Source: a virus. Taken from it: 34,111 bases of DNA. Under the pieces are notes generated by a model. That model ran no database searches and was not told the origin of the DNA. It was given only the letters and a program-made list of their open reading frames with translations. Position numbers and translations under genes: made by a program. The DNA lies in IMG/VR virus record IMGVR_UViG_3300006805_001809, positions 1 to 34,111 of that record; one strand, given 5' to 3'. Of this stretch, positions 1 through 34,111 are shown piece after piece; positions within the stretch are counted from its first letter, which is position 1, and every line of letters begins with the position of its first letter.

Positions 1-234
1 GGACGAGCGTTGCGTCCGAATCAACTTGGGATCACCGCCCATGCCCATGTCTTCCAGATGGACGCCGTGCACAGCGTAGCCGCGTTTCCAGAATTCACAG
101 CCCGGCCAGCGACAGCCGATGCCGTCGCGCACCCGTAACTCAGTCTTGACGTTCTGGATGCCTATGCGTCGAGCATTCCGGCGTCGCTCACGGTACTCGG
201 CTAACGTCTCGCCGTCTTTGAACTTCTCGATCAT
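1..234 (-). CDS. HNH-like nuclease or zinc protein, truncated by the window edge
   Basis: An open frame starts at the ATG at 232-234, right after the stop of the preceding gene, and runs off the left end of the window, so only the first 78 codons are visible. The N-terminus is charged and helical (MIEKFKDGETLAEYRERR). It is followed by VRDGIGCRWPGCEFWKRGY, AVHGVHLED and GMGGDPKLIRTQ. This order (C-x4-C zinc pair, then an xHxxHxxxMGG element) resembles phage HNH-type proteins where the H-containing element begins the beta-beta-alpha-metal fold. The rest of that fold lies outside the window. It is the last visible gene of the left recombination operon, 1 nt after its upstream neighbour. HNH assignment is an inference from the partial motif. 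Confidence 0.6.
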   Translation of the reverse strand, partial: MIEKFKDGETLAEYRERRRNARRIGIQNVKTELRVRDGIGCRWPGCEFWKRGYAVHGVHLEDMGMGGDPKLIRTQRSS

Positions 235-235
235 G

Positions 236-460
236 CTAGGACTCGCCGCGACATGGACGGCACACCATTTTCATTTCACCGTCGATGCTGCATTCTTTTC
301 CGAACGCCATCGTTCGCTGACACACCGCGCACGTCAACACACGCAATGACTTCGAGAATGGTTTAGAAGACTTAATGGGAGTGGCACGGTTGTCCTGACT
401 GGACGAGTATTTCCCTTGTGCCTCCGCAACTGCTATCTTACGTGCGCGTGATTGACTCAC
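236..460 (-). CDS. Small zinc-ribbon protein
   Basis: A 74-residue basic protein with a GTG start. A GGATGGT stretch about 5 nt upstream could act as a weak ribosome binding site. The C-terminal half carries LTCAVCQRTM and later KMVCRPCRGES, a C-x2-C ... C-x2-C arrangement typical of a treble-clef or zinc-ribbon fold. The N-terminal half is basic and probably disordered. It lies between the YqaJ/Erf recombination genes and the truncated HNH-like gene. Such proteins in phage early operons usually bind nucleic acid or act as adaptors, but nothing here identifies the partner. The 71-nt gap upstream (461-531) contains one plus-strand TTGACA (507-512) but no convincing promoter for this gene. Confidence 0.7.
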   Translation of the reverse strand: MSQSRARKIAVAEAQGKYSSSQDNRATPIKSSKPFSKSLRVLTCAVCQRTMAFGKECSIDGEMKMVCRPCRGES

Positions 461-531
461 ATTTCACCATCCCCGTAAGTGATTGAGCGCGTAGGTAACT
501 TAACGCTTGACACGATTTTAACGGCAGAGAT

Positions 532-804
532 TCATTCGCCCACCATGAGCCGATAGGCTCGCCATCCTCGAAACGCATTTCGAGCGAACATTACCGCGTC
601 CTGCTGGAACCGATAGAAGTGTGCGTCTCGCTGTAGATTCCCCAAGGCATCCGGGAGCGTGGCGTACATCATCTGCTCGCGGCAGTAGTTCCCACGTTCA
701 CGGGCATAGCCTTTGGCCGCTGCTGGTGTTGACCGGAACCAGGCGCGGTCACGCTCGGCTTTCTTGTACTCATCGACGCCGATCTCTGCCACGGTGAGTT
801 TCAT
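532..804 (-). CDS. Hypothetical protein of the recombination operon
   Basis: A 90-residue protein starting MKLTVAEIGVDEYKKAERD. I chose the ATG at 804 because it overlaps the stop codon of the upstream exonuclease gene as ATGA. The frame stays open ten codons further upstream, but only inside the exonuclease gene. The sequence is charged and mostly helical, rich in Arg and aromatic residues (YARERGNYCREQMM, FYRFQQDAVMFARNAFRGW). No catalytic or metal motif is visible and I do not recognise a family. Tight coupling to the exonuclease suggests expression in a fixed ratio with it. Confidence 0.65.
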   Translation of the reverse strand: MKLTVAEIGVDEYKKAERDRAWFRSTPAAAKGYARERGNYCREQMMYATLPDALGNLQRDAHFYRFQQDAVMFARNAFRGWRAYRLMVGE

Positions 805-1502
805 GCGGCCATCCATCCTGCGATCTTCTCGCACTCGGCTTCTACCTCATCCAGAAAGGTTCGCACGTCTTGCGCGTACTGTTCAAGCGCGGCGTCTTCG
901 CGTGTGACCCGGATGGTCACACTTCGTAATGGTTCTGGAAAGTCAGGGTGAAATGAGAAGTAATCACACCAGGCCGCGCCCGTGACGAACAGTTCGTGAC
1001 GAATCTGAGCGAGATATTCAGGCGCGATACAACCCCTAACCAGTCCGACCTCTCCCGCGATCGTTGACTGCGCGGCTCTATGACTAGCGACGGTCGCGAA
1101 GTGCGTCGCCTGCATCGGACACTTCGCCTGCACCAATCCCTCGAAGTCACCGATCATGCCGTCCGGTGAACACCCCACGGGTATCTCGTTATCCAGCACG
1201 AACCCCACCGAGCGCACTAACACGCCGTGGATGTTCTCGTACTGACGGAGCGCCAGTGCTTCGCGCTTGATGCCGTCGAGCATGGCTTTCGACTGATAAC
1301 CGTCTTCGGTCGGCTTGCCGGTTACTCGTTCCAGGACGAGCTGTGTCCGGTAGTTCCGGCGTTCGGCGCGATACTCGCCCTTTTGTGTTTTCCAAAAGGC
1401 ATCGTGTGCTTTGCTCGCGGTGAAGACGCCGGCACGGGATTGACGCCATGCGTCCGAGCGTTGCTCGCAGTTGACGACCGAGAACGGCTTAGAGGACGGC
1501 AT
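801..1502 (-). CDS. YqaJ/lambda-exonuclease-like 5'-3' exonuclease
   Basis: A 233-residue protein matching the phage YqaJ-type recombinase exonuclease (lambda Exo fold). These enzymes resect double-stranded ends to make single strands for an annealing protein. Visible elements are RSDAWRQSRAGVFTAS near residues 15-30, the QLVLERVTGKP segment (54-64), the metal-binding GCSPDGMIGD (110-119, Asp114) and GLVQAKCPMQ (122-131, Lys127). In the family the last motif normally reads E-x-K. Here the Glu position is Gln125 (codon CAG at 1128-1130). It follows the Erf gene with a 14-nt overlap, the usual pairing of exonuclease with annealase. The E-to-Q change may weaken or abolish cleavage, or another acidic residue may compensate. 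Confidence 0.85.
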   Translation of the reverse strand: MPSSKPFSVVNCEQRSDAWRQSRAGVFTASKAHDAFWKTQKGEYRAERRNYRTQLVLERVTGKPTEDGYQSKAMLDGIKREALALRQYENIHGVLVRSVGFVLDNEIPVGCSPDGMIGDFEGLVQAKCPMQATHFATVASHRAAQSTIAGEVGLVRGCIAPEYLAQIRHELFVTGAAWCDYFSFHPDFPEPLRSVTIRVTREDAALEQYAQDVRTFLDEVEAECEKIAGWMAA

Positions 1503-2187
1503 CTCGCGCCTCCGCGACGGCTTTCAGGTCAACCCATAGCGAGTTCGGGACAGCCGTCCGTAGAGCATTTGTGCCGTTCGACCAGGCGTGACCCAAGTCC
1601 ATCATGCCTACCATCGCCGCCGAGCGCAGCGAGTTCTCGAAATCGCGATAGCCTTCCGGCTTCGGAGTGGTGTCTTCTGGTGGCACGTCTACTGAACCGT
1701 CTGAGTCCGCTCCGCGCTGGATCAGGTTCAACAGGTCAACGGTTGTGTACCGATGCCCGTAAGACATCACCGACCCGCGCCCTTGCGCGTCCGTCTTACC
1801 GCCGCTCATGTCCACGCGAGCTTCGTATTCGGAGAACTTGGAGTGGCCGTCTTTGTGCGCCAGTTCGCCCGTGACCTTCACCATGCCTGGTGCCGGATAC
1901 GTCGTGGCGAAGCTCAGGGTGAATCCGAACTGGCGGCAGATCGGCCCCACGATTTCCTGAATCTCATCGTTCGGTGCGTACGATCCAGTACGCCCGTCTT
2001 TGAACGTGATCGTCTCGTTCTTTTCGATGATCGGGAGCGCCTGTTGCAGCTTTGCGAAGGATTTCTGATACTGCCCCTTAGCCCACTCGATGTAGACCCG
2101 AGAGTTGTACTCGATCAACGCCTTAAGAGACTCAGGCGGTAGACCCTTGGCCTGCTCAATGAGGGCCGTGACGGTAAGAGCTTTCAT
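1489..2187 (-). CDS. erf: Erf-family single-strand annealing protein
   Basis: A 232-residue protein from the ATG at 2187, which overlaps the upstream stop as ATGA and has GGAG 8 nt upstream. The frame is open further upstream but only inside the neighbouring gene. The core at about residues 45-155 matches the ERF superfamily: LQQALPIIEKNETITFKD, SYAPNDEIQEIVGPICRQFG, the beta strands of the SKFSEYEARVDMSGG region, and the diagnostic GSVMSYGHRYTTVDLLNL. Erf proteins form rings that anneal complementary single strands. In P22 they circularise or recombine the incoming genome. The exonuclease encoded just downstream would supply the substrate. The C-terminal part is helical and probably regulatory or oligomeric. 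Confidence 0.9.
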   Translation of the reverse strand: MKALTVTALIEQAKGLPPESLKALIEYNSRVYIEWAKGQYQKSFAKLQQALPIIEKNETITFKDGRTGSYAPNDEIQEIVGPICRQFGFTLSFATTYPAPGMVKVTGELAHKDGHSKFSEYEARVDMSGGKTDAQGRGSVMSYGHRYTTVDLLNLIQRGADSDGSVDVPPEDTTPKPEGYRDFENSLRSAAMVGMMDLGHAWSNGTNALRTAVPNSLWVDLKAVAEARDAVL

Positions 2188-2393
2188 TTCGCACGCTCCG
2201 CTAACATGGCGTCGGCCAGTGCGTAGCACTCTGCCGCGAACAAGGCCGCATTGCCTGCATTAGTGGCGCGGGCCGCGAGTCCTCCCTGTAGCGCCTTCGC
2301 CGCGAAGTAATCGCGGAGCGTCATGCCTTTTTCCGGCACCCACGTCATCTGACCATTCCACGGGAAGGCTGGCGGATTATACGGCTGCTTCAT
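2184..2393 (-). CDS. Small phage protein with MTLRDYFAAKAL motif
   Basis: A 69-residue protein of the common phage type that starts with a Pro-rich segment (NPPAFPW) followed by GMTLRDYFAAKALQGG and ends in an Ala-rich helix, CYALADAMLAERAK. Many phages carry such a protein beside recombination or replication genes. I know of no established function. Its start overlaps the upstream stop (ATGA at 2390-2393), and its own stop overlaps the erf start, so it is embedded in a coupled string of genes. No catalytic motif is visible. Confidence 0.75.
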   Translation of the reverse strand: MKQPYNPPAFPWNGQMTWVPEKGMTLRDYFAAKALQGGLAARATNAGNAALFAAECYALADAMLAERAK

Positions 2394-2992
2394 TCGCGTT
2401 CTCCAATCGCCACTACTTCACCACGTCCTACACGACTCCGATAGGCCGAGACGATCTTTGAGTCGGCGTCCTGCTGCTGCCGCGCTTTCAACACGATGGC
2501 CTCCAACGCACCTGGCGAGTCCTGATCGATCTCGTAGAACCGAGAGACTTCCGCGCACACGATCCGCGCTTGATGCCGATACCGTTGCCGGCGCATGGCC
2601 GCGAGGACAGCTCGCCTTTCCACTGACAGCCCACGGTGAATCTGGTTGTCGCAGCTCGGCCACATGTCGCCATTCGCGACGGCCAGCACTACGGCCACGC
2701 GCTCGACCACGGCAGCTCTCGCGACTGAGCGTGATCGCTTATGCGCTCCGGCAGCACGATACCGCGCATCGACGCGCATGTCTTTCGCGTCATCCGAGTC
2801 CCATGACGGGAGGGGTTCTGTATGTTGAACTTGTGTCGCTTGGTAGAGATGAAAGGCTGCGAGTTCGAGGTGCTGACTCGCTTCCAGCGCGACTTGGACG
2901 GCAGTTTTATCGATCAACGGTTTCCCTTTCGACAGGAACAGGTTACTCAGTAAATGACGCCCGAAGGTACACCCTTCGCACCGTAGGAGCAT
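2390..2992 (-). CDS. Hypothetical protein, early operon
   Basis: A 200-residue basic, mostly helical protein starting MLLRCEGCTFGRH. Nothing shows a known domain. The N-terminal CEGC pair lacks an obvious partner pair, and the C-terminal half is Arg- and Gln-rich (RRQRYRHQARIVCAEV, KARQQQDADSK). No clear Shine-Dalgarno sequence precedes the ATG. A TAAAAT hexamer about 15 nt upstream could be a -10 element, though its -35 partner is weak. The true start could be an internal one such as MRVDARYRAAG. The 120 nt upstream (2993-3112) contain no gene I can defend, only a short frame without a canonical start. Confidence 0.55.
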   Translation of the reverse strand: MLLRCEGCTFGRHLLSNLFLSKGKPLIDKTAVQVALEASQHLELAAFHLYQATQVQHTEPLPSWDSDDAKDMRVDARYRAAGAHKRSRSVARAAVVERVAVVLAVANGDMWPSCDNQIHRGLSVERRAVLAAMRRQRYRHQARIVCAEVSRFYEIDQDSPGALEAIVLKARQQQDADSKIVSAYRSRVGRGEVVAIGERE

Positions 2993-3112
2993 TCGGATCG
3001 CGGAGGCATTTTACCGTCGCCCATGCACAAATGAAACGACGGCCCCGGCGCTGCCACAATCCACCTTGCGTCAATGGCGCATGTCGGAACTCATGCGCGG
3101 CGTCGAACTCGT

Positions 3113-3346
3113 TTACGGCTGCGGGTAATGCTTGGAGCGCAGCACCGGCTCGACCGGCACCAGTCGCCCGCGACCACCGCGTGACACGCGACCGCCGATG
3201 CGTCCCGCCTCCGCTGCGGCCTTCGCGTCCCACTGGTGCGCTACGCCCTGCTTGTGCGCGGCCTTGCCACCGAGACTCGCGATCCGCTTTTGCGTTTCTG
3301 GATTCATTGCGGCGAATCCTCGCCTGCTCTTGACGTGCTTAACCAT
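3113..3346 (-). CDS. KGG-repeat (Con-10/YciG-like) stress-type protein
   Basis: A 77-residue protein with the hallmark GFAAMNPETQKRIASLGG, KAAHKQGVAHQWD and AAAEAGRIGGRV segments. These correspond to the repeated Gly-Gly modules of the bacterial KGG/Con-10 stress-protein family. Members are small, highly hydrophilic and of uncertain molecular role, and some phages carry them. The C-terminus is basic (SRGGRGRL). The start at 3346 keeps the conserved GF-x3-NP opening and has GGGGAG about 10 nt upstream. It overlaps the upstream gene by 43 nt. Function in infection is unknown. Confidence 0.75.
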   Translation of the reverse strand: MVKHVKSRRGFAAMNPETQKRIASLGGKAAHKQGVAHQWDAKAAAEAGRIGGRVSRGGRGRLVPVEPVLRSKHYPQP

Positions 3347-3624
3347 GTGACGCGATCTCCCCGCGACAGTCGCCGCGCTCGTTCGAGTAACGCTTCTCCC
3401 ACCGGACAGATGTCCTCAGTGGCCTTGTGGAATTCAATCGACCGCCAGCCGCACCGACAGAAGCTACGATAGATGCGCTCGATCACGCGGCCTTCCCGAT
3501 CCTTCACTTCCCGATACTTGCTGACCACGACGTGCATCGCTTCCGGTGTCCACCGATCCAGCATGAAGTGATCGTCTTCAGGCTTGGCTTTCGGATGGCG
3601 CAGGATAAGCGGACGATCCGGCAC
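3304..3624 (-). CDS. Hypothetical protein with possible Cys/His site
   Basis: A 106-residue protein beginning with a GTG that overlaps the previous stop (TAGTG), so it is probably translated by re-initiation after the ribbon-helix-helix gene. It contains DDHFMLDRWTPEAMHVVVSKYREV, a SFCRCGWRSIEFHKATED segment and DICPVGEALLERARRL. Spacing of C-x-C, H and C is compatible with a small metal site, but this is weak evidence. It is the second gene of the left operon. I do not recognise a family. Confidence 0.6.
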   Translation of the reverse strand: MPDRPLILRHPKAKPEDDHFMLDRWTPEAMHVVVSKYREVKDREGRVIERIYRSFCRCGWRSIEFHKATEDICPVGEALLERARRLSRGDRVTWLSTSRAGEDSPQ

Positions 3625-3812
3625 TAGAACACCTTATCGCCGTTGCCGTACTTCTCGATGAACTGGTCGAGCAACCAGACAGCGGTGTGGCCTTCGTCTT
3701 TCGCCCGAGCGCGGAACCGTTCCCACGACTGACGATTGATCGACCGATGCGTGTAGGTGACTTTCTCTGGGGTCGGCTTGGATGCCGATTTCTTGCCTTG
3801 CGTTTTCGCCAT
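3624..3812 (-). CDS. Ribbon-helix-helix-like small DNA-binding protein
   Basis: A 62-residue protein. After a basic, disordered N-terminus (AKTQGKKSASKPTPEK) comes a short beta-strand-like stretch VTYTHRSI, then a helix NRQSWERFRARAKDEG, a turn, and a second helix TAVWLLDQFIEKYG. This strand-helix-helix order and spacing is that of Arc/MetJ/CopG ribbon-helix-helix repressors, which dimerise to insert a two-stranded sheet into the DNA major groove at short palindromes. It is the first gene behind the promoter at 3819-3848. The -10 to ATG distance is only 6 nt and there is no Shine-Dalgarno sequence, so the mRNA is predicted to be leaderless. It is a candidate regulator of the operators at 28.1 kb. 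That link is inference only. Confidence 0.65.
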   Translation of the reverse strand: MAKTQGKKSASKPTPEKVTYTHRSINRQSWERFRARAKDEGHTAVWLLDQFIEKYGNGDKVF

Positions 3813-3818
3813 ACGGAG

Positions 3819-3848
3819 ACTGTAGGCGAATTGCCTTTAGCTTGTCAA
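3819..3848 (-). promoter_or_regulatory. Promoter of the recombination operon, predicted leaderless start
   Basis: On the minus strand TTGACA (3843-3848), an 18-nt spacer and TACAGT (3819-3824) form a sigma70-like promoter with a consensus -35. The ATG at 3810-3812 begins 6 nt after the -10 hexamer, so transcription should start at or next to the start codon. No Shine-Dalgarno-like sequence lies between. It would separate the left operon from the lysis region upstream. Confidence 0.6.
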
Positions 3849-3852
3849 GTGG

Positions 3853-4128
3853 CTATCGCGAGAAGGCTACCGACACTCCGCCCTCAATGGGTTTCTGCCA
3901 GCCGGACTTACCGACGTAGGTGATGACTTCCCACTGATCGTTGAACTTGTGGGCCACGGCGAGATTCAGGCCTGAGCCGGTCTTGACGTTCAGGATCGCC
4001 ATCGTGCGACCCTCTTTGACGCCTTGCAGCGCGGCCTCGACTTGTTCCTTGATCGACAGGTGGACGGACTGCGGGGCAGCAGTCACAACACCCGCGAAGG
4101 TCTGCGGCGTTCCGTTGAGGTTGGACAC
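3853..4128 (-). CDS. Hypothetical small protein downstream of the holin candidate
   Basis: A 91-residue protein read from the GTG at 4128, immediately after the holin-candidate stop codon. The frame is open further upstream, but that part is an Arg/Ser-rich shadow of the holin gene. Features are an N-terminal Ser/Thr/Ala-rich stretch, a helix LSIKEQVEAALQGVKEG, then a predicted beta-rich part (AILNVKTGSGLNLAVAHK, QWEVITYVGKSGW, EGGVSVAFSR). No enzyme motif is seen. It ends just before the promoter region of the left operon and is likely the last gene of the late transcript. Confidence 0.6.
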   Translation of the reverse strand: MSNLNGTPQTFAGVVTAAPQSVHLSIKEQVEAALQGVKEGRTMAILNVKTGSGLNLAVAHKFNDQWEVITYVGKSGWQKPIEGGVSVAFSR

Positions 4129-4132
4129 CGCC

Positions 4133-4327
4133 TTAGTAGCCTTTCTTGATCCGGTCGTCGGTATTCTTCTTTTGCACGAACGACCACGCGAGCATCGCGG
4201 CAGCGAACGCACCGCTGACGATCTGAGTCGCCGCGTCGTTGCTGACGGTGATTTCATGCGCGGCGGCGAACGTGACAACCCACCGAACGGCTGAACCGAG
4301 TAGTGCTGATACCAAAGGATTCATCAC
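4133..4327 (-). CDS. Holin candidate, two transmembrane segments
   Basis: A 64-residue protein with two hydrophobic stretches, VSALLGSAVRWVVTFAAA and IVSGAFAAAMLAWSFV, separated by a short polar loop (HEITVSNDAATQ), and a basic C-terminal tail QKKNTDDRIKKGY. Size, topology and charged tail fit class II phage holins, which form lesions in the inner membrane at lysis. The first codon may be the GTG at 4327 (AAGGAGA 7 nt upstream) or the adjacent ATG at 4324. It lies 12 nt behind the glycoside-hydrolase-like gene, a position consistent with a lysis cassette. Other small membrane proteins nearby could also be the holin. Confidence 0.65.
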   Translation of the reverse strand: MMNPLVSALLGSAVRWVVTFAAAHEITVSNDAATQIVSGAFAAAMLAWSFVQKKNTDDRIKKGY

Positions 4328-4339
4328 GACTGTCTCTCC

Positions 4340-5770
4340 TTAGCGAAAGTTTCCGACCAGTAAACCCGTCCCACGCGGCGGGGTGCCCTTGCCTCCGGTC
4401 GTGCGATCACCGGAGAACAATGTCCATGTCTCGACTTCACGCGGCGGCGTCGTATCCCACTCGCTCATCGTGAACGCGGCAAAGCGTCCGTCCTTTGTCC
4501 AGTATTCAATACCGCCCCGCGCATGTTCGCGCTGCCATGTCGCCACATCTTCCGGCAGCATGTCGAGAATCTTGGGTAGCTCCGTGAATCCCCACTCGCT
4601 TTCGAGCGGTTGATTCGAGCGCACCGCTGCGCCTTGGAATCGGTTACTGGCTTGCCCGCTGAGCGCATGGGCTGAGTAGAGCGCCGTGAGGTTAGCGGGG
4701 TCGTCCTGCCGTGCGTACGAGTCTTGACCAGGGCCAGCCGGTTCGCCTTCCCAGAACGCTTTTGGGAACGCTCGATAGTTTCCTTCCCAATAGACGATGC
4801 CGTAGGTGTGCTTCATACAGACCATGAACGGATCGCGGGTAACATGCACCGCGCAAATGTCGCCGTGCGTCGATGCCTTGTGGAGACTGTCTGGTTCTTC
4901 GTTCTGGGGAATCGCGCCTTGCGCTGTCAACACGTTCGGGAGAATCGCCTTGACTTCAGCGATCACGCGCCCCATCTGCGCGATCGACTCCGCGCTGTCG
5001 CCACCGTAGCGGTTCAAGGGGAACTCGTTCGTGACTTCCCACAGGGCGATCACGTCCGCGCCGCCTTCGTCTGCGGCGATGCGAGCGCATCGACGATGTA
5101 GCTCGATCTCTCGTTGACCGTCCGGGCAGATGATCTGCATGTCACCGAACGAGATGTGTAGGCGCAACTTCCGAGCCTTGCACGCCCTGAGTAGGGTTCT
5201 CAGCAGGTCGTCGTAATCCGGCCACGCTGCGATGTCTACGCCGTACTTGTCCGTGCGGAGATGGTTGCCGGTGAAGAACCACTTCCTGAATCCGACCGGC
5301 GCGACTTCTCGACCGTCCCAATACTCAGACCAGCCGCCGACCGCGAGGAAGACACGGATGCCCTGATAGCCCGCCACCGCGATTGCGTTGATCTGGCGCT
5401 CAAACTCTTGCGGGTTGTCGCGGAGGATGCGGAGCGCCGGGAACCACGAACAGAACAGCACTCGACGCCATCCCGAATCGTCACGGAACATCTTGTCTTG
5501 AATACGGAGCGGCCCGACAAGTGGCCGGCGTGTGGGTTCGCCAGGTTGCGGTTGCGGAGTCAACCCCAGTTCGTCTTCACACTCGCGGATGTGCTTCGCT
5601 GCCGATGCATCCGGTGACAAGTCCCTTAAATCGAATGCTGTGCGTCCTCTCCAGACGAACGTGTCGGGATCACCCGGATCAGGCCATGCGCGTCCGACCT
5701 TCGCGTAGCGTTGCCGAATCTGTTCGTCAAACTCGCGCCACCATGTACGCTCGTCAGGGTAGGGATACAT
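4340..5770 (-). CDS. TIM-barrel glycoside-hydrolase-like protein (clan GH-A type); endolysin or depolymerase candidate
   Basis: A 476-residue protein. Residues ~105-345 look like a (beta/alpha)8 barrel: VLFCSWFPALRIL, an early strand AGYQGIRVFLAVGGWSEYW, KLRLHISFGD, then IALWEVTNEFPLN with the Asn248-Glu249 pair typical of the acid/base residue of clan GH-A hydrolases, and AFWEGEPAGPG with Glu343 as a possible nucleophile. There is no signal peptide. An AAGGA lies 4 nt before the ATG. It sits between small membrane proteins and the holin candidate, the slot normally filled by an endolysin, and no muramidase, amidase or transglycosylase is visible elsewhere. It could cleave cell-wall glycan or a surface polysaccharide. 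Substrate and family number cannot be told by eye. Confidence 0.7.
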   Translation of the reverse strand: MYPYPDERTWWREFDEQIRQRYAKVGRAWPDPGDPDTFVWRGRTAFDLRDLSPDASAAKHIRECEDELGLTPQPQPGEPTRRPLVGPLRIQDKMFRDDSGWRRVLFCSWFPALRILRDNPQEFERQINAIAVAGYQGIRVFLAVGGWSEYWDGREVAPVGFRKWFFTGNHLRTDKYGVDIAAWPDYDDLLRTLLRACKARKLRLHISFGDMQIICPDGQREIELHRRCARIAADEGGADVIALWEVTNEFPLNRYGGDSAESIAQMGRVIAEVKAILPNVLTAQGAIPQNEEPDSLHKASTHGDICAVHVTRDPFMVCMKHTYGIVYWEGNYRAFPKAFWEGEPAGPGQDSYARQDDPANLTALYSAHALSGQASNRFQGAAVRSNQPLESEWGFTELPKILDMLPEDVATWQREHARGGIEYWTKDGRFAAFTMSEWDTTPPREVETWTLFSGDRTTGGKGTPPRGTGLLVGNFR

Positions 5771-6046
5771 TTAGTCCTTCAGGCACTCGCGCCGATCAGC
5801 CAGCGTCTTCGCGTCTTGCACGCACAGTTGCCGCACCACATTCAACAGCTTTTGATTCGCCATGTAGGTTCGCGCCATGAGGTCTTCAGTGCGCTCGGAA
5901 TGCGTCGCCATCGTTTGATGCTGCACTTCGACGGCGTGGAGACGCGCATCGAACTTATCAAACCCTTGCGCGAGGTTGTAGACCAGAAAGCACGCGATCA
6001 CTCCTGGTATACCTACTTTCGCGACGGCGTTCCAGTCGATCCGCAT
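5771..6046 (-). CDS. Small membrane protein with cytosolic or periplasmic helical tail
   Basis: A 91-residue protein from the ATG at 6046, which overlaps the previous stop (TGATG); a GTG one codon earlier is an alternative. It has one N-terminal transmembrane segment (VAKVGIPGVIACFLVYNLAQ) followed by a long helical region with heptad-like spacing (FDKFDARLHAVEVQHQTM) and a C-terminal part with two cysteines (QLCVQDAK, RRECLKD). One membrane segment plus coiled coil is typical of inner-membrane spanins or accessory holins. The position beside the lysis genes supports such a role. No lipoprotein o-spanin partner was found. Confidence 0.6.
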   Translation of the reverse strand: MRIDWNAVAKVGIPGVIACFLVYNLAQGFDKFDARLHAVEVQHQTMATHSERTEDLMARTYMANQKLLNVVRQLCVQDAKTLADRRECLKD

Positions 6047-6237
6047 CACGGCTCTTTCGAGAGCGCGAGAATGGATGCGCTCAACTTGCCGAGGTCATGC
6101 GCGAGTTTCTCCGCTATGTGCGCGGCTTTCTTCTCGTCCTTCAGCAGATCGGTCAGGACTTTCTTGAACGTCTCTTGCTGTTCAGCCGAGAACGGCGGGC
6201 AGCAGATACCGAGCAAGCAGCATGTGATGGGATCGAT
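6046..6237 (-). CDS. Cys-rich small protein without a canonical start (ATC start or -1 frameshift product)
   Basis: Between two lysis-region genes lies a 63-codon frame that fills the gap exactly and overlaps the next start (TGATG). It reads from ATC at 6235-6237: (M)DPITCCLLGICCPPFSAEQ, then an amphipathic Lys/Ala/Leu helix, ending LALSKEP. No ATG or GTG lies in frame after the preceding stop. The ATC has an AGGTG sequence 5 nt upstream, so a rare AUC start is possible. Alternatively the frame is the -1 frame of the upstream 131-residue membrane protein, whose last codons CAA AAA CAG contain a run of five A, so slippage could fuse the two. The even filling of the gap argues it is real. Function is unknown. 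Confidence 0.45.
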   Translation of the reverse strand: MDPITCCLLGICCPPFSAEQQETFKKVLTDLLKDEKKAAHIAEKLAHDLGKLSASILALSKEP

Positions 6238-6245
6238 GGCGGCAC

Positions 6246-6641
6246 CTACGGTTTCTGTTTTTGCAGTTCCTGCGCGAACACCATGTTCGCGTTTCGCAAC
6301 CCTGCGGTTTCGATCTTCGCTTCAAGCGCCCGTAATCGCTGCTCTAAGGCGTCGTCCGAGAGCGTCTTCATCTTCGATTCGTATTCCATCCGCGTGAGAA
6401 TGTCTCGCACGTCGGACTGAATTTTCAACTGCGCGTCGCCGCGCCCACGGTCGAGCACCAACTGCCCGCCGACGATGGTCACGCACCCGACCACGATCGA
6501 GATCACCAGTTGCAGCGGAAAACTTAATCGGCTGGCATCGGTGACTCGCGCTGTTTCCCTTGGACTCACGTCATCAACCCCGAGTCGTGGTGACGGATAT
6601 TCTTCTATGGGATAGACGGACGCGGGCGCAGTTCCTATCAT
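6246..6641 (-). CDS. Single-span membrane protein with coiled-coil tail
   Basis: A 131-residue protein whose start overlaps the HTH gene stop as ATGA. It has a polar Pro-rich N-terminus, one transmembrane helix (LQLVISIVVGCVTIVGGQLV, about residues 43-62), then a charged coiled-coil-like region (ILTRMEYESKMKTLSDDALEQRLRALE) ending QELQKQKP. This architecture occurs in phage spanin- or holin-associated proteins. It is next to the other lysis-region membrane genes. The final codons include an A-run that could allow -1 slippage into the following Cys-rich frame. Confidence 0.6.
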   Translation of the reverse strand: MIGTAPASVYPIEEYPSPRLGVDDVSPRETARVTDASRLSFPLQLVISIVVGCVTIVGGQLVLDRGRGDAQLKIQSDVRDILTRMEYESKMKTLSDDALEQRLRALEAKIETAGLRNANMVFAQELQKQKP

Positions 6642-6850
6642 GTCAACACCGATTCTCGACGCCGAGGGCCGGTCGGCGGCTGCTCATCCTGCACTTCCGC
6701 GAGCCGCTTGAGGGCCATCTGTGACGGTTCCGCCTCTCCGTTTTCCCATCGTCTCACCGTGCGATTGCTTGCGCCGATGGCCTTTCTGAACTGCTCTCGA
6801 CTCAGGCCGAGACTATCCCGTAGCTCACGGACGTTGATCCGAGTCGCCAT
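6638..6850 (-). CDS. Small helix-turn-helix (XRE/Cro-type) protein
   Basis: A 70-residue protein. Residues ~5-52 match a Cro/C1-type HTH: INVRELRDSLGLSREQFRKA, IGASNRTVRRWENGEAEPS, QMALKRLAEV. The recognition helix would be SNRTVRRWENG. TAAGG lies just upstream of the ATG. It stands between structural and lysis genes, an unusual place for a lambda-like repressor, so it may regulate late or lysis expression, or the left operon. The C-terminus ends PPTGPRRRESVLT and carries the GPRRR peptide also seen in several virion-cluster proteins. Confidence 0.75.
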   Translation of the reverse strand: MATRINVRELRDSLGLSREQFRKAIGASNRTVRRWENGEAEPSQMALKRLAEVQDEQPPTGPRRRESVLT

Positions 6851-6855
6851 AGACC

Positions 6856-15039: not shown

Positions 15040-17050
15040 GGCTGGCACCGCGCCTCCGCTGAAGACCGGGTAGTATCTGGTAAGCCAACGTGAGTGCTTC
15101 GACAGCCCATGACCCAGTACTCAAGGCGTCACCAATCCTGAGCCTAATACCGGAGTCGTGAACGTAACGACCGTTGATGTCTGCGAACCGTGCTCTCATC
15201 TGCGAGGTTTCTAGCGCGACGTTGATTGTGTCTCCGTTGAATGTGAGAACCTCGTCGCCGTCTGCCGATGCTAGCGCATCCGTGCCTGGCGAGATCGTGA
15301 CGCTGCCAATCGCGTCGGCATTGTTCGGCGCATCTCCCTCCAACCATTCGACGGTGATGTCAACGTCCTGGTTCGTCTTAAAGAGGAGGTCAGCCCAACG
15401 GAATCGCTTTTGGTACGCCGGAACAGGTTGCCCCTGATCGGATACACCGTAGAGTGTCTTAGTGCACCATTGCGCGTCGAACCCGACTCCGTTGAACGTG
15501 TTCGAGTTCCACAGCTCGTAGGCGATGCCGCCCGCCGTCAGCGAGGACGAGCCACCGATCAGCACCGCCGCCTCAGTCGAAGTCTCCAACTGCACGGCGC
15601 TGGAGAATGTCCATTCGCGCTCGTACCAGACCCCCCACCGATAGTTCCAGACGACCGCTGTCGATGGCTCGGTCGCTGAGTCTGCCGCGAACATCCAGAC
15701 CACTTCATTGCGCGTCGTGTCGTGGAGCGCGTGCGTCTTCTGGCGCGACCCGTAGTTCAACGTCGCCGTCAACTCGCTCATCGGGTGCGAGATGATGATG
15801 TCGTTGTCGCCATCGAACAGGCGGATGTCTTTCAGCGGCGTGAAGTACGCCAGTGTGACCGTGGCCGTGGTCTGCGTCTTGCCGGTTTGATCGGTGTAAC
15901 GAGCGCCAGCCGGCAGTCGCACGATGGCGCGGTTGCTGACTGCGCCGGTCTGCGCGTTCGTGCGCGTCCGGTTGAAGTCGGTCGTATTGCCGATGATCTG
16001 TCCCGTGCCTGAGATCGTCCAGATGGAGCGTTCCTCGAAGACGGCGAGCATGCCTTCAAAGTTCCCGACTGCGCCCGTGATGAGATCGCCCTGCGTCTCG
16101 GCGTCCTGAAATTCGATGTAGTTGTCGGCGTAGACGGAATCGGGATCGCCCGCGTCCGAGTATGTGCCGCGCTGCGGGTTCGCGTCCGTGCGGAGCCACC
16201 ACATGCGCTGCTTGTGCGCGGTGCAGAGGTAGGCCGTGGGCGGGGCGTCTCCGTGTTCTTCGAGGGTGCGGTTTTCCAGAATCAACAGGTCTTCGTTGTT
16301 GTCCGTCACCGTCACGACCAGCCGACCGTCGATATAGTTCGAGAAGTAGAAGACATCACCCGTGCCGGTCGTTCGGTATTCTTCATAGCCGACGACCGTC
16401 ACGTCCGAGTCTGCGACCCACGTCACCAGCATCGCATCGCCTTCCAGCGACAACGCGGTTGACGTGAGCGATCTGGCCTTGCGCGTGCCGTCCGACTTGC
16501 GCGGAACAATCTTGACCTTGTAGGAGCCGTACAAGACGCCCGTGCCGCTCGCGGAGGTCGTAGGAGCCGCCTGCTGAGTCGAGCCTGCCGTGACAATCGA
16601 CGTGCCGTTCCACATGCGCGGAGCGACGACACCATTGGCGATGTACAGCTCCGTGCCGAACTGCGCGAACGAGCAGATCGAGTTGATCGACCCTGCGCCG
16701 AAGTCTTGGATGAACGTCCACGACACGCCTTCGTTCGTGGAATACCAGAGTTCGTATTCGTTCGTTGCGTCATCGAACGAACCGATCATCTGACGTACGA
16801 ACGATCCGCCTGACGTGTTGCGGTATGGGAACAGGTTCCGAATGCGCGTGGCCGAGCCGCCGCCCTGCGTCGTGACCGCTGCGCCCTGCGCCTGGTAGCC
16901 GAGAATCCGTCGCACGCGGGCGTACTTATCCATGTAGACATTGATCGACCCGCCTGACGAGAAGATGTCAGGCATGATGATCGAGTGAATGCCCTGCTGC
17001 GACCCCGCGAAGGAGTCGATCAACTGGATACTGAGAGGGACGCTGCTCAT
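15029..17050 (-). CDS. Tail nozzle / packaged-DNA stabilisation protein (P22 gp10-like)
   Basis: A 673-residue protein from the ATG at 17050, which overlaps the upstream stop as ATGA. It is predicted to be almost entirely beta structure, with repeated aromatic/Gly-rich strands such as RQMIGSFDDATNEYELWYS, GTELYIANGVVAPRMWNG, FEGMLAVFEERSIWTISG and EVVWMFAADSATEP. These are typical of beta-propeller nozzle proteins (P22 gp10, T7 gp12) that close the tail channel. Length fits that class. It follows fibre and adaptor-type genes. The C-terminus (LPGLQRRRGASLNP) has a short RRR. The downstream end touches the HNH gene. Confidence 0.65.
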   Translation of the reverse strand: MSSVPLSIQLIDSFAGSQQGIHSIIMPDIFSSGGSINVYMDKYARVRRILGYQAQGAAVTTQGGGSATRIRNLFPYRNTSGGSFVRQMIGSFDDATNEYELWYSTNEGVSWTFIQDFGAGSINSICSFAQFGTELYIANGVVAPRMWNGTSIVTAGSTQQAAPTTSASGTGVLYGSYKVKIVPRKSDGTRKARSLTSTALSLEGDAMLVTWVADSDVTVVGYEEYRTTGTGDVFYFSNYIDGRLVVTVTDNNEDLLILENRTLEEHGDAPPTAYLCTAHKQRMWWLRTDANPQRGTYSDAGDPDSVYADNYIEFQDAETQGDLITGAVGNFEGMLAVFEERSIWTISGTGQIIGNTTDFNRTRTNAQTGAVSNRAIVRLPAGARYTDQTGKTQTTATVTLAYFTPLKDIRLFDGDNDIIISHPMSELTATLNYGSRQKTHALHDTTRNEVVWMFAADSATEPSTAVVWNYRWGVWYEREWTFSSAVQLETSTEAAVLIGGSSSLTAGGIAYELWNSNTFNGVGFDAQWCTKTLYGVSDQGQPVPAYQKRFRWADLLFKTNQDVDITVEWLEGDAPNNADAIGSVTISPGTDALASADGDEVLTFNGDTINVALETSQMRARFADINGRYVHDSGIRLRIGDALSTGSWAVEALTLAYQILPGLQRRRGASLNP

Positions 17051-17358
17051 AGCGTTTTGTAAATCGCGATGATTCGGTTTTTCAACTGCGCCTTCGTCAT
17101 CGTCGGCGCCGGAATGCACTCCCAGAGGGCCAGCGCGACGGCTTGCAGTTTCTTTTCGTTCGTCTCGCGTTGGGCTTGCTCATCGAACAGGACAGTCGTA
17201 GTGGGATCGGCATAGGCGTCGATCACAGGCTGCGCGGCGGCTTGCAGATTCGACGGACTCACGCGCCACGTCGCCTTGTTAGATGGGTCGCCAATCGACA
17301 CGCCGTCAATGGCGACGCCTGCGGCCTTGATCTGCTGATCGAGTCGTTCTGGAATCAT
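17047..17358 (-). CDS. Hypothetical small tail-region protein
   Basis: A 103-residue protein starting MIPERLDQQIKAAGVAIDG. The ATG at 17358 overlaps the fibre gene stop (ATGA); an in-frame ATG three codons earlier is possible. Composition is mixed alpha/beta: AIDGVSIGDPSNKATWRVSP, then a helix NLQAAAQPVIDAYAD, and a charged coiled C-terminus (EQAQRETNEKKLQAVALALWE ... KAQLKNRIIAIYKTL). The DGVSIGD plus KATWRVxP segment is common in phage proteins near tail fibres. No function is assigned. Confidence 0.6.
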   Translation of the reverse strand: MIPERLDQQIKAAGVAIDGVSIGDPSNKATWRVSPSNLQAAAQPVIDAYADPTTTVLFDEQAQRETNEKKLQAVALALWECIPAPTMTKAQLKNRIIAIYKTL

Positions 17359-18491
17359 CGCCACCATGTCCCCATCAATCCACTCTGAATGAAGTTGGCC
17401 GACGCCCCGTACCACGTCGCGGTACCGGATGCCGACGAATACTCATTCCACGAGAAATAACTGTAGCCGACCGCTGGCACCACATTGATCGATGCGGAGA
17501 CTGGAGTGTTGTAGCCCACGTTGATCGACGCCATGCCAGATAGCAGGCCTGTTGACGTGTATGCCGACGTGGTGTTCTGGCCGATCCCGACGCTGGCACC
17601 GACGCCAGCACTGGTGTTGCTGAACACGGCTTTAAGGTCGAGCGCCAATGCCCGCTCTGCGACCCCCTGCACCACTTCTACCTGATTGGTCGTCGAGTTG
17701 TTGGCCTGCCGGATCGTCGCTGTGGTGTACGTCCACGAACCTGACTCGAAGCGCCGAATGACGGACGGCACCGCATTGTAGTAGTTGTACACGTGACGGA
17801 GACGTTCCGTGTCGTTGAGCTGTGATGCGGTGACGGTGCGAACGCTGCCGACATACCGCTTTCCAGTGGAGCCGGTGAGCACCAAGACGCCATTCTGGGT
17901 CGTTAAGGCAGTGGCGCGGTTCGTGTCGTTTGTCCACGCAGTAAGAGTCAACGCTGGCGTTCCGCTGTTGTAGTCAACAAAGGCGTCGTACATCTGGTTC
18001 GCGGCGGCTGGAACCGAGATCGACAGTTGCGCGATCTCCATCAACACCCACGTTGTCGCGTTGTAGAGCGCAATCCGATTCCCAACATACAGCGCGTAAT
18101 ACAGCGTGCCTGCTGCTGTGACATCCGTGACCGTGACCGGGGTGGCTGTCGTGAGCGTGAGACGCCCACACACGGCGCTCAGTGGAGTAACCACACCCCA
18201 CGTCGAATCACCGCGCAATGCTGTTCCGATGTTCGCGGTGCCGCTGCCGAGTCTTGCTGTCGGCACGGTGCCTGACGCGAGGTTTGATGCGTTCGTGTAG
18301 TAGGTGCCCTCCTGACCGTCGAGTAAATCTGCGTCAAGGTTCGCGACTTTCGCCGCACCTGAGACGACGAGAAACGGAGACGACGCCCCGAGGTCGAAGG
18401 TCTTCTGGCCGGTGATGGTTTGGGAGTCTTCAGCCTTGAGCAGCGTCTTACCGCTGAGACTCGCCGTGGTATTGAGAACCGTGACGGACAT
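17355..18491 (-). CDS. Tail fibre / host-recognition protein
   Basis: A 378-residue protein with a strong GGGGGAAG ribosome binding site 7 nt upstream. The N-terminal part contains AKVANLDADLLDGQEGTYY and NLASGTVPTARLGSGTANIG, a repeat typical of phage tail fibres (DADLLDGQ-x-xxYY, NLxxGTVPxARLG). The centre and C-terminus are Thr/Val/Tyr/Asn-rich beta structure, ending GTATWYGASANFIQSGLMG. It probably forms a trimeric fibre or spike that binds the cell surface. It precedes the nozzle gene. No enzymatic motif is visible, so receptor binding rather than depolymerisation is likelier. Confidence 0.75.
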   Translation of the reverse strand: MSVTVLNTTASLSGKTLLKAEDSQTITGQKTFDLGASSPFLVVSGAAKVANLDADLLDGQEGTYYTNASNLASGTVPTARLGSGTANIGTALRGDSTWGVVTPLSAVCGRLTLTTATPVTVTDVTAAGTLYYALYVGNRIALYNATTWVLMEIAQLSISVPAAANQMYDAFVDYNSGTPALTLTAWTNDTNRATALTTQNGVLVLTGSTGKRYVGSVRTVTASQLNDTERLRHVYNYYNAVPSVIRRFESGSWTYTTATIRQANNSTTNQVEVVQGVAERALALDLKAVFSNTSAGVGASVGIGQNTTSAYTSTGLLSGMASINVGYNTPVSASINVVPAVGYSYFSWNEYSSASGTATWYGASANFIQSGLMGTWWR

Positions 18492-18544
18492 GGAGCGACT
18501 TCCCCCTTAAGGAAGACAGGGACAGTGCGAGTCGAACACGGGTC

Positions 18545-19171
18545 TTACAGAACGACGCCTGACTCTAACAGTTGCAGGAGCTTCGACAGTTCATCATCTC
18601 CCGCGAGTTGATCGACCGATTCGTCCTGAATCGGTGCGATACGCCTGCGCGGGCCTTCCGGCGCTTGAACGGGAAACGCCTCATTCGCGGCGGCGACGTA
18701 ATCGTACGGCTCGGACTGCTGCGACGCTCGCGCTCCACTCCCGGACGACTGCACGGGTGTCTGCGCTTGCGATTGATACGTCGTCTGTGGCTGCGTCGTC
18801 AGCCACGGCTCGAATCCATTCTGTCCGCTCCAGTGTAGAGACGAATCAGCGGACGCGGCGGCTGGCGTTGCGCTTCTTCCGATCGACTGCAACTGAGACA
18901 ACGGAGCATAGCTGCCATTCAGCATGTAGGCCGGCGTCTTTGACGCGGTGCCGTTTACGCGAGGGAGCGTGCTGCCCGCTTCGTTGCCTGGCGTCAATCC
19001 GCTCTTGTCGTACGGGCTGGCCCCGGCTTCGTTCGTGTACGGATTCTGAGTGTTGTTCGCGGCGGCGTACGCCGCATTTGCGGCCCAATCTTTCGGGCCT
19101 TGCGCGACACCCATCGCATCGATGGGCACCCAGTCTTCGTTGTACGAAACGCCGTTCCAGACTTTACCCAT
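18545..19171 (-). CDS. Low-complexity protein with GPRRR motif and C-terminal helix
   Basis: A 208-residue protein with GAGG 4 nt before the ATG. It is Asn/Gln/Ser/Ala/Tyr-rich and largely disordered (AANAAYAAANNTQNPYTNE, TTYQSQAQTPVQSSGSG). Near the C-terminus is FPVQAPEGPRRRIAPIQ, identical over nine residues (APEGPRRRI) to the protein at 11720-12502, followed by DDELSKLLQLLESGVVL, a terminal Leu-rich helix like those of other cluster members. It sits between the signal-peptide protein and the tail fibre. Likely virion-associated; function unknown. The 53-nt gap to the fibre gene contains the fibre ribosome binding site and a CCTTAAGG palindrome. Confidence 0.55.
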   Translation of the reverse strand: MGKVWNGVSYNEDWVPIDAMGVAQGPKDWAANAAYAAANNTQNPYTNEAGASPYDKSGLTPGNEAGSTLPRVNGTASKTPAYMLNGSYAPLSQLQSIGRSATPAAASADSSLHWSGQNGFEPWLTTQPQTTYQSQAQTPVQSSGSGARASQQSEPYDYVAAANEAFPVQAPEGPRRRIAPIQDESVDQLAGDDELSKLLQLLESGVVL

Positions 19172-19177
19172 ACAGCC

Positions 19178-20029
19178 TCAATAGGCGAAGCAGATGTACG
19201 AGACGATATCTGACGCCACGAACGCAGTTGCCGCACCCGTGGAGACGGTCTGCCACTGCAACGTCGCTGCTGTGGTCGTGGACGACTGCTGCACCATGTG
19301 TAAATTGGCGCGGTTCGCCGCTGCTGCCGTGATGTTGTTGGAATAGCAATTCCAGCCCGTCGTGGCCGTGGGCATAGCGAGCACGATCGTCGTCGCCGTG
19401 CCGCCCGTGCCGACGTTGACGCGGCCCGTGATGCTTCCGTTCGTCGTGATGCTCGGTGACGTGCCAGCCGAGGTCACAGTAATCGCGGTCGAGGATGCGT
19501 AGATGACGTTCGCCACCCGCATTGAGCCGCCACCACCTACGAGGTTGAAGCTATCGCCCGTGGCGAGCGCCAGCACGTCTGCGGCACCACGCGACAGCGA
19601 CACGTCCGACCATGCCAACGCCAACGTGTCCGCGAGCAAGTGCTGAGTCGCTGAAGTCGTGACCGCCAGCGATCCGCCGACGCACGTCACCGCTGACGGC
19701 GCGGTTCTGACCGCGAATCCGGTCGTCAGTTTCGCTGCACCGCTATAGGACGGCGCGGAGCAATCCGTGTCGAGAGTGCCGATCATCTGGCCGGTCAACG
19801 TGAACGTGCCAGCGCAATTCAGATTGCCAGATGCGTCCGCGCAACACTTTTCCGTGCCGTTGGCGCGAAGGCTGAGAATCTTCTGCCCCGATGCCGTCTG
19901 GTCGATGATGACGAGCGGAGCCGTAGGGCCGCTCTTGACCTGCATCGAGCCGTTGACCTGATCCCATTGCTGCGCGTACGCGGGGCTGACCGCGAGCGCG
20001 AACAGAACCGCGATGAGGATGCGCTTCAC
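19178..20029 (-). CDS. Beta-rich tail-region protein with N-terminal signal peptide
   Basis: A 283-residue protein from the GTG at 20029 with GGGAG 7 nt upstream. The longer open frame would start inside the previous gene. It begins with a textbook signal peptide: KRILIAVLFALAVSPAYA followed by QQWDQV, with the A-Y-A cleavage site at residue 19. The mature part is Thr/Ser/Gly/Ala-rich beta structure. Its C-terminal segment (TGWNCYSNNITAAA ... TAFVASDIVSYICFAY) resembles the tip regions of phage tail or baseplate proteins. Four to six cysteines could form disulphides in the periplasm. It could be an exported receptor-blocking or host-surface protein rather than a virion part. Confidence 0.6.
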   Translation of the reverse strand: MKRILIAVLFALAVSPAYAQQWDQVNGSMQVKSGPTAPLVIIDQTASGQKILSLRANGTEKCCADASGNLNCAGTFTLTGQMIGTLDTDCSAPSYSGAAKLTTGFAVRTAPSAVTCVGGSLAVTTSATQHLLADTLALAWSDVSLSRGAADVLALATGDSFNLVGGGGSMRVANVIYASSTAITVTSAGTSPSITTNGSITGRVNVGTGGTATTIVLAMPTATTGWNCYSNNITAAAANRANLHMVQQSSTTTAATLQWQTVSTGAATAFVASDIVSYICFAY

Positions 20030-20030
20030 G

Positions 20031-20351
20031 TCAGTTCTCCCACATATCGACGGAGACGCCATCGGCTGTTGACACAACGGTCGTGCCGATGCGAGCGCGG
20101 ATGGCCCCGAACGGCCCTGTGCCGCGCCACGAGTCCTGACTGTTCGCCGCCGCCCAGGTGAGCGTGGTCAAGTTCGACCAGGTGCCGGCGTAGTTCGCGT
20201 CTGACGCGCATTCCAGAATGACGCTGCCTGCGGACGTGCCGGTCGGCCACTTAACGAATACGGCGAAGTGAGACGACCCGTTCAGCGGAGTCGCCGCACC
20301 GCTTCCCGTCAGAACGTTCGTGAGCAGGTTGGTGACTTTCAGTGCGCTCAT
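20031..20351 (-). CDS. Small beta-rich structural protein
   Basis: A 106-residue protein whose ATG overlaps the stop of the adaptor-like gene (ATGA). It is beta-rich with Ser/Thr/Gly/Trp: TPLNGSSHFAVFVKWPTGTS, GSVILECASDANYAGTWSNL, GPFGAIRARIGTTVVSTADG. Proteins of this kind in head-tail regions are often annotated as minor structural or decoration proteins, because FAVxVKWP and AIRARI strand patterns make a beta-sandwich. I cannot tell which virion part it belongs to. Confidence 0.55.
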   Translation of the reverse strand: MSALKVTNLLTNVLTGSGAATPLNGSSHFAVFVKWPTGTSAGSVILECASDANYAGTWSNLTTLTWAAANSQDSWRGTGPFGAIRARIGTTVVSTADGVSVDMWEN

Positions 20352-21037
20352 GTCGTGTGTATCCGTGAATATTGACGGCTCTGTGGCCGCTGACGGGTCG
20401 GCTTCCGCAACATGCCGATCACGGGCGCGTACAGTCTGGTCGCGAGCTTTTCAACGGTGTCGCTCGGGTCGTCGATGCCGATCTTGAGGTATTCGACGGC
20501 GACTGCGGCCATCGGAGTCGCGACTTGATCGGGATACTCAAACGTCTGCGTCCGCGTGGTGAGATCGGTCTTCGCGACCAGCCCGTAGGCTCGCAGCGTG
20601 TAGACCTGATCGGGGATCGGACTCCAGAACAGGTATTGCCGGTTCGTGTACGCCTGTGTCGGCGCTCCGAATCCTTGCGGCGTGTATCCGATGATGCCCG
20701 ACAGCCACGGCACTGGCGCGGCGTACGACTGACCGCCCACGTCCTGAATGATGCGGACTTCCCACGCCGGCACGTTCGGCGTAACTTGGGTATTCATCAT
20801 CCACAGCGTGTCGAGACGCAACAGCGATGTGGGCCACGTCGTGTATTCCTGATTGGCCGTGGTCGTAATCGTGGAGATGGTTCCGAGCGTATCCGGCTGA
20901 TTCGCGAGGATCGCTTCAAAGGCATCCTGCGCCATATCAAGGGCCGTGATGCAACGTGTCTCGTCCGCGCCCCCGACTGCCGTGTCGAGTTCGTTGTCGA
21001 ACACCTGCATCTTGCCCATGATGGTGGCGACGGTCAC
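20348..21037 (-). CDS. Head-tail adaptor-like protein
   Basis: A 229-residue protein with a GTG overlapping the upstream stop (GTGA). N-terminal helices (TRCITALDMAQDAFEAIL) are followed by a long beta-rich centre (EYTTWPTSLLRLDTLWMM, QYLFWSPIPDQVYTLRAYGL) and C-terminal helices (MAAVAVEYLKIGIDDPSDTV). The FWSPIPDxxYTLRxYG pattern occurs in adaptor and tail-tube-A-type proteins of short-tailed phages, which bind the portal ring and extend the channel. Position between head and tail genes fits. The exact family (P22 gp4-like or T7 gp11-like) is not clear by eye. Confidence 0.55.
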   Translation of the reverse strand: MTVATIMGKMQVFDNELDTAVGGADETRCITALDMAQDAFEAILANQPDTLGTISTITTTANQEYTTWPTSLLRLDTLWMMNTQVTPNVPAWEVRIIQDVGGQSYAAPVPWLSGIIGYTPQGFGAPTQAYTNRQYLFWSPIPDQVYTLRAYGLVAKTDLTTRTQTFEYPDQVATPMAAVAVEYLKIGIDDPSDTVEKLATRLYAPVIGMLRKPTRQRPQSRQYSRIHTT

Positions 21038-21687
21038 GACGCTCTCGCCTCACGTTCGCGGCGTTGACCAGCGGTGACTTCGCCTGGCTGCATCCGTTGC
21101 TTGCGCTCGGCCAGCCAGTTCGCCTGCCCACGCGACGGGATGACGGTGCCGTCGTGATGCAGCGAGAACTTATTTCCGCTGCCGATGTTTTTCACCTGCG
21201 TGAACTGCCGGTAGTCTTCCACGCGATCGTGGTTGCCCTGGCGATGCACTTTCTCTTTCTTCGCCTTGTCCCGGTTCATTTCTTCGACGCAATGCTCGAA
21301 GTAGCGACGACCGCCGCCGAACGCTTCGGCGCTCACAGAGTAGAGGTAGGAGAACACGCGGCCATCCAGCGGCAGCGGTTCGCCCTTGCTGTCGCGCCAG
21401 TCGCGCAACAGTAACCATCCCGGCGATAGGTAGTGCAGCACAGACGGCTTTCGGTACCAGACGAGGTACGCACGCGGATAGACCAGCGGAGCGCCTTCAG
21501 GTGGACGCACCACGCGCACGCGGTCGTAGTGATCGACCATGCGAAGATCGCGCATGAATTCGTCCGGCGCGGCTTCCACGCCATCGCGATCCGGGTGCCA
21601 ATAGAAGTCCATCGCCTGATCCGGCAGCTCGCCGGATGGCGTGACAACGGGGGTGCGAAACGGTTGACCGTTCGGGCCGAGTTTCAT
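21034..21687 (-). CDS. Hypothetical head-tail region protein
   Basis: A 217-residue protein starting MKLGPNGQPFRTPVV. The centre has many aromatics (AYLVWYRKPSVLHYLSPGW, FSYLYSVSAEAFGG) and the C-terminal third is strongly basic (MNRDKAKKEKVHRQGNHDR, AERKQRMQPGEVTAGQRRER). The latter could contact nucleic acid or be disordered. It is coupled by a 4-nt overlap to the adaptor-like gene. I do not recognise the family, although the combination suggests a structural or assembly role. Confidence 0.55.
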   Translation of the reverse strand: MKLGPNGQPFRTPVVTPSGELPDQAMDFYWHPDRDGVEAAPDEFMRDLRMVDHYDRVRVVRPPEGAPLVYPRAYLVWYRKPSVLHYLSPGWLLLRDWRDSKGEPLPLDGRVFSYLYSVSAEAFGGGRRYFEHCVEEMNRDKAKKEKVHRQGNHDRVEDYRQFTQVKNIGSGNKFSLHHDGTVIPSRGQANWLAERKQRMQPGEVTAGQRREREARAS

Positions 21688-21691
21688 GGGC

Positions 21692-22360
21692 CTATTCGAC
21701 GGGCACGTTCAGGATGGCGCGGTGACGCGACTGCTCTTTCGTCGCTTTCAGGCAGTGATCGCGAACGAGCTTCTTCGCCTTGTTACGAGCGCGAGTGCCC
21801 TTGTCCACGTCGAACGACGCGACGACCTTCGCGCAGATCGTACAGGTGTAGGTGCCATCGCCGTTGTAGGCGATCTTGTCGTCCGTGGTGTTCGTGACGG
21901 TCTTCTGACCCCACATCGACGTGCGCTTTTTCGTGTCGATCAGCTTCACGCCGAAGGGACGGCGCTCGCCGCCTGGCAGCAGCTCCGTCCGCACCATCTC
22001 CGAGTTGTCGGAGCCTACGCCGCCGCGACTGACCGCGCCCTGCGAGTCCCACGTCATGCTGGATGGATGGCGCGGTTCGCCGTACGACTGACCTTCGATG
22101 CACTTCTCTTGGAACGCGATGAAGCGGTCGATGGAATCCTTGATCGGCTCGTAGCCGGCCCACGCAACGCCGCGCACGCGGCTGAGTTCGTCGAGTTCCG
22201 AGAATCGACCGAGCGCGTCCCTGATCGCCACCGGGTTGACACCGGGCGGCACCTTGCCGTGCAGCGCGACGTTCGGACTCTCGCCCAAGTGCTCGCGCAT
22301 GAACTGCAATTCTTCGATCGAGTATTTCGCGGGTTCAAAGATTTCAACAGCGACAGCCAT
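21692..22360 (-). CDS. Hypothetical protein with C-terminal zinc-finger-like segment
   Basis: A 222-residue protein starting MAVAVEIFEPAKYSIEELQF. The middle is polar (QSYGEPRHPSSMTWDSQG). The C-terminal ~60 residues have TYTCTICAKVVASFDVDKG followed by a basic helix RARNKAKKLVRDHCLKATKEQSRHR, giving C-x2-C ... H-C ... H spacing like a C2H2/C2HC finger on a long basic helix. It is the first gene after the long hairpin at 22393-22439, so it may start a less expressed part of the transcript. Head-tail joining or DNA-binding roles are possible; neither is shown. Confidence 0.55.
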   Translation of the reverse strand: MAVAVEIFEPAKYSIEELQFMREHLGESPNVALHGKVPPGVNPVAIRDALGRFSELDELSRVRGVAWAGYEPIKDSIDRFIAFQEKCIEGQSYGEPRHPSSMTWDSQGAVSRGGVGSDNSEMVRTELLPGGERRPFGVKLIDTKKRTSMWGQKTVTNTTDDKIAYNGDGTYTCTICAKVVASFDVDKGTRARNKAKKLVRDHCLKATKEQSRHRAILNVPVE

Positions 22361-22392
22361 GTGATTGTTCTCGTTTCACGATACGGGTTGAA

Positions 22393-22439
22393 ATACGAAA
22401 CGCGGGGCGTGGCCGTTGTAGCCAGCCCCGCGTTCGTAT
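22393..22439 (-). terminator. Long stable hairpin after capsid genes (terminator or RNase III site)
   Basis: In the 93-nt gap between 22361 and 22453 the arms ATACGAAACGCGGGGC (22393-22408) and GCCCCGCGTTCGTAT (22425-22439) pair over 15 bp with one bulged base. An inner TGGC/GCCA pair extends the stem. On the minus strand it lies just after the stop of the beta-helix protein. No long T-run follows, so partial termination or mRNA processing is as likely as full termination. Confidence 0.65.
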
Positions 22440-22453
22440 CAGACAGTCGATCC

Positions 22454-23374
22454 TTAGACGACGGGATCGAGGATGCCGTTCTTGTCCACCAAGAGGGTGG
22501 CGAACGTCTGGATGTGGCGCACGCCAGGCAGGTCGTTGATGGTCGTGACCACTGCCACGTCCGCGCCGTAGTTGTTGTAGCAGGACATGCCGGTCGTGGT
22601 GTTCAACGCCAGCGTCACGCTCAACAGGTTCGCGGAGAACCCGGTCATCTTGACCGTGTTGTTCTCGACGAGAATGTTCGTGCAGGTCACGAAGCGGAAC
22701 ACACAGCTCGTCGCGCCATCCTGCAACGCGAGGAACATCTTGTTGCCGCTCAAGCGGAACCGCGTGTTGCTCGTCGCGGCGATCCACTGCTGCGCGGAGC
22801 CGGCGGCGGTCGCCTGATAGTGCGTGCAGTTCTGGACGGCGCAATCGGTGCCCGTGGTGAACGCGGCGAACTGAATCGCCTGCACCGACGTGGTTTCAAA
22901 GAAGTCCACGCGGTCGAGCACCACGTTCGAGCCGGTGATGTTGAACATCGACACCACTTCGTCGATCGACACCGTGCAGCGCACGTTCGACAGGGTGTTG
23001 TTGCTGCCGCTGATCGCCATCGTCGCGGCAGTGCCGGACCAGGTGAAGGTCGGACGGTTGGAGCCGTTGCCCAATCCGATGACGGTGATGCCGCTCTGCG
23101 ACCAGGTGATGCCGCCCGCCGCAGAGATCGTCTCGGCGTGACCAGGGGCGATGAAGATGCGGTCGCCGGCCAGCGCAATGGCGAGTGCCGCCGCGAGGGT
23201 CGTCTTCGCGCTCTGCGGAGTCGCACCGTCACCGCCTGACGCCGCCGCGCTGTTGACGTACCAGTCGTTGCCGAACTGAACCGCCTTCAGAATGCCCGCT
23301 TCGAGGGCCGGAATCTGGCTCTGATCCAGATAGGGCGCTCGGTTCCGGTGCCCATATGCGAGTAGGTTAGCCAT
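22454..23374 (-). CDS. Right-handed beta-helix structural protein
   Basis: A 306-residue protein with a strong GGGAGA ribosome binding site. After a short helical N-terminus (RAPYLDQSQIPALEAGILK) the sequence shows the rung pattern of parallel beta-helices: repeating short strands with Asn/Val/Thr and Cys, such as GSNNTLSNVRCTVSIDEV, GSNVVLDRVDFFETTS, TDCAVQNCTHYQAT, RFRLSGNKMFLALQDG, CTNILVENNTVKMTG. Such folds occur in tailspikes and some capsid-associated fibres. Its place two genes behind the capsid protein suggests a head fibre or decoration protein rather than a tailspike. No catalytic residues were recognised. Confidence 0.65.
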   Translation of the reverse strand: MANLLAYGHRNRAPYLDQSQIPALEAGILKAVQFGNDWYVNSAAASGGDGATPQSAKTTLAAALAIALAGDRIFIAPGHAETISAAGGITWSQSGITVIGLGNGSNRPTFTWSGTAATMAISGSNNTLSNVRCTVSIDEVVSMFNITGSNVVLDRVDFFETTSVQAIQFAAFTTGTDCAVQNCTHYQATAAGSAQQWIAATSNTRFRLSGNKMFLALQDGATSCVFRFVTCTNILVENNTVKMTGFSANLLSVTLALNTTTGMSCYNNYGADVAVVTTINDLPGVRHIQTFATLLVDKNGILDPVV

Positions 23375-23390
23375 ATCGAAATTCTCTCCC

Positions 23391-23816
23391 TTACCAGACC
23401 GGACGGTTCAGACGGTTCAGGACGACGACGATGTTGACGCCGGTAACGGCAGTCATCGTGCCTGAGAATTTCAACCCGATGCGCTGACCAGTCAGGATCG
23501 AGCGATCGGCGGCGAGCGTGCCGGGACTCAGCGAACGCTTCTGGAGCGTGTTGATGGTCGATTTCAGGTTGAACGTGGACGCCAACAGCGACGTGCCTGT
23601 CGAAAGCGCGGCACCATCCGCCACTTTCACAACATCGACCGTGACCGCCGAACCATCCGTGCCGAGCGTTTCATGGATCTCGCTGGCGAACACGATTTCG
23701 CAATTCGAGTCCGCGACCCACAGCCCGACGTTCGGGAGCGTGAGCAGGGCCGCGTTCGGCCCTGCTGAGAAGGTCAGCACCAGTGGTGCTTTCCATGCGA
23801 CTGCTTGAGCAATCAT
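23391..23816 (-). CDS. Head-associated beta-rich protein, decoration candidate
   Basis: A 141-residue protein directly after the capsid gene, with GAGG 8 nt before the ATG. It is beta-rich (APLVLTFSAGPNAALLTLP, GLWVADSNCEIVFASEIHE, SAVTVDVVKVADGAALSTG, LKFSGTMTAVTGVNIVVVL) and contains the phrase DGAALSTGTSLLASTFNLKS. Proteins with this pattern in the same position are often head decoration or minor capsid proteins. No domain can be named with certainty. Confidence 0.6.
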   Translation of the reverse strand: MIAQAVAWKAPLVLTFSAGPNAALLTLPNVGLWVADSNCEIVFASEIHETLGTDGSAVTVDVVKVADGAALSTGTSLLASTFNLKSTINTLQKRSLSPGTLAADRSILTGQRIGLKFSGTMTAVTGVNIVVVLNRLNRPVW

Positions 23817-23850
23817 TCGTTATGCCTCAGTGGTTGGACGAATCAAATTT

Positions 23851-25242
23851 CTACGACTCGGCCAAGTCCGAGATGCGGACGGCACTGGTCGGCGCGTCGC
23901 AGATCAGCTCGCCCTGCCAGTAGTATTCGAGGTCGAAGTAGGCCGAAGCCGTCTTCGTCAGGTACGGCACCTGTCCGTCGAACACTTCCGACAGCACCTG
24001 CGGCACTTCGTTTTCGCCGTGACCGATCCAGAAGTGCTCGGTGTTGAAGCCGATCAGGTTGTTCGCCTGGAAGAACGGATCGACGTAGATGCGGGTGCCG
24101 CTGAAGCGGTAGATCGTCTCGCCGTTCGAGTTCTCGCCCTGCTTCATGCCGGACTCGTCGCGACCGATGCCCACGCCGTCTCCAAACTCCTTTGCCTGCG
24201 ACAGCGCAAAGAACGTGTCTTCGCGAAGCGTCTCATGGTAGCGGCGAACGAGGTTCAGGTTCGTCATCCACGCATCGACCGGCTTGCCGCCGCGCTTGCG
24301 AACCGAGTCCGACGCCTGAAGCATCAGGTCTTCGGTCAGCGGACGGTTCGTGCCCGCGCCTGCGGGGTTGGTCAGCAGCGTGGCCTTCCAGAAGTCGTTG
24401 CCCGTGGTCGAGCGGTTGATGCCGCCCAGGTTGCCGACGACGGCCTTCGGGTTCGCGTCCGAAATCCACGCGAGGATGCCCGCCATGTGCAGCGAACCCG
24501 CCGAGGACACGGTGCCAGCAGCAGTGTAGTAATCGCCAGCCGCTGTGCCCGCTGCCGCCGAGGTCTGCGTGATCTCGTTCGTGATGACGTTCACCGCGAG
24601 AACCGCTTCACCGCTGATGATCTTGGTGTTGTCGTCCGAGTCGTCCATTAGGTCGATAACCATGCCGAGGTCAGTCAGCGGCATCGAGCCGACCGTGACG
24701 GTGGCCTGATTGTCGGCGGCAGGCAGAATACCCAGTTCGCCTCGCCCGTAGCCGAGCAAGTCGGCGTTCATCAGGCGGAACATGCGAGCGCGGAACGCGG
24801 TGTCGATGAAGTCGATCGCCCGCTCGAACGAGAAGCGGTCGTTGCGAGCGTCCTGCATCAACTTCCAGGTCACGTTGATCGCGCCGTAGAATTCCTGCAA
24901 CGAGAACGACGCTTCCTGCGTATCCGCCTGAGCGCGAGTCGTCGGCAGGGTGCCGCCTTCGGTGATACCCGCGAAGATGCCGGCGTTCTTCGTGCGGATC
25001 GGCATCAACTGCTGACCGCGACCGCCGAGGGGCATCTGTTTCCGCTTGAGGATGTTCCACAGCGCCACTTCGAGGGACGCCAGATACAGCACGCGATCGG
25101 TGCCGTACGTGTACTTGAGCATTTCGAGCACGTCGGACGTGCTGACGGCGAAGGCGTGACCTTCACCGAATGCGAAAAGGAAAATCAGGCTCAGGAATGC
25201 CACGGCCAGTTTCGGGCATCGAGCGAGAAGGTAAGTCACCAT
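23851..25242 (-). CDS. Major capsid protein (HK97-fold type) with signal-peptide-like N-terminus
   Basis: A 463-residue protein following the scaffold gene. The body is typical of phage major capsid proteins: an N-arm with SDVLEMLKYTYGTDRVLYL, a long spine-helix region (SFSLQEFYGAINVTWKLMQD ... FIDTAFRARMFRLMNADLL), a polymorphic beta-rich A-domain, and C-terminal strands (NGETIYRFSGTRIYVDPFFQ, HFWIGHGENEVPQVLSEV, ASAYFDLEYYWQGELI). The first 32 residues are unusual: basic YLLARCPK, a hydrophobic core LAVAFLSLIFLFAF, then EGHAFA before VSTSDV, which looks like a cleavable signal peptide. GGGAG stands 10 nt upstream of this ATG. It may be a propeptide removed during maturation. Confidence 0.85.
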   Translation of the reverse strand: MVTYLLARCPKLAVAFLSLIFLFAFGEGHAFAVSTSDVLEMLKYTYGTDRVLYLASLEVALWNILKRKQMPLGGRGQQLMPIRTKNAGIFAGITEGGTLPTTRAQADTQEASFSLQEFYGAINVTWKLMQDARNDRFSFERAIDFIDTAFRARMFRLMNADLLGYGRGELGILPAADNQATVTVGSMPLTDLGMVIDLMDDSDDNTKIISGEAVLAVNVITNEITQTSAAAGTAAGDYYTAAGTVSSAGSLHMAGILAWISDANPKAVVGNLGGINRSTTGNDFWKATLLTNPAGAGTNRPLTEDLMLQASDSVRKRGGKPVDAWMTNLNLVRRYHETLREDTFFALSQAKEFGDGVGIGRDESGMKQGENSNGETIYRFSGTRIYVDPFFQANNLIGFNTEHFWIGHGENEVPQVLSEVFDGQVPYLTKTASAYFDLEYYWQGELICDAPTSAVRISDLAES

Positions 25243-25308
25243 GCGTGTCGCACTCCCTGCGAAAAACAGTACGGGGCGGGCTACGGTGAGCCACGGACGG
25301 TACGGGAG

Positions 25309-25324
25309 GCGATCAGATGATCGC
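25309..25324. repeat. Short inverted repeat between scaffold and capsid genes
   Basis: GCGATCA (25309-25315) and TGATCGC (25318-25324) form a 7-bp inverted repeat with a 2-nt centre in the 101-nt gap 25243-25343. The rest of the gap holds the capsid ribosome binding site and a short TTTTT stretch on the minus strand. The repeat could be a protein-binding site or an mRNA stability hairpin. No promoter is evident there. Confidence 0.4.
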
Positions 25325-25343
25325 GGCGACGGGTCGGAACTAA

Positions 25344-26258
25344 CTAGGTGTTCGCGCTTGCGCCGTTGCGAGCGCCGAACAGCATGTCTGCGATCTGCGT
25401 CTTCGAGGTCGCCGGGTTGTAGCGAGCGTTCCCGGACGGTGAGGCACCGCCACCGGGACGCACGAATCGGCGTTCCTTCGCACGCTTCAAGTCAGCCTGC
25501 TGCTGCGCGGTGAAAAACTTCTTCATCGCGTTCACGCGGCTCTGAAGCATCTGCGTAAATTCTTCCGGCTTGTCGAATTCCCAAGCGTCGAGGATGTCCT
25601 GCGCCACATCCTGAAGGAACGGGTCTTTCGCATCGTAACCTTCACCGAGCGCGGCAATCGCGGACGACACCCGCGACTGGCGCTCTTGACCCGAGCGTTC
25701 CTTCGCGAGCGTGCCGACGCCACCTTGCAACTTCTTGACAACGCCAATGAGTTGCTGATTTTGCTGCTGGAGATTCGCGACCGCCTGAGCCACCGGCCCG
25801 AGGGTGCCGTCGAGCGCCTGCGCGAGCTGCTGACCGCTGAGAATCGGCACGTCACGCACGCCAGCGAGCGGATCAACGCGCTGCTGCGGCTGCTGTGGCT
25901 GGCCGTGCTGCTGCTTCTGCTGCTGCAACGTCTGCGCGAGCTTGCGAAGATTGTTTTCGATTTCCTGGCGGGTGAGTTGCTTAACGTTGTCGTAGTCCGA
26001 CTTGGGGACGTACTGCGATGAGATGAATTCCTTCATCGTCATCGTTTTGCCGTCGCGGGTGATCTGCATGTCGTCGCTATACGCGACTGGAGCCGAGCCA
26101 CCCTGCGACGACGAACTCTGCTGCCCACCGTAGGACGCCTGACCGCCGCCCTGTTGACCGGCCTGCGATCCGCCGCCTGAACCACCCGCGCCTGACCCTG
26201 CGTCAGTGCCTTCGTGCGACACGCCTTGCGGCATCGAAGCGAGGTTGAGGTTGAGCAT
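25344..26258 (-). CDS. Capsid scaffolding protein
   Basis: A 304-residue, Gln/Gly/Ser-rich, mainly helical protein immediately before the capsid gene, the classical scaffold position. The N-terminus is Gly/Ser/Gln low complexity. Then comes KTMTMKEFISSQYVPKSDYD, a coiled-coil region full of Gln (KLAQTLQQQKQQHGQPQQ, VANLQQQNQQLIGVVKKL), and a C-terminal charged helix typical of scaffold capsid-binding ends (VNAMKKFFTAQQQADLKRAK, RRFVRPGGG). It has its own promoter (26266-26295). The ATG is 7 nt after the -10 hexamer without Shine-Dalgarno sequence, so a leaderless mRNA is predicted. Confidence 0.8.
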   Translation of the reverse strand: MLNLNLASMPQGVSHEGTDAGSGAGGSGGGSQAGQQGGGQASYGGQQSSSSQGGSAPVAYSDDMQITRDGKTMTMKEFISSQYVPKSDYDNVKQLTRQEIENNLRKLAQTLQQQKQQHGQPQQPQQRVDPLAGVRDVPILSGQQLAQALDGTLGPVAQAVANLQQQNQQLIGVVKKLQGGVGTLAKERSGQERQSRVSSAIAALGEGYDAKDPFLQDVAQDILDAWEFDKPEEFTQMLQSRVNAMKKFFTAQQQADLKRAKERRFVRPGGGASPSGNARYNPATSKTQIADMLFGARNGASANT

Positions 26259-26265
26259 GGGCGAG

Positions 26266-26295
26266 ATTATGCGGTAAGTGCTTGAAACGTGTCAA
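26266..26295 (-). promoter_or_regulatory. Promoter of the scaffold-capsid genes, predicted leaderless start
   Basis: Minus-strand TTGACA (26290-26295), an 18-nt spacer and CATAAT (26266-26271) give one of the best sigma70-like promoters in the window. The scaffold ATG (26256-26258) follows 7 nt after the -10. A further TTGACC half-site lies upstream (26301-26306). It re-establishes late transcription directly behind the replication cassette. Confidence 0.7.
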
Positions 26296-26320
26296 TCCCT
26301 GGTCAAGTGTCCACGATGAG

Positions 26321-26890
26321 CTAGGTCTGTTCTTCGCCCTCGAACACGTCCTGCGCGGATACTTCCTGCGCGATCGGCTTCATCGTCACCATCGGACGAA
26401 TCGCCTTCAATGCTTGCGCGACGACGGGATGTGTTTTCGCAACGTAGATTTCGCGCTGCGGTAGTTGGCCGCTAATGTATTGCGCGTATTCGGTGGCCGT
26501 GAGCGGCGTGCGATACGGAGGTTCGTTGTAGGCGGGAGGCGGCACTCCGCAATCAGGGCAGCGCACGTAGTTCGCATCGTACAGAAGCCCGTTCGACCAG
26601 AACGGTGCGCTGAGAATCCAAGTGTTGCCGTGGCACGTCGCGCACTCGTTGCGAGTCTGCTCGTACTTCGACATGCGCGACCGGATTGCATTCGTGATCT
26701 TTCCGAGTGCCGGCCAGAACGTGTCCGTCGCATCTTGAATCACCTGGTCTATCGCATTCGACAGCACATCGACGTGATAGTGCGACAGCGCCTTAAACCA
26801 GTCGCGCACGATTTCGTCGTGGTCGTCTTCATTGATGCGAAAGTGTTTTTGTAGACGCCCGAACTCGCGGTGAAATTCGTTGATCGTCAT
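26321..26890 (-). CDS. Helicase-loader-like protein (G39P-type N-terminus, zinc-binding C-terminus)
   Basis: A 189-residue protein whose start overlaps the initiator stop as ATGA. The N-terminal ~75 residues are helical: INEFHREFGRLQKHFRINED, EIVRDWFKALSHYHVDVLSN, AIDQVIQDATDTFWPALGK, ITNAIRSRM. This resembles the small N-terminal domain of SPP1 G39P-type loaders and other phage helicase-loader proteins (FxxEFxxL ... WFxAL ... FxPxLGxI). The middle has ECATCHGNTWIL and YVRCPDCGVPPP, forming a C-x2-C ... C-x2-C zinc site. The initiator-loader pair recalls lambda O and P. It would deliver the host DnaB helicase to the phage origin. Confidence 0.6.
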   Translation of the reverse strand: MTINEFHREFGRLQKHFRINEDDHDEIVRDWFKALSHYHVDVLSNAIDQVIQDATDTFWPALGKITNAIRSRMSKYEQTRNECATCHGNTWILSAPFWSNGLLYDANYVRCPDCGVPPPAYNEPPYRTPLTATEYAQYISGQLPQREIYVAKTHPVVAQALKAIRPMVTMKPIAQEVSAQDVFEGEEQT

Positions 26891-27825
26891 CGTCTCGCTC
26901 CGTTTCGTTTGTGGGCTTGTTCGGCTTTCACTTCGCGGTCAATGCGAGCGAGGTCTTCGGGTGTTAGTTCGCGCCGTTGCTTTTTCGCCTTCGTCGGAGC
27001 TGGCGCAATCCGACCAATCTGAATCAGCCACGCATCGAAGTGTTGAAGGAGCCACACCATGTCGCCCGGTAGTTTCCCTTCGGGTATGAGCGCCTTGACG
27101 TGTTCGTAGAATGAATTGATCGCTTCGCGAGTCTCGCCTGGAGTCTCGCCGTGGTATTTCTTCGCGAGGGTGTCGTACTGGTTGTAAGTCAGACAGAACT
27201 TGGAAGTCGGCCCACCGCAAATCGTGTGCTTCGCGTGATCTCTCGGGAGTGAACCAGGCTCATTCGCTCCGTCTCCGTTCCTTCGTTCAGCGAATCGCCT
27301 GTCGTGACCGCCGCCGTGATTTTCATTCGGCGCTGTTGACACGGAGGTTTCTCTTACTGTACGTACTGGTACCGCTTCAACGGTACGTACCTCTGTATCT
27401 GCTTCTGTATATGTATCTGTCTGTATTGACGTCGCTTGACAGTCATTGACAGTCAAGGTTGACAGACCTCGACGTTGGCGTGACTCGCGTTGCTTCTCTC
27501 GGTTGTATGCGCGAAGGGCTTCATCGTCTCGCATGGCGCGATAGATCGCGTGGCTCACAACGCGATACTGGAACTGCCCATCACGAATCAATCGGCACCC
27601 ATCGTGATCTGGATTTCTACTCTCTGGGTCAGGCTGGCAAAGGAAGTCAATCGCCTTCCTTACAGACTCCACGTCGGCACCGATAATTCCAGCCAGTAAT
27701 CGCGGATTTAGCTCTATAGAACTCTCGTATGTGTTGGCGATGACGTACGACCACACCGCGAAAACAGTTGGCCCAGAGCCACACAGTGAACCAGTAAAAG
27801 TTGACGCAAACAGTTTTCCGTACAT
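26887..27825 (-). CDS. Phage replication initiator (lambda O-like) candidate
   Basis: A 312-residue protein starting MYGKLFASTFTGSLCGSGPT. The N-terminal ~115 residues look like the winged-helix domain of phage O-type initiators: FAVWSYVIANTYES, ELNPRLLAGIIGADVESVRK, IDFLCQPDPESRNPDHDG, FQYRVVSHAIYRAMRDD, RAYNREKQRESRQRRG. The pattern QPDPESRxPDxDG is frequent in such phage proteins. The middle is polar and disordered, and the C-terminal domain (YNQYDTLAKKYHGETPGE ... DMVWLLQHFDAWLIQ) could bind the loader. The stretch encoding residues ~121-133 contains TTGAC repeats, like the origin inside the lambda O gene. It overlaps the loader gene by 4 nt. Confidence 0.65.
   Translation of the reverse strand: MYGKLFASTFTGSLCGSGPTVFAVWSYVIANTYESSIELNPRLLAGIIGADVESVRKAIDFLCQPDPESRNPDHDGCRLIRDGQFQYRVVSHAIYRAMRDDEALRAYNREKQRESRQRRGLSTLTVNDCQATSIQTDTYTEADTEVRTVEAVPVRTVRETSVSTAPNENHGGGHDRRFAERRNGDGANEPGSLPRDHAKHTICGGPTSKFCLTYNQYDTLAKKYHGETPGETREAINSFYEHVKALIPEGKLPGDMVWLLQHFDAWLIQIGRIAPAPTKAKKQRRELTPEDLARIDREVKAEQAHKRNGARR
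27359..27464. other. Putative replication origin inside the initiator gene
   Basis: Four TTGAC elements lie at 27426, 27436, 27446 and 27459. The second and third form a perfect 10-bp tandem repeat TTGACAGTCA (27436-27455), and the last is half of an imperfect palindrome AGTCAA-GG-TTGACA (27451-27464). Directly beside them, 27391-27430 is AT-richer and carries four CTGTAT units, a possible unwinding element. Next comes GTACCG/CGGTAC (27369-27374 and 27381-27386) with a 6-nt loop, flanked by two GTACGTAC copies (27359-27366, 27383-27390). Iterons with an adjoining easily melted stretch inside the initiator gene match the lambda ori plan. Confidence 0.5.
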
Positions 27826-27828
27826 GGG

Positions 27829-28062
27829 TTATTCGTCCCCTTCGAGGACAAGATTTCGACGGCATTTTGTGCAGCGGATCAGACGCGGTAGGGCGCGTTT
27901 TCCAGGCTCAAAAACGAGGGCTGACGAGCTGTCGTCGTTGCCAATTTGGGCCATAACCAGCCCGACAACAGGCAGGGGGGCTACAGAGCCGCAAATACAC
28001 TCGTAATTGATTGAGGGTGAGTCACTTGGGACGTTTCCCCAGTCGATAACTTGCCATGACAT
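27829..28062 (-). CDS. Small zinc-ribbon protein, first gene of the replication cassette
   Basis: A 77-residue protein from the ATG at 28062 (MSWQVIDWGNVPSD). An upstream in-frame ATG at 28089 lies within the operator sequence and is less likely. It contains NYECICGSVAPLP and near the C-terminus LPRLIRCTKCRRNLVLEGDE, making a C-x-C ... C-x2-C zinc ribbon. The tail is faintly like the Mu Com protein, a zinc-finger translational activator of mom, but similarity of such short motifs means little. It stands 3 nt before the initiator gene and directly behind the operator/promoter region, so it may be an early regulator. Confidence 0.65.
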   Translation of the reverse strand: MSWQVIDWGNVPSDSPSINYECICGSVAPLPVVGLVMAQIGNDDSSSALVFEPGKRALPRLIRCTKCRRNLVLEGDE

Positions 28063-28070
28063 GATCGCGC

Positions 28071-28119
28071 ATCTTGTCAAACTTGACATCGCGTGTCAAT
28101 ACGATTGTCAAGTTTGACA
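28071..28119 (-). promoter_or_regulatory. Operator array and promoter of the replication cassette
   Basis: Two perfect 14-bp palindromes, TGTCAA-AC-TTGACA (28075-28088) and TGTCAA-GT-TTGACA (28106-28119), are exact reverse complements of each other with centres 31 bp apart, about three helical turns. Between them is one more half-site (28094-28099). On the minus strand this is TTGACA and can serve as the -35, with CAAGAT (28071-28076) 17 nt away as a weak -10 and the ATG at 28062 8 nt later. A repressor on both palindromes would bracket the -35 and cover the -10. Confidence 0.65.
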
Positions 28120-28133
28120 GTCACGCCGTGACG

Positions 28134-30449
28134 CTACATCGGCCCTCGACCGCCACCATTACCACGCTGCGCGGCCTGACTCCGCATCAACTCTTGCATC
28201 GTCTCCACCAGTGAGGGCTGGCCGTTGCCGCCTTGTGCCTGGTCGCGTTGCAGGTCAACCTGCGTGATCGCGGCTTCTGTGGCTGTGGATGCGGCTTTCG
28301 CGGCGGCTTGCTGCGTGGCCATTGCGACCGCGTTCTGCATCATCTTCGAGTCCATGACGTTTTGCTGTTGATCGTGCAGGTCTTGCAGGAACTTCTGGCA
28401 CTTGTTGTAGAAGTCTACAAAGCCCTGTTTCACGGTCGTAGAGGCACGTAGCCACTCGGTCGTGGACATCACCGACTCGAATTCGTCCATCAACACGTCG
28501 TGGTCGTAGAATGGCATGGGGAGGTTCGGGTCGAGTTGTTCGCCGCGCTGAAGCACCATGATGAATTCGCGAGCGAGCTTCCGATACTGAGACTCGCGAT
28601 CTTCGCGGTTCGTATCGTTGTATTTCAGGTCGTCCGCGATCTTCGAGATGTCGATCTTTCCAGTGCGCCGGTTCATGTAGAGCGCGGCCAGTGGGCCTTC
28701 GAGACGTTCACGCACGCGAGCTTCGCGGAGTGACGCCAGTTCCGGCAGTAACGTCGCCCGGTCCACGGAAATCTCGTAGTCCCATCCATCTTTGAGAATC
28801 AGGGACTTGTTGAACACCATCACTTCGTCGCGAAGGTTCGCACCCGTGTAGTGCAGCGTCCGAATCGGCTCGTAGAACCGCTTGACGAGGTTCACGCGCT
28901 TGTTATGAATCTCCGCGAGCTGTTCGCCTAGGTGCGTGAACACCGGCCCGTCTTCAGAGTCGAGAATTTCCTGCAACATCGGAATCGCCATCGGCCCGCG
29001 CATCTGACCGGGGAATTTCCGCTGCGACAGGAGGTCAGCCGACCCCAGTGCTTCGATGAACTCGGTCGCGATGTTGATCGTCTGCGGAAAGAATGCGGGC
29101 AACTGTCCACGTTGAACGACCTGGACAAGGTTGTTGCCTTGATCGTCGATACCGCCTTCGATGATGCCGTGGTAGTCAGCCGGAATGTCTTCGCGCTTGA
29201 GGTCGCCGCCGATGGAGATCATCTCGTAGACCTGCGCGTTCGCGGCTTCTCCCAACTGCGACATGCGCTTGTTGAGGAACTTCTGACCCGGCACCATGTC
29301 CGTGATGAAGTCCGATGACCAGAACGACGTGGCGTTCGGTCGCCAGTGAATGTCGGTGCAGGGAATCTCGGGATAGTCCGCGAGATCGCCCTTGTCGAGA
29401 ATCGCGCCGTCCGGGGTGAACATGCACCGCGACCCTTGCGGGTTCTTCACCGAGCGCGGAGCGTAGCGCGTCAGGACGATGCACATATCCGGGTCGCCGG
29501 GCATCTGCGTTCCCTGAATCGCCGGCACCAGGTCTTTCAGGTTCATGTTCGCGACCACGGGCGAGTTGCCGTCCTTGATGACGGTTCGCACGATGTTCAG
29601 GTCGCCGTTGTATTGCACCTTCGCCGCAATCTCCGGGCCGAAGTTATCCTCGACCCATCCGCGAGTCTTCAACTGCGCGAGGTAGCACGCCTGATCGCCT
29701 GCGAGGTCACGAATGCGCTTCACCGATGCGTCGATAAAGAAATCCAGCGGGGAATACAGTTCACTCCCTACGTCGCCGGTCATCTGGACGGTTTCCTTCG
29801 GCTTGAAGCGTTCCTGCGGGGCACCAGCGGCGATCATCTTCGCGACGACAGACTCAGGGACTTCCGCGTCACCCTGCCACTGGTCTAGCCACACCAATTC
29901 CTTAATCGGCTGGCCCAGTTCATCGACTTGGCCGGTATCGACGTACTCCGGGAGCGATTCGTTGCCGACCTGTTCCATCCACGGCGTGTGCTCGATGACG
30001 ACGCCGCCGATGAGTAGCCAGAACAGGCGATTCCAGTGCTGCTGACCCTCTTTAACTTTGCGGTTCAAAGCAAGAATCAGTTTCGAGACGACATCGGCCT
30101 GATCCCACGCGGCAGGGTCGAGCGTGTTCGGCACGGCCTTGAACTTGTTGTCGATTGACCACAAGCGCCCGATCTTCCGCCAGGTCGCCCGTCCGATCAT
30201 GTTGAAGACGAGAAATAGCTTGTTCTTGTCCTCATCGTTCATCGGACGCCCGACGAGGTTGAACCCGTTCTGTTGTACGAAGTGCTCACCGAACACCATG
30301 CACAGGTTCGTCAGGACGCGCATCTCGACGCCGCCGGCACGACGCGCTTTCTGGTTCTGGAGTCGCCGCCAGTCCTTCGTGTATTCGTCTACGAGGTCGG
30401 CTTCGATCTTGTCGGCTTGCGTCTTACTGGTGGGCTGAGCTTTCGCCAT
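28134..30449 (-). CDS. Portal protein (long, P22-like type)
   Basis: A 771-residue protein with GGAG 7 nt upstream of the ATG. Length and features fit the large portals of short-tailed phages. There is a helical N-terminus (LVDEYTKDWRRLQNQKARRA), a wing region with beta strands (SELYSPLDFFIDASVKRIRD, DPDMCIVLTRYAPRSVKN), a clip/stem region with PNATSFWSSDFITDMVPGQK and FLNKRMSQLGEAANAQVYEM, and a C-terminal Gln/Ala-rich helical barrel (VAMATQQAAAKAASTATEAA). The portal forms the dodecameric DNA channel at one vertex and docks the terminase. It is followed by the operator array rather than directly by a scaffold gene. Confidence 0.85.
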   Translation of the reverse strand: MAKAQPTSKTQADKIEADLVDEYTKDWRRLQNQKARRAGGVEMRVLTNLCMVFGEHFVQQNGFNLVGRPMNDEDKNKLFLVFNMIGRATWRKIGRLWSIDNKFKAVPNTLDPAAWDQADVVSKLILALNRKVKEGQQHWNRLFWLLIGGVVIEHTPWMEQVGNESLPEYVDTGQVDELGQPIKELVWLDQWQGDAEVPESVVAKMIAAGAPQERFKPKETVQMTGDVGSELYSPLDFFIDASVKRIRDLAGDQACYLAQLKTRGWVEDNFGPEIAAKVQYNGDLNIVRTVIKDGNSPVVANMNLKDLVPAIQGTQMPGDPDMCIVLTRYAPRSVKNPQGSRCMFTPDGAILDKGDLADYPEIPCTDIHWRPNATSFWSSDFITDMVPGQKFLNKRMSQLGEAANAQVYEMISIGGDLKREDIPADYHGIIEGGIDDQGNNLVQVVQRGQLPAFFPQTINIATEFIEALGSADLLSQRKFPGQMRGPMAIPMLQEILDSEDGPVFTHLGEQLAEIHNKRVNLVKRFYEPIRTLHYTGANLRDEVMVFNKSLILKDGWDYEISVDRATLLPELASLREARVRERLEGPLAALYMNRRTGKIDISKIADDLKYNDTNREDRESQYRKLAREFIMVLQRGEQLDPNLPMPFYDHDVLMDEFESVMSTTEWLRASTTVKQGFVDFYNKCQKFLQDLHDQQQNVMDSKMMQNAVAMATQQAAAKAASTATEAAITQVDLQRDQAQGGNGQPSLVETMQELMRSQAAQRGNGGGRGPM

Positions 30450-30684
30450 AGGTCGTCTCCGTGACGGAAATCAGGACGGAGATGTCCACGGCGCGTAACC
30501 CTGTCGGGGTCGCTTTAGCCATGAACTCGACGGGCGAATGCTGTTCGAGGGCGTGGAAGGCGTGCGGGTATTGCATGAGCGACGGAATGAAAAAATAATC
30601 TCTGAGGTCGTCACCCATGATGACCCCAAAGATTTTCCCGTGCTTGTGAATCAGCTTGACCTTACCGCGAATGCGATGTGTCAC
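30424..30684 (-). CDS. Cold-shock-domain-like protein
   Basis: An 86-residue protein with a GTG start overlapping the stop of a preceding small frame (GTGA). The order RGKVKLIHKHGKIFGVIMG, DDLRDYFFIPSLMQ, VEFMAKATPTGLRAVDISVL follows the OB-fold of CspA-type cold-shock domains: GxVK, the RNP1-like GKIFGVI, the RNP2-like DYFFIPS, and the late VEF ... GLRAxxI strands. It likely binds single-stranded RNA or DNA. It overlaps the portal start by 26 nt. Aromatic residues in RNP1 are fewer than in CspA (one Phe rather than two). Why a CSD protein is linked to the portal is unclear. Confidence 0.7.
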   Translation of the reverse strand: MTHRIRGKVKLIHKHGKIFGVIMGDDLRDYFFIPSLMQYPHAFHALEQHSPVEFMAKATPTGLRAVDISVLISVTETTYGESSAHQ

Positions 30685-30866
30685 TTGGAACCGAGATGAG
30701 GGTCGTACGTGACGGGTCGTTCGTCTTCATCGTCAGTGTTTCGTGGGGGAGGCTTCGGCGTCTGCGAGGGCTTGATCGGCAGCGTCGTGGTTCTCCCCGT
30801 TAATGGTCGCGGGGGCGACGCTGTGGCTGGCTGCGGCGGCTTCTGCTGCCTGTAGACTCGCGGCAC
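30681..30866 (-). CDS. Pro-rich overlapping frame, possible gene or +1 frameshift extension
   Basis: A 61-codon frame in +1 register relative to the gene at 30733-31167, overlapping its end. It reads on through 30681 and ends in an acidic tail, NTDDEDERPVTYDPHLGSK. Its stop overlaps the GTG of the cold-shock-like gene (GTGA), as for real coupled genes here, and otherwise 48 nt would be non-coding. The two frames overlap at a C-rich stretch (GCC TCC CCC ACG), where a +1 shift would extend the upstream protein by the acidic tail. Composition (PPQPATASPPRPLTGRTTT) is low complexity, so it may also be chance. Confidence 0.3.
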   Translation of the reverse strand: MPRVYRQQKPPQPATASPPRPLTGRTTTLPIKPSQTPKPPPRNTDDEDERPVTYDPHLGSK

Positions 30867-31167
30867 GTCGATCCTCTCGTTCTTTCAACAGGGCGGCTCG
30901 CCCGACTTCGTGATAGACCTGCTCGGCGTTCTTCCGCACGGCTTCGGCCTTCCCGTCCAGGCCCACGATGCCGCCGTTGACCGGCGCGGTGATGTGGATG
31001 GTTCGCATGAGGAACGTGATCTTCAGGTTCAACTCATCGAGCAGGGCATCGGTCATCTCGACGCCTTCGCGACACTCCGCGTGATTGTTCACGATCGAGG
31101 TCGCGATTTCCTGCAAGCTCGGGATGCGCGGCAACGTCTTCGGCAACGACTTCAACGGATCGCTCAA
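30733..31167 (-). CDS. Hypothetical helical protein upstream of the portal
   Basis: A 144-residue protein. I place the start at the TTG of 31167, which has AGGAG 7 nt upstream. A GTG two codons earlier would sit only 1 nt from that site. The sequence is helical: LKSLPKTLPRIPSLQEIATS, VEMTDALLDELNLKITFLMR, GKAEAVRKNAEQVYHEVGRA, KEREDRRAASLQAAEAAAAS. The C-terminus is polar and Ala-rich. It occupies a position between terminase and portal where a small terminase might be expected, but no HTH is visible. Function unknown. Confidence 0.5.
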   Translation of the reverse strand: MSDPLKSLPKTLPRIPSLQEIATSIVNNHAECREGVEMTDALLDELNLKITFLMRTIHITAPVNGGIVGLDGKAEAVRKNAEQVYHEVGRAALLKEREDRRAASLQAAEAAAASHSVAPATINGENHDAADQALADAEASPTKH

Positions 31168-31173
31168 GTTCAC

Positions 31174-31516
31174 ACTCCTGCACAGTCAACGGGTTAGCCA
31201 CCGAATCGCCGCACCGCTCGGTGAACACGGCACCCCCGGATCGTCTGAGAGGGCGATCCTTGGCGGACACTTGCGAACTACCTGTCAACTTACTTGTCTA
31301 TCGAACAGGTGTTAGCTTGTTAATTAGCTTGTAACGAGTGAAAGTCTAGCATAAATTAGGGTCGCCGCGCTCACCCGTTCCGTCTATGGCGGGGGTACGT
31401 AGTGGTTCGACTCCACGACGGGCGCACTGCTGCGTGACGACGCAGGGGGTCGCCTGGACGACGTTAGAAAGATGGCGTATGAGCAGCCTGACGCGAAAGC
31501 GTCGTGAGCGCGGAGT
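31174..31516. other. Non-coding gap with direct repeats and hairpins
   Basis: This 343-nt gap separates the terminase nuclease gene from the pre-portal genes. It holds a direct repeat TTAGCTTGT (31312-31320 and 31325-31333), an inverted repeat ACCTGT/ACAGGT (31280-31285 and 31305-31310, 19 nt apart), a TTGACA on the minus strand (31284-31289) without a good -10, and on the plus strand a T-arm-like hairpin. Hairpins CTGCGT-GACG-ACGCAG (31430-31445) and GACGC-GAAA-GCGTC (31490-31503) lie near the nuclease stop and may act as weak transcript ends. No gene with a credible start is seen on either strand. Confidence 0.5.
31373..31424 (+). ncRNA. tRNA T-arm/acceptor-like fragment
   Basis: On the plus strand GTGG-TTCGACT-CCAC (31402-31416) reproduces a T stem-loop with the invariant TTCRA loop. 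Adjacent CACCCGT (31373-31379) and ACGGGCG (31418-31424) pair over 6 of 7 positions like an acceptor stem. Only about 21 nt separate acceptor and T-arm, too few for D and anticodon arms, so this is not a complete tRNA. It might be a tRNA remnant, an attachment-site relic or a small structured RNA. No CCA is encoded. Confidence 0.3.
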
Positions 31517-32146
31517 CTACAATTTCCCGAGATGTATGTCTCGACCGTCTCGCTTCTCGCCTGTCTGCATCCGCTGTTCGATCCAGTGGGTCGCTGGCCG
31601 CTTCAAAATAGCCTTCGCGATCGGTCTACGCGAGATGACTTGTTCAAGGGCTGAGAGCGTGTAGTCCTGTCCTGTGGCCCTGACTTTGTACGCCGAGGAT
31701 TCTTCGGGGGGCCAGCGAGCGCGTTGAATTTCGTTCGGCAGGACGGTCAACCACGGCGCGAGGAAGATTTTGTTGTCGTGGAAGTATTCTCGCGTGACTT
31801 CGGTTCGCAGCTCCGCGCCGTGCCCGATGTTGCGCTTCAGGCGCATCTTGCAGCGTTGCATTTCCTTCGAGAACTCGGTGTCAGGGTCTACCCACGCAGA
31901 ACACCGCGAGTCTTTGCCGGCGTAGCTTCGCCAGGTGCGAACGACTAGCTCGCCCCACTCGACGGTCGTCAATCCCGATAGTTCGATTTCTCCATCACCT
32001 ACGTAGTGATAGTTCGGAATTTCCTCTACCACAAGCACCGGATAGCCGGGAAGCAAGGCGAGGATCGCGGCAGACGAAAACCTCCCGACAGACGCACCCA
32101 GTTGATACTCGGTGTGTGCCGGGAGGCGTAACAGATCACGGGTCAT
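31517..32146 (-). CDS. Terminase large subunit, nuclease domain as a separate gene
   Basis: A 209-residue protein that looks like the C-terminal RNase H-type nuclease half of a large terminase. It has an initial strand hairpin (TEYQLGASVGRFSSAAILAL), PVLVVEEIPNYHY, a helix TTVEWGELVVRTWRSYAG, the AWVDPDTEFS segment with Asp87, then LRTEVTREYFHDNKIFLAPW, EIQRARWPPEESSAYKVRAT and GQDYTLSALEQVISRRP with Asp161 in the place of the last catalytic Asp. The first catalytic Asp (usual x-D-x-G) is Ser19 here. It follows the ATPase gene after two tiny genes. Resolving concatemers at packaging would require both proteins to associate. Assignment is by motif order and neighbours. Confidence 0.6.
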   Translation of the reverse strand: MTRDLLRLPAHTEYQLGASVGRFSSAAILALLPGYPVLVVEEIPNYHYVGDGEIELSGLTTVEWGELVVRTWRSYAGKDSRCSAWVDPDTEFSKEMQRCKMRLKRNIGHGAELRTEVTREYFHDNKIFLAPWLTVLPNEIQRARWPPEESSAYKVRATGQDYTLSALEQVISRRPIAKAILKRPATHWIEQRMQTGEKRDGRDIHLGKL

Positions 32147-32152
32147 CGGGCG

Positions 32153-32281
32153 TTACTTCTCGGGGCCAGCTTCCGACTCAAGCTTCTGGTGCAGCTTGCG
32201 GAGTTCGTCCGCGTCGTCGTGTTCAGCGGCCTTCTTCTTCGGTTCCGGCTTCTCGTCCGGTGTCTCGTCTTTCTTGCTCAT
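32153..32281 (-). CDS. Tiny charged protein between the terminase halves
   Basis: A 42-residue protein with a strong GGAGG ribosome binding site 5 nt before its ATG. It is highly charged and disordered to helical (MSKKDETPDEKPEPKKKA, DDADELRKLHQKLESEAG). The better ribosome binding site than most neighbours suggests it is really translated. It separates the ATPase gene from the nuclease gene by its own length plus 6 nt. A bridging or regulatory role in packaging is imaginable but not shown. Confidence 0.55.
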   Translation of the reverse strand: MSKKDETPDEKPEPKKKAAEHDDADELRKLHQKLESEAGPEK

Positions 32282-32312
32282 CACTACCTCCAGCGATTGA
32301 TTGTACGGCAAC

Positions 32313-32432
32313 TTACAGGAACATCCACCACAGCCACGGGAAAAACACACGGATCGGCCACGGGCCGGTGAACTCGCGGCATTCGCCCGTGCGGGAGTTG
32401 CAGATCATCGGAACGACAATTTTCTCGTACAT
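32313..32432 (-). CDS. 39-residue protein with Trp/Phe-rich hydrophobic end
   Basis: A short frame starting at the ATG of 32432, which overlaps the ATPase stop (TAATG), the same coupling seen elsewhere. It reads MYEKIVVPMICNSRTGEC and ends PWPIRVFFPWLWWMFL. The last 13 residues hold four aromatic Trp/Phe clusters and would insert in a membrane or bind a protein groove. It is too short for usual gene callers. The overlap and the absence of any other frame in this stretch support it. Function unknown. Confidence 0.45.
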   Translation of the reverse strand: MYEKIVVPMICNSRTGECREFTGPWPIRVFFPWLWWMFL

Positions 32433-33406
32433 TACTGGATAGCCTCCGCTGCGAGCCTGATTGCCTGTTCATCCCACAGTTGAGGAAAGTTCAACGGGGA
32501 GAATATCTGCGCTTCCTTCTCAAAGTCGTACACCGCGCCGATGTGTCGATTGACCTTGCCGCCCCACGCGACCGCGAACCGCTCCCGCGTCATCAAGCCA
32601 CCTTTATCAGGATCATCACGATCTTTGGCGGCTTGGTCGAACGTGAACGGGTTGCATTGCGCGTCAACGTCGCATGAGCAGTGATAGTAAGGGTCTTTCC
32701 CGTGCGCTTTGTCGTGAAGTTCTCGCACCCAAGCGCGGTCAGGCGTTGTAGCGAAGACGCCAAAGCCGTCACGCTGGCGGACGTTCTGCGCGACGTGCGT
32801 CCAGACATGCAGACCTGGTAACTGGTACGCTTCGGCAAAGTAGTAGGCATCGCGAGTCTTGCCCTTCATCGTTTCCGACTTCCGCGAAGCGCGGTAGCTC
32901 TTGCACTCGAAGTGAGCGCCGTTTTCGAGTGTAAACCACATCGCGCCATCTTTCTTATTGTTTCTTAGCGACGTGGTGGCAAGTCCTAGACCCCTCTCGG
33001 ACAACAGAAACTCAAGCAAGTAGTTGAATTCAGGCTCGCAGGTGTCGTATTCAAGGCCGATGATGTCTACCGCACCATCGACGCCAGCGTAGCCGCTCAT
33101 CCACATCGCCCCGCTCCATGACTTCCCGCCCTTGAAGCCGGCGAGGTCAGCGAGAACGTGAGCCGGCCCACCGGGACGCGGCACAATCAGCCGTGGTTCG
33201 ATCGCCTCATCTTCCAGCATAACTAACTGCGATGGTTGGCCTGGTTGCGGAGCCTGATCGGTCAGCGTCCAGCCCTCACCCGCGAGAATCCATTCGGCCT
33301 GATGGGGAAACGGCGTGATCTCGTACTTCGACCAAACCTTGCGGCGGAACTCGTTGACGAGCGCGTGACGACGGGCATTAACTGATTGACGTGACGGCAA
33401 AATCAT
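32432..33406 (-). CDS. terL: Terminase large subunit, ATPase domain
   Basis: A 324-residue protein whose ATG overlaps the Mom-like gene stop (ATGA). It carries an adenine-binding FPHQAEWI segment (residues 33-40), a Walker A-type ADLAGFKGGKSWSG (Lys95, Ser96), a Walker B-type strand AYYFAEAYQL with Glu192 as catalytic carboxylate, and a GVFATTPD coupling-type motif near 217-223. This is the DNA-translocating motor that fills the prohead through the portal. The frame stops (TAA) just after the linker (FPQLWDEQAIRLAAEAIQ), where a fused nuclease domain would normally start. The nuclease is encoded separately 285 nt further on. Confidence 0.85.
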   Translation of the reverse strand: MILPSRQSVNARRHALVNEFRRKVWSKYEITPFPHQAEWILAGEGWTLTDQAPQPGQPSQLVMLEDEAIEPRLIVPRPGGPAHVLADLAGFKGGKSWSGAMWMSGYAGVDGAVDIIGLEYDTCEPEFNYLLEFLLSERGLGLATTSLRNNKKDGAMWFTLENGAHFECKSYRASRKSETMKGKTRDAYYFAEAYQLPGLHVWTHVAQNVRQRDGFGVFATTPDRAWVRELHDKAHGKDPYYHCSCDVDAQCNPFTFDQAAKDRDDPDKGGLMTRERFAVAWGGKVNRHIGAVYDFEKEAQIFSPLNFPQLWDEQAIRLAAEAIQ

Positions 33407-33984
33407 AAGGCGTAGACGTAGCGATGCTTGGATGCCCTCGGGAGTCGGCGCAGTTCAACGGACGCTGGAGCGTGCGCTGCGCGTGAATAACGCTTCCGCG
33501 TAGGCCCAAGCAGATCGGATGAATCCTCTACCATGTCGAAGCGAGGTGTCCGCCGGTTGTCATCTGTGCGCCCGTCCTGTTTCCAGTTAGACGCCTTATA
33601 GATTAGACCCTTATGTCCAAACGACGGGTCGGCGTAGCTAACGAGCAGGCCAACGTCTCTGTGGTGCGAGCGAACGTAGCGAATAGCCTGACCAATCACA
33701 AAGCTCTCAGTGTTGGCAGGTAGTAAGTCTTCAAGATAAAGCCGCGCCAGTTCCCATACGACGCATCCATAACGCCTCGCCGTCTCACGCGGTGGCATCG
33801 CGAAGCACACCATGCCGCGAGAAACGCCATCAATGACGACAGCGAGAACAAGTGTGACGACTGCTGGACGGCGGCGGAGGTAGTGAGCGCGGAAGAAGCG
33901 ATCGCACTCGGTGATGGTGCTGGGGCGAATAACGGTGCGGTGCCGCCATGATGAGTCGAAACACGGGCCAACGGGTCGGGGCAT
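33403..33984 (-). CDS. mom: Mom-like DNA modification protein
   Basis: A 193-residue protein beginning MPRPVGPCFDSSWRHRTV. It matches the phage Mu Mom type, a GNAT-related enzyme that modifies adenine in phage DNA and so protects it from host restriction. Shared elements are HYLRRRPAVVTLVLAVVIDG, GMVCFAMPPRETARRYG, VVWELARLYLEDLLPANTES, FVIGQAIRYVR, and the diagnostic VSYADPSFGHKGLIYKASNW. I chose the ATG at 33984. The frame is open 40 codons upstream, but that part is AT-rich promoter DNA. It is coupled by ATGA to the terminase gene, so modification and packaging are co-expressed. The C-terminal ~50 residues are basic. Confidence 0.85.
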   Translation of the reverse strand: MPRPVGPCFDSSWRHRTVIRPSTITECDRFFRAHYLRRRPAVVTLVLAVVIDGVSRGMVCFAMPPRETARRYGCVVWELARLYLEDLLPANTESFVIGQAIRYVRSHHRDVGLLVSYADPSFGHKGLIYKASNWKQDGRTDDNRRTPRFDMVEDSSDLLGPTRKRYSRAAHAPASVELRRLPRASKHRYVYAL

Positions 33985-33995
33985 TGTGAGTGCGG

Positions 33996-34046
33996 AGTGT
34001 AGCACGATGGAGTGAAATAAATAGATGTTGACAAATCGAAAGTCAA
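33996..34046 (-). promoter_or_regulatory. AT-rich promoter region upstream of mom and terminase
   Basis: The last ~100 nt are clearly more AT-rich than the rest. Minus-strand TTGACT (34041-34046), 17 nt and TATTTA (34018-34023) form one candidate promoter. A TACACT preceded by TGC (33996-34001), 11 nt before the ATG, is an extended -10 alternative. A TTGACA on the plus strand (34028-34033) lies in the spacer as a possible operator half-site. A CATAAT at 34091-34096 may belong to a further promoter whose -35 is outside the window. Confidence 0.5.
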
Positions 34047-34111
34047 GAGGGTGATAATAACGAAGGTTAACATAACGTGGTAATGACCAGATTATGTAAA
34101 CCAAAGGCGAA

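Follow-up and report, generated by a model that had tools for sequence, protein, structure and literature searches.

The order of portal, scaffold and capsid genes is usually conserved, and a locus at which other genes lie between the first two raises the question of what these genes are and how they came to be there. The sequence considered here (the window, meaning the whole stretch of DNA analysed) is a virus record from IMG/VR, linear and 34,111 bases long, and represents a single metagenomic contig without reads. Its first-pass annotation placed a replication cassette between portal and scaffold, and this gene content and order were borne out, with all of the genes on the minus strand. 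From the features set out below, we consider it likely that the locus is a compact lambda/SPP1-like replicon module within the head-gene cluster, made up of an operator/promoter, a CxxC protein, an initiator with an internal origin and a loader.

Replication genes among the head genes

Read in the direction of transcription on the minus strand, the gene order is Mom-family, terminase ATPase, small genes, portal-like, cassette, scaffold-like, capsid and further genes. The principal features are as follows.

32432-33406, minus: terminase large subunit, ATPase part (phrog_2, E 1.9e-7)
28134-30449, minus: portal-like gene above the cassette, assigned mainly by position (weak profile matches to phrog_156, E 0.0046, and phrog_332, E 0.0044)
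27829-28062, minus: CxC/CxxC protein whose gene opens the cassette, with cysteines of zinc-ribbon type (first ATG at 28089)
26887-27825, minus: putative replication initiator, with winged-helix N-domain (about residues 1-95), disordered linker and helical C-domain (from model, fold search and family context)
26321-26890, minus: putative helicase loader, G39P/lambda-P in type, which carries two CxxC pairs (residues 83-86 and 111-114; from phrog_9804, phrog_2289 and fold)
25344-26258, minus: scaffold-like gene, from its place between portal-like and capsid genes, its composition and phrog_4150 'virion structural protein' (E 0.0024)
23851-25242, minus: major capsid protein (phrog_14242, E 3e-19; Pfam SU10_MCP, E 1e-4, under the Pfam cut-off)

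The cassette is separated from the portal-like gene by 71 bp and from the scaffold-like gene by 62 bp, the initiator and loader genes overlap by 4 bp, and no phage helicase gene follows the loader in the window. Near the other end of the window lie genes that we take, from a reading of the ORFs, to be ERF-like and YqaJ-like recombination genes. Other features of the contig may be recorded here. The Mom-family (DNA modification) gene (33403-34104, minus; Pfam Mom, E 2e-23) is situated just upstream of the terminase, whose large subunit is apparently split (31517-33406, minus) into a 324-residue ATPase part, a 65-residue ORF and a 209-residue nuclease-like gene. Profile comparison gave no confirmation of the nuclease half; when profiles of the portal, putative nuclease and terminase of the window were set against the alignments of relatives, no match was returned, and sequence searches of the PDB with the portal and putative nuclease returned none that was meaningful. 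A short GPRRR motif is found in several proteins of this phage, near the C-terminus or in the body (6638-6850, 7098-8030, 11720-12523 and 18545-19171, minus).

The window initiator matched nothing in Pfam or PHROGs, and a search of cultured phages likewise gave no usable match. AlphaFold2 modelled its N-domain as a winged helix (pLDDT about 90 or more over residues ~11-90) and VIA aligned it with CRP-type domains at Z up to 8.6; the winged helix is a common fold and says nothing on function. The linker is predicted to be disordered and the C-domain helical. Scans with N-domain alignments yielded relatives, most of them viral contigs and two of them bacterial MAG contigs; from a reading of 44 initiator genes, the removal of 7 near-identical ones left 37 members for counting, window included. 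The C-domain of one relative (L014) matched phrog_391 'replication initiation O-like' (E 5e-19), together with DnaD-like and replisome-organizer families, while the later part of another (L009, query from residue 95 to 179 onward) matched 164 phage records, the best 20 of which carry annotations such as RepO, replication initiation protein, replisome organizer and primosomal protein I, and include hypothetical and evidently mislabelled genes. The genes directly after the initiator in relatives include DnaB-like helicases (L016, L034, L039, L041), primase-helicases (L011, L038), a DnaC-like loader (L066) and G39P-like genes; several relatives have no helicase- or loader-like gene at this place. 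At the sensitivities applied, searches with N-domains of the group (window, L014) brought up none in the cultured-phage collection.

The loader gave no match in Pfam and, in PHROGs, matches to phrog_9804 (E 0.0012) and phrog_2289 'helicase loader' (E 0.17). When an alignment (A7) of its N-domain with the genes at the same place in four relatives was compared as a profile with 177,635 PDB sequences, SPP1 G39P (1no1) ranked first (E 0.015). The AlphaFold2 model, of 79 residues from 5 sequences (pLDDT 78), retrieved G39P (E 0.19) and lambda P (E 0.28) at ranks 1 and 2 in Foldseek, at weak E-values and a probability of 0.99; VIA aligned it with lambda P at Z 9.9 (76 residues, 3.2 A) and with G39P at Z 8.0 (65 residues, 1.9 A). 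In leave-one-out comparison of ten loader-like genes, six were recovered at E<0.01, and L006 and L013 gave 0.17 and 0.38; L046, which itself matches phrog_2289 (E 1.7e-4), was not recovered, nor was the window loader by the profile of the others (E 2.7). A cultured-phage search with the loader gave nothing usable, its one match being at E 0.3 in an unannotated 6.2-kb record. A homologue of the CxxC gene ends beside the initiator start in 23 of the 37 deduplicated members, 9 of these being profile seeds; family scans of the protein (Pfam, PHROGs) gave nothing usable.

These results bear on the functions first assigned to the three proteins. The G39P-type loader is upheld by the profile match to the PDB, the Foldseek ranking and the VIA scores, and its predicted fold supports a G39P/lambda-P type. 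The assignment as an O-like initiator is supported by the N-domain, the family context (O-like or RepO C-domains of relatives) and the embedded origin-like DNA described below; an O-family match of its own was not obtained. For the supposed zinc protein, the CxC/CxxC cysteines of zinc-ribbon type are present, the label itself being read from sequence. The opposite outcome, in which the initiator and loader prove to be structural proteins or packaging accessories, did not occur.

Position of the cassette in related contigs

The comparison of gene order envisaged in the first-pass annotation was made on 24 deduplicated contigs on which both terminase and initiator could be placed, the window being left out; classes were assigned by hand and contigs were taken as linear. 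For the most part the initiator lies upstream of the terminase. In 14 of the 24 it is on the same strand and less than 10 kb upstream (L007, L008, L009, L015, L017, L031, L032, L034, L036, L039, L041, L045, L053 and L060, the terminase match in L036 being weak at E 4e-4), and in three it lies 16-22 kb upstream (L038, L046, L058). Three more have it 14-30 kb downstream (L014, L029, L056), and four on the opposite strand (L030, L051, L062, L066). In the window, 4.6 kb separate the terminase ATPase gene from the start of the initiator downstream of it, an arrangement seen in none of the 24. By our reading of the ORFs, scaffold-like or capsid-like genes follow the portal in L003, L007, L008 and L009, with the cassette absent there. 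A partial parallel is offered by L006 (4534-7390), in which the cassette, on the opposite strand, is directly beside a scaffold-like gene (phrog_479, of unknown function) and a capsid gene (phrog_334, E 6e-107), the portal being far from it on the contig. Scans of viral contigs with the window loader, portal, capsid and terminase found no relatives sharing these head genes from which the ancestral order might be read, and a cultured-phage search with the capsid gave nothing usable.

It is conceivable that the cassette stayed in place and that the terminase-portal block moved upstream of it, nothing having been inserted into the head genes. The 14 contigs in which the initiator precedes the terminase by no more than 10 kb lend themselves to this account, since moving either block yields the window order, but the placement of the initiator elsewhere in the other 10 (at a great distance upstream or downstream, or on the opposite strand) is a better, if not decisive, fit to a mobile cassette; we accord displacement of the terminase-portal block a substantial minority chance of being correct. 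The cassette had been regarded from the outset as a movable module. In keeping with this, the same gene set (CxxC gene with initiator, in the 23 members mentioned) recurs in different genomic places, its positions varying over the 24 contigs, and it may have moved as a unit.

Candidate origin and border signals

An addition to the earlier annotation, which had missed it, is a candidate origin inside the initiator gene (about 27390-27464), where TGTCA iterons are followed by a (CAGANN)n tract in linker-coding DNA.

27436-27464, minus: iterons, with TGTCA three times and a tandem pair of TGACTGTCAA
27390-27425, minus: CAGANN tract, ACAGACAGATACATATACAGAAGCAGATACAGAGG; candidate unwinding or single-strand element, from family comparison

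The tract is approximately the third least stable 80-100-bp segment in the window; GC skew gave no pointer to an origin. Codons 110-175 of the window gene contain four TGTCA words; synonymous shuffles average 0.91, and four were reached in 1 of 500. At least three CAGANN units occur in 20 of the 37 members versus 0.0002 of 6,616 background windows, and the combination of iterons and tract (two or more tract units, preceded within 110 nt by two or more iteron words) in 17 of 37 deduplicated members versus, again, 0.0002 of 6,616. The full combination is missing in 20 of the 37, and L017, L051, L058, L059, L062 and L066, among others, have neither component. Scanning the viral collection with the DNA pattern returned nine stretches, eight of them inside initiator genes. 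Six were on known contigs, as expected of a pattern written from known members; the remaining three (L068, L074, L072) comprise two in genes whose N-domain is of a distant form (L068 and L074, E 4e-20 and 3e-17) and one in a gene retaining only the end of that domain. In the last of these contigs (L072, 6068-7441), one frame fuses a different upstream protein, with a low-complexity tract of its own, to the N-domain end and the origin-like DNA, as if initiators had been exchanged in the linker. Iterons often vary in copy number; the near-identical initiator genes of L045, L047, L048 and L049 carry in the linker a different repeat, of 21 bp (AGTAATCAATAGTAAGCAGCC), the copy number of which varies between them.

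The TGTCA/CAGANN stretch might alternatively be no more than a low-complexity protein linker (EAEA, SDSD and QSQS runs), with the true origin elsewhere. The linker is indeed predicted to be disordered, and dipeptide runs alone can yield hexanucleotide repeats, the CAGANN run being kept in 246 of 500 synonymous shuffles for L006 and 143 of 500 for L008. Against this, most members with iterons have more iteron words than their synonymous shuffles. The words occur in differing reading frames, and where the initiator ends early, at about 124 residues (L029 and L030), iterons and tract persist as non-coding DNA past the stop codon. These last two properties argue for an element maintained at the level of DNA, and we hold a mere linker to be improbable. 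In the preferred reading, that of an origin embedded in the initiator gene, the iteron-plus-(CAGANN)n element is conserved as DNA.

The same TGTCA word is common to the intragenic iterons and the operator at the upper border of the cassette. The border signals are as follows.

28106-28119: operator palindrome 1, exact match (TGTCAAACTTGACA on the minus strand)
28075-28088: operator palindrome 2, exact match, 31 bp from palindrome 1
28071-28099, minus: possible cassette promoter, TTGACA, 17 nt, CAAGAT, with a weak -10 (3 of 6), from sequence inspection
26266-26295, minus: promoter-like site at the lower border, TTGACA-18-CATAAT, 7 nt before the scaffold ATG
26288-26296 (minus) and 28092-28100: 9-bp border repeat, ATTGACACG, with no further copies in the window

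The 14-bp palindrome TGTCAARYTTGACA occurs exactly twice in the 34,111-base window, both times within the 71-bp gap; allowing up to three mismatches gives four sites, which is within chance. Of 43 TGTCA/TGACA words in the window, the densest 80-bp cluster (six) is in the operator gap and the next (three) is the intragenic one; the 10-mer found in tandem in the initiator gene also has a copy overlapping operator palindrome 1. When the 162-bp upstream region was shuffled 1,000 times with its dinucleotides preserved, no shuffle reached six TGTCA/TGACA words (mean 0.77). Among the upstream regions of 13 other members, those of L003, L006 and L009 exceed shuffles (P<0.05), those of L007, L014 and L015 are borderline (0.058-0.068), and no such enrichment was found in the other seven tested. 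The possible cassette promoter was missed by the promoter scan. The lower site is the best sigma-70-like match of the window (11/12, with three others reaching 10/12), and with 7 nt between its -10 and the ATG a leaderless start would follow. Of the four best promoter-like sites, three (26295, 13127 and 3848, minus) have a spacer of 18 nt and are followed by a start codon 3-12 nt past the -10, as in leaderless messages. The notion that the cassette has its own control at both borders is supported in terms of predicted, promoter-like sequences (the operator cluster and the best sigma-70-like match), and a fresh promoter leading into the scaffold gene is predicted by the best-scoring site of the window, although the region as a whole holds about as many promoter-like sites as chance would give (4 versus 3.2 expected).

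The 9-bp border repeat, a possible trace of movement of the cassette, contains the -35 word, and equal sharing arose in 16 of 1,000 shuffles. That this repeat, at both borders of a single metagenomic contig, betrays a chimeric join and the cassette's position is an assembly artefact is very improbable, since 9 bp is short for a mis-join, all genes are on one strand with short gaps and promoter-like sites at both borders, and in a separate contig (L006) the cassette, there encoded on the opposite strand, also neighbours a scaffold-like gene.

Relation to known replicons and proposed mechanism

The closest counterparts of the cassette are compact initiation modules of other phages. In the O-ori-P module of lambda and its Stx-phage relatives the initiator gene is followed by the loader gene, as in the window, and iterons and an adjacent tract form the origin in the middle of the initiator gene (PMC7466680); the fold of lambda P is resembled by that of the window loader. 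When the window is set against features of the lambda O type, a winged-helix N-domain is found, iterons and tract lie inside the initiator gene (as sequence), and homology of the initiator is not seen. The window initiator cannot be assigned to the O family, so the cassette may be said to work like the lambda O module and not to be a member of its class. It differs also in its short TGTCA iterons and CAGANN tract, in having its own operator and CxxC gene, and in lying between portal and scaffold. Bacillus phage SPP1 has the same layout, gene 38 - oriL - gene 39, with the origin within the initiator gene and the loader next (PMC6316719), and the window loader resembles G39P. Genes 38-40 of SPP1, however, include a helicase of the phage's own, whereas none follows the window loader, and they form an early replication group outside the head cluster. 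In Francisella phage KIRK, a putative repeat-bearing origin lies in a replication gene beside an Inhibitor_G39P gene (fhv_0043/fhv_0042; PMC7924643). This likeness, of an origin inside a replication gene beside a G39P-type gene, is drawn by description only, and the KIRK genes belong to a regulatory/replication region and not, as in the window, to the head genes.

Beyond phages, the oriC of B. subtilis has DnaA-trios and a DnaD element, repeated short words beside initiator boxes that are read single-stranded (PMC10201434). Tracts of the CAGAAG type are runs of NAG triplets and so resemble these, whereas CAGATA and CAGACT tracts keep every second triplet only and the initiator is of a different class; the relation of the tract to DnaA-trios and the DnaD element is an analogy, not membership. 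The DnaD TnnT motif was rejected as a general explanation of the tract, as CAGATA-type tracts lack TnnT on inspection. Among the open-licence papers listed by our literature searches we recognised none that describes this arrangement or the tract.

The best account of the locus is a lambda/SPP1-like replicon in an unusual place, whose initiator is not assignable to the lambda or SPP1 families. In the mechanism that we propose, the initiator would bind the TGTCA inverted pairs at its own promoter and limit its own synthesis, and would bind the TGTCA repeats in its own gene and open the adjacent tract. The loader, which no phage helicase gene follows here, would then deliver host DnaB. The lower-border promoter would serve the scaffold and capsid genes, the cassette having presumably come between portal and scaffold in this phage or a forebear. 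By analogy with DnaA-trios and the DnaD element, we raise the tentative and rather doubtful possibility that, in a class of phage origins lying inside initiator genes, the (CAGANN)n tract serves for recognition as a single strand, read by initiator or loader after melting, and that, with the replicon lying between portal and scaffold, occupancy of the TGTCA/TTGACA sites by the initiator could also time scaffold and capsid synthesis. On this view the DNA word stays constant even where the dipeptide that it encodes varies (EA, SD, QS, TD) or the frame is no longer coding. The coupling of genome replication with head production suggested in the first-pass annotation may be a consequence of the cassette's position.

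If the replicon reading is correct, a complete initiation module with its own origin can sit inside the portal-scaffold-capsid order. TGTCA iterons with a CAGANN tract would then constitute a recognisable origin signature for this initiator group, from which origins in uncultured phages could be predicted and tested on small plasmids.

Follow-up and report, generated by a model that had tools for sequence, protein, structure and literature searches.

Four short repeats lie side by side within the codons of a putative phage replication initiator. Does this segment act as DNA, as an origin embedded in the gene of its own initiator, or do its repeats follow from something else, such as the protein that they encode? 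We addressed this question by computation in the window, which is the entire virus record of 34,111 bases, and in relatives of the initiator. We put at roughly 85% the probability that positions 27391 to 27463 represent a phage replication origin with the layout of that of lambda, embedded in the linker of the initiator gene. The elements considered here are as follows.

26321 to 26890, minus strand: gene of a 189-aa protein, a candidate helicase loader, overlapping the end of the initiator gene
26887 to 27825, minus strand: gene of the 312-aa O-like initiator, with a winged-helix N-domain (residues 4 to 118), a disordered linker (about 135 to 212) and a helical C-domain, as predicted
27359 to 27390, no strand assigned: direct repeats of GTACGTAC and arms of a hairpin (GTACCG/CGGTAC), present in the window and not generally conserved
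27391 to 27425, minus strand: period-6 tract, reading TACAGACAGATACATATACAGAAGCAGATACAGAG on that strand, proposed unwinding element
27426 to 27463, minus strand: iteron array, made of GTCAA half-sites and a facing half-site that forms GTCAAGGTTGAC at 27452 to 27463
27829 to 28062, minus strand: gene of a 77-aa zinc-ribbon-like protein, with Cys pairs in its translation and an alternative start at 28089
28075 to 28119, no strand assigned: second cluster with two perfect TGTCAANNTTGACA palindromes and a half-site at 28094, candidate operator or second binding region of the initiator

Iterons and a weak duplex in the linker codons

TTGAC occurs on the plus strand at 27426, 27436, 27446 and 27459, exact at each position and in steps of 10, 10 and 13 bp, precisely as in the initial annotation. 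The initiator gene is on the minus strand, and the elements thus read GTCAA in the coding strand, where they occupy codons 121 to 134 of the 312-aa ORF. They are followed by the period-6 tract at codons 134 to 145 and by the hairpin at codons 146 to 156. The whole segment therefore corresponds to codons about 121 to 156 of this minus-strand ORF, close to the span of ~121 to 155 assigned to it before. Four CTGTAT units had also been counted next to the array; only three are exact (27393, 27405 and 27421), and ATGTAT is a near copy.

The linker of the window contains six GTCAA, against 1.04 expected from within-gene synonymous shuffles (0/1000). Within 50 bp, GTCAA/TTGAC is nowhere in the 34 kb denser than in the linker array and in the 28075-28119 cluster, with five each. 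The window contains 23 TTGACA/TGTCAA, more than the 13.7 expected, and GTCAANNTTGAC matches seven times with at most one mismatch (1.1 expected), including three exact copies, all inside the linker array and the 28075-28119 cluster. As the genes nearby are encoded by the minus strand, we set aside the possibility that the TTGACA sequences are plus-strand promoters.

Across the 34 kb, no window has a stronger period of six than the period-6 tract. In a calculation with nearest-neighbour energies, the instability of the 40 bp at 27388 reached the 99.985th percentile for the window, in which other weak-duplex segments lie at about 31320 and 34010. An AT-richer melting region had been described at this place: its calculated instability agrees with easy melting, and it is better described as a period-6 CAGA tract. 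Its low duplex stability fits a process in which iteron binding would open the adjacent tract, by analogy with lambda (PMC5043065, PMC7466680). The GTACCG hairpin between two GTACGTAC repeats is present as annotated (repeats at 27359 and 27383; GTACCG arm at 27369-27374; CGGTAC arm at 27381-27386). Neither the hairpin nor the repeats are generally kept in relatives, among which only L126 shares GTACGTAC, and we rejected the hairpin as a conserved part of the origin. GC skew, one of the checks proposed for an origin in the initial annotation, made no sharp turn at the site.

An AlphaFold2 model of the initiator displays a confident winged helix at residues 4 to 118, and residues 135 to 212 have pLDDT values <50, which we read as a predicted disordered linker. 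The repeats sit in the predicted disordered linker of a winged-helix, O-like protein, in line with their initial placement in a disordered linker. The closest solved folds to the model are CRP/CooA-type DNA-binding domains, with a Z score of about 8 that, for a common fold, suggests a DNA-binding architecture rather than a function. The window protein had no match in Pfam, PHROG or NCBIfam. Comparisons with phage records gave no sequence match for the window protein, for its N-domain or for the N-domain of a relative (L015), and a profile of the N-domain matched no PDB sequence.

We propose the following scenario. The winged-helix domain would bind the GTCAA iterons as duplex DNA, and the strain caused by iteron binding would open the adjacent, thermally weak period-6 tract. 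The opened strand would then receive the helicase, aided by the neighbouring loader protein. The gene of the 189-aa candidate loader occupies a position that resembles that of lambda P, and its product matches the phrog_2289 helicase loader only weakly (E 0.17).

Conservation of the repeats and of their layout

Relatives were collected by scanning viral contigs for the N-domain, and two loci in bacterial genomes were added. The sample comprises 109 entries including the window, repeated contigs being left out, and 98 loci, window included, that are non-redundant at 90%; the relatives are mostly uncultivated contigs. Most of the 98 loci harbor an iteron array and then a period-6 tract, mostly (A/G)CAGA(A/T). 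The clade of the window has linker arrays of GTCAA/GTCAG at 9- to 12-bp steps, often ending like GTCAGCCCATACAGAAGCAGAAGCAG. In the wider family the iteron varies by group (e.g., GTCGC, TCAAC, GTAAAC, GTTAGC or GTCACG), and the tract is still mostly composed of CAGA-type hexamers. For its period-6 window, the linker outranks the rest of the locus in 69 of the 98 loci, and about 30 have no dominant period-6 tract there. Among the 68 strong tracts, 52 have CAGA on the coding strand, 4 have it on the other strand, and 12 are made of other units. The tract zones of the relatives have a median instability percentile of 0.99, versus 0.89 in random zones. Of three members fetched once the pattern had been described, the scripted comparison covered two, both from Burkholderiales genomes (L157 and L159) and both with this layout; the third is L158.

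The initial annotation had taken the repeats as a hint of DNA-level function and proposed to look for their conservation beyond amino-acid constraint. Such conservation was found. The linkers of the 41 clade genes contain 144 GTCAR, against 55.6 ± 5.9 in within-gene synonymous shuffles, of which none of 1,000 exceeded 73, in a test that treats relatives as independent and ignores shared descent. Each of the three codon phases contains GTCAR (51/32/31). The spacings within the clade have maxima at 9, 10 and 12, and a strict one-turn phasing rule is therefore not general.

These data bear on the idea that protein design and slippage during replication have produced the repeats as a by-product, i.e., that hexanucleotide microsatellites have yielded an acidic, flexible linker (AEAE, TDTD). 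Perfect tandem units are indeed typical of slippage, and 181 of 205 plus-strand CAGA are in a single codon phase, the one that encodes acidic linkers; protein constraint therefore also acts on the tract. The dipeptides encoded by the tract nevertheless vary among relatives (AE, DT, AD, KQ, RS, DS, QS, SV, AS), and slippage does not account for the excess of iterons over synonymous shuffles, for GTCAR in all phases or for tracts on the opposite strand. It also leaves unexplained the persistence of the layout outside initiator coding sequence in three relatives. In L099 and L100, the initiator ORF stops after about 123 aa, and both iterons and hexamers persist in DNA that no longer codes for the initiator. 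In L067, the arrays precede the initiator gene and are not in the linker; they comprise TAATCCAACG-like units at 10-bp steps, then GCAGAGGCAGAT, in two origin-like copies at about -510 and -180 from the initiator start, with GCAGAG/GCAGAT hexamers. We thus regard slippage as a very unlikely source of the repeats. These three loci represent natural cases of a DNA element separated from the protein that usually overlaps it. In another relative (L022), an in-frame HNH-endonuclease-like insert lies between the N-domain and the tract, about 380 to 600 after the initiator start, and displaces the tract by about 200 bp. About a hundred relatives appear to keep much the same DNA arrangement though the encoded protein changes or ends earlier.

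The conserved repeats might instead mark a recombination joint at which initiators swap their C-terminal domains. The parts that follow the linker are diverse across the family, and in a distant relative (L014) an N-domain of the window's family is joined to a lambda-O-type C-domain, as such a joint would produce. However, this explanation does not predict that clade-specific iteron-like motifs recur upstream of the operon (see below), and exchange could result from a shared origin rather than be its function. We consider it extremely unlikely, and retain an origin as our reading of the linker segment.

The second cluster upstream of the operon

The cluster at 28075-28119, which was absent from the initial annotation, lies directly before the zinc-ribbon-like gene; its palindromes are at 28075-28088 and 28106-28119. 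Several relatives (e.g., L002, L099 and L100) also have a zinc-ribbon-like ORF immediately ahead of the initiator gene. In relatives, upstream clusters are mostly located about 250 to 330 bp before the initiator start. The frequency of GTCAA is 12.6 per kb in the linker, 5.33 in the upstream 600 bp and 1.6 to 2.2 elsewhere. Counting upstream the commonest 6-mer of each linker, irrespective of motif, gave 99 occurrences versus 35.5 expected, a result to which we attach little weight because many of the 6-mers so picked are not iterons.

The arrangement of the half-sites differs between the two clusters of the window, with inverted repeats at 28075-28119 and direct repeats at 27426-27463. Clade-wide this is only a tendency, facing pairs accounting for 14 of 47 upstream versus 12 of 103 in linkers (P = 0.01). 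The relative abundance of facing pairs upstream, and the presence of a palindromic cluster at the expected position of the operon promoter, are what one would see if the GTCAA sites acted on transcription only, as operators for the initiator or for a different phage repressor, with the true origin elsewhere. Such a role would not explain why, in most relatives, the linker array is coupled to a period-6 tract of low stability, nor why this kind of tract is retained in other clades, where the iteron arrays are different. Operators alone are therefore an improbable explanation for the sites, and we favor an origin in the linker accompanied by a second cluster that is probably an operator or a second binding region. 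The winged-helix domain that would bind the iterons probably also binds the 28075-28119 palindromes and might thereby repress or tune its own operon, much like plasmid RepE. By analogy, the palindromic promoter cluster fits autoregulation as in RepE, where inverted repeats at the promoter of the initiator serve that function (PMC13028717).

Comparison with known origins and genomic setting

Lambda, phi80 gene 15 and Stx phages likewise have iterons in initiator linker codons (about 117 to 147) and, after these, a purine-rich coding-strand tract (PMC7466680, PMC5043065). The annotated sites for binding of gp15, the phi80 initiator, are at codons about 121 to 147 of gene 15, the lambda iterons are similarly placed, and the tract of phi80 includes ACAAGAACAAGAAC. 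As in lambda, the site of the window is inside the linker of the initiator gene, comprises several repeats that are putative iterons and adjoins an easily melted region, which supports the lambda-like plan recognized at the outset. The repeats themselves differ. Those of lambda are 18-bp dyads in four copies, whereas the window has 5- to 6-bp half-sites, mostly direct, at 10, 10 and 13 bp, with one palindrome, and its clade departs from lambdoid origins by 5- to 6-bp half-sites at 9- to 12-bp steps. The window also differs from them by its regular CAGA hexamers and by the second iteron cluster before the operon, and its winged-helix family has no sequence match to lambda O. The site would thus be expected to work like the lambda origin, and its layout appears to be that of lambda. 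The putative initiator family was not found in the cultured phage records examined; as no cultured-phage relative of the window protein was detected, we did not file it in the lambdoid O family.

The F plasmid resembles the window in three respects: its origin has direct iterons, its initiator promoter has inverted repeats, and its initiator, RepE, is a winged-helix protein. Unlike in F, the origin of the window is inside the gene, and no sequence relation was found between the initiators. RepE-family proteins have two winged-helix domains, whereas the model of the window protein has one, and RepE54 is only among its weaker Foldseek matches. An origin within the initiator gene has also been postulated for phage P1 oriL, inside repL, with an A/T-rich element and an effect of synonymous changes (PMC9948254). 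The likeness of oriL to the window lies in these features.

The CAGA hexamer tract and the paired promoter cluster are the distinctive parts of the locus relative to known origins. The DnaA-trio of bacterial oriC consists of short repeats that lie beside duplex binding sites and are read as a single strand (PMC10797057), and Rep proteins bind single-stranded repeats of unwinding elements (PMC4081077, PMC10797057). Tentatively, and with less than even odds, the CAGA tract may be a phage counterpart of the DnaA-trio, i.e., a sequence-specific single-strand element that replaces a plain AT-rich region, is read by the initiator, the helicase loader or the primase, and is common to phages whose iterons have diverged. 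The strand opposite the CAGA tract presents CTG every six bases. In contrast to the three-base units that DnaA reads in the trio, those of the window are six bases long, and there is no evidence of DnaA. With a conserved hexamer, the standing question of what an unwinding element needs in addition to weak base pairing becomes directly testable. In the open-access literature we found neither the initiator family nor the hexamer tract described; such a search does not prove absence. The combination of an iteron array and CAGA hexamers after a winged-helix domain provides a sequence rule by which origins can be proposed in a large group of uncultivated phages.

The replication genes are in an odd place for such a module, between a 771-aa ORF and structural genes including that of the major head protein (23851-33406, minus strand). 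The 771-aa ORF, which has no profile match, was taken for a portal by size and position only. At 33403-34104 on the minus strand, a gene product matches the Mom protein family (Pfam PF25680, E 2e-23), which is involved in DNA modification in phage Mu. At 801-2229, also on the minus strand, a YqaJ-type exonuclease is encoded beside an Erf-like annealing protein, forming a recombination pair.
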